Below the pieces are notes generated by a model, which was given only the letters and a program-made list of their open reading frames with translations, was not told the origin of the DNA and did no database searches. A program made the position numbers and the translations under genes. From Propioniferax innocua (GTDB taxonomy: Bacteria; Actinomycetota; Actinomycetes; Propionibacteriales; Propionibacteriaceae), in NCBI RefSeq assembly GCF_006716235.1, contig NZ_VFOR01000001.1:248001-312000 (forward strand): a stretch of DNA of 64,000 bases, given 5' to 3'. Shown piece after piece: positions 1 through 64,000 of this stretch (position 1 is the stretch's first letter; each line of letters opens with the position of its first letter).

Positions 1-1034
1 ATGGCCTCGGGATCGTCAACAGGTTCGTAGGTCGCACGCCCGCTCTCGGCGAGCCAAGCATGTTCGGGCCCGACGCCCGGGTAGTCGAGCCCCGCGGAGA
101 CCGAATGCGACTCGACGGTCTGGCCGTCCTCATCCTGCAGCACGAAGCTGCGCGTACCGTGCAGGACGCCGACCTCTCCGGAGGTGATCGTTGCGGCATG
201 TCGTCCACTCGCAATACCCGATCCTCCGGCCTCGAAGCCGTACAGCGCCACATCGGTGTCCTCGATGAATTCGTAGAACATACCGATCGCGTTCGATCCA
301 CCTCCGACGCAGGCGGCCACCGCGTCGGGAAGGCGTCCGTACGTCTCAAGTACTTGGGATCGAGCCTCCCTCGAGATGACGCGCTGGAAATCGCGGACCA
401 TCATCGGGAAGGGATGCGGACCGGACGCCGACCCGATCAGATAGTGCGTGGTGTCGACGCTGGAGACCCAGTCGCGCAACGCTTCGTTCATCGCGTCCTT
501 GAGCGTCTGCGAGCCAGACCCGACCGCCACGACGCGTGCCCCGAGCAACTGCATGCGCGCCACGTTGAGGGCCTGCCGGTCGGTGTCGACCTTGCCCATG
601 TAGACGCAGCACTCCATACCGAGCAGGGCGGCCGCCGTCGCAGTGGCGACGCCATGTTGGCCTGCTCCGGTCTCGGCGATGAGGCGCTTCTTCCCCATGC
701 GGCGGGCGAGAAGCGCCTGCCCCAACACATTGTTGATCTTGTGCGAACCAGTGTGGTTCAGGTCTTCACGTTTGAGGACGATACGAGCGTTGCCCGCATG
801 CTCGGACAGCCGCGGGGCCTCTGTCAGCAGGCTGGGACGACCGGCGTAGCTACGCAACAGATCATCGAGCTCGGTGGTGAAGGCCTCGTCGGCCCACGCC
901 GCCTCCAACGCATCGTTGAGTTCGGCCAACGCACTCTGCAGCGCCTCGGGAACGAATTGCCCGCCAAAACGGCCGAAGTGCCCTCGCTCATCCGGACGAC
1001 GTGCTGACAGGTCCGTAACTTCCGTGCGGCTCAC
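1..1034 (-). CDS. trpB: tryptophan synthase beta chain TrpB (3' end outside window)
   Basis: Catalyses the PLP-dependent condensation of indole with serine, the last step of tryptophan synthesis, in complex with TrpA. About 344 codons are visible; the C-terminus runs off the left edge. The translation starts [18 protein letters not shown] and contains [10 protein letters not shown], the PLP-lysine segment HTGSHKINN (near residue 97), [10 protein letters not shown] and the phosphate-binding loop [11 protein letters not shown] chose the GTG at 1034 because GAGGAGG lies a few bases upstream. It follows trpC by 65 bp in the same direction, so it is probably the distal part of the hisI-trpE-trpC-trpB operon. 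Confidence 0.95.
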
Positions 1035-1099
1035 ACCGCCTCCTCACTGGTTGTGGACGCCGATGCCGGTCAAGACCGGGCGGCGGATGGGAGCTGGTT

Positions 1100-1873
1100 T
1101 CAGCCGATCAGCGCACGAACCGCCGCGCGCGGGTCCTTCTGCGTCACCAAGCCCTCACCAACAAGTACCACGTGTGCTCCGGAATCCTGCGCACCACGCG
1201 CGTCCGCCGGAGTACGGATCCCGGATTCTGCGACACGCACTGCGCCGGAACGTACCGCCGGAGCAAGCCGGGTGAATGTCGTCGGGTCCACTTCAAGATT
1301 CTTCAGGTTCCGGTTGTTGATACCGATCAGTTCAGCGCCGAGAGCATTGGCCCGCTCCAACTCAGCCTCGTCATGGACCTCGACCAGTGGCGTCATACCG
1401 AGATCCACGACGCAGCGGTGGAGATTGACGAGCTGGTCCTCCGCGAGCGCCGCAACGATCAACAGGCAGAGGTCAGCTCCATGGGCCCGCGCCTCGACCA
1501 CTTGGTACTCGTTCACCAAGAAGTCCTTGCGCAGCACCGGGACGCTGACCCGCGAGCGCACTGCGGCGAGATCCTCCAGCGAGCCACCGAACCGATGCTT
1601 TTCGGTGAGCACCGAGATCGCGTGTGCGCCACCTGCGGCGTACTGCGCGGCGAGCTGCGCCGGATCCTGGATGCTGGCCAGAGCGCCACGTGAAGGGCTA
1701 CGACGCTTCACTTCGGCGATCACCGACAGCGAATCATCCCGGAACGACGGCAGAGGGTCCAGCGGTGCGGGAGCGGCATCGGCGCGACGTCGCATCTCGG
1801 CGAGGTCTGTGTCGGCCTCACGTTCCCGAGCGTCTGCAAGGGCTCCTTCGACGATATCGGCGAGAACGCTCAT
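1100..1873 (-). CDS. trpC: indole-3-glycerol phosphate synthase TrpC
   Basis: Closes the indole ring of indole-3-glycerol phosphate from CdRP in tryptophan synthesis. The 257-aa product has the usual single-domain TIM-barrel length, with [12 protein letters not shown] near residue 50, [15 protein letters not shown] in the middle, [14 protein letters not shown] and the C-terminal phosphate-binding VAESGIRTP. The frame stays open upstream, but the ATG at 1873 is the right start: it overlaps the preceding small membrane gene by 4 bp (ATGA) and the longer version would overlap that gene entirely. Sits between the HGxxPAAW protein and trpB. Confidence 0.95.
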
Positions 1874-2106
1874 TCGTCCTGCCCCAGACCCGCCTTGTTC
1901 ATGACGCCACCCACCACGGGCGAGATCACGACGAGAGCGGCACCGATGATGCTGATGTTCACGTTGATGGAAGGGAAGCCGTCGGGGCCGGTCAGGAACC
2001 CGACCACCATGATGATGAAGCCGACCAATGCCAGCATGGAGCTGACCCATGCTGCGGGAGTACGCCCGTGATGGACCTGTTTGCTTCCGAGTGTGCGCTG
2101 CGACAT
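1870..2106 (-). CDS. HGxxPAAW-family small membrane protein of the trp operon
   Basis: A 78-aa protein with the motif HHGRTPAAW at residues 12-20 followed by two hydrophobic segments (about 21-41 and 47-68). HGxxPAAW-motif proteins are a recognised small actinobacterial family commonly placed before trpC; their function is unknown. It overlaps trpC by 4 bp, implying translational coupling, and lies 57 bp after the preceding membrane-protein gene. Confidence 0.85.
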
Positions 2107-2163
2107 CGTTCGCCTCTCTACCGGCTGGTGGATATTCGCGGCCCATTTTGGCCCATCGGCGTA

Positions 2164-2736
2164 CTAGCCGCCAGTCCGTTCACTGGACGGGCCGGTGATG
2201 CCGCCATCATCGGCGGTGGGATCGAGTCCGGCGTCCATGGCCTTCCACAGGTCTGCAGGGTCGTCATCGGGGCTGATCGTCTCCGGTGCCTGACGATCGA
2301 ATCGGTCCGCGCGGCGACGCCACGACGGCGCCCCGATGACCATGGCCACGGCCCCCGCCACGGTGAGCACGCCACCGGGAAGAGCAGCCCAGTGCCAGCC
2401 CGTGGGTTGATGCGGAGCCACATCACCCACCAGTGAGGCATCGGGTGCCTCCCCCGGTCCGGTGAACGCTGCCCACATCATGATGAGCCCCACCAGAGCA
2501 AGCAGGACCGCGGTGACCTGTCGGGCACGTGCAGGCAGCGTCGCCGACAACAACCATCCCGCAACGATGACCCCTGCAAGGACGCCGCACAGCGCCTGGC
2601 CGGCGGGCGTCGGTGTGTCGACAGCCCCGGGAATGACCTCCGCCGAGCCGTTCCACCACGGCATCATCGCCGCGAGTCCCGCTGTCAACGCCCCGAGCAG
2701 CAGCCCGAGGTTGGCGATCATCCGCGTGTGTCGCAT
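2164..2736 (-). CDS. trp-operon-associated membrane protein
   Basis: A 190-aa protein with four predicted membrane segments (residues about 6-25, 45-63, 70-88, 118-138) and a hydrophilic acidic tail. It matches the conserved membrane protein found between trpE and trpC in many actinobacteria (TIGR02234-type, 'Trp_oprn_chp'); no enzymatic role is established. The ATG at 2736 shares an A with the trpE stop (TGATG) and has GGGGAG 5 nt upstream; an in-frame ATG 12 nt earlier is the alternative. Confidence 0.85.
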
Positions 2737-4274
2737 CAGGCTCCCCATGCTCGGGCCTGGTTCACCGCGGTGATGACGGCGGCAGCCTTGTTGCGACATT
2801 CGAGGTCTTCGGCTTCCGGGTCGGAGTCGGCGACGATCCCTGCCCCAGCCTGGATGTGCACCGCGTCGGGCTTGACCAGGGCCGAACGGATCGCGATCGC
2901 ACAATCCGAGTCGCCAGCGAGGTTGAACCAACCGACCACACCTCCGTAGACACCACGCCGTGTCGCCTCGAGCCGGTCGATGTGGGCCATGGCGCTGACC
3001 TTCGGAGCCCCCGACAGGGTGCCTGCCGGGAAGCACGCGAGGGTGGCGTCCAACGCGCCCGCGTCTGCCGCCAACTTTCCCACCACGGTCGCCTCGAGGT
3101 GCATGATGTGGGAGTAGCGCACAACATGCAGCATGTCGAGCACACGAACCGACCCGGGTTCGCAGACCCGCGCCAGATCGTTGCGCTGGAGGTCGACGAG
3201 CATCACGTGTTCGGACCGCTCCTTCTCATCGGCCACCAGTTCATCCTCGAGGGCCCGATCCTGTTCCGCCGTCGCGCCCCGGGGGCGGCTTCCAGCGATC
3301 GGATGTGTCGTGGCATGCCCGTCCCGCACGGTGATCAGCGCCTCAGGTGAAGAGCCGACGATGTCGAAGCCTTCGCAACGCAGGAGGAACTGGTAAGGAC
3401 TCGGGTTGAGCCGTCGCAACCGCCGGTACAGGGCGAAACCATCGACGTGCGGCATGTCGAAGCGCTGGGAGACCACGATCTGGAACGCCTCTCCAGCATG
3501 CACCTGGGCCACCGCATCGCGCACCATCGCATGGAACTGTTCGGGGGTTCGTTGACGTACCGGCTCGACCTCGGCCACTTCTGCAGGGGTCGTGGTGACT
3601 GCTGCTTCACGAGGCTCACCGAGACGATCGATCATCGCCTCGATCCGCGCCACGGCATCGGCGTACGCCCCGTGGACGCGTTCGGGCCGATTGTCGTGAT
3701 TGATGGCATTGGCGAGCACCCAGATCGCGCCGGTGTGGTGGTCCATCACCACCAGGTCACCGATCAACATCATCGCCATCTCCGGCACGTCGAGGTCGTC
3801 CTCACAGGTGTCGGGGAGACGCTCGAGCCGACGCACGATGTCGTACCCGAGGTAACCGACGAAGCCCGATGTGAGCGGCGGCAGATCTGCGTCAGCCAGA
3901 TAGGACGGATCACTCTCGAGTAGTTCGAGGGTTCGGGCGAACACCTCCAGCGGGTCGCTGCTCTCGGCGCGGGGGAGATCAGAGTCGCCGCTTGCAGCGC
4001 CGGGGAGTTCGGCGAGGTGCTTGCCGGTCCACGCGGCTTGGCCGTCGCGGGTGGTCAACGTCGCCACGGTGTCAACGCCGATGAACGAGAATCGCGCAGT
4101 GACCCCGGCCTCCACCGACTCGAGCAGGAATGTGCCGGGGCGGTCGCCGCAGAGGTGCCGGAACAGCGAGATGGGGGTGTCGGCATCCGCCATGACACGG
4201 GCCGCGACGGTGATGACGCGTCGATCGGCGGCGAGCTCGACGAACTCATCCAGGCTTGGGCGAATGGTCGGCAT
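2736..4274 (-). CDS. trpE: anthranilate synthase component I TrpE
   Basis: Makes anthranilate from chorismate, the first committed tryptophan step; the TrpG glutaminase partner is not in this window. The 512-aa product has the N-terminal regulatory half with LLESVE (feedback-site region), and the C-terminal chorismate-binding domain with SPEALI, HPIAGSRPRG, ELVADEKERSEHVMLVDL, RNDLARVC and LSGAPKVSAMA. Start choice: two adjacent ATGs (4277, 4274) overlap the hisI stop; GAGGAG is 5 nt before the second, so I use 4274. Tightly coupled to hisI upstream and the membrane protein downstream. Confidence 0.95.
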   Translation of the reverse strand: MPTIRPSLDEFVELAADRRVITVAARVMADADTPISLFRHLCGDRPGTFLLESVEAGVTARFSFIGVDTVATLTTRDGQAAWTGKHLAELPGAASGDSDLPRAESSDPLEVFARTLELLESDPSYLADADLPPLTSGFVGYLGYDIVRRLERLPDTCEDDLDVPEMAMMLIGDLVVMDHHTGAIWVLANAINHDNRPERVHGAYADAVARIEAMIDRLGEPREAAVTTTPAEVAEVEPVRQRTPEQFHAMVRDAVAQVHAGEAFQIVVSQRFDMPHVDGFALYRRLRRLNPSPYQFLLRCEGFDIVGSSPEALITVRDGHATTHPIAGSRPRGATAEQDRALEDELVADEKERSEHVMLVDLQRNDLARVCEPGSVRVLDMLHVVRYSHIMHLEATVVGKLAADAGALDATLACFPAGTLSGAPKVSAMAHIDRLEATRRGVYGGVVGWFNLAGDSDCAIAIRSALVKPDAVHIQAGAGIVADSDPEAEDLECRNKAAAVITAVNQARAWGA

Positions 4275-4687
4275 CATGACTCCTCGTCGTTGCGGATTCC
4301 ATCGGCGGTCAGCTCGCGGAAGAAGCACGTCCGGTTACCGGTGTGGCAGGCCGCCCCCGACTGCTCCACGAGATACAGCACCGTGTCTGCGTCACAATCC
4401 ACCAGCACCGTCCGCACCTTCTGCACATGCCCCGACGTGGCTCCCTTGACCCACAACTCGCCGCGGCTACGCGACCAGTAGGTGCCCTCACGTCGTGTGA
4501 TCGTGCGGGCGACCGCTTCGGCATCGGCCCACGCCATCATCAGGACCTCGCCGGTCCGCGCATCCTGCGTCACGACAGGGATCAGTCCACGATCATCGAA
4601 ACGCAGCTGGTGCACAAGAGCGTCAAAGAGCGCCTCCTGGTCGACGGCATCGACAAAGTTCTGGGTGGATTCCACTGGCTCGGACAC
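4274..4687 (-). CDS. hisI: phosphoribosyl-AMP cyclohydrolase HisI
   Basis: Opens the purine ring of phosphoribosyl-AMP in histidine synthesis (third step), a Zn/Mg-dependent cytosolic enzyme. The 137-aa product shows [16 protein letters not shown], the metal-binding [14 protein letters not shown], and the terminal [14 protein letters not shown], all diagnostic. No HisE domain is fused, as usual in actinobacteria. It starts the run into trpE, overlapping it by up to 4 bp. The GTG start at 4687 lies 6 nt after a CAGAAT hexamer and lacks a clear ribosome-binding site, suggesting a leaderless mRNA that begins the whole his/trp unit. Confidence 0.95.
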
Positions 4688-4693
4688 CCGGCC

Positions 4694-4699
4694 ATTCTG
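4694..4699 (-). promoter_or_regulatory. candidate -10 element of leaderless hisI-trp operon
   Basis: CAGAAT read on the minus strand, separated by exactly 6 nt from the GTG start of hisI. The spacing would put the transcription start at the start codon. The first base departs from the TANNNT consensus, so this is moderate evidence. Confidence 0.45.
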
Positions 4700-4760
4700 G
4701 CATCCATCGCGGAGTCAACGGCACATGATTGAGACGCCGGTGACCGGCGACTAGGCTCAG

Positions 4761-5399
4761 ATGGTGGACTTCTCCAAGGACGAACGCGCGAAACTGGCCG
4801 ATCTGTTCGATGAACTCGGTCCCGATGCCCCGACGCTGTGCGACGGTTGGCTGACCCATGATCTCGCTGCTCACCTGTGGATCCGCGAGACCGACCCGCT
4901 GGCCGCGCCCGGTCTTCTCGCCAAGCAGCTGGCGAACCTCACCGAGCGCCGTATGGACGAGACCAAACGACGCTGGGACTACCCCACGCTCGTCGAGCGG
5001 ATTCGACGTGGCCCTGCACCGTTCTCCATGTTCGCGTTCCCCGTCGTCGATGAGGAGGCGAACACCGCGGAGTACTTCGTCCACCACGAGGACGTCCGAC
5101 GAGCAAATGGCCGGGGTCCCCGAGAACTTGCGTCGGAGGTCGAGGACTGGTTCTGGCGTCGACTCAAATTGCTGGGACGCGCTCTGTTCCGCTCGGCCGG
5201 TATGGGTGTGGTGCTCGAACGCACCGATGAGCAACCCGATTCGTTCCGCGTCAATTCGGGCAATCCGATCGTGACCGTGGTTGGGCGACCGAGTGAGATC
5301 ACGCTCTACTCCTTCGGGCGGCGCAACGCCGCCGACGTGCGGCTCATCGGTGAGCAGCATGCACTGGATGAGCTCGGACGCACCGATTTCGGTCTCTGA
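4761..5399 (+). CDS. TIGR03085-type DinB/maleylpyruvate-isomerase-like protein
   Basis: A 212-aa protein resembling the actinobacterial TIGR03085 family, relatives of the mycothiol-dependent maleylpyruvate isomerase N-terminal (DinB-like four-helix, metal-binding) fold. Visible features are LCDGWLTHDLAAHLWIRETDP near residues 32-52 and AEYFVHHEDVRRANG near 110-125, with the spaced histidines expected for a metal site. The substrate is unknown; a thiol-cofactor-dependent role is inference from the family. A TAGGCT hexamer ends 3 nt before the ATG and 6 nt before the next codon (GTG at 4764), so 4764 may be the true leaderless start. Divergent from hisI. Confidence 0.75.
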   Translation: MVDFSKDERAKLADLFDELGPDAPTLCDGWLTHDLAAHLWIRETDPLAAPGLLAKQLANLTERRMDETKRRWDYPTLVERIRRGPAPFSMFAFPVVDEEANTAEYFVHHEDVRRANGRGPRELASEVEDWFWRRLKLLGRALFRSAGMGVVLERTDEQPDSFRVNSGNPIVTVVGRPSEITLYSFGRRNAADVRLIGEQHALDELGRTDFGL

Positions 5400-5451
5400 A
5401 GCCGACTGACCCTGGCTTCATTCATACAGCCGGGATCGAGATGGCGAAGGT

Positions 5452-5979
5452 TCACAAAAGGATGATCAGGATGATGATCAGCAACAGCAGGATCACCGCG
5501 GCGATGCCACCGATGAGCCATGGCATCGGGAGCGACTTGCCCGACTTCTGCGGTGCCTGAAGTTGCGCGGGGTCCCAGTTCTCCACCGACTGAGTGGAAT
5601 TCGCCCACCCGCTGACGTTGGTCTGCTGCTGCGGATCGGCCCACCCGGAGGGCGCCGCATCCTGGTGGCCGCCCCAACCGCTCACGTCGGTCTGACCCTG
5701 TTCGCCCCAGCCAGTGACCGGTGCCTCGAAGTTCCAGTCCGAGCGCGGTTCCGGCTGTGACGGTGCCGGCTGCTGCTGCGTCGGCTGTTGCCCCAAGGAT
5801 TGCTGCGGGATCGACTGAGGATCCTGCGGCATGGCATCGGGCTGCGGGGCCCCATGGGCCTGCTGGGGCATGTCCGAGGTCTCCGTGCGTTGCTCACGAG
5901 CAGCGCGCAACGCCTCGAGCTCCTCCCCGCTGAGCGGATTGAGGCGCGTCGCTTCCGGATCGGGCTGGTTGTGACTCAT
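5452..5979 (-). CDS. Pro/Gln-rich tail-anchored membrane protein, unknown function
   Basis: A 175-aa protein: residues 1-35 polar (PLSGEELEALRAAREQR), residues about 40-85 rich in Pro and Gln, residues about 85-130 with W-G/S-W motifs (WNFEAP, GWGEQGQ, GWADPQQ, SGWANS), and a single C-terminal hydrophobic helix (LPMPWLIGGIAAVILLLLII) ending the protein. No signal peptide. Topology suggests a cytoplasmic disordered domain anchored by its tail. It follows gatB by 48 bp and may be cotranscribed with gatCAB. I recognise no named family. Confidence 0.7.
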   Translation of the reverse strand: MSHNQPDPEATRLNPLSGEELEALRAAREQRTETSDMPQQAHGAPQPDAMPQDPQSIPQQSLGQQPTQQQPAPSQPEPRSDWNFEAPVTGWGEQGQTDVSGWGGHQDAAPSGWADPQQQTNVSGWANSTQSVENWDPAQLQAPQKSGKSLPMPWLIGGIAAVILLLLIIILIILL

Positions 5980-6027
5980 TCCTGCCTCCTTGTGGGTCGC
6001 CTCGGCCGTGGGGTCACGGCCAAGGTC

Positions 6028-7518
6028 TCAGGACAACTTCTCGACGATCAGCTCACGGACGCGGGCCGCATCCGCCTGTCCCTTCATCTGCTTCATCACA
6101 GCACCGATGAGAGCGCCGGCAGCTTGAACCTTTCCACCACGGATCTTCTCGGCGATATCAGGATTCGCGGCGATTGCGTCATCCACCGCGGCGGAGAGGG
6201 CACCATCGTCACTGACGACAGCCAGACCACGTGCATCGACCACCTCGGCGGGTTCACCCTCACCGGCCAACACACCGTCGATCACCTGACGCGCCAATTT
6301 GTCGTTGATGACCTTGTCATCCACCAGCTTCTGCAGGGACTCCACCTGCTGTGGCGTCATCCCGACCTCGGTGAGCTCCACACCCTGCTCGTTGGCACGG
6401 CGAGCCAGCTCGGTCAGCCACCACTTGCGCGCCGACTGCGGTGCGCATCCGGCCTCGACGGTCTCGGCGATCGGATCGACAGCATCGGCCGCGACGACGT
6501 CACGCATCTCCAGCTCGGAGAAGCCCCAGGCCTCGGTCAGACGCCTGATCCGCTGGGTGGGAGGTTCAGGCAGTGTCCCACGCAGTTGCTCCACCCATTC
6601 GCGGCTCGGCGCCACCGGAACCAGGTCGGGCTCGGGAAAGTAACGGTAGTCCTCGGCGGACTCCTTGGGGCGCCCGGCGGTGGTGGCACCGGTGTCCTCA
6701 TGCCACATGCGCGTCTCGAGTGCGACATCCTGCCCCGCGTCCAACACAGCTGCCTGACGCTCGACCTCGTGACGCACCGCGCGTTCGACCGACCGCAGCG
6801 AGTTCACGTTCTTCGTCTCGGTGCGTGTGCCGAACTCAGCGTCGGCGCTGGCGCGCAGCGACACGTTGGCGTCGCACCGCAGGTTGCCCTGCTCCATGCG
6901 CGCCTCGGAGACCCCGAGAGCCTTGATCAGATCGCGCAACGTCTTGACGTAGGCACGAGCGACCTCAGGGGTCTTCGCGCCGGCCCCGACGATGGGTTTG
7001 GTGACGATCTCGATCAACGGCACACCGCACCGGTTGAAATCCATGAGGGAGTGCGATGCCCCCTGGATCCGTCCGGTGGCACCGCCGACATGCGTCGACT
7101 TTCCGGTGTCCTCCTCCATGTGCGCGCGTTCGATCTCGACACGGTGGATCTCCCCGTCCACCTCGACGTCCAGGTAGCCGTCGAAAGCGATGGGCTCGTC
7201 GTACTGGGAGATCTGGTAGTTCTTCGGCATGTCCGGGTAGAAGTAGTTCTTGCGCGCGAATCGGCACCACTCGGCGATCTCGCAGTTCAGGGCGAGACCG
7301 ATCCGGATCGCCGATTCCACAGCCTTGCCGTTGACCGTGGGCATCGCACCGGGGAGGCCGAGGCAGACCGGGCAGGTCTGCGAGTTCGGGGCGGCACCGA
7401 AGGCGGTGGAGCACCCGCAGAACATCTTGGACGCGGTGTTGAGCTCCACGTGCACTTCGAGCCCCATGACCGGGTCGTACCGGTCCACGGCCTCGTCGAA
7501 ATCAACCAGATCGGTCAC
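6028..7518 (-). CDS. gatB: Asp/Glu-tRNA amidotransferase subunit B
   Basis: Subunit B of the GatCAB complex that amidates misacylated Glu-tRNA(Gln) and Asp-tRNA(Asn). The 496-aa product has the cradle domain with [10 protein letters not shown], the cysteine-bearing FCGCS...CPVCLGLPG segment, the tRNA-interacting [20 protein letters not shown]-like stretch, and the C-terminal helical/YqeY-like tail ending [20 protein letters not shown]. Its start overlaps the gatA stop by 4 bp (ATGA), showing translational coupling. In the mycobacterial order pfkA separates gatB and gatA; here it does not. Confidence 0.97.
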
Positions 7519-9023
7519 TTGGCCGCTCCCTTCAGCTCGGGGGCCCGGCTCAACAGCGGGCCCCCCCAGACCTCTTCGTTCGCACGTTCCAGGGCCGATC
7601 CCACGCGGTAGAGCCGGTCATCTGCACGAGCCGGAGCCATCACGTGGAACCCGACCGGCATCTGATCGTCTTCACTGAGCCCCACCGGGAAGGACGCCGA
7701 GGCATTGCCCGCGAGGTTCGACGGAATGGTGCACAGGTCGTTCTTGTACATCGCCAGCGGATCATCTGTGCGCTCCCCGAGCCCGAACGCCGTGGTGGGC
7801 GTGGTCGGTGAGACCAACACATCAGCCTTCTCGAAGGCGGCGTCGAAGTCACGCTGGATGAGCGTGCGGATCTTCTGTGCGCTGCCGTAGTAGGCGTCGT
7901 AGTAGCCCGCGGACAGGGCGTAGGTCCCGATGATGATGCGACGCTTCACCTCGGCACCGAAACCGGCTCCTCGTGAGAGCTTCATGACATCCTCCGCCGA
8001 GTGCGTGCCATCATCGCCGACGCGGCGCCCGAAACGCATCGCCTCGAAACGAGCCAGGTTCGATGAGCATTCCGCCGGGAGGATCAGATAGTAGGCCGCC
8101 AAGGCGTACTCGAAGTTGGGGCAACTCACCTCGACGATCTCGGCACCGAGGTCAGCCAACTGGTCGACCGTGCGCCCGAAGGCAGCCTCCACTCCGGGCG
8201 CGTAGCCTTCGCCGCCGAGCTCGGTGACCACGCCGATACGCATGCCCGAGACATCACCGCTGCGTGCGGCGTCCACCACCGGAGGGGTCGGCTCGTCCAG
8301 CGAGGTGGAATCGAGCGGATCATGCCCGGCAATGATCTCGTGGAGCAGAGCGGTGTCCAGAACAGTACGTGCCACGGGCCCGGGCTGGTCCAAGCTCGAT
8401 GCCAGGGCGATCTGGCCATAACGTGACACGCCGCCGTAGGTCGGCTTCACCCCGACCGTTCCGGTGAAGGCACCGGGCTGACGGATCGAACCACCGGTGT
8501 CGGTGCCGATCGCCAACGGTGCTTCGAACGCGGCCACGGCAGCGGCCGAGCCGCCGCCGGAACCACCGGGTGTGCGTTCCAGATTCCAAGGGTTGTGGGT
8601 CGGTCCGAAACCGGAGTTCTCGGTGGACGACCCCATGGCGAACTCGTCCATGTTCGTCTTGCCCAGGATCACGACGCCGGCGTCGAGGAGTCGCTGGGTG
8701 ACCGTCGCGTTGTAAGGGGCGTGGTAACCCTCGAGCATCTTCGAACCCGCGGTCGTGGGGACGCCGACCTGCGTCATCACATCCTTGAGAGCGAGCGGGA
8801 CACCTGCGAGCGGGCCAAGCCTCTCGCCCGCAGCGATACGGGCATCAACCGAACGAGCCTGTTCGAGAGCGCCTTCGCGATCGACGTGCAGGAAAGCCCT
8901 GATGTCGGCGTCAACGGCGTCGATACGATCAAGGTGAGCCCGGGTGACCTCCTCGGAGGTAAGTCGCCCTGCGGCGATGTCAGCACCCAGTTCGGCGGCA
9001 GTGCGGTGCAGGATTTCAGTCAC
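7515..9023 (-). CDS. gatA: Asp/Glu-tRNA amidotransferase subunit A
   Basis: The amidase subunit that releases ammonia from glutamine for GatB. The 502-aa product is of the amidase-signature family: the catalytic lysine in PLALKDVM, the cis-serine/Ser-rich segment [13 protein letters not shown], and the nucleophile loop [13 protein letters not shown] are all present. ATG start at 9023 overlaps gatC by 4 bp; downstream it overlaps gatB by 4 bp. Length and motif order are normal. Confidence 0.97.
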
Positions 9024-9316
9024 TGGCTCTCCCCCAGGATTCGCGGTACACGGAAACGGTCCTCTTCGGCCGCGGGCGCCATGGCCAAGGCATCAGCGAC
9101 GGGCAATGATTCAGCCACCACGTCGTCACGGAACACGTTGGTCAACGGCTGGGGGTGGGAAGTGGCCGGCACATCACTGGTGTCGATCTCACCCACGCGC
9201 GCCACTGCTTCGAGGATCACATCCAGCTGCGGCGCGAGTTGCTCCAACTCATCGGGGCTCAGCTCGATCCGGGCCAGTCTGCCCAGCCGCTCCACGTCCG
9301 ACACGCTCAGTGCCAC
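9020..9316 (-). CDS. gatC: Asp/Glu-tRNA amidotransferase subunit C
   Basis: Small stabilising subunit of GatCAB; 98 aa, with the typical start [19 protein letters not shown], the central [18 protein letters not shown] and the terminal FRVPRIL segment that wraps the A/B interface. The GTG start at 9316 has AGGAGAAG just upstream, so this operon uses an ordinary ribosome-binding site. First gene of gatC-gatA-gatB. Confidence 0.95.
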
Positions 9317-9416
9317 CGACTTCTCCTGTTCGTTCGGGGACTACCCGGGTCATCCTAGCCACACTGACCGTGCAGTATCAGACACAAAGCGCGTGCCGAC
9401 GTGAGATGATCGGCGC

Positions 9417-10061
9417 GTGTTCCTGATGCGCATCACCCTCCCAGACCGCCCCGGAGCCCTCGGCGGAGTGGCCACGGCTCTTGCCACGGTCGGCGCCGAC
9501 ATCCAGTGGATGGAGATCATCAGCCGGGTCGATGGACGGGTCACAGACGACTTCATGATCGAGCTGCCCGATGGCGTCATGCCTGACGAAGCGGTGAGCG
9601 TGTGCCATGCGATGGATGGCGTCGACGTGCTCTGGTGCTCGCGCTACCCCGCCGGCTCGGGCCTGGCGATGGACCTCGAACTGCTCGAAGCCATGTTGGA
9701 GCATGGCGATCAAGCCCTCCACCGGATCGTCGAATCTGCTGCCGAGGTCTTTCATGTCCACTGGGCGCTCTTGGCCGATACCAAGGGGCCGGCCACTCTC
9801 TACGCGTCGGACATGGCTCCCGAGTTGGATGACACCAGCTGGGAACAGTTGGCGCCGTTCGATCGGATGCACGTGGTCGACCTTCCCGCTGGCTGGGTTC
9901 CCGACTGGATTGAGACCGTCGCCGCCGTGATCCCGGTCGCCCATGACCAAGTGGTGGTCGTCGGACGCCATGGAGGCCCCACCTTCGAATCGTCCGAATT
10001 GGCGCGGCTTCGTTACCTCGCCTCGCTGGGCGCGATGCAATCGCGTCGCAACAGCCAGTGA
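9417..10061 (+). CDS. ACT-domain protein divergent from gatC
   Basis: A 214-aa protein whose first about 75 residues form an ACT domain (LMRITLPDRPGALGGVATAL..VGADIQWMEI), a regulatory amino-acid-binding fold; the rest (about 85-214) resembles a GAF-like or unassigned domain. An equivalent divergent ACT gene sits between gatC and ligA in mycobacteria (Rv3013 position), so the location is conserved. The ligand is unknown. The GTG start at 9417 follows a GATGAT hexamer by 6 nt, consistent with leaderless transcription but with a poor -10 match. Confidence 0.8.
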   Translation: MFLMRITLPDRPGALGGVATALATVGADIQWMEIISRVDGRVTDDFMIELPDGVMPDEAVSVCHAMDGVDVLWCSRYPAGSGLAMDLELLEAMLEHGDQALHRIVESAAEVFHVHWALLADTKGPATLYASDMAPELDDTSWEQLAPFDRMHVVDLPAGWVPDWIETVAAVIPVAHDQVVVVGRHGGPTFESSELARLRYLASLGAMQSRRNSQ

Positions 10062-10067
10062 GCGGCC

Positions 10068-10292
10068 TCACCTCACCTGCAGGTAGAACACCCACCCGAC
10101 GGCGACGAGAACGGTCAGGATCACCACCGCGAGAACGGGCACCCATCGACGTAGCCGTTGCTTCTGGCGTGTGGAGGGCAACAGCTTCGGGCCCCAATCA
10201 CCGACGTCCGGACGCACGCGCACCGGCGTCTCGCCATTGAGGTCGAGATCGCTCCAGATGCCTCCGCCCGAACGGCCCTGCTGTGAAGTCAC
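10068..10292 (-). CDS. small single-pass membrane protein, unknown function
   Basis: A 74-aa protein with a polar N-terminus (residues 1-48, basic just before the membrane: RQKQRLRRW) and one C-terminal hydrophobic helix (VPVLAVVILTVLVAVGWVFY). The Arg-rich flank predicts an N-in orientation. It starts 16 bp after the ligA stop and ends 6 bp from the convergent ACT gene. A TAGTGT hexamer 6 nt before its GTG start suggests its own leaderless promoter. No family recognised. Confidence 0.6.
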   Translation of the reverse strand: MTSQQGRSGGGIWSDLDLNGETPVRVRPDVGDWGPKLLPSTRQKQRLRRWVPVLAVVILTVLVAVGWVFYLQVR

Positions 10293-10298
10293 GCACCC

Positions 10299-10304
10299 AC
10301 ACTA
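10299..10304 (-). promoter_or_regulatory. candidate -10 element (leaderless small membrane gene)
   Basis: TAGTGT on the minus strand fits TANNNT and ends exactly 6 nt before the GTG start at 10292, inside the 16-bp gap after ligA. Confidence 0.55.
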
Positions 10305-10308
10305 GCGC

Positions 10309-12441
<2,133 letters not shown>

Positions 12442-12488
12442 ACCGCCCGCGCCGGGTATCCGGTGCCGAACTCACTTCGGCGCCAAGC

Positions 12489-13385
12489 TCAGGGAAGCTG
12501 GCCGGTCCGGCGCGCCGCCACCACCGCCTCCCACCGTGATGTGGCGCCCAGACGACGCATCGCCGCACGGAGATAGCTCTTGACCGTCTCGGCGCTCAGC
12601 CCGAGCGCGTCGGCGACCTCCTGGTTCGTCATACCCTGCGAAACGCAGGCGAGGACGTCGACGTCACGGTCGGTCAGTTGCACCACCGACTCCTTCGGCG
12701 AAGCCGTCGAGCGCGAGCGGGAAAGCCGCTCGGCCATCGCGTTGAGTTGTTCACGCATCTTCGGCTCCGAGCACTCTGCGGCCATGACGCGCAACTGTGT
12801 GAAGGTCTCCCGCACCGTCTCCCATTCCGGTCCGCTGGCGGCGTCGGCCGGATCGGAGTTCCAGACGATCGAACGCGCCGAGGCCAGCTGCGCACTCAGC
12901 GCCTGATTGACTGCAAGCTGCTGTTCGAGTTCGCGTGCGGTCTCGGCTGCCGAACGAAGCATCCTTTCACCCAGTCCCTGTGAGTTCCGCGTCGCCGCGT
13001 AGAAGATGCTGTGCAGCCGTCCACGTACCACCACCGGCACCGCCAGGATGCCCTCGATCCGTTCGGCGGTGATCACGTGATCGTAATGGTGAGAGATTCG
13101 ATCGGTGCCCACATAGCTGTCAACCGCGATCGGCCGACGCAGCGTCGCCGCCTTGCCCCCGATGCCACAGCCGAACGACACGGCCAGACCACGCAATGGA
13201 CCGTGAACGGTGCCGGAGAAGGTGTCCAGAGAGATCCGATCATGGCGCGCGATCACATTCCCGGAGAAGGCCAAAGAGGCACCCGACTCGGTACGGACAC
13301 GGCTCAGAGCACGGTCGATAAGCCGTTGTTCGTCAACGACCCCGACGCCATTTCCCATCGCCTGCATGGAGAACCCCTTTGTCAC
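12489..13385 (-). CDS. GAF-type sensor / LuxR-family transcriptional regulator
   Basis: A 298-aa protein. Residues about 20-165 look like a GAF-type sensor (LAVSFGCGIGGKAATLRRPIAV, GILAVPVVVRGRLHSIFYAATR), followed by a helical linker, and residues about 233-290 are a LuxR-type helix-turn-helix (LTDRDVDVLACVSQGMTNQE..ALGLSAETVKSYLRAAMRRLGA). This arrangement resembles regulators of aromatic-acid or ketone catabolism, but the ligand is not evident. It is divergent from the MHS-type transporter gene across 129 bp holding a 7-bp inverted repeat, so it may control that gene. An in-frame ATG at 13367 is an alternative start. Confidence 0.8.
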   Translation of the reverse strand: MTKGFSMQAMGNGVGVVDEQRLIDRALSRVRTESGASLAFSGNVIARHDRISLDTFSGTVHGPLRGLAVSFGCGIGGKAATLRRPIAVDSYVGTDRISHHYDHVITAERIEGILAVPVVVRGRLHSIFYAATRNSQGLGERMLRSAAETARELEQQLAVNQALSAQLASARSIVWNSDPADAASGPEWETVRETFTQLRVMAAECSEPKMREQLNAMAERLSRSRSTASPKESVVQLTDRDVDVLACVSQGMTNQEVADALGLSAETVKSYLRAAMRRLGATSRWEAVVAARRTGQLP

Positions 13386-13407
13386 TCAGCTGAAGCGATC
13401 TGCCAAG

Positions 13408-13429
13408 GATACCCACTTTCGGGGGTATC
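13408..13429. promoter_or_regulatory. candidate operator between LuxR-type regulator and transporter
   Basis: Perfect 7-bp inverted repeat GATACCC (13408-13414) / GGGTATC (13423-13429) with an 8-nt spacer, 23 bp upstream of the regulator start and 85 bp upstream of the transporter start. The position in a divergent promoter region suggests an operator; binding by the adjacent regulator is inference. Confidence 0.45.
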
Positions 13430-13514
13430 GCCGTCAGTTTCGAACATGCACGCTGAACACACGCAGATCGAGTGTTCTGCATCACACCGACCTTCCAATG
13501 ACGAAAGGTTTCTC

Positions 13515-14888
13515 GTGACCACTCTCCGATCCCCTGAAGCAACGACTGCGGACGACCCAAGGACGAGTCGCCGCACGATGCGTCGCGTGGCGGTGGCAAG
13601 CTGCGCGGGCACGACGATCGAGTTCTACGATTTCTTCATCTATGGCACCGCAGCCGCACTGGTGTTCCCCTCTCTGTTCTTCAGCGCCTTCGGCGAAAAG
13701 GCCTCGGTGGTCGTGTCATTCGCGACCTTCGGCGTCGCCTTCCTCGCTCGGCCACTGGGCGCTGTGATCTTCGGTCACTTCGGTGACAGGATCGGCCGCA
13801 AGAAGACGCTCATCTGGACCCTTCTGCTCATGGGCATCGCGACCGTCCTCATCGGCCTGTTGCCCGACGCCAAGATGGTGGAGCACTTCGGGCTCCCGAA
13901 TCTCGCATGGGCCCCCGGCCTGGCACTTGTGATCCTCCGCATCTGCCAAGGTCTGGCCGTCGGCGGAGAATGGGCCGGCGCGACGCTGCTCGCCGCTGAG
14001 TACGCACCCCCGAAGCAACGTGGCCTCTACGCTGTGTTCCCGCAGGTGGGCCCAGCCATTGCGTTCTTCCTGTCGTCGGGCACCTTCCTGACCACAAACC
14101 TGATCATGGGCGATGAGAACCCCGCATTCCTCACCTTCGGATGGCGCGTGCCGTTCATGCTCTCCGCGCTCTTGGTGATCGTGGGCCTGTGGGTGAGGGT
14201 CAGCATCGATGAGACACCCATGTTCAAGGCCCAGGCCTCCGAACGTGCCTCCGATGACAGGCCCACCGGCGAGCGTCCCCCGCTGCTGGGAGCCATCGTC
14301 AGCCAACCCAAGGAGGTCCTGCTGGGCGGCGGCGCCCTGACCATGTTGTTCTGCTTCTTCTACATGGGTACCGCATTCCTCACCAGCTATGGGTCGAAAT
14401 CCATGGGGCTCTCCCGGCCACTGGTGCTGGCCATCGGCATGGGCGCTGCCGTCGTCTTCGCCGCCTCCATCACCTTCGCCGGCATCTACTCCGACCGGAT
14501 CGGCCGCAGAAAGATGATCCTCATCTCCTGTGTGGTGGCGATCCCGTGGGGCTTTGTGTTGTTCATGATCCTCGGCGCCAATACGCCCCTGGCCTTCGCA
14601 CTGGGCCTGATGGGGACGCTGGCGATCTTCGGGCTCTCCTACGGCCCGGCTGGTGCTTTCCTGCCCGAGGCGTTCGACACGAAGTACCGCTACACCGGCG
14701 CGGGCATGGCCTACAACCTGGCCGGCGTCCTCGGCGGAGGTGTGGCGCCACTGGTGGCCGCCAGCATGTCGAGCCCCACACACATCGGCTACATGATGGC
14801 CGGCATCGGCGTGTTCTCGCTGATCTGCACCGTCCTGATGGCAGAGACCCGTCATCGCAAGATGGCCGAAGGATTGCTCACGCAGTGA
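13515..14888 (+). CDS. MHS-family MFS metabolite:H+ symporter
   Basis: A 457-aa twelve-helix major facilitator protein of the metabolite:proton symporter type. Diagnostic stretches: CAGTTIEFYDFFIYGTAAAL in TM1, FGHFGDRIGRKKTL in the loop between TM2 and TM3, RICQGLAVGGEWAGATLL in TM4, and SDRIGRRKMI in the 8-9 loop. Such proteins import organic acids, betaines or shikimate; the substrate here is not predictable. The start is the GTG at 13515 (V-TTLRSPEATT) with GAAAGG upstream; the frame is open further 5' but lacks a plausible start and would overlap the regulator. Ends in a strong bidirectional terminator. Confidence 0.88.
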   Translation: MTTLRSPEATTADDPRTSRRTMRRVAVASCAGTTIEFYDFFIYGTAAALVFPSLFFSAFGEKASVVVSFATFGVAFLARPLGAVIFGHFGDRIGRKKTLIWTLLLMGIATVLIGLLPDAKMVEHFGLPNLAWAPGLALVILRICQGLAVGGEWAGATLLAAEYAPPKQRGLYAVFPQVGPAIAFFLSSGTFLTTNLIMGDENPAFLTFGWRVPFMLSALLVIVGLWVRVSIDETPMFKAQASERASDDRPTGERPPLLGAIVSQPKEVLLGGGALTMLFCFFYMGTAFLTSYGSKSMGLSRPLVLAIGMGAAVVFAASITFAGIYSDRIGRRKMILISCVVAIPWGFVLFMILGANTPLAFALGLMGTLAIFGLSYGPAGAFLPEAFDTKYRYTGAGMAYNLAGVLGGGVAPLVAASMSSPTHIGYMMAGIGVFSLICTVLMAETRHRKMAEGLLTQ

Positions 14889-14908
14889 CGTGATCGAGTT
14901 CTTCCACA

Positions 14909-14938
14909 CGGGGCGGGCGATGCGAATCGCCCGCCCCG
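14909..14938. terminator. bidirectional terminator, 13-bp stem
   Basis: Perfect 13-bp GC-rich stem (14909-14921 / 14926-14938) closed by a GCGA loop (GNRA type), followed by GGCCTTT on the plus strand. Lies between the convergent transporter and SorC-type genes. Confidence 0.85.
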
Positions 14939-14975
14939 AGGCCTTTCAGTGCAGACGATTCCAGCACCGGGTGTC

Positions 14976-15962
14976 TCAGGAACGGATTCGGGCGATCTCA
15001 CACACCTTGCGCGCAGTCAGCTCATCCACCACAAGATCTGTCATGACTCCGGCGCGCAGGGCCGCCAGCAGGGCCGGGGCTTTCGACGGGCCGGCCACGA
15101 TGCACAGCCGCCTGTCGATCCGTCGCAGATCGTCGGGAGAAGGTCCCGAGGCCCGTTGGTTGATGGGCAGATCCGCCCACGTGCCATCAGCTCGCAGAAG
15201 GACCGTGCAGACATCACCCACCACGTCATCGGCTGCCAATTGCGTGCGGTCTGCCTGGTCGAGATGATCACTGATCCACACCTGCGAAGGCACCTCTCCC
15301 ACCGGAGCACCGACGCCGAACACCGCGACGGTGCAGGTGCGCTGCAGGTCCACGATCGACGCGACACTGCGCTCGGTCCACAAGGCGTCCTTCGTCGAGG
15401 CACGGTCGAAGAAGGCGGGCACCGGGAAGTATCGGACCGATGCGTTGAAGGCGGACGCCACCCCACCGATCACCGCCTCGGTGTGCGCGATGCCCGACGA
15501 GCTGCTGCTGGCCGCTCCATTGAGCTGCACAACCCGAACGCCACTGCGCTGAGACATGGGGAGCCGGCGGGCCACAGCACCCAGCGTCGTACCCCACGCG
15601 ACCCCGACCACACTGTCATCGGCCACCAGATCGACCAGGTGATGCGCGGCCACTCGTGCCACCGCATCGAGACGCTCTCTGGAGGACACTCCCGGGCGGA
15701 CGGGGACGAGATGGGCGTGCACCCCGAATGCCGCATCGATATCCGCCACCAGACCGGGCCGCGTCACAGAATCGTCCGAGACGGTGATGCGTACGATCTG
15801 GTCGGCCCGAGCCTGCGCCAACATGCGCGACACCGTCGAGCGCGAGATGCGCAGGTGTGATCCGATGGCGTCCATCGTCTCCCCCTGCAGGTAATACCTC
15901 GATGCCACGTCGACCAGGTCGGCGTGGGAATAACGTTCGGCGTGTGTGCGTTCGTGCGGCAT
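14976..15962 (-). CDS. SorC-family transcriptional regulator, probably of the glycerol genes
   Basis: A 328-aa regulator: N-terminal helix-turn-helix (TMDAIGSHLRISRSTVSRML, residues about 27-46) then the SorC/DeoR-like sugar-phosphate-binding domain (GVAWGTTLGAVARRLP, VVQLNGAASS, YFPVPAFF, GVGAPVG..WI, and the terminal VMTDLVVDELTARKVCEI). It is divergent from glpD-glpF-glpK, so control of glycerol use by a glycerol-derived phosphate is a reasonable inference. I chose the ATG at 15962; a longer version from 16013 adds 17 residues but would run through a palindromic operator candidate. No strong ribosome-binding site fits either start. Confidence 0.85.
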   Translation of the reverse strand: MPHERTHAERYSHADLVDVASRYYLQGETMDAIGSHLRISRSTVSRMLAQARADQIVRITVSDDSVTRPGLVADIDAAFGVHAHLVPVRPGVSSRERLDAVARVAAHHLVDLVADDSVVGVAWGTTLGAVARRLPMSQRSGVRVVQLNGAASSSSSGIAHTEAVIGGVASAFNASVRYFPVPAFFDRASTKDALWTERSVASIVDLQRTCTVAVFGVGAPVGEVPSQVWISDHLDQADRTQLAADDVVGDVCTVLLRADGTWADLPINQRASGPSPDDLRRIDRRLCIVAGPSKAPALLAALRAGVMTDLVVDELTARKVCEIARIRS

Positions 15963-15972
15963 CGAATCCAAG

Positions 15973-16000
15973 TGTGCACGTTTGGTCAACAAGCTGCACA
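15973..16000. promoter_or_regulatory. candidate SorC-type operator
   Basis: Inverted repeat TGTGCA (15973-15978) / TGCACA (15995-16000) with 16-nt spacer, immediately upstream of the regulator's start and 69 bp before glpD. A further CGCACA follows at 16006-16011. Location fits autoregulation plus control of glpD. Confidence 0.45.
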
Positions 16001-16068
16001 TTCGGGCGCACATGGTCTCTACTGGCGTCAGGCCCCAATGCCGGGGTCAATCGTCACTGGGAGGGTCC

Positions 16069-17784
16069 ATGAGCGTCCTCAATCAACTGCAACGTGGCCA
16101 GGACTTGGAGGCCATGCGTGAGCAGACCCACGACATCCTCGTCATCGGCGGCGGAGTGACCGGCGCCGGCGTCGCTCTCGACGCCGCATCCCGCGGCCTC
16201 AGCACCGCCATCGTGGAGGCGCAGGACTGGGCCTCGGGCACTTCGAGCCGCTCGAGCCGCCTCGTCCACGGCGGCCTCCGATACCTGTATCAACTCGACT
16301 TCAAGCTCGTGGCCGAGGCGCTGCACGAACGCGCCCTGCTCCTCACCACGTTGGCACCCCATCTGGTGCAGGCCCAACCCTTCCTGTGGCCGCTGAAGAT
16401 GCCGATCATCGAACGCACCTACTCCGCCATCGGCGTCGGCATGTATGACGCCCTCGCCGTCGCCGGTGCCGGCGGACGCAAGAGCGTCCCCATCCAGAAG
16501 CACCTCTCGCGCAAGCAGACGAAGCAGGCATTCCCTGCCATCGACGACCACAGCCTGGTGGGGGCCATCCGATTCTTCGACGCCCGCGTGGATGATGCCC
16601 GCCTGGTGATCACACTGGTACGCACCGCGGTGCGATTCGGGGCTCGCGCAGCATCACGTACCCAGGTTGTCGAGATGCTGCAGGAGGGTGACCGGATCTG
16701 TGGCGCGCGCGTCCGCGACCTCGAGACCGGCCAGGAATTCGACGTCCGCGCCCGCCATGTGATCAATGCCACCGGCGTCTGGACCGAGAAGACCCAGAAT
16801 CTCGCCAGCTCCGGTGGCGGCCTCAAGGTCCTCGCGTCGAAGGGCAGCCACATCGTCGTTCCACGCGACCGGATCAAGGCCGATGCGGGCATGTTCCTGC
16901 GTACCGAGAAGTCGGTGCTCTTCATCATCCCGTGGCAGCGCTACTGGGTCATCGGCACCACCGACACTGCCTGGCACGAACAGCTCAAGCATCCGGTGCC
17001 GACCCGCGCCGACATCGATTACATCCTCGAGCACGCCAACAGCGTCCTCGCCGACCCACTGACGCACGACGACATCATCGGCACCTACGCTGGGCTGCGT
17101 CCGCTCCTGCAGCCCGAGGTCCTCGACGAGACCAAATCGACCAAGGTCTCCCGCGAGCACACCGTCGCCGAGGTCGCCCCGGGCATGACCGCCATCGCAG
17201 GCGGCAAACTCACCACCTACCGAGTGATGGCAGCCGACGCGGTCGATTTCGCACTCGGTGACCGCGCCGATTCACTTCCCTCGGTGACCGATCGCACTCC
17301 TCTGCTGGGTGCCGATGGCTATCAGGCGACCCTTCGACGCGCGCCCCACCTGATGGAGCAGTACGGCTGGGACGCCAGCCGCACCGAGCACCTGCTGGAC
17401 CGCTACGGGTCACTCATCACCGACCTGACGGCTCTGATCGATGAGCAGCCTGAACTCGGCGAGCCCCTGGAGACCGCTCCGGACTTCCTGAAGGCCGAAG
17501 TCGTCATGGCCTGCAGGGACGAAGGCGCACTTCATCTGGAGGACATCCTCTACGCGCGCATCCGCCTGAACTCCGAGACCCGCGATCGTGGCGAATCCGC
17601 CGTCGACGAGATCGGCAGGATCGCCGCCGAGATCCTCGGCTGGGATGATGCCCGGCTCGAGACGGAGAAGCGGAACTACCTCACCCGCATCGCCGCCGAG
17701 CGCGCCGCCGAACTGGAGTCAACCGACGCCGCGGCATCACAGGCACGGCTCGAAGCCACCGACATCGTCGGCGACTTCGACTGA
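16069..17784 (+). CDS. glpD: aerobic glycerol-3-phosphate dehydrogenase GlpD
   Basis: Membrane-associated FAD enzyme oxidising glycerol-3-phosphate to dihydroxyacetone phosphate and passing electrons to the quinone pool. The 571-aa protein begins with a Rossmann FAD site (ILVIGGGVTGAGVALDAASR), followed by SSRSSRLVHGGLRYL, VINATGVWTE, RYWVIGTTDT and a C-terminal helical cap domain. ATG at 16069 has GGGAGGG 4 nt upstream, which sets the start even though the frame is open earlier. First gene of the glycerol cluster, divergent from the SorC-type regulator. Confidence 0.95.
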   Translation: MSVLNQLQRGQDLEAMREQTHDILVIGGGVTGAGVALDAASRGLSTAIVEAQDWASGTSSRSSRLVHGGLRYLYQLDFKLVAEALHERALLLTTLAPHLVQAQPFLWPLKMPIIERTYSAIGVGMYDALAVAGAGGRKSVPIQKHLSRKQTKQAFPAIDDHSLVGAIRFFDARVDDARLVITLVRTAVRFGARAASRTQVVEMLQEGDRICGARVRDLETGQEFDVRARHVINATGVWTEKTQNLASSGGGLKVLASKGSHIVVPRDRIKADAGMFLRTEKSVLFIIPWQRYWVIGTTDTAWHEQLKHPVPTRADIDYILEHANSVLADPLTHDDIIGTYAGLRPLLQPEVLDETKSTKVSREHTVAEVAPGMTAIAGGKLTTYRVMAADAVDFALGDRADSLPSVTDRTPLLGADGYQATLRRAPHLMEQYGWDASRTEHLLDRYGSLITDLTALIDEQPELGEPLETAPDFLKAEVVMACRDEGALHLEDILYARIRLNSETRDRGESAVDEIGRIAAEILGWDDARLETEKRNYLTRIAAERAAELESTDAAASQARLEATDIVGDFD

Positions 17785-17843
17785 ACCTCGCGTCCACAGC
17801 AGAACGCACCACTGTCCACAAAGATCCACCGAATTCATCCCTT

Positions 17844-17877
17844 GGTGAACGTGTCGGCGCCCGTCGGCACGTTCACC
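17844..17877. promoter_or_regulatory. 10-bp inverted repeat upstream of glpF
   Basis: Perfect arms GGTGAACGTG (17844-17853) and CACGTTCACC (17868-17877), 14-nt spacer, ending 23 bp before the glpF start. No T-run follows, so an operator or mRNA-processing/stabilising hairpin is more likely than a terminator. It differs from the TGTGCA palindrome in front of glpD. Confidence 0.5.
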
Positions 17878-17900
17878 GCTGAACCACAACGAGGTGTCCC

Positions 17901-18671
17901 ATGAATCCACCGGTTGACCTGATGACGGTCTTCATCTCCGAACTCGTCGGAACTGCCGTCCTGATAACGCTCGGCGTCGGCGTCGTCGCCAATGTCGTCC
18001 TCCCCAAGACCAAAGGCAACAGCGGCGGTTGGATCGTCATCAGCTTCGGGTGGGGCCTCGGGGTGTTCGCCGGCGTCATCGCTTCGCAGCCTTCGGGGGC
18101 CCACATCAACCCGGCCGTGACCATCGGGCTGCTGGCGAACGGTTCACCGGAGTACGCACCAGGCGTCGCAGTGTCGGTGGCCAGCACGCTGGTGTACATC
18201 GTCGCCCAGGTTCTGGGCGCCATGATCGGCGCAACCGCCGCATGGATGGCCCACAAGAAGCACTACGACGAGGACGCCGATCCCATCGGCAAGCGTGACA
18301 CCTTCTGCACCACCCCCGCGATCCACGCACCCATCTGGAACTTCATCACCGAGGTCATCGGCACCTGGGTTCTGGTGTTCATCGTGATCGCCGCCGGCAC
18401 CATCGGCGACGCCGAGGTCCCGACCCCCGCCGGTCTGGGCTGGTTGAGCGCATTGGGCGTGGCCCTCCTCGTCGTGGCGATCGGCCTGTCTCTGGGTGGC
18501 CCCACCGGTTACGCCATCAACCCCGCCCGTGACCTCGGCCCCCGCATCATGCACGCGGTCCTTCCGATCCCCGGCAAGACCGGTGGAAACTGGGGCTACG
18601 CTTGGGTTCCGGTCGTCGGACCACTCGTCGGCGGCGCTCTGGCAGGGCTCAGCGCCGCGGCTCTCCTGTGA
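17901..18671 (+). CDS. glpF: glycerol facilitator GlpF (aquaporin family)
   Basis: Channel for glycerol entry. The 256-aa six-helix protein has both NPA boxes (SGAHINPAVT near residue 70 and GYAINPARDLGPR near 205), the latter with the Asp-Arg pair typical of glycerol-conducting members. Between glpD (116 bp upstream) and glpK (74 bp downstream), consistent with uptake coupled to phosphorylation. Confidence 0.93.
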   Translation: MNPPVDLMTVFISELVGTAVLITLGVGVVANVVLPKTKGNSGGWIVISFGWGLGVFAGVIASQPSGAHINPAVTIGLLANGSPEYAPGVAVSVASTLVYIVAQVLGAMIGATAAWMAHKKHYDEDADPIGKRDTFCTTPAIHAPIWNFITEVIGTWVLVFIVIAAGTIGDAEVPTPAGLGWLSALGVALLVVAIGLSLGGPTGYAINPARDLGPRIMHAVLPIPGKTGGNWGYAWVPVVGPLVGGALAGLSAAALL

Positions 18672-18745
18672 AGCTCCGCTCCACGCCTCAACCGCTCAAG
18701 TCACATCAGGCACACTGACAATCATCAACACGACGGAGTGAGAAC

Positions 18746-20272
18746 ATGACCGAGAAGAAGTACATCCTGGCCATCGACCAGGGCACCACCAGCAGCCGCG
18801 CGATCGTCTTCGACCACGCCGGACAGATCGTCGCCACCGGCCAGAAGGAACACGAACAGATCTTCCCCCGTGCCGGATGGGTCGAGCACGATGCGATGGA
18901 GATCTGGCAGAACGTCCGTGAGGTCATCGGGCAGGCCCTGTCGGTGGCGCAGATCAATCGCCATCAGCTGGCCGGCGTCGGCATCACCAACCAGCGTGAG
19001 ACGACCGTCGTCTGGGACCGCGAGACCGGTAAGCCGATCTACAACGCCATCGTCTGGCAGGACACCCGTACCCAGAAGATCATCGATGCCCTGGGCGCCA
19101 AGGAGGATCCCGACAAGTACAAGTCGATCTGTGGCCTCCCCCTCGCCACCTATTTCGCAGGCCCCAAGGTCACCTGGATCCTCGACAACGTCGAGGGCGC
19201 ACGTGAGCGCGCCGAGGCCGGCAAGCTCATGATGGGAACCATGGACACATGGGTGCTGTGGAACCTCACCGGCGGCCTCCAGGGCAACGGCGTCCATGTC
19301 ACCGATGTGACCAACGCCTCCCGCACGATGCTGATGAACATCCGCACCATGGAGTGGGATGCCGACATCTGTGCTGACATGCGCATCCCCATGTCGATGC
19401 TGCCGGAGATCAAGTCGTCCTCCGAGGTCTACGGGAATGGGCATCCCAACAGCCTGCTGATCGACACGCCGATCGCCGGCATCCTCGGCGACCAACAGGC
19501 AGCGACGTTCGGCCAGGCCTGCTTCGAGAAGGGCATGGTCAAGAACACCTATGGCACCGGGTGCTTCGTGCTGATGAACACCGGTGAGGAAGCGGTCGAG
19601 TCGAAGAACGGCCTGCTCACCACCATGTGCTACAAGATCGGTGACCAGAAGCCCGTCTATGCGTTGGAAGGCTCCATCGCCGTTGCCGGATCACTCGTGC
19701 AGTGGTTGCGTGACAACCTGCGCATGTTCGATGCCGCCCCGGACATCGAACAGCTCGCCAAGCAGGTCAAGGACAACGGTGGCGCCTACATCGTGCCGGC
19801 ATTCTCGGGCCTGTTCGCACCGCACTGGCGACCCGATGCGCGTGGTGCCCTGGTCGGGCTGACCCGCTATGTGAATCGGTACCACATCGCGCGTGCCGTG
19901 CTGGAGGCCACCGCCTTCCAGACCCGCGAGGTCATCGCCGCGATGAACGCCGACTCCGGTGTCGACCTCGCCGAGCTTCGAGTCGACGGCGGCATGACCG
20001 CCAACGAGACGTTGATGCAGTTCCAAGCCGATCAGCTCGGCGCGGACGTGGTGCGCCCCGGCGTCACCGAGACCACGGCTCTCGGCGCGGCCTATGCCGC
20101 CGGCATCGCCGTGGGCTTCTGGAAGGGCGAGGAGGACGTCATCGCCAACTGGGCCGAAGACAAGCGCTGGAGCCCCTCGATGGAGCAGAACGAGCGTGAA
20201 CGACTGTTCCGCAACTGGAACAAGGCCGTGCAGCGCACGCTCGACTGGGTTGACGAGGACGTCATCGAGTGA
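18746..20272 (+). CDS. glpK: glycerol kinase GlpK
   Basis: Phosphorylates glycerol with ATP to glycerol-3-phosphate, the substrate of GlpD. The 508-aa FGGY-family kinase has the phosphate-1 motif [29 protein letters not shown], the catalytic-region [14 protein letters not shown], and the FGGY C-terminal [19 protein letters not shown] with CGGAG upstream. Last gene of the cluster; followed by a long perfect hairpin. Confidence 0.97.
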
Positions 20273-20290
20273 GGCGCTGAGCGAACTGCG

Positions 20291-20341
20291 GCGTTTCATC
20301 CATGATCGTTTCCCTCTGAGAGTTGATCATGGATGAAACGC
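20291..20341. terminator. 17-bp perfect inverted repeat after glpK
   Basis: Arms 20291-20307 and 20325-20341 (GCGTTTCATCCATGATC and its complement), 17-nt loop. It lies between convergent glpK and the MetE-like gene, so it may terminate both, but neither side has a T-run and the stem is AT-richer than other terminators in this window. A second near-palindrome, TGCATTGCGCAGTGCA, follows at 20342-20357. Confidence 0.55.
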
Positions 20342-20357
20342 TGCATTGCGCAGTGCA

Positions 20358-21362
20358 CTAACTTGAGCCGATCTCCTCGCTGAGGACCCCTGCGGTCTCG
20401 CGGAGGACCCGCACGGAGGCGATGGCCGTGCTTGGTGTCCACCCCGCGAGGCCGCAGGCTGGTGTCAGGACCACGCGCTCCAGCCAGATCTCCACAGGCA
20501 ATTCCAGTGGGCGAAGCAGTCGCAGTGCCCGTTCAACGAGCGCATCGGGCCGGGGCACGACGTCCACAGGGTTCGTGGCCAGCAGCCCCCACCACAACAG
20601 CCCACCATTCTCCAGATGCGCGGCAAGGGCATCCAAGGTGGCAGGTTTCACCGACCCGCTCAGGTCAAGCGCCAGAGCATCGGCACCGACCCGGCGAGCC
20701 AAACCCGGATCGAAGTCCGACGCGCAGGAATGCAACATCACCCGGCCGTCCAGGCTGGCGCCGACTCCCCGCACCACATCTCCCAGCGTGGTCTCCAGCT
20801 CCGGAACATCGACCGCCGCGATGCGACGGAAACCGCTCGCGGTACGGATACGCCCTGTGGCCACCGCTGGAAGCATGGGCTCATCGAGTTGCAGACGGAT
20901 GTTCGCAGTGGGCACGAGCCGCGCCAAGCGGACGATCTGATCGCTCAGTCCTGCAAGCAGTGCCTGTGCGAGGTCGCGCCGCGCGCCGGTGTCGCCGAGC
21001 ACCTTCTGCCCGCGGGAGAGCTCCACCATCGCCGCCAGCGTCCAGGGGCCGGAGGCGCTGAGAACGATCTCGCCCTCGAACCCCTGCGCGGCCTCGGCGA
21101 AGATCTCCACGTCGTCACGAAGCATCGTCGCTGCTCGACGCTGATCCAAGCCAGAGCCATCGGTGAGCCGCCAGCCGCTGGGCTGCAGATCGGCACCGAG
21201 TTCGGTGATCATCCCCAATGTCCGGCCGACCATGGACGCATGGGCCCCACGATCGGGCATCTCGGGTACATGCGCATGAGCAGGGCATTCCCCCAACACC
21301 ATGCGGCTCGTGGCGGCGATATCGGTTCCAGGCCAGGAACCGAGGGTCGCATGCGTGATCAT
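20358..21362 (-). CDS. MetE C-terminal-domain-like protein
   Basis: A 334-aa protein resembling the zinc-binding half of cobalamin-independent methionine synthase. It keeps a zinc-site His-x-Cys ([10 protein letters not shown], near residue 210) and the late cysteine ([10 protein letters not shown], near 310) but lacks the N-terminal MetE barrel. A protein of this kind occupies the same place next to ligA and near mnmA in mycobacteria (Rv3015c position). Methyl transfer to a thiol is plausible, but homocysteine as substrate is not shown. Its ATG overlaps the mnmA stop by 4 bp. Confidence 0.8.
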
Positions 21363-22459
21363 GCCGGAACCGCCTCGTCGATGGTGGCCGAGCCAACCAC
21401 CCGGTCCTCGTCGTACAGCACGACGGCCTGACCCGGAGCGATACCGGTCGTTGGTTCATCGAGCTCCACCCACACGGCGGGCTCCTCATCCACGCGCTGG
21501 GATTCGCGGTGCGAGATGGTCGCGGCCATGGGCGCACCGTGGGCACGAACCTGGGCGAATCCACGCCAGGTGTCATGCACCTCCGTCTCCGCCCATGTCG
21601 GACGGATCCCACCGATCCGGGCCACGCGGAGAGATTCCCTGGGCCCCACGGTGACGGTGTTGGTCACCGGCGTGATCCCGAGAACGTAACGGGGCTTGCC
21701 ATCGGGGGCCGGGGTTCCCAGCCGAAGACCCTTGCGCTGCCCCACGGTGAAACGATGGGTTCCCTCGTGTTCGCCCACCTTCTCGCCGGATTCGTCGACG
21801 ATGTCACCGGTGCGCGCGCCGAGCCGCGATTCCAGGAATCCGGCGGTGTCGCCGTCGGGGATGAAGCAGATGTCGTGTGAATCGGGTTTGGTGGCGACGC
21901 GGAGCCCTCGCTCGGCGGCCTCGGCACGGATGTCGACCTTGCGGGTGTCCCCCAGCGGGAACGCGCTGTGCCGCAGCTGGTGCTGATCCAGCACGCCCAG
22001 CACATAGGACTGATCCTTGGTCTCGTCCACCGCCCGCCGCAGACTGGTGTGTCCGTCCTCACGGCGCTCGAGAAGCGCGTAGTGGCCGGTGGCGACCAGG
22101 TCGAACCCCAGCGCCATGCCGCGTTCGAGGACAGCAGCGAATTTGATCTTCTCGTTGCACCGCAGGCATGGATTCGGTGTCCGTCCAGCGGCGTATTCAC
22201 TGACGAAATCTTCGACGACATCGTCGATGAAACGATCCGAAAGGTCCCAGATGTAGAAGGGGATGCCGAGCCTGTCAGCGGCACGACGCGCATCGTGTGC
22301 ATCCTCCTTCGAGCAACATCCTCGTGCTCCGGAGCGGAACGACAGGGGGTTCTTCGAGAGAGCCAGATGGACGCCCGTCACGTCATGACCGGCATCGACC
22401 ATGCGCGCCGCGGCCACCGCCGAATCGACACCACCGGACATGGCTGCCAGAACCCGCAT
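21359..22459 (-). CDS. mnmA: tRNA-specific 2-thiouridylase MnmA
   Basis: Thiolates U34 of Glu, Gln and Lys tRNAs using sulfur relayed from a cysteine desulfurase. The 366-aa protein has the PP-loop [14 protein letters not shown], the catalytic cysteine in [12 protein letters not shown] and the second cysteine in [11 protein letters not shown], then [10 protein letters not shown] and the C-terminal beta-barrel. The ATG at 22459 starts directly before the PP-loop as in the family; the frame is open farther upstream without homology. A cysteine desulfurase lies 0.8 kb upstream. Confidence 0.95.
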
Positions 22460-22588
22460 CTCGCCCACCTCCCATTCGCCTGGGGCACCGAGACAGTGTA
22501 GGCGCCATCCGGCAGGCATACGAGCCGTCGCAGGCTCCGTCATCGACCCGCCGAATGTGTGCAGCCGGCGCACGAGAGAATCGTCCAC

Positions 22589-23149
22589 ATGCGCTTCTCC
22601 CATGCTCTCGATTCTCTGCCCCAGATCCTCGTCGTATGCACCGGAAACATCTGCCGCTCCCCCATGGGCGAGGTGGTGCTGCGTGATCGATTGCGCACCA
22701 GCGGCCTGGAGTTCGATGTGGTGAGCGCCGGTGTCTCGGCCGAGGAGGACGGCAATCCGATCTACCCACCGGCTCAGCGCCGACTCCGCGAAGGTGGGTT
22801 CGAGGTGCCGACCCGACGCGCCCACCGCGTCACGAGTGAGGAGATGCGCGGCTCCGGACTCATCCTCGCGATGACCAGCGCGCATGCACGCGCTCTGGGA
22901 CGCCTGGCGGTCGATCTCGGCGTCGACACCTCACGGATCCATCTGTGGCGAGAGTTCGACGGCACCGGCCTGCAGCCACTGGAATCCGGCTGCCTGACTG
23001 CCGATGGCGGCTTGCGCGGCGATCTCCCACCGAGCGACTCGTGTGATGTCCCCGACCCCTGGTACACCGATGATTTCGAGGCCACCTTCCAGACGGTGGT
23101 CGCGGGGGCCGACGGCCTGGTCGCCGAACTCATCGCGCCCCATTCCTGA
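22589..23149 (+). CDS. low-molecular-weight protein tyrosine phosphatase
   Basis: A 186-aa cytosolic phosphatase. The P-loop [12 protein letters not shown] (CX5R, nucleophile Cys near residue 18) and general-acid motif DVPDPWY near residue 160 are intact. Such enzymes dephosphorylate protein tyrosines, often in cell-wall or exopolysaccharide control; the target is unknown. A GAGAAT hexamer ends 7 nt before the ATG at 22589, favouring this leaderless start over an in-frame GTG at 22559. Divergent from mnmA. Confidence 0.88.
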
Positions 23150-23295
23150 GACCCCCCATTCCGAACAGCCCAGCCCCGAAACACCAGTTCTGAGACGGGC
23201 CCAGCACCGCAAAAGCCGCTGTTGCACGAACAGCTCCATCCCAGACTGGCGCATGAACGTCGTTTGGGAAACGTCTCCGCCTCGGCAGGTGCAGG

Positions 23296-24435
23296 TCAAC
23301 GCGAGGCGAGCCTGGCTCGAGCGGCCACGTCGGCGAACACCTCCAGCAGATGGGCCACGTCGGCATCGGTGGTGGACCACCCGAAGGAGAACCGGACCGT
23401 CTCCGACGCCCCCGTGCCGAGCCCCATGGCCGCCGCCACGTGACTGGGCTGGGACAGCCCCGCCTCACACGCCGACCCCGTGGAGCAGTCGATGCCCGCG
23501 GCGTCGAGGAGCATCAGAACATCATCGGCGCGGGCGCCCGCGATGCGGAGGTTCACAATCGCGGGCGAGCTCTCGACGCCCTCGCCCAGGACATCCACGC
23601 CTTCCTCCGCGGCAGCGGCAGCCACGACACGCTCCCGCAATGCCCCCAGTCGCAGAGCCTCGGCATCGACGCCGACGCGCGCCGACTGACGTGCCGCCGC
23701 CGCGAACCCGGCGGCCAGAGCGACCAGTTGGGTGCCGGACCGCAGACGCTCCTGTGATCCACCGAACTGCACCGGCCCGACGCCACACTCACGCCGCACC
23801 ACGAGAGCACCGATCCCCACCGGTCCCCCCAGTTTGTGCGCCGAGATCGTCATCATGTCCAGGCCGCTGTCACGGAAGGACACCGGTATATGTCCGAACG
23901 CCTGCACCGCATCGCTGTGCGACCACGCACCCACCGACCGCGCGTGCTCGGCCATCTCTTCGACCGGTTGGATGACGCCGGTCTCGTTGTTGACCCACAT
24001 GAGGGAGCACACACCCGTGGTGTCGTCACACGCATCGGCCAGCCAGCCGGGAACCACCACCCCATCGGTCCCCACCGGCCACAAAGCCAGTCGCGCCCCA
24101 CGCAGCGACAGGGCTGCCGCGGTCTCCCGAACGGCCGCATGTTCGATGGATGAGACCACAATGCCCGGACGCACCGCGCGTCGCCCGGCCCATCCCCCCT
24201 GCAGGGCGATGTTGTCGGCCTCGGTGCCGCCGCTGGTGAAGATCACCTCCGCCGGTTCGGCGTCGAGCACCTCGGCAAGATCTTCACGAGCGTCCTCCAA
24301 CACCGAACGGGCACGGCGTCCGCTGGTGTGCAGGGACGCGGGATTACCCACCACCTCGAATGCTGATGCCATGGCATCCCTGGCTTCGGGGCGCAGCGGT
24401 GCGCTGGCCGCGTGGTCGAGGTAGGTGCGTCGCAT
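23296..24435 (-). CDS. cysteine desulfurase (IscS/NifS-like)
   Basis: PLP enzyme converting cysteine to alanine plus enzyme-bound persulfide, here probably feeding sulfur to MnmA. The 379-aa protein starts RRTYLDHAASAPLRPEAR, has FTSGGTEADNIAL, the PLP lysine in TISAHKLGGPVGIGAL and the mobile-loop cysteine in GIDCSTGSACEAGLSQPSHV. The longer loop is like group I enzymes. In mycobacteria the same gene (iscS) neighbours trmU/mnmA. Confidence 0.93.
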   Translation of the reverse strand: MRRTYLDHAASAPLRPEARDAMASAFEVVGNPASLHTSGRRARSVLEDAREDLAEVLDAEPAEVIFTSGGTEADNIALQGGWAGRRAVRPGIVVSSIEHAAVRETAAALSLRGARLALWPVGTDGVVVPGWLADACDDTTGVCSLMWVNNETGVIQPVEEMAEHARSVGAWSHSDAVQAFGHIPVSFRDSGLDMMTISAHKLGGPVGIGALVVRRECGVGPVQFGGSQERLRSGTQLVALAAGFAAAARQSARVGVDAEALRLGALRERVVAAAAAEEGVDVLGEGVESSPAIVNLRIAGARADDVLMLLDAAGIDCSTGSACEAGLSQPSHVAAAMGLGTGASETVRFSFGWSTTDADVAHLLEVFADVAARARLASR

Positions 24436-24518
24436 GGCCGCACCCTACTTCCACAGGCGAACCACGCCGACTGCACCGGAATCCTGCCGAGACTCTGGCT
24501 GGATGGCACACTGCACAC

Positions 24519-25553
24519 ATGAGCAACGACGCTTTTGATGTATTCGCCAGTGAACAGGTCATCACCTGCCGCGATGACGACCTCGGTCTTCGGGCCGTCA
24601 TCGCGATCGACGACACCACCCTCGGCCCCGGCTTCGGAGGCACCCGGTGGCGCCCCTATGCCAGCCAGGCAGCGGCGGTTGCCGAGGCCCAGCGTCTCGC
24701 GGCGGCGATGACCCTCAAACATGCGCTCGCAGAGCTTCCCTACGGCGGCGCGAAGTCGGTGATCATGGCCGAGGGTCCTCTGCCCGACGAAGGGAGCGAG
24801 GAACGCACCGCCCTGATGCGCCGCTTTGGTGAGTTCGTCAGCCGTACCGCGGGCACATACATCCCGGGGGTCGACATGGGCACGCTGGTCTCGGACATGC
24901 AGGTCATCCGGGAGTCGGGGGCCCGGGCCTTCTGTGCCGACGCCGACCCGGGCCCCTACACCGCCACCGGCGCATACGCGGCCATGCGTGCCGCCGTGCG
25001 CCATGAATTGGATCGCGATATGGCAGGAGTGCGCGTCGCGGTCCAGGGGGCCGGCCATGTGGGGGCCAACCTCGCTCGGTTCGCAGCCGAGGATGGTGCC
25101 CAGGTCCTCATCGCCGATGTCGACGCCGAACGTGCCCGTCAGGTGGCAGATTCGATCGGTGGCGCGGTGGTCGACCCCGATGCAGTGCTCCTGAGCGACT
25201 GCGATGTGCTCGCGCCCTGCGCGGTGGCGCGGGTCATCACCGGTGAGGTTGTGCCCCAGCTGCGGTGCCGCATCATCTCCGGTGCCGCGAACGACACACT
25301 GGATCGCCCCGAGGTGGCCGACGACCTCAAGGCGCGTGGCATCACGTTCGTGCCCGACTTCATCGCCAACGCCGGTGGAGTGCTCCAGGTGCACGCCGGC
25401 GAGGTGGGATGGTCCGATCTCGAACTCGACGCCGCCCTTCAACGCATCGGCACTCGCGTCGCGGAGGTACTCGCCGAAGCCGAGGAGACCGATGCGACGC
25501 CGATCGCAGCCTCCTTGGCGCGGGCCGTGCGTCGGCTCGCCGGCCAGGCCTGA
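24519..25553 (+). CDS. Glu/Leu/Phe/Val dehydrogenase (branched-chain type)
   Basis: NAD-dependent oxidative deaminase of an amino acid. The 344-aa length and sequence resemble leucine/valine dehydrogenases: GGTRWRPYASQAAAVAEAQRLAA-type N-terminus, catalytic lysine in LPYGGAKSVI, PGVDMGT, Rossmann motif VAVQGAGHVGANLA, and late ANAGGVLQ. Substrate preference among Leu, Val and Phe cannot be told. A CACACT hexamer 6 nt before the ATG at 24519 suggests a leaderless start. Divergent from the cysteine desulfurase and ended by a strong terminator. Confidence 0.9.
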   Translation: MSNDAFDVFASEQVITCRDDDLGLRAVIAIDDTTLGPGFGGTRWRPYASQAAAVAEAQRLAAAMTLKHALAELPYGGAKSVIMAEGPLPDEGSEERTALMRRFGEFVSRTAGTYIPGVDMGTLVSDMQVIRESGARAFCADADPGPYTATGAYAAMRAAVRHELDRDMAGVRVAVQGAGHVGANLARFAAEDGAQVLIADVDAERARQVADSIGGAVVDPDAVLLSDCDVLAPCAVARVITGEVVPQLRCRIISGAANDTLDRPEVADDLKARGITFVPDFIANAGGVLQVHAGEVGWSDLELDAALQRIGTRVAEVLAEAEETDATPIAASLARAVRRLAGQA

Positions 25554-25616
25554 CGCGAAAGCCGTCGGCGGTCAGCCCTGCCACGGCAACGACGACGAAG
25601 AGCGCCACGGCAACGA

Positions 25617-25662
25617 AGAGCCCCGGTTCCGAGTTCGTGTTCGAAATCGGAACCGGGGCTCT
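25617..25662. terminator. bidirectional terminator, 16-bp stem
   Basis: Perfect 16-bp stem (25617-25632 / 25647-25662) beginning AGAGCCCCGGTTCCGA, 14-nt loop that can pair further (TTCG/CGAA). Placed between the convergent dehydrogenase and etfA genes. Confidence 0.85.
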
Positions 25663-25682
25663 GGTGCCATGTGAACCGGCGG

Positions 25683-26627
25683 TCAGGCCTTCTTCTGCTT
25701 GACGCCCTCGCTGGCGGCAGGCAGCACGGTGTGCAGGTCGCCGACGATGCCCAGGTCGCTCATCTCGAAGATGGGCGCCTCCTCGTCCTTGTTGATGGCC
25801 ACGACGGCCTTGGACGTCTGCATACCGGCCCGGTGCTGGATGGCACCGGAGATGCCGGCGGCCACGTAGAGCTGCGGCGAGACCGTCTTGCCGGTCTGGC
25901 CCACCTGGTAGGCGTGCGGGTACCAGCCCGAGTCGACGGCGGCGCGCGATGCGCCCACGGCTGCGCCGAGTTCATCGGCGAGCGCTTCAACGGGGCCGAA
26001 GTCGCCGCCGGTGCCGCGGCCGCCCGAGACGACGATCCCCGCGCCGGTGAGCTCGGGGCGTCCGCTGGCGGCCTTGGGTTCCTCGGAGGCGACCTTCGCG
26101 CCCTTCGCGGCATCGCTGATGGTCGCGGTGAAGGCCTCGACGGTTCCTGCGGCGGCGGCCGGCTCGGGGTCGGCGGCGTTCGGCTTGACCGTGATCACCG
26201 GGGTGCCCGTGGTCACCTTGCCGGTGACGCTCCAGCCACCGGCGAACACCGACTGGGTCGCGGTGCCGTCGGCCTGCACGTCGACAGCATCGGTGATCAG
26301 GCCCGAATCGAGCTTGACCGCGACGCGAGCGGCGATCTCCTTGCTCTCGATGCTGCTGGGGAACAGCACTGCGGCCGGGTCGTTGGCCTGCACGATCTGG
26401 TGCACGGCCTCGGCCTTGGGCGCCACGAGGTACTCGGCACAGGCCGCGTCAGCCACCTCGAGCACCTTGGCTGCGCCGTACTCTCCGAGCTTGGCGGCGG
26501 CGTCGCCGGCGGTGCCGAACACGACGGCGATGGGCTCACCGATTCGGCGGGCGATGGTCAGCAGTTCGAGCGTGGGCTTGGTGACGGCCCCATCCACGAC
26601 TTCGGCGATGACAACTACGTTCGACAT
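25683..26627 (-). CDS. etfA: electron transfer flavoprotein alpha subunit EtfA/FixB
   Basis: FAD-carrying subunit that takes electrons from acyl-CoA and related dehydrogenases. The 314-aa protein has the divergent N-terminal domain and the conserved FAD-binding C-terminus: [56 protein letters not shown] in pieces, and [23 protein letters not shown] with AGGAGAC-type site, 27 bp after etfB. Conserved etfB-etfA order as in mycobacterial fixA-fixB. Confidence 0.95.
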
Positions 26628-26654
26628 TTCGTGTCTCCTTGGCTCAGGTGGGGG

Positions 26655-27431
26655 TCAGAGGTACTTGCCGGCGGAGAGGAACTCGACCAGTTCAGCGGCT
26701 CCGGAGCCGTCCTCGTCGGTCACGACGCGTCCGGCCTCCTTCGGCGGACGCTCATTGGTTTCGGTGACCTGCGTGTACGAGGCCTCCATACCGGCGTCCT
26801 CGAGGTCGAGGTCATCGAGATCCCACTCGTCGACCTTCTTCTTCTTGGCGGCCATGATGTTCTTCATCGACGGGTAGCGGGCCTCACCCGACTGGTCGGT
26901 GACCGACACGATGGCCGGCAGCGCCGCTTCGATGTGCTGGGTGCTGGTGTCGGTGTCGCGCTTGAGCTTCACCGTGCCACCATCGACCGAGACCTCCGAG
27001 CCCATGGTCACCTGCGCCCAGCCGAGGCGCTCGGCGAGCATCGCGCCCATGACGCCCATACCGCCATCGGTGGACGACATGCCGGTCACCACCAGATCGG
27101 GACCGATCTTCTCGATCGCGGCTGCGAGGATCTTGCTGGTGACCATGGCGTCCGACCCGTGGATATCGTCATCGCACACATGGATGCCGGCGTCAGCACC
27201 CATCTGAAGGGCCTTCTTGATGGCGTCCGACGCGTCGTCGTCGCCCATGGTCAATGCAACGACCTCGACGTCGTCGCCGGCCTCCTTGATCTGGAGCGCC
27301 TGCTCGACCGCATACTCATCGAGCTCACTGAGGAGCCCATCGGCGGCGTCGCGATCCACGGTGTTGTCATCGGCGAATTCGCGGTCACCCGTGGCGTCGG
27401 GCACGTATTTCACCAGCGTGACGATCTTCAT
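26655..27431 (-). CDS. etfB: electron transfer flavoprotein beta subunit EtfB/FixA
   Basis: AMP-binding partner of EtfA. The 258-aa protein begins MKIVTLVKYVPD and has ALQIKEAGDDVEVVALTMGD, LVVTGMSSTDGGMGVMGAMLAE and LPAIVSVTDQSGEARYPSMKNIMAAKKKKV, all typical. The ATG at 27431 follows GGAGGAG at good spacing; the frame is open beyond but unrelated. A short palindrome 33 bp upstream may be its operator. Confidence 0.95.
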   Translation of the reverse strand: MKIVTLVKYVPDATGDREFADDNTVDRDAADGLLSELDEYAVEQALQIKEAGDDVEVVALTMGDDDASDAIKKALQMGADAGIHVCDDDIHGSDAMVTSKILAAAIEKIGPDLVVTGMSSTDGGMGVMGAMLAERLGWAQVTMGSEVSVDGGTVKLKRDTDTSTQHIEAALPAIVSVTDQSGEARYPSMKNIMAAKKKKVDEWDLDDLDLEDAGMEASYTQVTETNERPPKEAGRVVTDEDGSGAAELVEFLSAGKYL

Positions 27432-27463
27432 CTCACTCCTCCATGAGTTGGGTTTCCCACATA

Positions 27464-27477
27464 TTACCAGCCGGTAA
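27464..27477. promoter_or_regulatory. candidate operator upstream of etfB
   Basis: TTACCAGCCGGTAA: perfect 5-bp arms TTACC/GGTAA around AGCC, centred about 40 bp before the etfB start. The shape resembles short operators of TetR-family regulators of acyl-CoA metabolism; no such regulator gene is in the window. Confidence 0.4.
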
Positions 27478-27684
27478 CGTGCGGAGGGTGCCAGATTTGC
27501 ATCCAGCGATCCGTCACGAGTCATTCTCACAGACACCACCGACGACACTGCAGTGACCCGCCGTTAACCGAACCGGCGGAACGGCACGCAGGGAGCCCGA
27601 AAGTCAAGGATTCAGGCCGAACCCGGTAGAGTCACGTTGCTGTCCGCGGGCCCCCGTGGCGAAGACGTCCCCCCAGGAGGAACC

Positions 27685-29877
<2,193 letters not shown>

Positions 29878-32796
29878 TCAGCTTCCACCCGCGCCCGGAA
29901 GCGCGATGTCGGGCCCCACGTTCCAGCCGGAGCGTGGGGCCTCGGCGTTTCGGGAGGGCGCCAGCTCTGGTGTATCCGGCCCCCGCAGCTCGATCAGGTC
30001 GAGGGCGTTGAGGGCGGATTCGTCATGGTCACCGGGTACGTAGAGCGGGATCCGGACCGGTTCCCGCAGTCCGATGGCCGACGCGAACGGGCCTCCGTTC
30101 TTGGATTGGAAGGCGATGCTTCCGGGCCGTTCGGAGTCCGACAGGATGAAGTCCGGAATCTCCACTGTGCCCGGATGGGGTGCAGGCTGGTCGAGGCAGG
30201 GTGTGAAGAACGCGAGGTTCCAGGCAGTGGCCACCGTTGCGTCGTCGACGAGGTCGGTGAAGGGCGTCACCTCGGGCACGCGGGGGGCGGCGACGACGAA
30301 GTCGACCAGTTCACCGTTCGGCCCAGGGGCTGGGGCCCCGTCCAGGATGTTGCGACGCCACGTCGCCGGCCCGTCGGATTCGGCGACGACCCTGAAGGTG
30401 GATGCTCCCGTGGGCGGATGGATGCGGATGTCGCTGTAATCACTGGTGCCCAGAAATTTCAGGATCGGGTCAAGGTCCTCGGTGGTCCCGTCGTCGTACT
30501 CGACCCGCACCCGGTGGGCTTCGTCGGCCCCGGCCACCGGGATGACGATCGGCAGTTCACCGGTGCTCACCGCGTCCGGGATGTCGATCCATCCGGATTC
30601 GAACGAGTCCCTCCCCTCGGCCCGCCACACGGGCAGTCCGATGCCGGGGTCGGTGCGCATCCGCTGTTTGGCCGCAGGTTCCAGATCGAGAACGCCCGCT
30701 GCCGGATCGAGTTCGACGGCGAGGCTCTCCTCGAGTCGGCACCCGTCGGCCCGCATGGCGTCCAGGGCGGCCGCCCCCATCGTGTAGGGGCCGCCCGGGG
30801 TCAACGGATCCCGGCGAGCCATCGCCTGGGCGGTGTTCGCGAAGGTCCCGACGGTGAAGCCCACCTGGGCCACCGCCAACACGACCGCCCAGAACCTGAC
30901 GATGGCGCGTCGGCGTCGCTGCGTCCACCACGCCACGATGCCCAGGGCGATCCCGGCCGCGACCAGCCCCGGCCACAGGGGGACGCCGGCGATGGCCAGA
31001 GGTTTGGTGTCGGCGATGTGCCCGAGGGTCCCGAGCTTCCACCACGTGTTGGCCCGGTGGAACGCGAGCCCGGTGAACGCTGCGGTAAGCCCCACGAGGG
31101 CACCGGTGAGCCAGGGTCGGAGGCGCTCGGGAGGTTCATCGGCGAGCATCACGTGCACCACCACCCCGGCGGCCAGGGGGCCGATGAGGATCAGTGCCCC
31201 GAAGTGGTGCGGAAGTTTGGTGGGGCTGACGGCCATGACCGGCACCAGAGCCAGGGCGGTCCACACCATGAGTCGGCAGGCGCGAACGTCCACCCCGGGC
31301 ACCCGCGGCAGCCGCCGTCCGGCCACGAGGACCAGAACCGCGCCGAGTGCCAGGACCGCCCAGTAGGTGACGATCTGTCTGGTCGCGAATGACATGAAGA
31401 GCCGGAAGTAGCGCAGAGGATCCATCCAGACCGGGTAGATGGGGCCGTAGGCGGTGCGGGCGTCGGTGGCGGCGATGACCGTACCGAGGCTCTGATCGGC
31501 GAACATCGCGAGGAAGACCGACCCCAGCGAGGCGAGGCCCAGGATTCCGGCCGCGGCGTACTCCCACACCGGGCGTCGACGAATCCAGCGCCACAGCATG
31601 GGAGCCGCGAGGATCAGGGGCGTCACGGCCCACAGGCCCGTGGGGCCGGTGCCGATCGTCCACGACGCCACCGCGCAGGCGAGCACCAGCGGCACCAGGG
31701 ATTCACGGGTGTGCGCGTCCAGCACGAGCAGTAACACGATCGCCGTGCCGACGGCGAAGAAGAGTTCTGGACGCAGGGAGTTGCCGTAGACAAGCCAGCC
31801 GAGCAGGAACGTGGCGGTGAGCGCCGCTCTCGACCAGCGTCCGGCGCCCGGGATCAGACGCGGCAGGAGCCCGTGACGCAGGATTCCCCAGCCGACCAGA
31901 GCCAGAACCCAGGGCCACAGTCGCAGCCAGACAGGTTCCCAGGAGATCTCTCCGAGTCGGGCGATGATCTGGTACTGCCACCCGAAGGGGGCTTCGGGCA
32001 CGTTGTTCCACCGCACGTAGTTGCCGATGAAGCCGTTGGTCTCGGCCGTACCGGCGATGAGCCGGATGAAGCCGTCGTCATCGGTGGCTCCTCCGGCCAC
32101 GACCCCGAACGCGGTGGCGAACAGGACCGCGGCGTCCTCCCACCGTGGGCGCCACCTCGACGACGGAGGTGGACGCCGTGGAGCGGCCCAGGCCAGCAGC
32201 ACGAATGCCGCCATCAGCATGACACCGGCCGCGACTCCGACGATGATCTTCGCGCGGGTGGGACGGGTGTCGAAGCGGGTGTCGGCCCTCATGCTCACGT
32301 CAATGCGCGTACCGGCTGCTTGCGCCTCCGGGGTCAACGCGAGCGAGTCGATCGCGGGACGGTGATCCTCTCGGATGATCGAGTGTTCCTCGGTCGTATC
32401 GACCCGACCCGGGGTCGACGTCATCACCAGGGCCTCTTCATCGATCTCGAGGTAGAGCGGATCCGTCGTCTTCTCCGGGAAGCTGTGGGACACCGATGCC
32501 CCACCGATCCGCGCCTCCAGTTCATCACCGCGGCGTTCCACCTCGAGCGCCTGTTCCTGCAGCATGGGATCGGCCGAGCGCACCGTCTCCATCAACGGGC
32601 CCTCCGGGACATCTCCGGAGATCGTCACGGTGATGCCAGCGGGCCGATAGGGATTCAGGGGAACCTCGACGTCGCCCTCGGTCGACGACCACGAGTAGTG
32701 CAGCGTCCGTTCCATGACGGGCATCAGCGGAAAGAGCGCAAGGAGCATGCCGGCCACCAGGGCCAGAGCCGCGATCGGAAGATGCACACGCCACAT
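29878..32796 (-). CDS. EmbC-type arabinosyltransferase-like membrane protein
   Basis: A 972-aa GT-C type glycosyltransferase. An N-terminal TM helix precedes an extracytoplasmic beta domain, then about 10-12 TM segments (residues about 190-650) and a C-terminal soluble carbohydrate-binding-like domain. The key segment DDDGFIRLIAGTAETNGFIG..YVRWNNVPEAPFGWQYQI near residue 245 aligns by eye with the Emb signature (DDGY..., NYFRWF..PEDPFGW). Emb proteins transfer arabinose from decaprenyl-phosphoarabinose to wall arabinogalactan or lipoarabinomannan. Which polymer is used here is unknown. I prefer the ATG at 32796; a TTG at 32808 is possible. A TAGGGT hexamer sits just upstream. Confidence 0.85.
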   Translation of the reverse strand: MWRVHLPIAALALVAGMLLALFPLMPVMERTLHYSWSSTEGDVEVPLNPYRPAGITVTISGDVPEGPLMETVRSADPMLQEQALEVERRGDELEARIGGASVSHSFPEKTTDPLYLEIDEEALVMTSTPGRVDTTEEHSIIREDHRPAIDSLALTPEAQAAGTRIDVSMRADTRFDTRPTRAKIIVGVAAGVMLMAAFVLLAWAAPRRPPPSSRWRPRWEDAAVLFATAFGVVAGGATDDDGFIRLIAGTAETNGFIGNYVRWNNVPEAPFGWQYQIIARLGEISWEPVWLRLWPWVLALVGWGILRHGLLPRLIPGAGRWSRAALTATFLLGWLVYGNSLRPELFFAVGTAIVLLLVLDAHTRESLVPLVLACAVASWTIGTGPTGLWAVTPLILAAPMLWRWIRRRPVWEYAAAGILGLASLGSVFLAMFADQSLGTVIAATDARTAYGPIYPVWMDPLRYFRLFMSFATRQIVTYWAVLALGAVLVLVAGRRLPRVPGVDVRACRLMVWTALALVPVMAVSPTKLPHHFGALILIGPLAAGVVVHVMLADEPPERLRPWLTGALVGLTAAFTGLAFHRANTWWKLGTLGHIADTKPLAIAGVPLWPGLVAAGIALGIVAWWTQRRRRAIVRFWAVVLAVAQVGFTVGTFANTAQAMARRDPLTPGGPYTMGAAALDAMRADGCRLEESLAVELDPAAGVLDLEPAAKQRMRTDPGIGLPVWRAEGRDSFESGWIDIPDAVSTGELPIVIPVAGADEAHRVRVEYDDGTTEDLDPILKFLGTSDYSDIRIHPPTGASTFRVVAESDGPATWRRNILDGAPAPGPNGELVDFVVAAPRVPEVTPFTDLVDDATVATAWNLAFFTPCLDQPAPHPGTVEIPDFILSDSERPGSIAFQSKNGGPFASAIGLREPVRIPLYVPGDHDESALNALDLIELRGPDTPELAPSRNAEAPRSGWNVGPDIALPGAGGS

Positions 32797-32810
32797 CACA
32801 GCCGACAACC

Positions 32811-33188
32811 CTAGACCCGCCCCCGGCTCTGACGGTGTTCCCCTTCGAGAAGCTCACACTCGGCTGGTAATCGCGGCGGAATCCCGACAATCCACCGCGT
32901 GCCATCAGCATCCTTCACCGCACGGCTGTAGTCCGTCGGCTCTACAACCTCGCTCACGAAAAAGTAAGCGGCCCACCCATAGTCCGGCTCCGGTCTCAAT
33001 ATGTCCATCCGTCCGCACCAGTAATCCAGCCCTGGGCGCTTGAATTCCGCAGTCACCACGAAGGGGCGCTCAACGCCCAGCTTCACCGAACGGACCGCGA
33101 GCTCCCCACGTTCTACCGCCGGCCTGAGTTGCTCTGCGACATGCTCTCTCAGATACCCGGCAATCTCGTTACGGATATCGCTGTCCAT
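32811..33188 (-). CDS. hypothetical protein, 125 aa
   Basis: No family recognised. The protein is soluble and acidic, starting MDSDIRNEIAGYLREHVAEQ, with an aromatic-rich centre (DYWCGRMDILRPEPDYGWAAYFF) and an ending rich in Arg/Glu. Size and composition recall small immunity or DUF proteins but nothing specific supports that. It lies 14 bp before the Emb-like gene in the same direction; upstream is an 8-bp inverted repeat GATGTCTT (33207-33214) / AAGACATC (33245-33252) with no assigned role. Confidence 0.6.
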   Translation of the reverse strand: MDSDIRNEIAGYLREHVAEQLRPAVERGELAVRSVKLGVERPFVVTAEFKRPGLDYWCGRMDILRPEPDYGWAAYFFVSEVVEPTDYSRAVKDADGTRWIVGIPPRLPAECELLEGEHRQSRGRV

Positions 33189-33322
33189 CCACTCGTCCTT
33201 GTACGTGATGTCTTATGAGCCTCTGCCTGAGTATGTCAATACGCAAGACATCCACAATGAGTGCTCTGACCAGGCAGGAGGCTGCGGGCCGTGCCCCGGA
33301 CCGGATCGAGATATGACAGAAG

Positions 33323-33350
33323 CGGCCCCCGAACCGAAGTTCGAGGGCCG
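33323..33350 (-). terminator. terminator of glgP
   Basis: Stem CGGCCCCCGAAC (33323-33334) / GTTCGAGGGCCG (33339-33350) with one mismatch and a CGAA loop, 36 bp beyond the glgP stop; followed on the minus strand by GCTTCTGT. Confidence 0.75.
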
Positions 33351-33386
33351 TTTCACACGATCAGGGCCACAGGGCCTGGCAGACCG

Positions 33387-35951
33387 TCAGCCAGCCAACG
33401 TGGCCAGTCCCAGTTCGGCGATCGTCGAGAGCTGCTCGTTGCGCGGCACCACACGGATCGTGCATCCACGAGGACCGGTGATCGTGGCCTTGTCCCGTGT
33501 CTTGTACCGGTAGTGGTTGTCGCCCAGATCGTCCACGCCGGTCACGTCGACGATCCGGAGGTTGTCCAACTCACCGTTCTCGTCCACGTCGCCGAACACG
33601 AGCTGCACGGCCACGTCATCGGGAGTCAGCGCGCCCAGGTGCACATCACATTCGACATCGACCGGGTCTCCCTCGTTCAGCTGGAACGCGCGGGTGATCT
33701 CGGCGTCACCACAGCGCAGCGTCACATCCTCGATCCGGACGTGATGCCATTCGGTACGCACACGGTTCTTCCAGTGGGCGAGGTCGCCCGCGGATTCGGC
33801 GTCCAGCTTGGATGCCGAGAGGGATGCGGGTGCGTAGTACTGCTCCACGTAGTCACGCACCATGCGCGAGGCGAGGATGTCCGGGCCCAGGTGCGAGATG
33901 TTGTCGCGCATCATCTGGATCCACTCGAGGGGCAGACCGTTGGCGTCGACGTCGTAGAAACGCGGCACCACCTGATGTTCGATGATGTCGTACAACGACG
34001 CAGCCTCGGCACGGTCACGCAGTTCGGGATCGCTGATGCCCTCGGCCGACGGGATCTCCCAGCCGAACTCGGGGGCGAACAGCTCGTCCCACCAACCGTC
34101 GCGGATCGAGAGGTTGGCCGCGCCGTTGAGGGCGGCCTTCATACCCGAGGTGCCGCACGCCTCGTAGGGACGCAGCGGGTTGTTCACCCACACGTCACAG
34201 CCGGGGTACAGCGGACGGGCCAGCGAGATGTCGTAGTCGGGGAGCACGACGATCCGGTGACGCACGTCCTCCTGATCGGCGAACTGCACCATCGTCTGGA
34301 TGAGCGATTTGCCCGTGTCGTCGGCCGGATGGGCCTTGCCGGCGATCACGATCTGGATCGGCCGCTCCGGATCCAACAGCAGACGCTTGAGTCGCTCGGT
34401 GTCCTTGAGCATCAGCGTCAGACGCTTGTAGGACGCGCCACGGCGCGCGAAGCCGAGCGTCAGGATGTTCGGGTCGAGGGCACCATCCACCCAGTCATCG
34501 CTCATCCCGCGCTTCTGACAGCTCAGACGCAGGCGCTCGCGGGCCATGTTGACCAGGTCGCCACGCATCTGTCGCTTCAACGACCACAGGGTGTTGGCAT
34601 CGACGCGCTGGGCCGCGGACCAGTCGACCCCGTCGATGACGTTGTGGTTGTCGTCGGTGGGCGAGTCGAGCAGTTCGAGCAGCTCGGGGTGTACCCACGT
34701 GCGGTGGTGGACGCCGTTGGTGACCGCGCCGATCGGCACCTCGTCCTCGGTGAATCCGGGCCACAGGCCATGGAACATCTCGCGGGAGACCTCACCGTGG
34801 AGCTGCGAGACGCCATTGCTTCGCTGGCCGAGTCGCAGCCCCATGACGGCCATGTTGTGACGGTGCGGATCGCCCCCGGGGTAATCCTCGGCGCCCAGCG
34901 CCATGACCCGGTCCAGCGGGAGGCCGAAATCGCGGAACTGGTCGGACACCATCTGACGGTCGAAGCGGTCGATACCGGCGGGCACCGGGGTGTGCGTGGT
35001 GAAGACGTTTCCGGCGCGTGTGCGCTCGAGCGCGGCGTCGAAATCGGCACCCTCGTCCATGTACTCACGGATGCGTTCGAGACCGAGGAAACCGGCGTGG
35101 CCCTCGTTGCAGTGGTAGACGTCCGGCGCCTCGCGTCCTTCGATGCGGCAGAACTGACGCACCGCGCGCACGCCGCCGATGCCCAGGAGCACCTCCTGGT
35201 CGAGACGGTGCTGGGCACCGCCGCCGTAGAGGCGGTCGGTCACCAGTCGCAGGTCGGCGTCGTTGGCGTCGATGTCGGCATCCATCAGCAGCAGCGGGAT
35301 GCGTCCCACCTGTGCCACCCAGACCTCGGCGGTCAGTGTGCGGCCGCGGATCGGCACCTGCACGGTGACGGTGGTGTCGCCGTCCTGCAGCGGCTTGACC
35401 GGCAATTCGGCGTTGTGGAGCGTCGGGTAACGCTCCTGCTGCCAACCGCTCGCGTCGAGGTACTGGCGGAAGTAGCCGTGGCGGTAGAGCAGACCGACGC
35501 CGATGAGGGGGACGCCGAGGTCGCTGGCTGCCTTGAGGTGGTCACCGGCGAGGATGCCCAGGCCACCGGAGTACACCGGGAGCACTTCGCTGACGCCGAA
35601 CTCGGCGGAGAAGTAGGCGATGCCGGTGGGCAGTTTCTCGACGTTCTGATGCCCATGACGTTGGAACCAGCGCGGGGATTCCATGTAGTGCTCGAGGTCT
35701 TCGGCCAGAACGGTCAGGTTGCGGACGAACTTCTGGTCTTCGGCCAGGGCTGCCAAGCGCTCGGGGGAAACCCGAGAGAGCAGGGCTATCGGATCGTGAT
35801 GGACCTCATCCCACACCAGTGGGTCGATGGCTCGGAACATCTCACGCGTTCGGTCGTGCCACGACCAACGCAGGTTCGCGGCGAGAACGCCAAGGGGTCG
35901 GAGGGCTTCGGGGAGGACGGGCTTGATACGGAACTGCTTGATGGCTCGCAC
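33387..35951 (-). CDS. glgP: alpha-glucan (glycogen) phosphorylase GlgP
   Basis: Releases glucose-1-phosphate from linear glucan ends; with GlgX it forms the glycogen breakdown arm. The 854-aa protein belongs to the DUF3417-containing GlgP type: N-terminal LGVLAANLRWSWHDRTREMF, then IAYFSAEFGVSEVLPVYSGGLG, HCNEGHAGF, VNNPLRPYEACGTSGMKAA (PLP/phosphate region) and INIRDGWWDE-like LSIRDGWWDE. The GTG start at 35951 lies 6 nt after TAGCTT, so the mRNA is probably leaderless. It faces away from glgE across a structured 580-bp spacer. Confidence 0.95.
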   Translation of the reverse strand: MRAIKQFRIKPVLPEALRPLGVLAANLRWSWHDRTREMFRAIDPLVWDEVHHDPIALLSRVSPERLAALAEDQKFVRNLTVLAEDLEHYMESPRWFQRHGHQNVEKLPTGIAYFSAEFGVSEVLPVYSGGLGILAGDHLKAASDLGVPLIGVGLLYRHGYFRQYLDASGWQQERYPTLHNAELPVKPLQDGDTTVTVQVPIRGRTLTAEVWVAQVGRIPLLLMDADIDANDADLRLVTDRLYGGGAQHRLDQEVLLGIGGVRAVRQFCRIEGREAPDVYHCNEGHAGFLGLERIREYMDEGADFDAALERTRAGNVFTTHTPVPAGIDRFDRQMVSDQFRDFGLPLDRVMALGAEDYPGGDPHRHNMAVMGLRLGQRSNGVSQLHGEVSREMFHGLWPGFTEDEVPIGAVTNGVHHRTWVHPELLELLDSPTDDNHNVIDGVDWSAAQRVDANTLWSLKRQMRGDLVNMARERLRLSCQKRGMSDDWVDGALDPNILTLGFARRGASYKRLTLMLKDTERLKRLLLDPERPIQIVIAGKAHPADDTGKSLIQTMVQFADQEDVRHRIVVLPDYDISLARPLYPGCDVWVNNPLRPYEACGTSGMKAALNGAANLSIRDGWWDELFAPEFGWEIPSAEGISDPELRDRAEAASLYDIIEHQVVPRFYDVDANGLPLEWIQMMRDNISHLGPDILASRMVRDYVEQYYAPASLSASKLDAESAGDLAHWKNRVRTEWHHVRIEDVTLRCGDAEITRAFQLNEGDPVDVECDVHLGALTPDDVAVQLVFGDVDENGELDNLRIVDVTGVDDLGDNHYRYKTRDKATITGPRGCTIRVVPRNEQLSTIAELGLATLAG

Positions 35952-35957
35952 GTGGCC

Positions 35958-35963
35958 AAGCTA
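35958..35963 (-). promoter_or_regulatory. -10 element of leaderless glgP
   Basis: TAGCTT on the minus strand, 6 nt (ggccac) before the GTG start of glgP. Confidence 0.6.
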
Positions 35964-36003
35964 TCCGATGCCCACGACACATATCACCACCCCACCACTC
36001 GTT

Positions 36004-36225
36004 GCGTCTCCCGCCTCGGGAGATGCGGGACTCGACACCGACGCGGCACCACCGCCAGCTCACACCTCCCGCCCAGAAGAACAGGGGCTCGCTCAGGAAG
36101 ACCGGGCTCGGCCCATTGAGCCCCTACACGCATCGATTTTCTTTTAGGACAGACCGTGTCCGCATCCACCCCTCACAGGGGCAGATTCTCGGCTATCGAG
36201 GACGGGATGTGTCCTAAAAGTTTTT
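36004..36225. other. multi-hairpin intergenic element between glgP and glgE
   Basis: The 580-bp glgP-glgE spacer has no supportable gene but holds stacked inverted repeats. A 9-bp stem with one G-U pair lies at 36004-36012/36018-36026. An 8-bp pair AGGGGCTC/GAGCCCCT spans 36083-36125. An 11-bp perfect pair CTTTTAGGACA (36141-36151) / TGTCCTAAAAG (36210-36220) encloses two smaller hairpins, CCCCT-cac-AGGGG (36169-36181) and CTCG-gctat-CGAG (36189-36201), giving a multi-branched fold, and is followed by TTTTT on the plus strand. It lies outside both inferred leaderless mRNAs, so it could be an independent small RNA or a MITE-like insertion. Confidence 0.5.
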
Positions 36226-36397
36226 CCACGTATGTGAGGGGCGCCGGTCCACCCGCGCTGTGTTCCGCGTAAACCTGAATTTTCCTCGCGCAACTCGAGC
36301 GGTTCCACGTCGGCTGCCCGCACGAGGAGTCGTCGGTTTCCCGAACGAGGATCCGGCGCGCATGCGGTGTCGGTTCGAGGCCGAACTCGCCATCGAA

Positions 36398-36478
36398 CGT
36401 GAGCGCGGGCGTTCCTCCTGCTGATCACACTGATCTACGCCGTGGTCACGCCGCCGAGCGTGAGCGCAGACGTTCCTC
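36398..36478. repeat. 20-nt imperfect direct repeat upstream of glgE
   Basis: CGTGAGCGCGGGCGTTCCTC at 36398-36417 recurs at 36459-36478 with two changes (CAGA for GGGC core bases). Spacing 61 bp. Possible paired regulator sites for glgE, or decay of a small repeat. Confidence 0.45.
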
Positions 36479-36492
36479 ACGTGCACTCCCCC

Positions 36493-36526
36493 GCGTCACG
36501 TGGCGTCACGGCTAATTCGCTAGATT
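36493..36526 (+). promoter_or_regulatory. glgE promoter with tandem GCGTCACG sites
   Basis: TAGATT at 36521-36526 is the -10 element, 7 nt before the GTG start at 36534. Two copies of GCGTCACG (36493-36500 and 36503-36510) spaced one helical turn cover the expected -35 position, suggesting a regulator that binds over the promoter. Confidence 0.55.
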
Positions 36527-36533
36527 GGCCGAC

Positions 36534-38605
36534 GTGACGGAACAGCCAGTCCAAGACCCCCGTAACGACGACGCGGCAGCCGCCGCCAGCCGCAGTGATT
36601 CGGCTGCCAGGACCCCCCTGCCTCCGGCGACCTCCATCGGGCGGATCCCGGTGGTGAAGGTCTCCCCCGTGATCGAGGACGGGACCCATCCGGCGAAGGC
36701 GACGGTCGGCGAGGAGTTCCCGATCCGCGCCACCTACTTCCGCGAAGGACACGACGCCGTGGCCGGCACGGCGGTGTTGACAGCACCGGACGGCACCCAG
36801 CACACGTGGGAGATGACGCCCTGTGAACCCAAGGGGTGGAATCGTTACGAGGCCTGGGTCAGCTGCGACACCGAGGGCCCGTGGACATTCCGCGTCGAGG
36901 CCTGGGATGACCCGTGGGAGACCTGGCATCACAACGCCGAGGTGAAGTTGGCCGCAGGCATGGACGTTGCCCTCATGCTGATGGAGGGCCGTGCGCTCTT
37001 CAACGAAGCCGCGGACGCCGCCGATCCGATCTCCCAGGACGACGCCGCTGCCCTTCGTCGGCTGGCGCAGCTCAGCGATCCCGATACCGCCGACACCCCG
37101 GACCCCGAGCGTGATGCCGAGATCCTCGGCGCTGCCGCCCGGGAGTTGATGGCGCAGCACCGCCCGCGTCGCCTCATCTCCCCGACCCAGGAGTTCCCGT
37201 TGTACTGCGACCGTCAGCGTGCCCTGTTCGGCGCCTGGTACGAGTTCTTCCCCCGTTCTCAGGGTGCGTACCGCGACGAGAACGGACAGTGGGTCTCCGG
37301 CACCTTCGACTCCAGCCATGAGCGTCTCGAGGCCGCAGCAGCCATGGGCTTCGACGTCGTGTACCTCCCCCCGATCCATCCGATCGGTGACGCCTTCCGC
37401 AAGGGCCCCAACAACACCTTGACCCCCGAACCGGGAGACCCGGGATCTCCTTGGGCGATCGGCAACACCACCGGCGGACATGACGCCATCCACCCCGAGC
37501 TCGGCGATTTCGATGCGTTCGGCCGCTTCGTCGCCCGCGCGCACGAGCTCGGCATGGAAGTGGCACTCGATTTCGCTCTACAGGCCTCCCCGGACCACCC
37601 GTGGGTGACCGAGCATCCCGAGTGGTTCTCCGAGCGGCTCGACGGCACCATCGCCTATGCCGAGAATCCGCCCAAGAAGTATCAGGACATCTACCCGATC
37701 AACTTCGATCGCGCCCCCCAGGGGATCTATGCCGAGTCGTTGCGGCTGATCAACTTCTGGATCGACCGCGGGGTCACGATCTTCCGTGTCGACAACCCGC
37801 ACACCAAACCATTCGAATTCTGGCAGTGGCTGCTGGCCGAGGTGCGGAAGAATCACCCCGAGGTCATCTTCCTCGCCGAGGCGTTCACCAACCCCGAGCG
37901 CATGCACACTCTCGGCAAGATCGGTTTCCAGCAGTCGTACACGTATTTCACGTGGCGCAACGAGAAGTGGGAGATCGAGGAGTACCTCGGCGAGCTCTCC
38001 ACCGAGATGGATTCGTTCTACCGCCCCAACTTCTTCGTCAACACCCCCGACATCAACCCGCGCTTCCTCCAGACCTCCGGCCCGGCGGGATTCGCGATCC
38101 GCGCGGTGCTGGCATCGACGCTCTCCCCCACCTGGGGTGTGTACTCGGGCTTCGAACTGTTCGAGGGGGACCCCCTGAAGATCGGTGGCGAGGAGTACCT
38201 CGATTCGGAAAAGTATGAGTTCCGTCCCCGCGACTGGTCCGGTGGGGCTCGTGGCAACCTCAACGGGTTCATCGGTCTGCTCAACCGTCTGCGTCGGGAG
38301 AACCCCGCGCTGCAGCAGCTGCGTCACATCGATTTCCACCATGTCCCGCACGATCAGGTGATCGCCTACAGCAAGCGTTCCAGCTCGGCGGAGGACGCCA
38401 ACATCGTGTTCGTGGTCTGTTCCCTCGATCCGCACAATCCGGTGGAGTCCGAGGTGTACATCGACCACGAGGCCCTCGGCGTCCCGCAGGACGCGGTCCT
38501 CGAGATGCATGACATGGTCACCGGTGCCGAATACCGCTGGGGGCCGCGCAACTACGTGCGTCTCGAACCCTCCAACCCAGCCCACATCTTCACCGTCCGT
38601 ATCGG

Positions 38606-38609
<4 letters not shown>
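36534..38609 (+). CDS. glgE: maltosyltransferase GlgE (alpha-1,4-glucan:maltose-1-phosphate)
   Basis: Extends alpha-1,4-glucan using maltose-1-phosphate made by maltokinase. The 691-aa GH13_3 protein has a disordered N-terminus (about 1-30), the N-terminal beta domain ([22 protein letters not shown]), a helical insertion, and the catalytic barrel with [34 protein letters not shown], the nucleophile region [11 protein letters not shown], acid [10 protein letters not shown] and the C-terminal barrel. A TTG at 36525 is in frame, but the GTG at 36534 fits the promoter. First gene of the glgE-treS-pep2::glgB operon. Confidence 0.95.
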
Positions 38610-40364
<1,755 letters not shown>

Positions 40365-40372
<8 letters not shown>

Positions 40373-43300
40373 GCCCTACCCGACCCCCGGTCTGCAGGAC
40401 GTGGCCCAGGTGGTGTGGCAGCACGTGAGCACGGCCCGCTGGTTCGCCGACAAGGGACGGGGCTGCCACCTGGCCCGGATCGTCCCACTGCCGTGGCTCC
40501 ACCGCAGCGATGACCTGGCGGTCCGCCCCGAGCTGGTGGAGGTCCGGTTCGACGATGGTTCAGAGCCGCACTGGTATCAGGCGCTGCTTGCGTACGCGCG
40601 CCCCGAGACCGCGGACGCCGAGGGGAATCTGGGTCGCGTCGACACTGCAGCGGCCCCGGGTGCGCTCACCGAGGGGGCGCCCACCCCCGATCACTACGTG
40701 CTGGCCGACGCCACCCGCGTCCCCGCCGCGATGACCGCGGTGCTCGATTCGTTCACCGATCAGACGCTGAGCGACAACGGGCCCGCCCGCCTTGAATGTC
40801 ATCTGGTGGACGATGGCTACCTCCATGATCGTTCCGGCCGTGAGGCCGACCTCTCCCCCGTGCTGTTCACCGGGGAGCAGAGCAACACCTCGATCATGTA
40901 CGGGCGTACCGCGATGTTGAAGGTGTTCCGCCGGCTCGAAGCCGGTGAGAATCTCGACATCGAGGTGCATCGCGCACTCGTGGCCGACGCCGGTGCTCCG
41001 GTGGCCAGGCTCCACGGCTCGGTCCGCGTGCAGATCGCCGACGGACCGGAGATGGACTTGGCCATGCTCGCCGAGCAGTTGCGCGAACCGGTCAATGGAT
41101 GGGAACTCGCGGTCTCGGCCGCCAGCTCGAACACCGATTTCAGCGATCATGCCCGCGGACTCGGCCAAGCCCTGGCTCAGGTGCATGGTGCCCTGGCGCG
41201 TGCGTTCGACACCAGTGCCGTCGATGGCGGGACCGTGGCCGCGTCGATGCGGACCCGACTCGAGAGCGTTGCGGGGCAGGTCTCCGAACTCACTCCCCAC
41301 CGTGAGGGGCTCGCCGGCACTTTCGCAGCCCTTGAGGGGCGCCCGCTTCCGGTGCAGCGAGTGCACGGTGATTTCCATCTGGGACAGGTTCTGCTCAGTG
41401 AGGACACCTGGCGGATCATCGACTTCGAGGGTGAACCTCTCAAGTCCTTCGCTGAACGTCGCCAGCTCGATGCGGTGTGGCGCGATATCGCAGGGATGCT
41501 GCGCTCCTTCGACTACGCCGGTGCGACTGCGACCCGCTCCGGCGCCGACCCCGATGCCGCCTCGGCCTGGGTCGATTCCTGCACCGACGCCTTCCTCGAC
41601 GGCTACGGCGCGATGGTCACTCCCGAGTTGCGGGCCTACATGGCCGACAAGGCCATCTATGAGGTGCTGTACGAAGCCCGGAACCGTCCCGGTTGGCTTC
41701 CCATCCCCATGGCTGCCGCCGCGGGATTGGCAGCCGGCAGTACGAAGCACATGTCTTCACGTACCGCGCCGACCGCGACCCGCGTCGAGCCGACCGATCC
41801 CACCCATGAAGGAGGGGCCATGAACGAGCCCATCGACCCCGAGCCCAAGCGCGCCATCGACGCCCCCAGCGTCGATCCCCGAACCTGGTTCGGCGGACTC
41901 ACCGGCCGGGACTTCGAGGGATTCCACACCGGCGGGGACACCGAGCTCTGGAAGCGCCTGGGAGCGCACGCCGTCACAGTCACCGACACCGACGGCCGGG
42001 AGCGCAGCGGCGTCCGCTTCACCGTGTGGGCTCCCAATGCGCGGGAGGTCCGCGTCTTCGGCGATTTCAACGACTGGAACGGCGAGAGTCACCCCATGGA
42101 ACTCATCCCCGGCACCGGGGTGTGGGGCATCTTCGTCGAAGATGCCCACCCCGGTCAGGTGTACAAGTTCAAGGTGCACGGTGCCGACGGGCGCTGGGTG
42201 GACAAGGCCGACCCCATGGCACGTTTCGCTCAGAGTGCACCGGAGACAGGATCGATCGTCACCGAATCGCACTACGAGTGGAATGATGCGGACTGGCTCG
42301 AGCGACGCGGCCGGGCACGCCACCACGCCGAGCCGATCTCCATCTACGAGATCCACCTCGGTGGGTGGCGACGCGGCAAGACGTACGTGGAGCTCGCCGA
42401 CGAGCTCGTCGAGTACGTCTCCTGGCAGGGCTACACCCACGTCGAGTTCCTGCCGTTGGCCCAGCACCCCTACGAGCCCTCCTGGGGTTATCAGGTGACC
42501 GGCTACTTCGCACCCATGTCGATGTTCGGAACCCCCGACGAGTTCCGGTATCTCATCGACCGGCTGCACCAGGCCGGCATCGGCGTCATCATGGACTGGG
42601 TTCCCGGGCATTTCCCCAAGGACGAGTGGGCGCTCGGACGCTTCGACGGCACCGCACTGTACGAGCACGCGGATCCGCGTCAGGGCGAACAACCGGACTG
42701 GGGCACGTACGTGTTCAACTTCGGACGCAACGAGGTCAAGTCCTTCCTCGTCTCCAATGCCCTGTACTGGATCAAGGAGTTCCACATCGACGGGCTGCGC
42801 GTCGACGCGGTGGCGTCGATGCTGTACCTCGATTATTCCCGCGAGGACGGCGCCTGGGTGCCGAACATGTTCGGGGGCCGGGAGAACCTCGAGGCGGTCG
42901 ACTTCCTGCGCTACGTGAACACGCATCTCTACGAGCGTGAGCCCGGCATCATGATGATCGCCGAGGAATCCACGTCGTGGCCCGGCGTCACCCGGCCCGT
43001 CGATCAGGGCGGTCTCGGATTCGGCTTCAAGTGGAACATGGGCTGGATGAACGACACCCTGTCGTACATCCAACGCGAACCGGTGCACCGTCAGTATCAC
43101 CACAACGACATGACCTTCGCGATGGTCTATTCGTTCTCGGAGAACTTCGTGCTGCCCATCAGCCACGATGAGGTCGTCCACGGCAAGGGCTCCATGATCA
43201 ACAAGGTCCCCGAGGATGACTGGCGCAAATTCGCCACGTTGCGTGCGTACTACTCGTTCATGTGGTCGCACCCCGGCAAGCAACTGGTGTTCATGGGCTG

Positions 43301-43775
43301 CGAGTTCGGTCAACGCTCCGAGTTCGATGAGTCCAAGGGACTCGAGTGGTGGGTCAGTGACCTGTGGGGCCATCGGGGTCTGCAGTTGATGATGCGACGC
43401 CTCAACGAGCTCTATCGGCAGAACTCCCCGCTGTTCGAACTCGACAACGACGCGGCCGGGTTCCGCTGGATCAATGCCGACGATGCCGGCGGCAATGTGT
43501 TCAGCTACCTCCGGTTCGACTCCCAGGGCAGTCCCATGGCGTGCCTGGTCAACTTCTCGCCGGTGCCCCGGCCGGTGTACCGCATCGGACTCCCCCACGA
43601 CGGTCCGTGGCGCGAGCTGTTCAACTCCGATGCCATGGATTTCCACGGCACCGGTGAATGGCACAACAACGGCTGGGTGCAGGCCACCGATGTCCCCGCC
43701 TACGGGCTTCCGGCCAGTGCCGACGTGGTCGTACCACCACTCGGCGCTGTCTGGCTGGTTCCTGTCCGCGAGTGA
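40365..43775 (+). CDS. maltokinase-branching enzyme fusion (Pep2::GlgB)
   Basis: One uninterrupted 1136-codon frame. Residues 1-about 450 are maltokinase (Mak/Pep2): [24 protein letters not shown], catalytic [13 protein letters not shown] and [16 protein letters not shown], ending [17 protein letters not shown] as families do. A 40-residue linker rich in Thr/Ala/Pro follows. Residues about 486-1136 are GlgB: CBM48 ([22 protein letters not shown]), [16 protein letters not shown] (nucleophile), MMIAEEST (acid), [11 protein letters not shown]. GlgB lacks the extra N1 module of full-length GlgB (651 versus about 730 aa). ATG 40365 has CAGGAG upstream. Whether the cell makes a fusion, a separate GlgB, or both is open. 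Confidence 0.85.
41809..41822 (+). promoter_or_regulatory. glgB: internal ribosome-binding site and ATG for GlgB alone
   Basis: AAGGAGG at 41809-41815, 4 nt, then ATG at 41820 in the same frame as the upstream maltokinase. It would give a 651-aa GlgB (41820-43775) beginning [14 protein letters not shown]. This looks like the original glgB start, kept after loss of the intervening maltokinase stop codon. Confidence 0.6.
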
Positions 43776-43845
43776 CGCCACTTGACGCCGCACAGCAGGC
43801 GGTATCCCACACCTGAACAAGAACGACACACCTGAACAAGAAGAA

Positions 43846-43883
43846 CAGGGGCCCCGGTGGATGGTCATCCACCGGGGCCCCTG
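43846..43883. terminator. bidirectional terminator, 18-bp stem
   Basis: Perfect arms 43846-43863 and 43866-43883 (CAGGGGCCCCGGTGGATG and complement) with a GT tip, between convergent glgB and the secreted-protein gene. On the minus strand it is followed by TTCTTCTTGTTC. A 16-nt direct repeat CACACCTGAACAAGAA occurs just before it (43808-43823, 43827-43842). Confidence 0.85.
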
Positions 43884-43921
43884 AATCGTTTGGCCGAATG
43901 TTTCAGCTTGGAAGAGCCGGC

Positions 43922-45559
43922 TCACACACCGGCGGAGGGCAGCCCTCGCTTGGCGGAGCCGCTGGGTTTCCCGGTGCTTTCCGGATCCTTCGAGCTTTCT
44001 GAGCCCTTCGAGCCGTCCTCACCCGGCTCGTCCTTGCCCGGCTCGTCCTTGCCCGGCTCGTCCTTGCCCGGCTTGTCGCCGCCAGGCTTGTCCTCACCCG
44101 GCTTGTCGACGATCTCGAACTCGTACAAAACCTTCGCATCGTCCCGCAGGAGTGCGAACGTGTGTCGGCCGAGTTCCCAGGGGAAATCAGAGCCGACGGT
44201 GAAGGTGACGGTCCCGTCCGCGTTGGCGACGCCGGTCAGTTCCGTTTCGTTGCCCCAGTCCATCTGTCCGGGAGCAAGCACGACGTAGCGGAACTCCTCA
44301 CCCGGCTCGAGTCCGTAGATCGAAACATCGAGGGAGCCATCCGCAGAACCCGGCCCGGAGAGATCCAGCACGGGAGCCGGACGCGTCGGGGCGCCTTCCT
44401 CCCACGGCATGGGGACGTAAGGACGCAGACGCTCCTTGCCCGGCGTCACCGGGACGTCCACCGGATCATCCGCGGGATCCTGCAGCGGCACGTCCGGACC
44501 CCCCACTTCGCCATCGGGCCGAGGCCCGGGATTCACCACATCGGGCGCGGTCGGCTCCGGCGACGGGGCCGGCTGCTCGGTGTCGGGCTGCTTGTCCGCG
44601 TACTCGAAGTCGTAGAAGGCCTTCGCATCCTCCCGCAGCAGCGCGAAACTGTAGCGGCCGTCGACCCACGGGTGATCATTTGGCAGGGTCAGGGAGACCG
44701 TTCCGTCGGCATCCGCGACCCCGTTGAACTCGGCGTCGTCCAGCCAGTCCTGCTGGTCCGGATCGAGCACGAGGTAGTTGAACTCCTCACCCGGCTCGAG
44801 TCCGTAGATCGCCACCTCGACGGTTCCCTCAGCCCCGCCCGGACGGGACATGTCCAGAACCGGAGCCGGACGATCGGTCGGGGTCTCGGGGTCCCATGGA
44901 ATCGGTTCGTAGGGACGGAGACGCTCCATGCCGGGGGTCACCGGGACGTCCACCGGATCATCCGCGGGATCCTGCAGCGGCACGTCCGGACCCCCCAGTT
45001 CGCCATCGGGCCGAGGCCCGGGGTTCGACACTCCCGGATCCGTCTCATCGGTGTTCGCCTTCTTCTCGACGCCGGGCGTCTGCTCCTCACTCGGGGAAGG
45101 CTCGGCAGGGGTCGGGGCCTCGGACGGCTGGGCCGAGGTCGGAGCGTCACTCGGCGTCGGCTCGGTGGCGCTTGGTTCATCCGTGGGCTCGGCCGTCGGT
45201 TCGGGTTCCTGGGTCGGCTCAGCCGTCGGTTCGGGTTCCTGGGTCGGCTCAGCCGTCGGTTCGGGTTCCTGGGTCGGCTCAGCCTCCTGAGTCGGAGCGG
45301 CCTCCTGCGTCGGAGCGGCGTCCTGAGTCGGAGCGGCATCCTGCGTCGGAGCGGCATCCTGCGTCGGAGCGGCATCCTGAGTCGGTGCAGGTTCCTCGGC
45401 AGGTGCGGACTGTGTGGCGGTGGGTTCCTGGATCTGTGTGGGTTCCGGCTGTGGCGTCTCGGCGTTCGCCGGAACGGTCGTCGAAATCGCAGAGAAGGCC
45501 AGAGCGGCTCCCAAGGCGATTCCTGTGGCGGGCTTCAGTACAGAGGTGGGTCGAAGCAT
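43922..45559 (-). CDS. secreted repeat protein with Pro/Thr/Gln/Glu-rich stalk
   Basis: A 545-aa exported protein. Signal peptide residues 1-about 34 (KPATGIALGAALAFSAI...VPANA|ET). Residues about 35-165 are a low-complexity stalk (PTQDAA and PTQEPEPTAE repeats). Two copies of a module of about 125-145 aa follow, each with NPGPRPDGE, LQDPADDPVDVPVTPG, IYGLEPGEEF, a DGTV strand and FALLR.DAK..Y.FE. The tail is charged (KPGKDEPGK repeats) and ends RGLPSAGV: an LPxTG-like motif but no membrane anchor after it, so sortase attachment is unlikely. ATG at 45559 with AAGGGAA upstream. Cell-surface role inferred; family not recognised. Confidence 0.75.
   Translation of the reverse strand: MLRPTSVLKPATGIALGAALAFSAISTTVPANAETPQPEPTQIQEPTATQSAPAEEPAPTQDAAPTQDAAPTQDAAPTQDAAPTQEAAPTQEAEPTQEPEPTAEPTQEPEPTAEPTQEPEPTAEPTDEPSATEPTPSDAPTSAQPSEAPTPAEPSPSEEQTPGVEKKANTDETDPGVSNPGPRPDGELGGPDVPLQDPADDPVDVPVTPGMERLRPYEPIPWDPETPTDRPAPVLDMSRPGGAEGTVEVAIYGLEPGEEFNYLVLDPDQQDWLDDAEFNGVADADGTVSLTLPNDHPWVDGRYSFALLREDAKAFYDFEYADKQPDTEQPAPSPEPTAPDVVNPGPRPDGEVGGPDVPLQDPADDPVDVPVTPGKERLRPYVPMPWEEGAPTRPAPVLDLSGPGSADGSLDVSIYGLEPGEEFRYVVLAPGQMDWGNETELTGVANADGTVTFTVGSDFPWELGRHTFALLRDDAKVLYEFEIVDKPGEDKPGGDKPGKDEPGKDEPGKDEPGEDGSKGSESSKDPESTGKPSGSAKRGLPSAGV
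44445..45022 (-). repeat. 86-nt near-identical duplicated segment in the secreted-protein gene
   Basis: 44445-44530 and 44937-45022 differ at one base and are offset by exactly 492 nt (164 codons); they encode the VPLQDPADDPVDVPVT part of both modules. The rest of the modules is more diverged, suggesting recent gene conversion or strong local constraint. Confidence 0.8.
45190..45382 (-). repeat. 30-bp and 18-bp tandem repeats coding the stalk
   Basis: Three about 30-bp units (gggtcggctcagccgtcggt core, about 45190-45279) followed by about five 18-bp units (gtcggagcggcatcctgc core, about 45292-45382). Both lengths are multiples of three, so copy-number change alters stalk length without frameshift. 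Confidence 0.75.
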
Positions 45560-45674
45560 TGTGTTCCCTTCGCCTGGGGGCATCCCCCCGATGCCCCGGT
45601 GTTGGAAAGGTAACCCTCGTCCATCGCCCGATGCAGTCAACGGGAAAAAGACGTTACTCAACCGTGACGCCTGG

Positions 45675-46937
45675 TCAGCGGTGCTGCAGAGCGCTCCGGG
45701 ACAGGAGGCCGATGGGCACGAGCAGAGCCATCGAGATGATGGTCAACCAGCCGAACCCGAACGCGGCCATCACCGGTCCGGAGATACCAGCCCCGAAAGC
45801 GGCGAGAAGCCCGTTCAACGTATCGGACAGGCCTTGGGCTCGCGCACGGATCGGGGTGGGGGCTGTGGTTGAAAGCAACGCCGATCCGGCCACCATGCTC
45901 AGCGACCAACCGAGCCCCAGCCCGAACAGCCCGATGGTCAACAGCAGCCAGGAGTCCTGCCCGATCAGGCACACCAACAGCGATCCGAACGACACGCCAC
46001 TGCCCAGGAGCACCGTGCGTCCACGCCCGATGCGGTCGGCGAGGACACCCACCAGCGGCGAGAACGCGAACATCCCCAGCGTGTGCAGGCTGATAGTCAG
46101 TCCGATCGCTTCGAGCCCGTGATGGCCCTGGTGCATGAAAACAGCCGTCAACGTCATGACCACGACCATCACCATGTGGGCCAGAGCACACGAGATGACC
46201 GCGAAACGTGCCGCCGGAATGCTCCACACCTCGACGAGAGCATGACGCAGCGGAACGGTCTTCGGCTGTCTGTCGGCATGATCGGCGTCACGATGTTGGG
46301 CGATCTTCAGTGGATCGGGGCGCAGTCCGACGAACGCGATGACCGCCGCGATGAGCCCACCGGCTCCGGAGATGACGTAGAGCCCAGCCATCGGCGTCAG
46401 CCCCGTCATGGCCCCGATCCACCGGCCCGGAGCGGCGAGATTCGGACCGGCCACCACCCCGACCGTCGACATCCACATGATCAGCGACAGGTCACGCGTG
46501 CGGTGCTCCTCGGCGGCGAGATCCGCACCGGCAAAACGTGCCTGGAAACCTGTCGCGCTGCCGACGCTGAACACCAGCAGTCCTGCCAGGAGCAGCCAGA
46601 GGTCCTGACGCATGATCGCGGCGGTCTGCATCACTCCGCCGGCGGCTGCTGAGAGCCAGCCGAAACCCAATGCAGGGCGACGACCGAATCGCGTGGCCAG
46701 CGACGCCAGCGGAAGGCCACACAACGCAGCGCCCAACAGGGCCACGGTGCGCGTCAGACCTGCCACTCCTTCGGAGTCGGTCACCTCGTAGGCCACCACG
46801 GATCCGAATGACGAGGACACACCAACGGCCAGGCTTCCGAACACCTGCATCCCCGACAGCACACCGACGGTGCGTCGCTGCAGATGCTCCAATGCCCGGG
46901 TTTCCCATGATCGAGCCCCGGTCATCCTCGGCACCAC
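45675..46937 (-). CDS. MFS transporter, efflux type
   Basis: A 420-aa protein with about twelve hydrophobic segments and the facilitator signature LATRFGRRPALGFGWL after TM2, repeated as GVLADRIGRGRTVLLGSG between TM8 and TM9. Resembles drug or metabolite efflux permeases; substrate unknown. It begins 18 bp after nusB and is probably cotranscribed with efp-nusB. Start uncertain: GTG at 46937 or ATG at 46925. Confidence 0.8.
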   Translation of the reverse strand: MVPRMTGARSWETRALEHLQRRTVGVLSGMQVFGSLAVGVSSSFGSVVAYEVTDSEGVAGLTRTVALLGAALCGLPLASLATRFGRRPALGFGWLSAAAGGVMQTAAIMRQDLWLLLAGLLVFSVGSATGFQARFAGADLAAEEHRTRDLSLIMWMSTVGVVAGPNLAAPGRWIGAMTGLTPMAGLYVISGAGGLIAAVIAFVGLRPDPLKIAQHRDADHADRQPKTVPLRHALVEVWSIPAARFAVISCALAHMVMVVVMTLTAVFMHQGHHGLEAIGLTISLHTLGMFAFSPLVGVLADRIGRGRTVLLGSGVSFGSLLVCLIGQDSWLLLTIGLFGLGLGWSLSMVAGSALLSTTAPTPIRARAQGLSDTLNGLLAAFGAGISGPVMAAFGFGWLTIISMALLVPIGLLSRSALQHR

Positions 46938-46955
46938 CTTTCCAGTGGTCCACTC

Positions 46956-47522
46956 TCAGTCTTCGGGCGTGTGTGCTGCTTCCTCCGCCGCCTCATCAGC
47001 GACACCGTTCGGGTCCGACGCGGCCCCGGCCGCCTCGACATCGGGCCGTTCCACAACAGCGATGCGCCCCAGGACGCCGTTGAGGAATCCTGCCGAATCA
47101 TCGGTCGAGAACGTCTCGGCCAGTGCGACGGCCTCGTTGATGACCACCGCTGTGGGGGTGCCGACGAACCACATCTCCGCCACCGCCATGCGGGTGAGAC
47201 AGCGATCCACCCGCGGCATGCGCATCAGCGACCAGCGGCCGGTCAGGTTGTCTTCGATCGCGGCATCGATCGTCTCGGCGTGATCGATCACGGCTGCGAC
47301 GATGTCATGGCCGAGTTCGCGCAGCGGCGGACGCTCGGCATCAGCCACGTCGGCGGCCAACCGGGTAGCGAGCGATTCATCGAGCAGCTCGGCCTCGAAG
47401 AGCAGATCAAGCGCCTGTTTGCGCGCCTTGCGCTGGGTCGACATTGGCGCCGGGGGCTTCTGCCCGGGCGCCGGACCCACGAGTTTCAGTTCACCCGGCT
47501 CTGGATTGCGGAGTTCGCCCAT
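46956..47522 (-). CDS. nusB: transcription antitermination factor NusB
   Basis: Binds boxA RNA with NusE (S10) in rRNA antitermination. The 188-aa protein has an about 26-residue Pro-rich N-terminal extension, then the NusB core: STQRKARKQALDLLFEAEL, DNLTGRWSLMRMPRVDRCLTRMAVAEM and TAVVINEAVALAETFSTDDSAGFLNGVLGRI, and an acidic tail. The ATG at 47522 overlaps the efp stop (ATGA); an internal ATG before STQRK would give a more standard length. Confidence 0.93.
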   Translation of the reverse strand: MGELRNPEPGELKLVGPAPGQKPPAPMSTQRKARKQALDLLFEAELLDESLATRLAADVADAERPPLRELGHDIVAAVIDHAETIDAAIEDNLTGRWSLMRMPRVDRCLTRMAVAEMWFVGTPTAVVINEAVALAETFSTDDSAGFLNGVLGRIAVVERPDVEAAGAASDPNGVADEAAEEAAHTPED

Positions 47523-48085
47523 CAGTTGTTGACGCGCCCGAGGTACTCCCCGGTCCGGGTGTCGACCCGGACGAGTTCACCCTGCTCGATGAACAGCGGG
47601 ACCTGGACCTCCTTGCCGGTCTGCAGCGTGGCTGGCTTGGTGCCACCGGTGGAGCGGTCACCCTGAAGACCAGGCTCGGTGTAGGTGATCTCGAGCTCCA
47701 CCGAGGCGGGCATCTCGATGAACAGGGGGTTCTCCTCATGCAGGGCCACCTGAGCGGTCTGCTCCTCGAGGAGGTAGTCCTTCGCCTCTCCGACGACATC
47801 GTCGGGAATGGTGATCTGGTCGTAGGTCGTGGTGTCCATGAACACGAACCCCGAACCGTCGTGGTACAGGTACTGCATGTCGCGACGATCGACGTTGGCG
47901 GTGTCGACCTTGGTGTCGGAGTTGAACGTCTTGTCGACGATCTTCCCGGTCAGGACATTCTTGAGCTTGGAGCGGACGACGGTGTTGCCCTTGCCCGGCT
48001 TGTGGTGCTGAAACCACAACACCTGCCACAACTGTCCGTCGAGGTCGAGGACCATGCCGTTCTTCAGATCGTTCGTGGAAGCCAC
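47522..48085 (-). CDS. efp: translation elongation factor P
   Basis: Relieves ribosome stalling at polyproline. The 187-aa protein has the N-terminal KOW-like domain with the tip loop [17 protein letters not shown] (modifiable Lys in PGKG), then two OB domains ending GEYLGRVNN. The GTG at 48085 ([10 protein letters not shown]) with AAAGG upstream gives the normal length. The abundance of polyproline in nearby proteins fits a need for EF-P. Confidence 0.95.
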
Positions 48086-48250
48086 CGAACCAAGCCTTTC
48101 TTCACAGGACGCAAGAGCCCCCACAGCATAGCCTCTCGAGACGGGGTGTGGCCGCACCATCCCGCCTTCACGAAGAATCTTCCCCACGTGATGCACGAAC
48201 GGTGAGATGCACAGTGGGCATGGGGGCATCGACTTGTACCGTCGTTGTCC

Positions 48251-49549
48251 ATGCGTCCCCGCCCCGAGAGTCCCCATCCCGAGAGTCCCCGCCCCGAGAG
48301 TCCCCATCCCGAGAGCTCGCGTCCAGAAGTGAGTGCCCATCCAGAACTCATCCGGCGCATGCGTCGTTTCGAGAACACGATCTTCGACGAGATGACCGAG
48401 CTCGCCACACGGCACGGTGCCATCAGTCTCGGTCAGGGTTTCCCCGACGATTCCGGGCCCGCCGAGGTTCTGGACGCGGCGGTCGCCGCCATCGGGCGGG
48501 GTGACAACCAGTACGCACCGGGCCGTGGCCTTCCCTCGCTGCGCGAAGCCATCGCCGAGCATCAACGCTCCTGGTACGGCCTCGACCTGGACCCCGACAC
48601 CGAGGTGATGGTTTCCGCAGGCGCGACCGAGGCCATGACCGCAGCCATTCTGGCGCTGGTGGAACCCGGCGATGAGGTGATCGCCTTCGAGCCCACCTAC
48701 GACTGTTACGACGGCGCGGTCACCATGGCGAACGGTGTGCTGCGTCCGGTGCGCCTGTCCGCCCCGGAGTACCGTTTCGACGCCGCTCGTCTGCGTGCTG
48801 CGATCACCGAACGGACCCGGTTCCTCATCCTCAATTCACCGCACAACCCGACCGGTCACGTGTTCGACGATCAGGAGCTCGCCGAGCTGGCCGACGTGGT
48901 GATCGAACATGACCTGTTCGTCCTGACCGACGAGGTCTACGAACATCTCGTGTTCGACGGCCACACGCACACGCCCCTGTCCACACTCCCCGGCATGGCC
49001 GACCGCACCCTGACGATCTCATCGGCCGGCAAGACGTTCTCGGTCACGGGATGGAAGATCGGTTGGCTCACCGGCCCGGCGGACGTGATCACCGCCGTGG
49101 GCCGCACCAAACAGAACATGACCTTCACCAACGGGACGCCATTCCAGCACGGGGTCGCAGCCGGGCTGGCCCTCCCCCACGAACGCATCGAAGCCATCGG
49201 CCACACCTTCCAGGAGCGTCGGGATCTACTGGCCGACGGACTCACCTCGCTCGGCTTCGACGTCCACCCGGCGCAGGGCACCTACTTCGTCACCGCCGAC
49301 ATCGGTGGCGTCCTCGACGATGCCGGGCGATCAGAATGGGACGGGATGGAGTTCTGCCGACGCCTGCCCGAACTCGTGGGCGTCGGCGCGATCCCGGCCC
49401 AGGTGTTCTACGCCGACCCCGACGATCCCGCCGACCCACGTGTGCGCCATCTGGTGCGCTTCACCTGTTCCAAATCCGCCCGCACGATCACCACCGGACT
49501 CGAGCGCCTCGCCGGGCTTCGGGATGCCATTCGAAGGAGCACGACATGA
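48251..49549 (+). CDS. PLP-dependent aminotransferase class I/II
   Basis: A 432-aa aminotransferase of the kynurenine/methionine aminotransferase-like type (YbdL/DapC-like). Core features: [55 protein letters not shown] and the PLP lysine in [16 protein letters not shown]. The first about 30 residues are a repetitive [10 protein letters not shown] tract encoded by a 15-bp tandem repeat, absent from relatives. A TACCGT hexamer ends 8 nt before the ATG at 48251. Overlaps the downstream trans-sulfuration gene by 4 bp, hinting at a joint sulfur-amino-acid role. Confidence 0.88.
48261..48320 (+). repeat. 15-bp tandem repeat, four copies
   Basis: Units of GCCCCGAGAGTCCCC and ATCCCGAGAGTCCCC alternate from 48261 to 48320 (last copy degenerate). 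They encode alternating [10 protein letters not shown] at the aminotransferase N-terminus, in frame, so copy changes keep the frame. Confidence 0.85.
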
Positions 49550-50706
49550 CCAGCGGAACACCACACACCCGCGCCCATCGCGCCGGGGTCGAATCCGACC
49601 CGCTGGGTTCGGTCATGCCTCCTCTGCACCTGTCGGCCAACTACGCCTTCCGTGGTCTGGGCGAGCCGGGCCCCTACGACTACGCACGGGCCAGCAACCC
49701 CACCCGTGATGTGCTGGCCGAGGCGATGACCACCCTCGAGGGTGGCGCTGGGGCGGTCATCACCGGATCGGGCCTCGGGGCCATCAGCACCATCGCGCAC
49801 ACACTGGTGGGACCCGATGACACCGTCGTCATCCCCCACGACGCCTACGGTGGCACCTGGCGTCTGTTCGACCAGCTCTCCCGACGTGGACACCTGCGTC
49901 TGGTCACGTGCGACCTCACCGACCTCGACGCCACCGCCGCGTGTTTCGACGCGGAACCGCCGCAACTGGTGTTCGCCGAAACCCCGTCGAATCCCCTGCT
50001 TCGAATCACCGACCTCAGGGCGTTGAGCGATCTGGCCCACCGCCATGGGGCGACCGTGGTGGCCGACAACACGTTCTGCTCACCGGTCTTCCAGCGACCG
50101 CTCGAACATGGCTGCGATCTCGTGGTCCATTCGACGACGAAATACGTGAACGGTCATTCCGATGTCCTCGGCGGCGCCGTGGTGGCCAAGGACGTCGCAA
50201 CCGCCGAGGATCTCGCCTTCATGGCCAACACCCTCGGCCACACCGCAGGCTCCTTCGATGCCTGGATGACCATGCGCGGACTGAGGACGCTGCGGCCGCG
50301 GATGCGTCAGCACGAGAGCAACGCCCTGGCCGTGGTCGAGGCTCTGACCGGGCATCCCGCCGTGGAACAGGTGTGGCACCCTTCGCTGCCCGACCATCCC
50401 GGGCACGAGATCGCCCGCCGCCAGCAGGAGGGCTTCGGCGCGATGGTCAGCTTCGACCTCGGTACTCGCGAAGCGGCCGGGGCCTGCGTCGAGAAGCTGC
50501 AGTTCGTCAGCCTCGCCGAATCCCTGGGTGGCACCGAGTCGCTCATCGCCCACCCGGTCTCGATGACCCACGGCGCGATGACGCCGGAGGCCCAGGCAGC
50601 AGCAGGTCTCACACCCGGCCTGCTGCGGATGTCGGTGGGTCTGGAGGACGCCGATGATCTGGTCGCCGATCTGACCGCCGGGCTGGATCGCGCCACGCGC
50701 GTGTGA
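49546..50706 (+). CDS. trans-sulfuration PLP enzyme (cystathionine gamma-synthase/lyase type)
   Basis: A 386-aa Cys/Met-metabolism PLP enzyme. It shows YDYARASNPTRDVLAEAMTTLEGG, GSGLGAISTIAHTL, ADNTFCSPVFQRPLEHG, the PLP lysine in HSTTKYVNGHSDVLGG and SLGGTESLIAHPVSMTHG. The Ala/Gly pattern does not separate cystathionine gamma-synthase from gamma-lyase or O-acetylhomoserine lyase; gamma-synthase (MetB) is my first guess. ATG at 49546 follows AAGGAG and overlaps the aminotransferase stop (ATGA). It ends 102 bp before the iron-uptake operon. Confidence 0.85.
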   Translation: MTSGTPHTRAHRAGVESDPLGSVMPPLHLSANYAFRGLGEPGPYDYARASNPTRDVLAEAMTTLEGGAGAVITGSGLGAISTIAHTLVGPDDTVVIPHDAYGGTWRLFDQLSRRGHLRLVTCDLTDLDATAACFDAEPPQLVFAETPSNPLLRITDLRALSDLAHRHGATVVADNTFCSPVFQRPLEHGCDLVVHSTTKYVNGHSDVLGGAVVAKDVATAEDLAFMANTLGHTAGSFDAWMTMRGLRTLRPRMRQHESNALAVVEALTGHPAVEQVWHPSLPDHPGHEIARRQQEGFGAMVSFDLGTREAAGACVEKLQFVSLAESLGGTESLIAHPVSMTHGAMTPEAQAAAGLTPGLLRMSVGLEDADDLVADLTAGLDRATRV

Positions 50707-50733
50707 CGGAAATCACTGTCACTACGGGAATTC

Positions 50734-50752
50734 TTAGGTTAGGCAACCCTTG
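50734..50752 (+). promoter_or_regulatory. DtxR/IdeR-type iron box 1
   Basis: TTAGGTTAGGCAACCCTTG matches most positions of the 19-bp actinobacterial iron-box consensus TTAGGTTAGSCTAACCTAA; the left half is perfect. Confidence 0.8.
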
Positions 50753-50767
50753 CGTGTGGCGTGGGGG

Positions 50768-50786
50768 TGAGGTTAGGTTAACCTTT
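50768..50786 (+). promoter_or_regulatory. DtxR/IdeR-type iron box 2
   Basis: TGAGGTTAGGTTAACCTTT, second iron-box-like site, 15 bp after the first and 22 bp before the substrate-binding protein start. Two sites in tandem predict tight repression under iron sufficiency. Confidence 0.8.
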
Positions 50787-50808
50787 CAAGACGATGGGAA
50801 GGTAACCA

Positions 50809-51750
50809 ATGAAGCGAACCCTTGGCCTGGTGGCCACGATCATGGCACTGCTGCTCGGCCTGTCCGGTTGCGGCTCCAACGGCGCGTCCGGCGGTGAGAC
50901 CGGCAGCGGCAAGATCACCGTGCAGGACTCACATGGTGAGGTGTCCCTCGACAAGGTGCCCGAGCGCATCGTGGTGATGGACTTCGGCGCACTGGACACC
51001 CTGAAGGCCCTCGGCATGGGCGATCGGGTCGTCGGCATCCCCCAGGGCGGCACCGTTCCCCCGCATCTCGAGGAGTTCGCCGGCGAAGGCGTCGAGAACG
51101 TCGGTTCGCCCAAGGAGCCCGATATGGAGGCCATCAACCGCGCCAAGCCCGATCTGGTCGTGGTCGGTGGGCGTCAGGCCGACTTCTACGAGGACATCAA
51201 CAAGGTCTTCCCCACCCTCGATGTCTCGTATGACAAGGGCATGGACGCCATCGAGGCCACCGAGTATCAGGCCGACCTGCTCGGCCAGGCCACCGGGACC
51301 AGCGAGGTCGCCGACCAGAAGGTGGAGGCCATGAAGGACGACGCCGAGAAGAAGGAGGACGTGCTCGAAGACCAGACCGCCCTCGTGGTGATGACCACCG
51401 GCGGCAAGGTCTCCCTCCACGGTGAGGAGTCGCGCTTCGGGCTGGTCCACAGCCTCTTGGGCGCCGAGCCCGCAGTGGAGAACATCTCCACCGACAAGCA
51501 CGGCCAGCCCGCATCGTTCGAGGCCCTGGCCAAGGCCGATCCCGACATCATGTTCGTCGTCGACCGCGACTCGGTGGTCAGCGGTGGTGGTGAGAACGCC
51601 GAGGTGCTCCTCGACAACGATCTGGTCAACGGCACCAAGGCGGCCAAGAACGACAAGATGGTCTACCTCGACGCCTCGCGGTGGTACCTGACCGCCACCG
51701 GGCTCGAGAACGTCCCGGCCATGCTCGACCAGGCGAGCAGCGTGGCCTGA
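50809..51750 (+). CDS. iron-siderophore ABC transporter, substrate-binding lipoprotein
   Basis: A 313-aa extracytoplasmic receptor of the FatB/CeuE-like class. Lipobox LGLSGCGS gives a lipidated Cys near residue 22. The mature part has VSLDKVPERIVVMDFGALDTLKALGM, a rigid connecting helix, and ENISTDKHGQPASFEALAKADPDIMFVVDRD. The resemblance is to catecholate-siderophore receptors, but the ligand is not determined. It leads a four-gene operon controlled by two iron boxes; GGGAAGG lies upstream of its ATG. No siderophore synthesis gene is in the window. Confidence 0.9.
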   Translation: MKRTLGLVATIMALLLGLSGCGSNGASGGETGSGKITVQDSHGEVSLDKVPERIVVMDFGALDTLKALGMGDRVVGIPQGGTVPPHLEEFAGEGVENVGSPKEPDMEAINRAKPDLVVVGGRQADFYEDINKVFPTLDVSYDKGMDAIEATEYQADLLGQATGTSEVADQKVEAMKDDAEKKEDVLEDQTALVVMTTGGKVSLHGEESRFGLVHSLLGAEPAVENISTDKHGQPASFEALAKADPDIMFVVDRDSVVSGGGENAEVLLDNDLVNGTKAAKNDKMVYLDASRWYLTATGLENVPAMLDQASSVA

Positions 51751-51751
51751 C

Positions 51752-52750
51752 ATGTCGCTGCTCGAGCTGCGTCAGCCCCTGCTCTCGGCCGCCCCCGCGG
51801 CGGCCGAGAGCAGGCGCGAGCCCCGCGCCCGACGCCTCTTCCCCGCGGCCATGATCACCCTCGTGGTGGTGTTGGTCGCCCTCAGCCTCAACGTCGGCGC
51901 GGCCGATCTCACCCTGGATGTGCTGTTCACCTCGCGCATCCCCAGGACCCTCGCGGTCCTCCTCGCCGGTGCCGCGATGGCCATCGGCGGACTGCTCATG
52001 CAGCTCCTGGTGCGCAACCGGTTCGTCGAGCCTGCCACGGTCGGCACCACCGAGTCGGCCGGAGTCGGCCTGCTCGCGGTGACCATCCTGACGCCGGGCA
52101 TGCCCATCGCCGGCAAGATGGCCGTCGCGATCATCACCGCCCTGTTGGGCACCTTCGCGTTCCTGCGCATCCTACGAGCCGTGCCACCGCGATCGTCGCT
52201 CATCGTGGTCCCCCTGGTCGGCATCATGTTCTCCGGTGTGATCGCGTCGATGACGACGTTCGTGGCCTACCGCACCGACATGCTCGCCACCCTCCAGGTG
52301 TGGATGACCGGCGATTTCTCCGGTGTCATCCGCGGCCGGTTCGAGCTGCTGTGGATCGTCGCCGGGGTTCTCGTGGTCACCTACCTCGTCGCGGACCGCT
52401 TCACCGTCGCCGCCCTGGGTCGGGAGCACGCCATCGGGCTCGGCCTCGACTACCGGCGCGTCGTCGCGCTCGGCATGGCTCTGGTCGCCGTCACCAGTGC
52501 GGTGTGTGTCGTGGTCGTCGGTGCTCTGCCCTTCCTCGGTCTGGTGGTGCCCAATCTCGTCTCGATGATCATGGGCGACAACCTGCGTCGCTCACTGCCG
52601 GTCGTGGCCCTCAGCGGTTCGGCCTTCGTGCTCGTGTGCGACCTGCTCGCCCGCACGATCAACCACCCCTTCGAGGTTCCGGTCGGTGTCGTCGTCGGCG
52701 TCATCGGTGGCATCGTCTTCCTGGTGATGCTGCTGCGTCAGCGCCGATGA
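51752..52750 (+). CDS. iron-siderophore ABC transporter permease (FecCD family) 1
   Basis: A 332-aa membrane permease with about nine hydrophobic segments and the family motifs SRIPRTLAVLLAGAAMAIGGLLMQLLVRN (in part), PATVGTTESAGVGLL and GALPFLGLVVPNLVSMIMG, the latter containing the coupling Gly. Starts 1 bp after the binding-protein stop and overlaps permease 2 by 4 bp; the two probably form a heterodimer. Confidence 0.92.
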   Translation: MSLLELRQPLLSAAPAAAESRREPRARRLFPAAMITLVVVLVALSLNVGAADLTLDVLFTSRIPRTLAVLLAGAAMAIGGLLMQLLVRNRFVEPATVGTTESAGVGLLAVTILTPGMPIAGKMAVAIITALLGTFAFLRILRAVPPRSSLIVVPLVGIMFSGVIASMTTFVAYRTDMLATLQVWMTGDFSGVIRGRFELLWIVAGVLVVTYLVADRFTVAALGREHAIGLGLDYRRVVALGMALVAVTSAVCVVVVGALPFLGLVVPNLVSMIMGDNLRRSLPVVALSGSAFVLVCDLLARTINHPFEVPVGVVVGVIGGIVFLVMLLRQRR

Positions 52751-53739
52751 CCGAGACGCAGACGCCCACCACACCGACGCCCGCCCCACCGCGCCCCGGG
52801 CGTCGGATCGTCATGCTCGCCGTGGCCGCGATCGTGGCTGCGGCGATCTACCTGTTCGTCAACACCGGTGGGAATCTGGCGTTCGCGATGGAGTTCCGGC
52901 TTCCGAAACTCGCGGCCCTGACGCTCGTGGGGTGGTCGGTGGCGGTCTCGACCGTGGTGTTCCACACCCTCACCGGAAACCGGATCCTCACCCCATCGCT
53001 CATGGGGTTCGACGCGACCTATGCCCTGCTGCAGACGCTGCTGGTGTTCTTCCTCGGAGCCGTGGCCAGCGCCCGCATCGCAACGCCGGTGCAGTTTCTC
53101 ATCAACACCGGCGTGATGATGGTCCTGGCCACCGTGCTGTTCACCTGGCTCTTCGGCGCCCAGAAGCGGTCCATCCATCTGCTGGTGCTGCTGGGCATCG
53201 TCATCGGAACCGTGCTGCGTTCGGTGTCGACGCTCCTGCAGATGGTCATGGATCCGGAGAATCTCCTGGTGCTGCAGGGACGCCTGTTCGCCACGTTCAC
53301 CGGCGTCGACGAATCCCTGCTCGGGATCAGTGCCGTGCTGGTCGGACTCATCTCGGCATTGATCTGGCAGCGTCGCCGTGTGCTCGATGTGATGCACCTC
53401 GGTCGCGATCTGAGCATCTGCCTCGGCGTCGCCCACCGGCGCGAAACGGTGTATCTGTTGTTCCTCACCGCTGGTCTGGTGTCGGTCTCCACCGCGCTGG
53501 TGGGGCCCATCCTGTTCTTCGGCCTGCTGGTGGCCAACCTCGCGTATCTGGTCATCGGAGACCACCGACATCTCTACACGCTCCCTGCGGCCGGTCTGGT
53601 CGCGATCATCGCCCTCATCGGCGGTCAGGGGTTGCTGGAGCACGTGTTCGGGCTCGGCACCGTGCTGAGCGTCATCATCGAGTTCGTCGGTGGCATCGTG
53701 TTCATCGTCATGTTGATCCGCGGCCGCAGCGTCGCCTGA
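52747..53739 (+). CDS. iron-siderophore ABC transporter permease (FecCD family) 2
   Basis: A 330-aa second permease, about nine hydrophobic segments after a Pro/Thr-rich N-terminus (residues 1-20). Visible motifs: MEFRLPKLAALTLVGWSVAVSTVVFHTLTGN, LTPSLMGFDATYALLQ, LGVAHRRETVYLL and GPILFFGLLVANLAYLVIG. The ATG at 52747 overlaps permease 1 (ATGA). Followed after 16 bp by the ATPase. Confidence 0.92.
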   Translation: MTETQTPTTPTPAPPRPGRRIVMLAVAAIVAAAIYLFVNTGGNLAFAMEFRLPKLAALTLVGWSVAVSTVVFHTLTGNRILTPSLMGFDATYALLQTLLVFFLGAVASARIATPVQFLINTGVMMVLATVLFTWLFGAQKRSIHLLVLLGIVIGTVLRSVSTLLQMVMDPENLLVLQGRLFATFTGVDESLLGISAVLVGLISALIWQRRRVLDVMHLGRDLSICLGVAHRRETVYLLFLTAGLVSVSTALVGPILFFGLLVANLAYLVIGDHRHLYTLPAAGLVAIIALIGGQGLLEHVFGLGTVLSVIIEFVGGIVFIVMLIRGRSVA

Positions 53740-53755
53740 GAACCCGGGAGGTCCT

Positions 53756-54514
53756 GTGATCGAGGTCGAGAAGGTCAGCAAGAGCTATGACCGTGCGCTC
53801 GTGCTCGACGACGTCGAGGTGACCATCCCCACCGGCGGCATCACGTCGATCATCGGCCCCAACGGTGCGGGCAAGTCGACGCTGCTCAGCATCATCGCGC
53901 GCCTCCTCGACGCCGACGCCGGCACCGTCCGCGTCGCCGGACATGACGTGGCCACCACCGACAGCCGGGAACTGGCACGCATCCTGGCCGTACTGCGTCA
54001 GGACAACCACCTGACCGTCCGGCTCACCGTGCGTGATCTGGTGGCCTTCGGCCGCTACCCCCACAGCGGTGGCCGCAACACCCCGCACGACCATGACCTC
54101 ATCAACGCGGCGATCACCTATCTGGATCTCGGTGATCTGGCCGACCGGTACCTCGATGAGATGTCCGGCGGTCAGCGTCAACGCGCATTCGTCGCGATGG
54201 TGCTGGCCCAGGACACCGACCACCTGCTGCTCGACGAGCCCCTCAACAATCTCGACATGCCGCACTCACGTGCGATGATGCGCCAACTCCGCAAGGCAGC
54301 CGACGAACTCGACAAGACCGTGGTGCTCGTGGTGCACGACATCAACTACGCCTCGTGCTACTCCGACCGCATCATCGCCATGCGGGACGGCCGGATCTTC
54401 GCCACCGGAACCCCCGAGGAGATCATGCGACGCGACCTGCTCGGCGACCTCTACGACATGGACATGCCCGTCGAGGAGTTCGGCGGACGCATGATCGCCT
54501 ACCCGTACTTCTGA
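53756..54514 (+). CDS. iron-siderophore ABC transporter ATP-binding protein
   Basis: A 252-aa FepC/FecE-type ATPase: Walker A GPNGAGKSTLLS, Q-loop LRQDNHLTVRLTVRDLVAFGRYP, signature MSGGQRQRAFVAMVLAQ, Walker B LLLDEPLNNLD and H-loop VVHDINYA. GTG start at 53756 with GGGAGG upstream. Last gene of the iron operon. Directly downstream, base composition falls towards AT as the mobile-element region begins. Confidence 0.94.
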   Translation: MIEVEKVSKSYDRALVLDDVEVTIPTGGITSIIGPNGAGKSTLLSIIARLLDADAGTVRVAGHDVATTDSRELARILAVLRQDNHLTVRLTVRDLVAFGRYPHSGGRNTPHDHDLINAAITYLDLGDLADRYLDEMSGGQRQRAFVAMVLAQDTDHLLLDEPLNNLDMPHSRAMMRQLRKAADELDKTVVLVVHDINYASCYSDRIIAMRDGRIFATGTPEEIMRRDLLGDLYDMDMPVEEFGGRMIAYPYF

Positions 54515-54690
54515 GAGCACACTGGACGCTCCAGCGTCACCGTACCCACGGCCCTACCCGCACACCCGCACGCCGGGGCAGCTCCCTGGCCCCAGCACAC
54601 GCCAATCTGCCCGCAAAGCCGATTCAAGAATGGAAAAACTAAGTTCGCAAGCCAAAGCGCTTATGCCGTGGCCCCTCGGCAGGAACGCGG

Positions 54691-55071
54691 CTAGTTATCG
54701 TCTCCAATGTTGTGGTAGACGAGTTCATGTGGCTTAGGCCATCGCGAAGGCGGCTCATCGGAGGTCCAGGGCTGCTCCAATCCAGTAAAATATCCATTTT
54801 CAACCCAGGCGAAAACATCTGAGTTCCAATCGGGAGCAACAAGTATGAAATCCACTTCGACGGGGACCCGTCCGCTAGGACATTCAACCTTTGGCAGGTC
54901 TTTCGCAGGGCGCACGTCCAGCCATGTAGGGGAGATCTCGACAATGAGCGCGCTTTCTGCGTGCCGCATCAGCCCTTCTCTCACGCTAGGAGAGCAGGGC
55001 TTGAGTACAGCCTCGACAAGCTCCAACATCGCTGGCGAGAGACGACCGCCCACAACATCCAAATCCGCCAT
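54691..55071 (-). CDS. probable immunity protein (unrecognised family)
   Basis: A 126-aa soluble acidic protein (MADLDVVGGRLSPAMLELVE..., VEVDFILVAPDWNSDVFAW, PWTSDEPPSRWPKP, ending NIGDDN). Clearly lower GC than its surroundings. It lies 10 bp downstream of a reading-frame tail that looks like the end of a polymorphic toxin, the usual toxin-immunity order, with GGAGAGTT before its ATG. The immunity role is therefore inferred from position and size, not from a motif. Confidence 0.6.
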   Translation of the reverse strand: MADLDVVGGRLSPAMLELVEAVLKPCSPSVREGLMRHAESALIVEISPTWLDVRPAKDLPKVECPSGRVPVEVDFILVAPDWNSDVFAWVENGYFTGLEQPWTSDEPPSRWPKPHELVYHNIGDDN

Positions 55072-55081
55072 TTAACTCTCC

Positions 55082-55195
55082 TCAACGCCACGGAATGAAG
55101 TAAGCCCCAATGCGCGGTACACCGTCGATAACACGGCCTCTTACAACGACCGTTTGACCGCTGAGCCTGACCTGGGTTTCGTACACGCCCGGTGA
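55082..55195 (-). pseudogene. C-terminal remnant of a probable polymorphic toxin
   Basis: On the minus strand an open frame of about 38 residues reads SPGVYETQVRLSGQTVV, VRGRVIDGVPRIGAYFIP and ends WR-stop at 55082. Exported toxin C-terminal domains often end in such a short two-strand pattern with a 'DGVPRIG'-like turn, and the next gene has immunity-protein size. The 5' part is missing: at about 55195 the sequence switches to an ISL3-type transposase on the other strand. The toxin class cannot be named. Confidence 0.5.
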
Positions 55196-55483
55196 AATTT
55201 TACCAGCAGATGATCCACACCTACCGACATGCGGCCCGGCGCCATGGCTGCAAGGTGATGGTCAAACTCATCGAGTCGATCAGCAACGGCGCACCAAAAA
55301 AACTGGTCGAGATCATCAGGCCGGGCAGGATGCTGAAGAAACGTGTCGGTAAAATACTGGCCTACTTCGCAACGACCTCACCGAGCAGTGAACGGACGAC
55401 TCGAGCACCCTGCGACAGTGCGCTCGCCTTCCGTAACCTCGTCCACTACACCGCCCAAGCATTACTCGAGACAAGAGGTGGGC

Positions 55484-55506
55484 GGTGTCAAGTCGTCGAA
55501 GCAACA
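55484..55506. repeat. IS30 terminal inverted repeat, left
   Basis: GGTGTC-N4-CGTCGAAGCAACA; overlaps the transposase stop codon region. Confidence 0.8.
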
Positions 55507-56531
55507 TGGGGCTTGCTGGCCAGTAGCCGAGCGAATGCCTCGTTGGGGGTGAGGTAGCCCAGTCGGCGGCGGGGCCGGTTGTTGATCTCCTCAGCGATGG
55601 TGGTGAGGTAGGGCTGATGGTCCGGGATCACGGTGCCCTTGGGGAGATACTCGCGGTAGAGCCGGTTGGTGTTCTCGTTGCTGGGTCGCTGCCAGGGCAA
55701 GTGGGGGTCGGCGAAGTAGACCGGCATCGATGTGGCTAGGGAGACCTTCGCGTGCTGGGCCATCTCGCTGCCCTGGTCCCACGCGAGTGACGCCTTCATC
55801 ATTTGGGGCAGCTCGTTGAAGTACTCGATGACCGCGTCCGCGGTCGGACCGGCGTGCTTGGAGGGCAGGGCCAGCAGCCCAGTGAACCCGCTCATCCGCT
55901 CCACCAGCGTCGCAGCGCATGAGGCACCGTTCTTCCCGATGATCAGGTCCCCCTCCCAGTGCCCTGGCACCCGGCGCTCGGCGGCGTCCTCGCCCCGCTC
56001 GCTCAGGGGCACCATCTCGATGATCGGCCCGCCCCGGGACCGGCCGGTGGTGCGGGGCCGGCGCTTGGTGCGCTTGGACTGCAGGAAGATCCCCCGCCGG
56101 GCGAGTTCCCCGCGTGGGATCGCGTAGATGTACTGGTAGATCGCCTCACCGGAGACGGTGCGGCCCTGCGCATCAGGAGAGTTCGCCATACGGCCAACAG
56201 TCGGGTCTGTTGCCTCCAGGCGCAAGCGGCCAGCGATCTCGTTCGGCGTCCACGATGCGGCCAGGTCCGCATCCACCCTGGCTTGCAGCACCGGATCCCC
56301 CGCGACCTTCCGCTGCTGCGGACGGGCCCGGCGACGCTGTGCTCTCACGTCCGCGGTCACGGCTTGGTAGCCGCGGGTCTTCGTCGAGTTCCGGTGGAGT
56401 TCTCTGGAGATCACCGAGGGGCACCGCCCCAGGTGACGAGCGATCCTCCGCACCGACCAGCCCGCTTTCGACGCTGTCGAGATCTCCGACCTGTCACTGA
56501 ACGACAACCCCCACTCGCGCCACCTGCGCAC
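55488..56531 (-). CDS. IS30-family transposase
   Basis: A 347-aa DDE transposase. N-terminal helix-turn-helix (GWSVRRIARHLGRCPSVISREL) of the IS30 type, then the catalytic core with the first Asp in GHWEGDLIIGKNG, second Asp in ASLAWDQGSEMAQH and Glu in RPSNENTNRLYREYLPKGT, and the family ending RRRLGYLTPNEAF. All catalytic residues are intact, so the element may be active. I start at the GTG at 56531 because the ATG at 56633 lies outside the right inverted repeat; a TTG 20 codons on is another option. Confidence 0.88.
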   Translation of the reverse strand: MRRWREWGLSFSDRSEISTASKAGWSVRRIARHLGRCPSVISRELHRNSTKTRGYQAVTADVRAQRRRARPQQRKVAGDPVLQARVDADLAASWTPNEIAGRLRLEATDPTVGRMANSPDAQGRTVSGEAIYQYIYAIPRGELARRGIFLQSKRTKRRPRTTGRSRGGPIIEMVPLSERGEDAAERRVPGHWEGDLIIGKNGASCAATLVERMSGFTGLLALPSKHAGPTADAVIEYFNELPQMMKASLAWDQGSEMAQHAKVSLATSMPVYFADPHLPWQRPSNENTNRLYREYLPKGTVIPDHQPYLTTIAEEINNRPRRRLGYLTPNEAFARLLASKPHVASTT

Positions 56532-56561
56532 CTCACCGATCAGACCCCCGCCGACCGGGAG

Positions 56562-56584
56562 TGTTGCTTCGACGCTACGACACC
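56562..56584. repeat. IS30 terminal inverted repeat, right
   Basis: TGTTGCTTCGACG-N4-GACACC, the complement of the left repeat except for four central bases. Confidence 0.8.
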
Positions 56585-56729
56585 GCCTCGGGCCACATAT
56601 TGCATTGAGCACAAGGTCGACCGGCTGGCCCACAACCGGCTGCGCCTACGCGACCGCTGATCACTGCCCCGCCCCGAATCGCGCCGGGATGCCCCCATAT
56701 TCCTTGCCAAACGGTGAGGATCATGGGGT

Positions 56730-57030
56730 ACGGGCTCTGGGCTTGGAGCGGGGCCCGGCAGGGCTCCCGGTTCTTACTCATCACGAACAGGACATCGCAA
56801 CGTCGGCAGGACAAGCAGATCAGGGCTGCGTTGCGCTTCTTGCATTGGGGCATTTCCGGTCGCAGTAGGCCCGGCTGGTCGGGTCCAAGTGAAGTACTGC
56901 GAAGGCGGACAGAAACAGTGCTCGCTTGAGGTGCTTGTTGCCGGATCTGGCGGGGGCTCGCCGTAGATGCTGGTGCCGGAGGTCGCGTCCGCCCCACGGG
57001 CACGAGGGATGGTCGCTAAGAGTCGAGCTT
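56730..57030 (-). pseudogene. IS110-family transposase C-terminal remnant
   Basis: On the minus strand two adjacent frames hold pieces of the IS110 transposase C-terminus: SGTSIYGE, then (shifted) SGNKHLKRALFLSAFAVLH..DPTSRAYCDRKC, then (shifted again) CKKRNAALICLSCRRCDVLF. Intact relatives read these continuously, so at least two frameshifts have inactivated the gene, and the N-terminus is missing. Family assignment is by recognisable motif order. Confidence 0.7.
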
Positions 57031-57071
57031 GGCCGGGGGTCACATTCCCGTGATGGCGCTATACCATATGC

Positions 57072-59360
57072 TCAGCTCAAGCGAGCCCTCTTGAAATAGC
57101 TAGTCTCTTCGGGAGTAGCATCCCCGAAACTGGGCAGCCCCTCCGACACCCTAGGTTTAGCCCAAGGCTCACCATAGACGCTCTTTCCGTTCCATGCGAG
57201 CCATCCGCCTTGGAAGTCCTGAAACGTCAGCCCGTCCTTCTTATACTCTCCAGTAGTAGGATACCCCAACTGACTACGCTCCCAGCCCATATTCGCCCAG
57301 TGGGACTTAATCTTCCCTTCAATGGGTTGCGCGCCAGTCTTCGGCGACCAATAGATGGAACCGTTTCGATACTGGAAGTGCTGCCCACACCCACCGTCAC
57401 GAAGTCCACAAAACTCGTCAGTTCGGGGGTACCCGAAGCGTGACTTTTCCCAGCCCATCTCCCCCCACCGGTAACGAATCATTCCTTTGACAAGACGGGC
57501 CCCAACTTCTGGATGAAAATAGATGTACCCTTTTTGGAAACGTTGCAAGCATCCGCCATCACGCAGCCCACATATCTCGTCAGAGACAGGATAACCAAGA
57601 CCCTTTTCCCATCCAGCGCTCCCGTATTTATTAAATATTTTTCCCCACACCGCATGGGCCCCAGAAGCTGGATGGTAGTAGACGTTTCCCCCTTGAAAGC
57701 GAGACACGCATCCATCACCCGAAAGCCCGCAGATTTCGTCTGCCGTAGGGTATCCGAGTCGACCGTTCTCCCACCCGAGATCCCCCCACTTTTCGCGGAT
57801 TTTTCCCTTGATGTAGTGAGGCCCAGTTGCAGGCGACCAGTAGACCGACCCTTCGCTGAAAACCGTAAAGCACCCATCATTTTTCAAGCCGCATGACTCG
57901 TTCTTTTCAAGGGTTCGCCCAACCGAATCATTCACGACTCCCCAGTGATCAGTAATTGCAGATCCCTGATTGGGGCAAGAGGTTCCTTTCGACGGATTAA
58001 ACCGCACGCTCATCGCCGCATTGGGTGCAGGACCAACGAGCTGCAGAAAAGACTTCGAGGCGAACCGATAGGCACATTTGTCCATGCCTACGGAGCGAAC
58101 GAGTAGCTCATGACTCGGGGCCTTGGAGTGCTTTCCTTGAACAGTCAATGTTCCATCAGATGTGGATTCTACAGAGAGATTTACGTCAATAGGGCCAAAC
58201 CAGGAAGCGCCGGGGCACAAGGGATTCCCGGCGCTCAGATGCACACCATGGTAAGCTCGCCCGGAAGTGCTAGGCCCCCCTTGACTGGTACTGTTGTCGC
58301 TCGCCTGCCCTGTCTTGATGACATTCTTCTCGGTATCATAGAGGCGCGTACTGTTGACATAGGAGCTAAACTCGCTCGAGTACTCATCCCCATCCCACGA
58401 ATAGCTCAAACGTCCAGAAAGCTTAGAATTCTTGTAATCAGACTGGGTACTGGAGGAGAAATGGCGATTATTTCCATCGAAGTACGCGCCGTTTGGCGCG
58501 CTGTTTAGGCACCCCTCCGGTTTGGGGACGTACTGGAAGGGGATGAAGGATCGCCACTCCAGGGAGACCTCTTGTCTCGTGCGCTGAGGCGCTACATCTA
58601 CCCTGCGCGGCGCCCTGGAGTCACCACTGCGCTCACCGGAACCGCCAGAAAGGGAGAATTGATCCCGCTCTTCTGCATAGATAGATACCCGATAGGAATA
58701 CGACGATGGCTCATCTCCCTCTGCCTCCGGGTCATCTGCAGTGATTTCGTAGACATGCTCCTCAGCGGGTGGTACTGAGTCATCGATGAAATGGGGGTCA
58801 GTTGTATTGGCAATCAGACCTCCGTCCCGGAATACCTTCCAAGAGAGATCCCTCGTTTGCGGACCCCACCAGCCCAATGATACCCCTTGGTCACTCTCCA
58901 CGGTCTGGACCGCTGGAACGTTGTGCTCAGCATTAGTTTGGGGTGGCGACACCTTCGTGTCTAGCTGCATGAGAGCCACGCTGCTGGAGTGGGTCTCCGT
59001 AGAATCGATCCGAACTACTCGAAGGGCATTTGGGGTCCCCCATGGAATTAGCGTCTGCCCACCATCTAATCGAGGCTCCGCCGTAGGGGTGGGCTCCGCC
59101 GTAGGGGTGGGCTCCGCCGTAGGGGTGGGCTCCGCCGTAGGGGTGGCCCCTGCGGGGGCAGCGTATACCTCATGCTCGTACGGCCCCTCGGGCCATGAGA
59201 CCCCAACCCCCGCCTCGGTCAGAGTCAGAGTCGGTAACGGAGCCGGTGTTTCTGCAAGCGCTGGGGTGCTACTCGACCCCACTAGGATTGATGAAGCGAG
59301 GAGGGTGAAGCCGACTATCCAGGCAGTTGTTGTTCGCACACATGAGACGATAGAGCACAT
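57072..59360 (-). CDS. secreted LGFP-repeat protein
   Basis: A 762-aa exported protein. Signal peptide residues 1-about 36 (TAWIVGFTLLASSILVG...TPALA|ET). A Pro/Thr-rich (PTAEPT) stretch, a fibronectin-like region (VSLGWWGPQTRDLSWKVFRDGG), a long beta-rich domain, and a C-terminal array of about five LGFP-type repeats (W..LGWE.G.LGYP..DEICGL..GGC...FQ.G.IY.HP..GA..V.G.I) follow. The first four repeats each carry a CGL(x)3-5GC cysteine pair, probably a disulfide. LGFP repeats are linked to mycolate/arabinogalactan wall binding in Corynebacteriales-type bacteria. Start uncertain: ATG at 59360 fits the signal peptide; one at 59456 would overlap the divergent gene. GC is below the window average. 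Confidence 0.8.
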   Translation of the reverse strand: MCSIVSCVRTTTAWIVGFTLLASSILVGSSSTPALAETPAPLPTLTLTEAGVGVSWPEGPYEHEVYAAPAGATPTAEPTPTAEPTPTAEPTPTAEPRLDGGQTLIPWGTPNALRVVRIDSTETHSSSVALMQLDTKVSPPQTNAEHNVPAVQTVESDQGVSLGWWGPQTRDLSWKVFRDGGLIANTTDPHFIDDSVPPAEEHVYEITADDPEAEGDEPSSYSYRVSIYAEERDQFSLSGGSGERSGDSRAPRRVDVAPQRTRQEVSLEWRSFIPFQYVPKPEGCLNSAPNGAYFDGNNRHFSSSTQSDYKNSKLSGRLSYSWDGDEYSSEFSSYVNSTRLYDTEKNVIKTGQASDNSTSQGGPSTSGRAYHGVHLSAGNPLCPGASWFGPIDVNLSVESTSDGTLTVQGKHSKAPSHELLVRSVGMDKCAYRFASKSFLQLVGPAPNAAMSVRFNPSKGTSCPNQGSAITDHWGVVNDSVGRTLEKNESCGLKNDGCFTVFSEGSVYWSPATGPHYIKGKIREKWGDLGWENGRLGYPTADEICGLSGDGCVSRFQGGNVYYHPASGAHAVWGKIFNKYGSAGWEKGLGYPVSDEICGLRDGGCLQRFQKGYIYFHPEVGARLVKGMIRYRWGEMGWEKSRFGYPRTDEFCGLRDGGCGQHFQYRNGSIYWSPKTGAQPIEGKIKSHWANMGWERSQLGYPTTGEYKKDGLTFQDFQGGWLAWNGKSVYGEPWAKPRVSEGLPSFGDATPEETSYFKRARLS
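59074..59145 (-). repeat. 18-bp tandem repeat, four exact copies
   Basis: GGCTCCGCCGTAGGGGTG repeated at 59074, 59092, 59110 and 59128; encodes the PTAEPT stretch of the LGFP protein in frame. Confidence 0.9.
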
Positions 59361-59382
59361 GAATGCGCGACGGGGACGAAGT

Positions 59383-59850
59383 ATGGAAAATGAAGAACTC
59401 CTTACGCATTCCTGTTGGCCTAGGTGGGATCGGGTGGTGGGGAGCACAGAAGTCATGCTTGTCGCTCTAACCCTTGCGATATGCCTCGCGAGGCAACTGT
59501 CTGTGTCCCTGCTCTTGTTTTTGGCCGCTGCTGCGGTCCATGCCGCGCTAGGGATGCTGTGGCTGCGAACATGGTGGTGGTGGCCGTTGGCCGGGCTTCT
59601 GGCCTACGGCGTCGTGACTCCAGTAGTCGCACTCATGGCATTTTCGGGGGGGAACCTATCCGAGAAAGCAGCGATCTTGGCTCTGTCCTACATGTTCCTA
59701 GTGCCGTGGTGCTTCGGCCAACTCGCTCAACTCATCATCCGCGCATCTCAAGGCATTCCGACAAGGCATCCTTTACGACACGCACTTGCCACCGGCATAG
59801 TGCTCATTCTCTCAGCAGGATGGGGTTGGTGGCGCTGGGCTGGCCTGTGA
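59383..59850 (+). CDS. small multi-pass membrane protein, unknown function
   Basis: A 155-aa protein with about four hydrophobic helices (residues about 24-46, 47-62, 66-88, 95-118) plus a fifth weak one at the end (GIVLILSAGWGWW). No family recognised. Starts 22 bp from, and divergent to, the LGFP-repeat gene, with GGGGACGAA before its ATG at 59383. The frame is open far upstream, but that part is antisense to the LGFP gene. Lower GC than the neighbouring aro genes. Confidence 0.5.
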   Translation: MENEELLTHSCWPRWDRVVGSTEVMLVALTLAICLARQLSVSLLLFLAAAAVHAALGMLWLRTWWWWPLAGLLAYGVVTPVVALMAFSGGNLSEKAAILALSYMFLVPWCFGQLAQLIIRASQGIPTRHPLRHALATGIVLILSAGWGWWRWAGL

Positions 59851-59908
59851 GCGGGCATTGCGGGCGTGTTGATTAAGTTGATCCTGATCCAGATCAGCGT
59901 GGCGGTGA

Positions 59909-59930
59909 GGGTGATGCTGACACATCACCC
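59909..59930. terminator. hairpin between membrane protein and aroB
   Basis: GGGTGATG (59909-59916) / CATCACCC (59923-59930), 6-nt loop, just beyond the aroB stop; no T-run. Confidence 0.5.
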
Positions 59931-59938
59931 CGCAGGGC

Positions 59939-61006
59939 TCAGCGCACCCGCTCATACGAGCGGGCCAGGGCGTCCTCATCGGGGCCGACGCAGATCTCCG
60001 GCTGCCCCGCGCCGCGCAGGAGCACGAAGCGCAGCGTCGACCCGCGGGTCTTCTTGTCCAGGGCCATCGTGGCGCGGAGTTCTTCCCAGGAGCCCTCGTG
60101 CCGCGTCGGCAAGCCGAGGGCGGTCAACTGCGAGCGATGCAGGTCGACGAAGTCCCGGTCACACCAGCCGAGTTCGGCGGCCAGTTCGGCGGCGTACACC
60201 ATGCCGACGCTGATGGCCTCGCCATGACGCCAGGTGAAGCCCTCGGCCCGTTCGATCGCGTGACCGAGCGTGTGCCCGTAGTTGAGCAGTTCGCGCCCCA
60301 CGCGAGAGCCGCTCGAGGTGGCCTCGCGGAGGTCACCGGAGACGACCTCGGCCTTCACCCGGATGCCACGGGTGATGAGTTCGGCCTGTACCGGATGGCC
60401 CGGGGTCATCGCCCCGTCCGGGTCGCCGGCGATGAGTCGGGTGATCTCGGGATCGGCGATGAATCCGCACTTGACCACCTCGGCGAGACCGGCGCGGATC
60501 TCATCGGCGGCGAGCGTGGCCAACATGTCCAGATCGCACAGCACACCGACCGGTTCGTGGAAGGCGCCCACGAGGTTCTTGCCTGCCGGGATGTTGATGC
60601 CGGTCTTACCGCCGACCGCAGCGTCGACCATGCCCAGCACGGTGGTGGGGACCGACACATAGCGGACTCCGCGCAGCCACGTGGCCGCCACGAACCCCGC
60701 CAGGTCGGTGGTCGCGCCGCCGCCGAAGCCCACCACGGCATCGCTGCGGGTGAATCCGAGCTCAGCGAGCCGATCCCACACCGACACCAACACCTCGGAG
60801 GTCTTGCCCGATTCGGCGTCCGGAACCTCGATGGTGACTGCCCCGGGAACCGTCTCACCCAGCCGCGTCGCCTGCTCGGTCAGGGTGGGCGGATGCAGCA
60901 CCGCGACCCGGTCGCACCCGTTCACCAGTTCGGGAAGCCCCTCGAGGGCCCCTGAGGAGATGTCGACCCGGTACGGGCGCTCGGCGTTCACCTCGACGAT
61001 CGTCAT
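59939..61006 (-). CDS. aroB: 3-dehydroquinate synthase AroB
   Basis: Second step of the shikimate pathway, NAD- and Zn-dependent. The 355-aa protein has the NAD-binding VVGFGGGATTDLAGFVAATWLRGV, PTTVLGMVDAAVGGKTGIN and the metal ligands in LAEVVKCGF, LLNYGHTLGHAIE and WRHGEAISVGMVYA. ATG overlaps the aroK stop by 4 bp. Confidence 0.97.
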   Translation of the reverse strand: MTIVEVNAERPYRVDISSGALEGLPELVNGCDRVAVLHPPTLTEQATRLGETVPGAVTIEVPDAESGKTSEVLVSVWDRLAELGFTRSDAVVGFGGGATTDLAGFVAATWLRGVRYVSVPTTVLGMVDAAVGGKTGINIPAGKNLVGAFHEPVGVLCDLDMLATLAADEIRAGLAEVVKCGFIADPEITRLIAGDPDGAMTPGHPVQAELITRGIRVKAEVVSGDLREATSSGSRVGRELLNYGHTLGHAIERAEGFTWRHGEAISVGMVYAAELAAELGWCDRDFVDLHRSQLTALGLPTRHEGSWEELRATMALDKKTRGSTLRFVLLRGAGQPEICVGPDEDALARSYERVR

Positions 61007-61506
61007 CGGTCGATCCCCAACTTCTCCAGGACGCGGGCCGTCACGGCTTCGGCATCCCCTTCGGATGCGTCGACCGGATGGGTCGCCACGGCCTCGTACA
61101 ACGGTGTGCGTTCCCGCAACAACTGGGCCAGGCGTCCACGCACATTGCCCAGCAGCAGCGGCCGGGCCACGTTCATCCCGACACGATCGGCGGCCACCCC
61201 CGGGGGCACCTGCAGCCAGACCACCTGGTGCCCGCCCAGGGCGTCACGGATCTGGTCGTTCATCACCGCACCGCCTCCCAGCGAGACCACGGTGTCGGCC
61301 TCCTGCAGCGCGGCGAGGGTGTGTTCGCGTTCGAGTTCACGGAAGGCCGCTTCCCCGTCGACGGCGAAGATGTCGGAGATCTCACGCCCGGTCGCCGAGA
61401 CGATCACCGCATCCACGTCGACGAACCGGTGCCCCAACCGTTCGGCCAGCAGCGCCCCGACCGTCGATTTGCCCGATCCGGGGGCCCCGACCAGGACGAT
61501 GCTCAC
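61003..61506 (-). CDS. aroK: shikimate kinase AroK
   Basis: Phosphorylates shikimate. The 167-aa protein has Walker [30 protein letters not shown], shikimate-contact [22 protein letters not shown] and the lid region [14 protein letters not shown]. Overlaps both neighbours by 4 bp. Confidence 0.95.
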
Positions 61507-62729
61507 GCCTGCTCACCCCACACGCGCTCACCGAGCGCCAGTCCGCGGTCGGCGATGTCGGCGAGGTAGGCGTCGTGGTTGCGGCGCACCTCGTCCACCG
61601 AATCGCCACCGAACTTCTCCAGCACCGCTTCGGCGAGCACCAGGGCCACCATGGCCTCGGCGACGACGCCGGCCGCGGGCACCGCGCACACGTCGGACCG
61701 TTGGTGGTTGGCCTGTGCGGCATCGCCGGTGGTGGTGTCGATGGTGCGCAGCGCACGCGGGATCGTGGCGATCGGCTTCATCGCGGCACGGACGCGCAGC
61801 GGCGCACCGGTGGACATGCCGCCCTCGGTGCCGCCCGAGCGTCCCGAGACGCGTTCGATGCCGGTCTCCCCCGGCACGATCTCGTCGTGCACCAGCGAAC
61901 CGCGGGTGCGGGCCAGGTCGAAACCGTCACCGAGCTCGACGCCCTTGATCGCCTGGATCCCCATGAGGGCCCCGGCCAGGCGGCTGTCGAGGCGTCGGTC
62001 CCCCGAGATGTGGGAGCCGAGCCCCGGCGGGAGGCCGTGCACCACGACCTCGACCACACCACCGAGGGTGTCGCCGTCCTTGCGGCAGGCCTCGATCTCG
62101 GTGATCATGCGGGCTGAGGTGTCCGGGTCGGCGCAGCGCACGGGGTCGGTGTCGATGCGTTCCAGATCGTCGGGGCCGGGCAGTGTGCCCTGCGGCACCG
62201 CGATGGGGCCGAGTTCGACGACATGGGAGAGGATGCGCACGCCGAGGGCCTGTTCGAGGAAGTTCATGGCGACGCGGCCCACCGCCACACGGGCGGCGGT
62301 CTCACGGGCCGAGGCCCGTTCCAGGATCGGGCGCGTCTCGTCCCACGCGTACTTCTGCATACCGACCAGGTCGGCGTGCCCGGGTCGGGGGCGCGTCAGC
62401 TTCTCCCCGCGGGCCTGGGCGGCCACGACCTCGGGATCGACCGGATCGGGCGACATCACCGTCTCCCACTTGGGCCATTCGGTGTTCCCCACCTGGATCG
62501 CCACCGGCGAACCGAGTGTGACGCCGTGCCGCACGCCCGCGATCATCGTGACCTCATCGGCCTCGAACTTCATGCGCGCCCCACGCCCGACGCCCAGCCG
62601 CCGACGCCGCAGGGCCTCGGCGATCTGCTCCGAGGTCACCTCGACATGGGCCGGAAGCCCTTCGACCATCGCCACGAGGGCCTGACCGTGGGATTCCCCG
62701 GCCGTCATCCAACGAAACATGTCCGACAT
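61503..62729 (-). CDS. aroC: chorismate synthase AroC
   Basis: Final shikimate-pathway step, reduced-FMN dependent; its chorismate supplies TrpE at the other end of the window. The 408-aa protein shows [64 protein letters not shown] and [24 protein letters not shown] in pieces. Start at 62729; an ATG three codons in (MFRWMT) is the alternative. 4 bp after aroE. Confidence 0.97.
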
Positions 62730-62733
62730 CCTT

Positions 62734-63564
62734 TCAGAGGCGGCCGCGCGCGGCGATCTCGTCTCGCGCCGCCGTCAACGCCAGCTCCAGCGAAACGCTG
62801 CGGCCGGTGAACAACTCGATCTGGCCCAACGCCTGGGCCGCCAACAGGTCAAGTCCGTTGAGCACGGTCAGCCCTCGGGCTTCGGCGGCTCCGGCCAACG
62901 GCGTCGGCCACGGGTCGTAGATCACGTCGAACACCGCAGCGGACGCGGCGGCGATGCGTTCGGCGTGCACGGCACCGGCTGCGGCGGGCACCGTCGAGAT
63001 CGCCAGGTCGTGGACGGTCCCCTCATCCGGCAGTGCGTCGAAGGCATGCACGCGGGTCACGACACCGAGCTCGCCGCCCAGCGTCCGAAGATCCTCGGCA
63101 CGTTCGGGGCGCCGGCACCAGATCTCCACCTCGGCCGCACCGAGCCGGGACCCGGCGATCAACGCCGACCGTGCGGTCGCGCCATTGCCGACGAGCAGCA
63201 ACCGCTCGATGCGCGCGATACCGCGGTCCGCCAGCGCGATCTCGAACCCGCTCACATCGGTGTTGTGGGCCATGGCGGAATCCGGACCGAACACCAGGGT
63301 GTTGGCGACGCCCCCGAGTGCCACGACCTCATCACCGACGCCGAGCCGTGCGGCGTCGACCTTGTGCGGCATGGTGACACTCAGCCCGCGCCACTCGTCC
63401 CTGTTCAGCCCGTTGACGAAACCGGGAAGATCTCCTTCGTCGATCTCGATGGCCTCATACGACCAGTCGAGCCCGAGATGGGCATAGGCGACCCGGTGGA
63501 TGGCCGGTGACAGCGAATGGGCCACCGGCTTGCCGACGACCGCGCACTGCATCGGCGTCAGCAC
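62734..63564 (-). CDS. aroE: shikimate dehydrogenase AroE
   Basis: NADPH-dependent reduction of 3-dehydroshikimate. The 276-aa protein has the substrate site [26 protein letters not shown] (catalytic Lys), [17 protein letters not shown] and the Rossmann loop [16 protein letters not shown] (an unusual GNGATA in place of GxGGxx). The GTG at 63564 overlaps the mltG stop; an ATG at 63552 is possible. Confidence 0.94.
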
Positions 63565-64000
63565 TTACCCGGGTTGTTCTGACACCACTGCTGGAACTTG
63601 CCGACGTTCTGCTGGTGCTCCTCGAACGTGTCGGCGAACGCCGTCTCACCGGTGTCCAGGTCGATGGCGACGAAGTACCTCCAGTTGCCATCGGCCGGGT
63701 TCGCCGCCGCTTCCAGAGCCTGGCGTCCCGGGGCGCTGATCGGCCCCGGAGGCAGGCCCGGGTGCACATAGGTGTTGTACGGCGAGGGGTTGGCGCGCTC
63801 CTCGTCGGTGGTGGTGGCGCCAGAACCGCGGGGCTTGTTGTTGGCGTACTCGACAGTGGTGTCGAGTTCGAGCTTCTGCCCGTCATCCAAACGGTTGTAG
63901 AGGACGCGCGCCACCTTGGGGCGGTCCTCGGGACGGCGCACCTCGGCCTCGATGATGCTGGCCACGGTGACGATCTCACGCGGACTGCGGCCGAGCTCGT
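63558..64000 (-). CDS. mltG: endolytic transglycosylase MltG, C-terminal part (5' end outside window)
   Basis: Membrane-anchored transglycosylase cutting nascent peptidoglycan. About 147 C-terminal residues are visible: REIVTVASIIEAEV (catalytic Glu in IIEAE), ARVLYNRL, LELDTTVEYAN, SPYNTYVHPGLPPGPISAPG and YFVAIDLDTGETAFADTFEEHQQNV, ending NNPGKC. Upstream of and overlapping aroE, as is usual in actinobacteria. Confidence 0.93.
   Translation of the reverse strand, partial: ELGRSPREIVTVASIIEAEVRRPEDRPKVARVLYNRLDDGQKLELDTTVEYANNKPRGSGATTTDEERANPSPYNTYVHPGLPPGPISAPGRQALEAAANPADGNWRYFVAIDLDTGETAFADTFEEHQQNVGKFQQWCQNNPGKC

Follow-up and report, generated by a model that had tools for sequence, protein, structure and literature searches.

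A dispersed 127-bp intergenic element of Propioniferax innocua carries two WYL-operator-like palindromes at a fixed spacing

The intergenic region between the divergent genes glgP (encoding Phosphorylase and DUF3417 domains) and glgE (encoding GlgE domains) of Propioniferax innocua carries an element of about 127 bp that is specific to its lineage and is dispersed over intergenic DNA in 18 copies. The copy described here lies at 36117-36243 of the window, by which we mean the whole 64,000-nt stretch of contig NZ_VFOR01000001.1 that was analysed, and it matches a covariance model of the element over positions 1-127, with 90 bits on the + strand and 85.3 bits on the - strand. The family is real and unusual. 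Judging from sequence, we lean towards reading the element as a dispersed double WYL-type operator that has probably been kept intact as a protein-binding site.

The original prediction had described a multi-branched inverted repeat at 36004-36225. Its building blocks are all there: the 11-bp perfect complements CTTTTAGGACA (36141-36151) and TGTCCTAAAAG (36210-36220) are followed directly by TTTTT (36221-36225), smaller hairpins fold within that pair (36141-36220), and two stem-loops are found upstream of it, at 36004-36026 (GCGTCTCCCG/CGGGAGATGC, 9 of 10 pairs) and at 36083-36125 (arms AGGGGCTC/GAGCCCCT). The limits had been misplaced, as the recurring unit runs from 36117 to 36243. The upstream stem-loops fall outside it, except for the GAGCCCCT arm, which overlaps its left end; conversely, the earlier description lacked the outer arms and A/T tracts that belong to the unit. 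An 11-bp arm alone is mildly unusual (when the 582-bp intergenic region was dinucleotide-shuffled 200 times, arms of at least 11 bp arose in four of the shuffles), and the 90-nt stretch folds better than its shuffles (z of -3.73 on the + strand and -4.87 on the - strand). A chance origin of the inverted repeat is removed because 18 full-length copies recur in the genome.

A DNA search of the same genome returned a second copy with 71% identity over 92 nt, and a 16-mer pattern search returned further ones. A covariance model built from ten copies found 18 places in the 2.79-Mb genome, each matching model positions 1-127; a second model, built from all 18 copies, found the same 18 places, with 74.5-115.3 bits on the better strand, and no further match in this genome down to E = 10. 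Of 1184 and 952 initial candidates, respectively, these whole-genome runs scored 150 each, so that the evidence against weaker copies comes mainly from a direct scan of 464 kb, comprising the window and 20 control stretches of 20 kb, in which the window copy was the only match. Contig C1 holds 12 of the copies and C2 the other six. Allowing up to two mismatches, the 16-mer pattern has 17 matches, of which 15 lie inside copies; the remaining two are the upstream region of a WYL gene (L009) and a place designated L020. Shallow searches did not find the element in other Propionibacteriaceae (196 genomes, 17 candidates scored in each) or more widely in the class (393 other genomes, 8 candidates in each); the genus is represented by the P. 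innocua genome alone. The end pattern had no exact match in the viral_contigs set, and the single copies tried against plasmids (L076) and phages (L071) had no match there.

Relative to the gene calls of a simple finder based on codon usage, all 18 copies are intergenic. Five lie between convergent, five between divergent and eight between tandem genes, whereas control intergenic DNA, measured by length, lies between convergent genes for 12%, divergent genes for 29% and tandem genes for 59%; the comparison of convergent placement with its control gives p = 0.056, and there is no clear orientation preference. The 36 neighbouring proteins have no common theme in Pfam and include no transposase or integrase, and a regulon of functionally related genes was rejected on that ground; one of these proteins, to the right of L077, had no Pfam match. 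Among the neighbours are an HNH endonuclease (on the right side of L068) and an N6-methylase-like protein (on the right side of L083).

Read from the outside inwards, both sides of a 28-nt spacer show the same order: a C-rich end with an outer arm, a 5-bp tract of A or T, and a palindrome centred on GGnCAGnnnCTGnCC. In the window copy, the left outer arm (36124-36135, columns 9-20 of the 18-copy alignment) and the left tract, ATTTT (36136-36140, columns 21-25), precede palindrome 1, GGACAGACCGTGTCC (36147-36161), which has one mismatch to GGNCAGNNNCTGNCC. Beyond the spacer (36166-36193), palindrome 2, GGACGGGATGTGTCC (36200-36214), starts 53 bp after palindrome 1 and is followed by the right tract, TTTTT (36221-36225, columns 106-110), and the right outer arm (36226-36237, columns 111-122). 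The two WYL-operator-like palindromes score 19.1 and 16.0 bits, respectively, with a matrix that is partly circular, its sites having been picked with the element's pattern. The outer arms are inverted and imperfect, with 72.5% of the long-stem cells pairing, and the A/T tracts differ in orientation between copies, those of the two sides often being unpaired.

The distance between the palindromes is exactly 53 bp in 18 of 18 copies when the sites are placed with the de novo motif described below. A plain mismatch scan gave the same spacing in 17 of 18; the exception is the window copy, whose palindrome 2 is among the weaker sites and in which that scan preferred another place, at a spacing of 32. 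With the de novo motif, both palindromes of the window copy (36147-36161 and 36200-36214) are the top-scoring positions of their halves. Alignment columns 26-105 contain no gap cell in any of the 18 copies, whereas the mean pairwise identity of the spacer is 0.35, compared with 0.26 for random sequence. So many substitutions without a single indel point to selection on the distance. In B-DNA, 53 bp make about five helical turns. By single linkage at 0.55 identity, the spacers form one group of five and one of six copies, while the other seven, including the window copy, stand alone; such sharing of spacers implies a copying process. In the flanks of four copies (L068, L071, L073 and L083), homology extends past the 127-bp unit, by about 60 bp on the left (three copies) and 20-25 bp on the right.

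The likeness of these palindromes to WYL operators was found in a comparison with one regulator family, WYL, chosen from the lone 16-mer match at L009, which lies upstream of an HTH_11-WYL regulator gene of the same genome, beside a mycothiol-S-transferase/DinB-type gene. A search for homologues of this regulator in 57 genomes of the family gave 35 matches in 25 genomes, and 30 loci were used, one of them the P. innocua gene itself. Scanned with the element's own pattern, the upstream regions of 18 of these 30 genes (17 of 29 without the P. innocua gene) contained the 15-mer with at most one mismatch, nine of the 30 exactly, compared with eight at up to one mismatch and none exact in 177 control stretches scanned in the same way (p = 2e-12, own gene counted). 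Fifteen of the 18 sites are located 36-45 nt before the first aligned residue of the WYL gene; 12 of the 29 upstream regions from relatives contain no site at this threshold. A 21-bp palindromic motif, TGCGGACAGNNNCTGTCCGCA, was then derived de novo from the 29 upstream regions of other genomes, with the element excluded, its width and palindromic form having been chosen with knowledge of the element. Its log-likelihood was 200, compared with 34-40 in five shuffled sets that kept single-base content only and were run from 25 starts as against 80. All 36 half-sites of the 18 copies score at least 15.2 bits with this motif; for 34 of them the score lies above the highest value (16.5) in control DNA of the same genome, 400 kb in all, and 6240 random half-windows peak at 14.0, below every one of the 36.

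The same TGCGGACAGNNNCTGTCCGCA palindrome stands upstream of many Propionibacteriaceae HTH-WYL genes (L106-L135), some 36-45 nt before the first aligned residue, and there it is likely an autoregulatory operator. Of the 30 WYL loci, on most of which the motif was trained, 24 have a single upstream site at 12 bits and none has two. These sites being single and never paired in 30 loci, the pair in the element is no ordinary WYL promoter. The P. innocua genome has four WYL-domain matches; its WYL genes lie at C1:47032, at C1:106951 and as a pair on C5. One copy of the element, L067, lies about 460 bp upstream of the called start of a second WYL gene (C1:106597-108198); no operator-like site was detected in the roughly 460 bp between that start and the copy, and none at -38. 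The DNA-level regulatory structure that had been proposed for this region is upheld in kind, its conserved parts being two WYL-operator-like palindromes, whereas a part played in the glycogen locus finds no support.

Published WYL operators offer points of likeness and of difference. DriD from Caulobacter crescentus has the consensus ATACGAC(X)7GTCGTAT (PMC12340889, a preprint), and the GAC-N7-GTC core of the element's palindrome has the same spacing. The site of SiwR, the WYL homodimer of Mycobacterium smegmatis, is an imperfect palindrome of 19 bp adjacent to DinB-type genes, and single-stranded DNA is a ligand of the WYL domain of this protein (PMC10693628); the P. innocua WYL gene beside the mycothiol-S-transferase/DinB-type gene resembles the SiwR locus in arrangement, the level at which the two were compared. 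A palindrome upstream of WYL genes is common to the known operators and to the palindrome type of the element. Unlike the operators of SiwR and DriD as described there, the element has its palindromes paired at a fixed 53 bp and framed by A/T tracts and outer arms, and it occurs in 18 dispersed copies beside unrelated genes. Nor does it sit, as an HTH-WYL operator does, in the promoter of a regulated gene: the window copy is at least 195 bp from either start codon, and some copies lie between convergent genes.

As a double WYL-type operator, the element would act as double-stranded DNA, and its working parts would be the two palindromes of the WYL-upstream type, 53 bp or about five helical turns apart, with the A/T tracts and outer arms flanking them. 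WYL dimers would occupy the two operators from the same face of the helix, perhaps as a single complex, and selection on this binding would have kept both palindromes and their exact spacing while the sequence of the spacer drifted. A WYL protein of the same genome presumably binds the element in vivo, and the element would be retained for that binding, having probably spread by a copying process that left the groups of five and six copies with shared spacers. The lack of a theme among the neighbouring genes is in keeping with this reading. Against it stand the choice of the WYL family from a single 16-mer match, the 12 of 29 upstream regions of relatives in which no site was seen, the single rather than paired sites at WYL loci, and the window copy, for which the plain mismatch scan did not return the 53-bp pair. 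The other genomes searched, many of them with WYL regulators, also lack the element, and an unknown transposase could equally demand a fixed spacing.

The last of these points leads to the strongest alternative, which we regard as possible and rather unlikely, namely that the element is a functionless non-autonomous mobile repeat, MITE-like or REPIN-like, moved in trans by a transposase that needs the palindromes and their spacing, with a borrowed or convergent likeness to WYL operators. The copies are indeed dispersed, intergenic and without orientation preference, two groups of them have common spacers, the outer arms are inverted, part of the copies have CCCC at both ends, and the element was restricted to one lineage in the searches done. 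However, all 19 and all 6 matches to the end patterns fell within the 18 copies, so that neither unpaired ends nor a larger or autonomous element with the same ends was found, and a MITE with a parent element was rejected for this reason; more diverged ends could escape such a search. Decayed or half copies were not found either, and this alternative does not account for the agreement of the palindromes with the de novo WYL motif. A scan for target-site duplications, taking the best of 961 offset pairs, gave at least four identical bases in 8 of 18 copies, which is due to the CCCC at both ends, possibly the element's own.

With regard to REPINs, the doublet of two inverted palindromes typical of them is present in all 18 copies. 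No match to PF01797, the RAYT/Y1 transposase family, was found in the P. innocua genome (98.98% complete), while the control was positive in 5 of 14 genomes. GTAG/CTAC occurs in 6 and CGTC/GACG in 10 of the 18 copies, in varying places with no common position. A REPIN identity was rejected for want of a Y1 transposase and a consistent tag. Compared with the account of REPINs in PMC3116915, the element is alike in its two inverted palindromes with a spacer and in its extragenic dispersal, and differs in the lack of a detected Y1/RAYT transposase, of a consistent GTAG tag and of singlets, in its mere 18 copies, and in a spacing that is fixed across unlike spacers. Compared with prokaryote MITEs as outlined in PMC10969869, it has a size within their 50-500 bp, inverted ends and a dispersed distribution, and differs in that no related autonomous element and no clear target-site duplication were found, in its internal operator-like pair and in the absence of decayed copies. 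The suggestion of a MITE-like insertion had been right as to a dispersed unit, present in 18 copies, but the searches gave no larger element with the same ends, Y1 transposase or clear target-site duplication. The element works partly like a MITE or REPIN, as a dispersed inverted doublet, but for each of the two some of the defining features tested are lacking.

We consider it improbable that the element is a structured RNA, either an independent small RNA or a terminator. The folding, which is better than that of shuffles, would fit such an RNA, as would a terminator-like match on the + strand (36199-36225), the only one in the region. Yet the window has no Rfam match, five of the 18 copies lie between divergent genes, and the A/T tracts vary in orientation among copies. 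The covariation of the long stem was 0.158 in the 18 copies, compared with 0.154 in shuffles, and below shuffles in the first ten copies; for the two small hairpins it was 0.156, compared with 0.154 (ten copies). The independent small RNA that the original prediction had listed is thus unsupported, for want of an Rfam match, of covariation better than shuffles in the long stem and of a constant tract orientation. The terminator reading was rejected for lack of a clear preference in gene context (5 of 18 convergent). Among the things that would speak against it, that prediction had also named a single-copy sequence and a lack of covariation: the sequence is multi-copy, with 18 copies in its own genome, whereas stem covariation among those copies is indeed not above shuffles.

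That the element regulates glgP and glgE, as its place between these divergent genes might suggest, is very improbable, given that the 17 other copies adjoin unrelated genes, that no match to it lies in the glgP loci of the seven relatives compared (glgE is divergent in six), and that its palindromes lie far from both gene starts (about 195-265 bp from that of glgP and 320-390 bp from that of glgE). In view of these distances direct control of either gene is not predicted; as far as tested, the link to glycogen is incidental.

A further property of the family is a halo of tandem repeats. As detected by TRF, they occur in all 18 element-bearing intergenic regions, compared with 11 of 37 control regions of at least 300 bp (p = 2e-7), and cover 28.8% of the former compared with 4.0% of the control. 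Coverage falls with distance from the element, from 41.9% at 0-100 bp to 30.7% at 100-200 bp, 12.8% at 200-400 bp and 1.8-3.3% beyond 400 bp. For each of the 18 copies the nearest array is no more than 88 bp away, and seven copies are overlapped by an array at one end; the array nearest the window copy, with 1.9 copies of a 23-bp unit (36308-36351), is 65 bp away. Compared by eye, the arrays of most loci are unlike one another in sequence. Judged against cross-locus controls, the flank repeats the element's own end above the 99th percentile at 4 of 36 ends and above the 95th at 11. Such duplication of the end is therefore clear at some loci only, and at those four ends the element was probably present when the array formed. 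At L073, 59-bp tandem units include 23 bp of the element's end. A second dispersed, minisatellite-like intergenic sequence (around CAACGTCGAGGTGG) was seen in the flanks of L074 and L082, at unrelated places, and, by eye, in the control stretches L096:19421-19742 and L104:3812-4677. The window also has other tandem arrays with 15-54-bp units, at 44014-44107, 45186-45390 and 59074-59146, those at 44014-45390 lying within a called gene.

If the element is a double WYL-type operator, bound or extruded copies may disturb replication and thereby seed the surrounding tandem duplications. More speculatively, the copies might form a chromosome-wide set of double operators of fixed geometry, bound by a WYL regulator responsive to single-stranded DNA and serving as roadblocks or anchor nodes under replication stress, with occupancy making the neighbouring DNA slip so that each copy produces its own local minisatellites. 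Such a scheme would join dispersed palindromic repeats, WYL operators, some of whose regulators sense single-stranded DNA, and local minisatellite formation; the literature searched showed no such link and no dispersed WYL-operator element. WYL proteins, if they occupy the 18 copies, would have a role beyond the regulation of local promoters. The steep drop of tandem-repeat density away from a defined element opens a direct test of what gives rise to minisatellites in bacteria.
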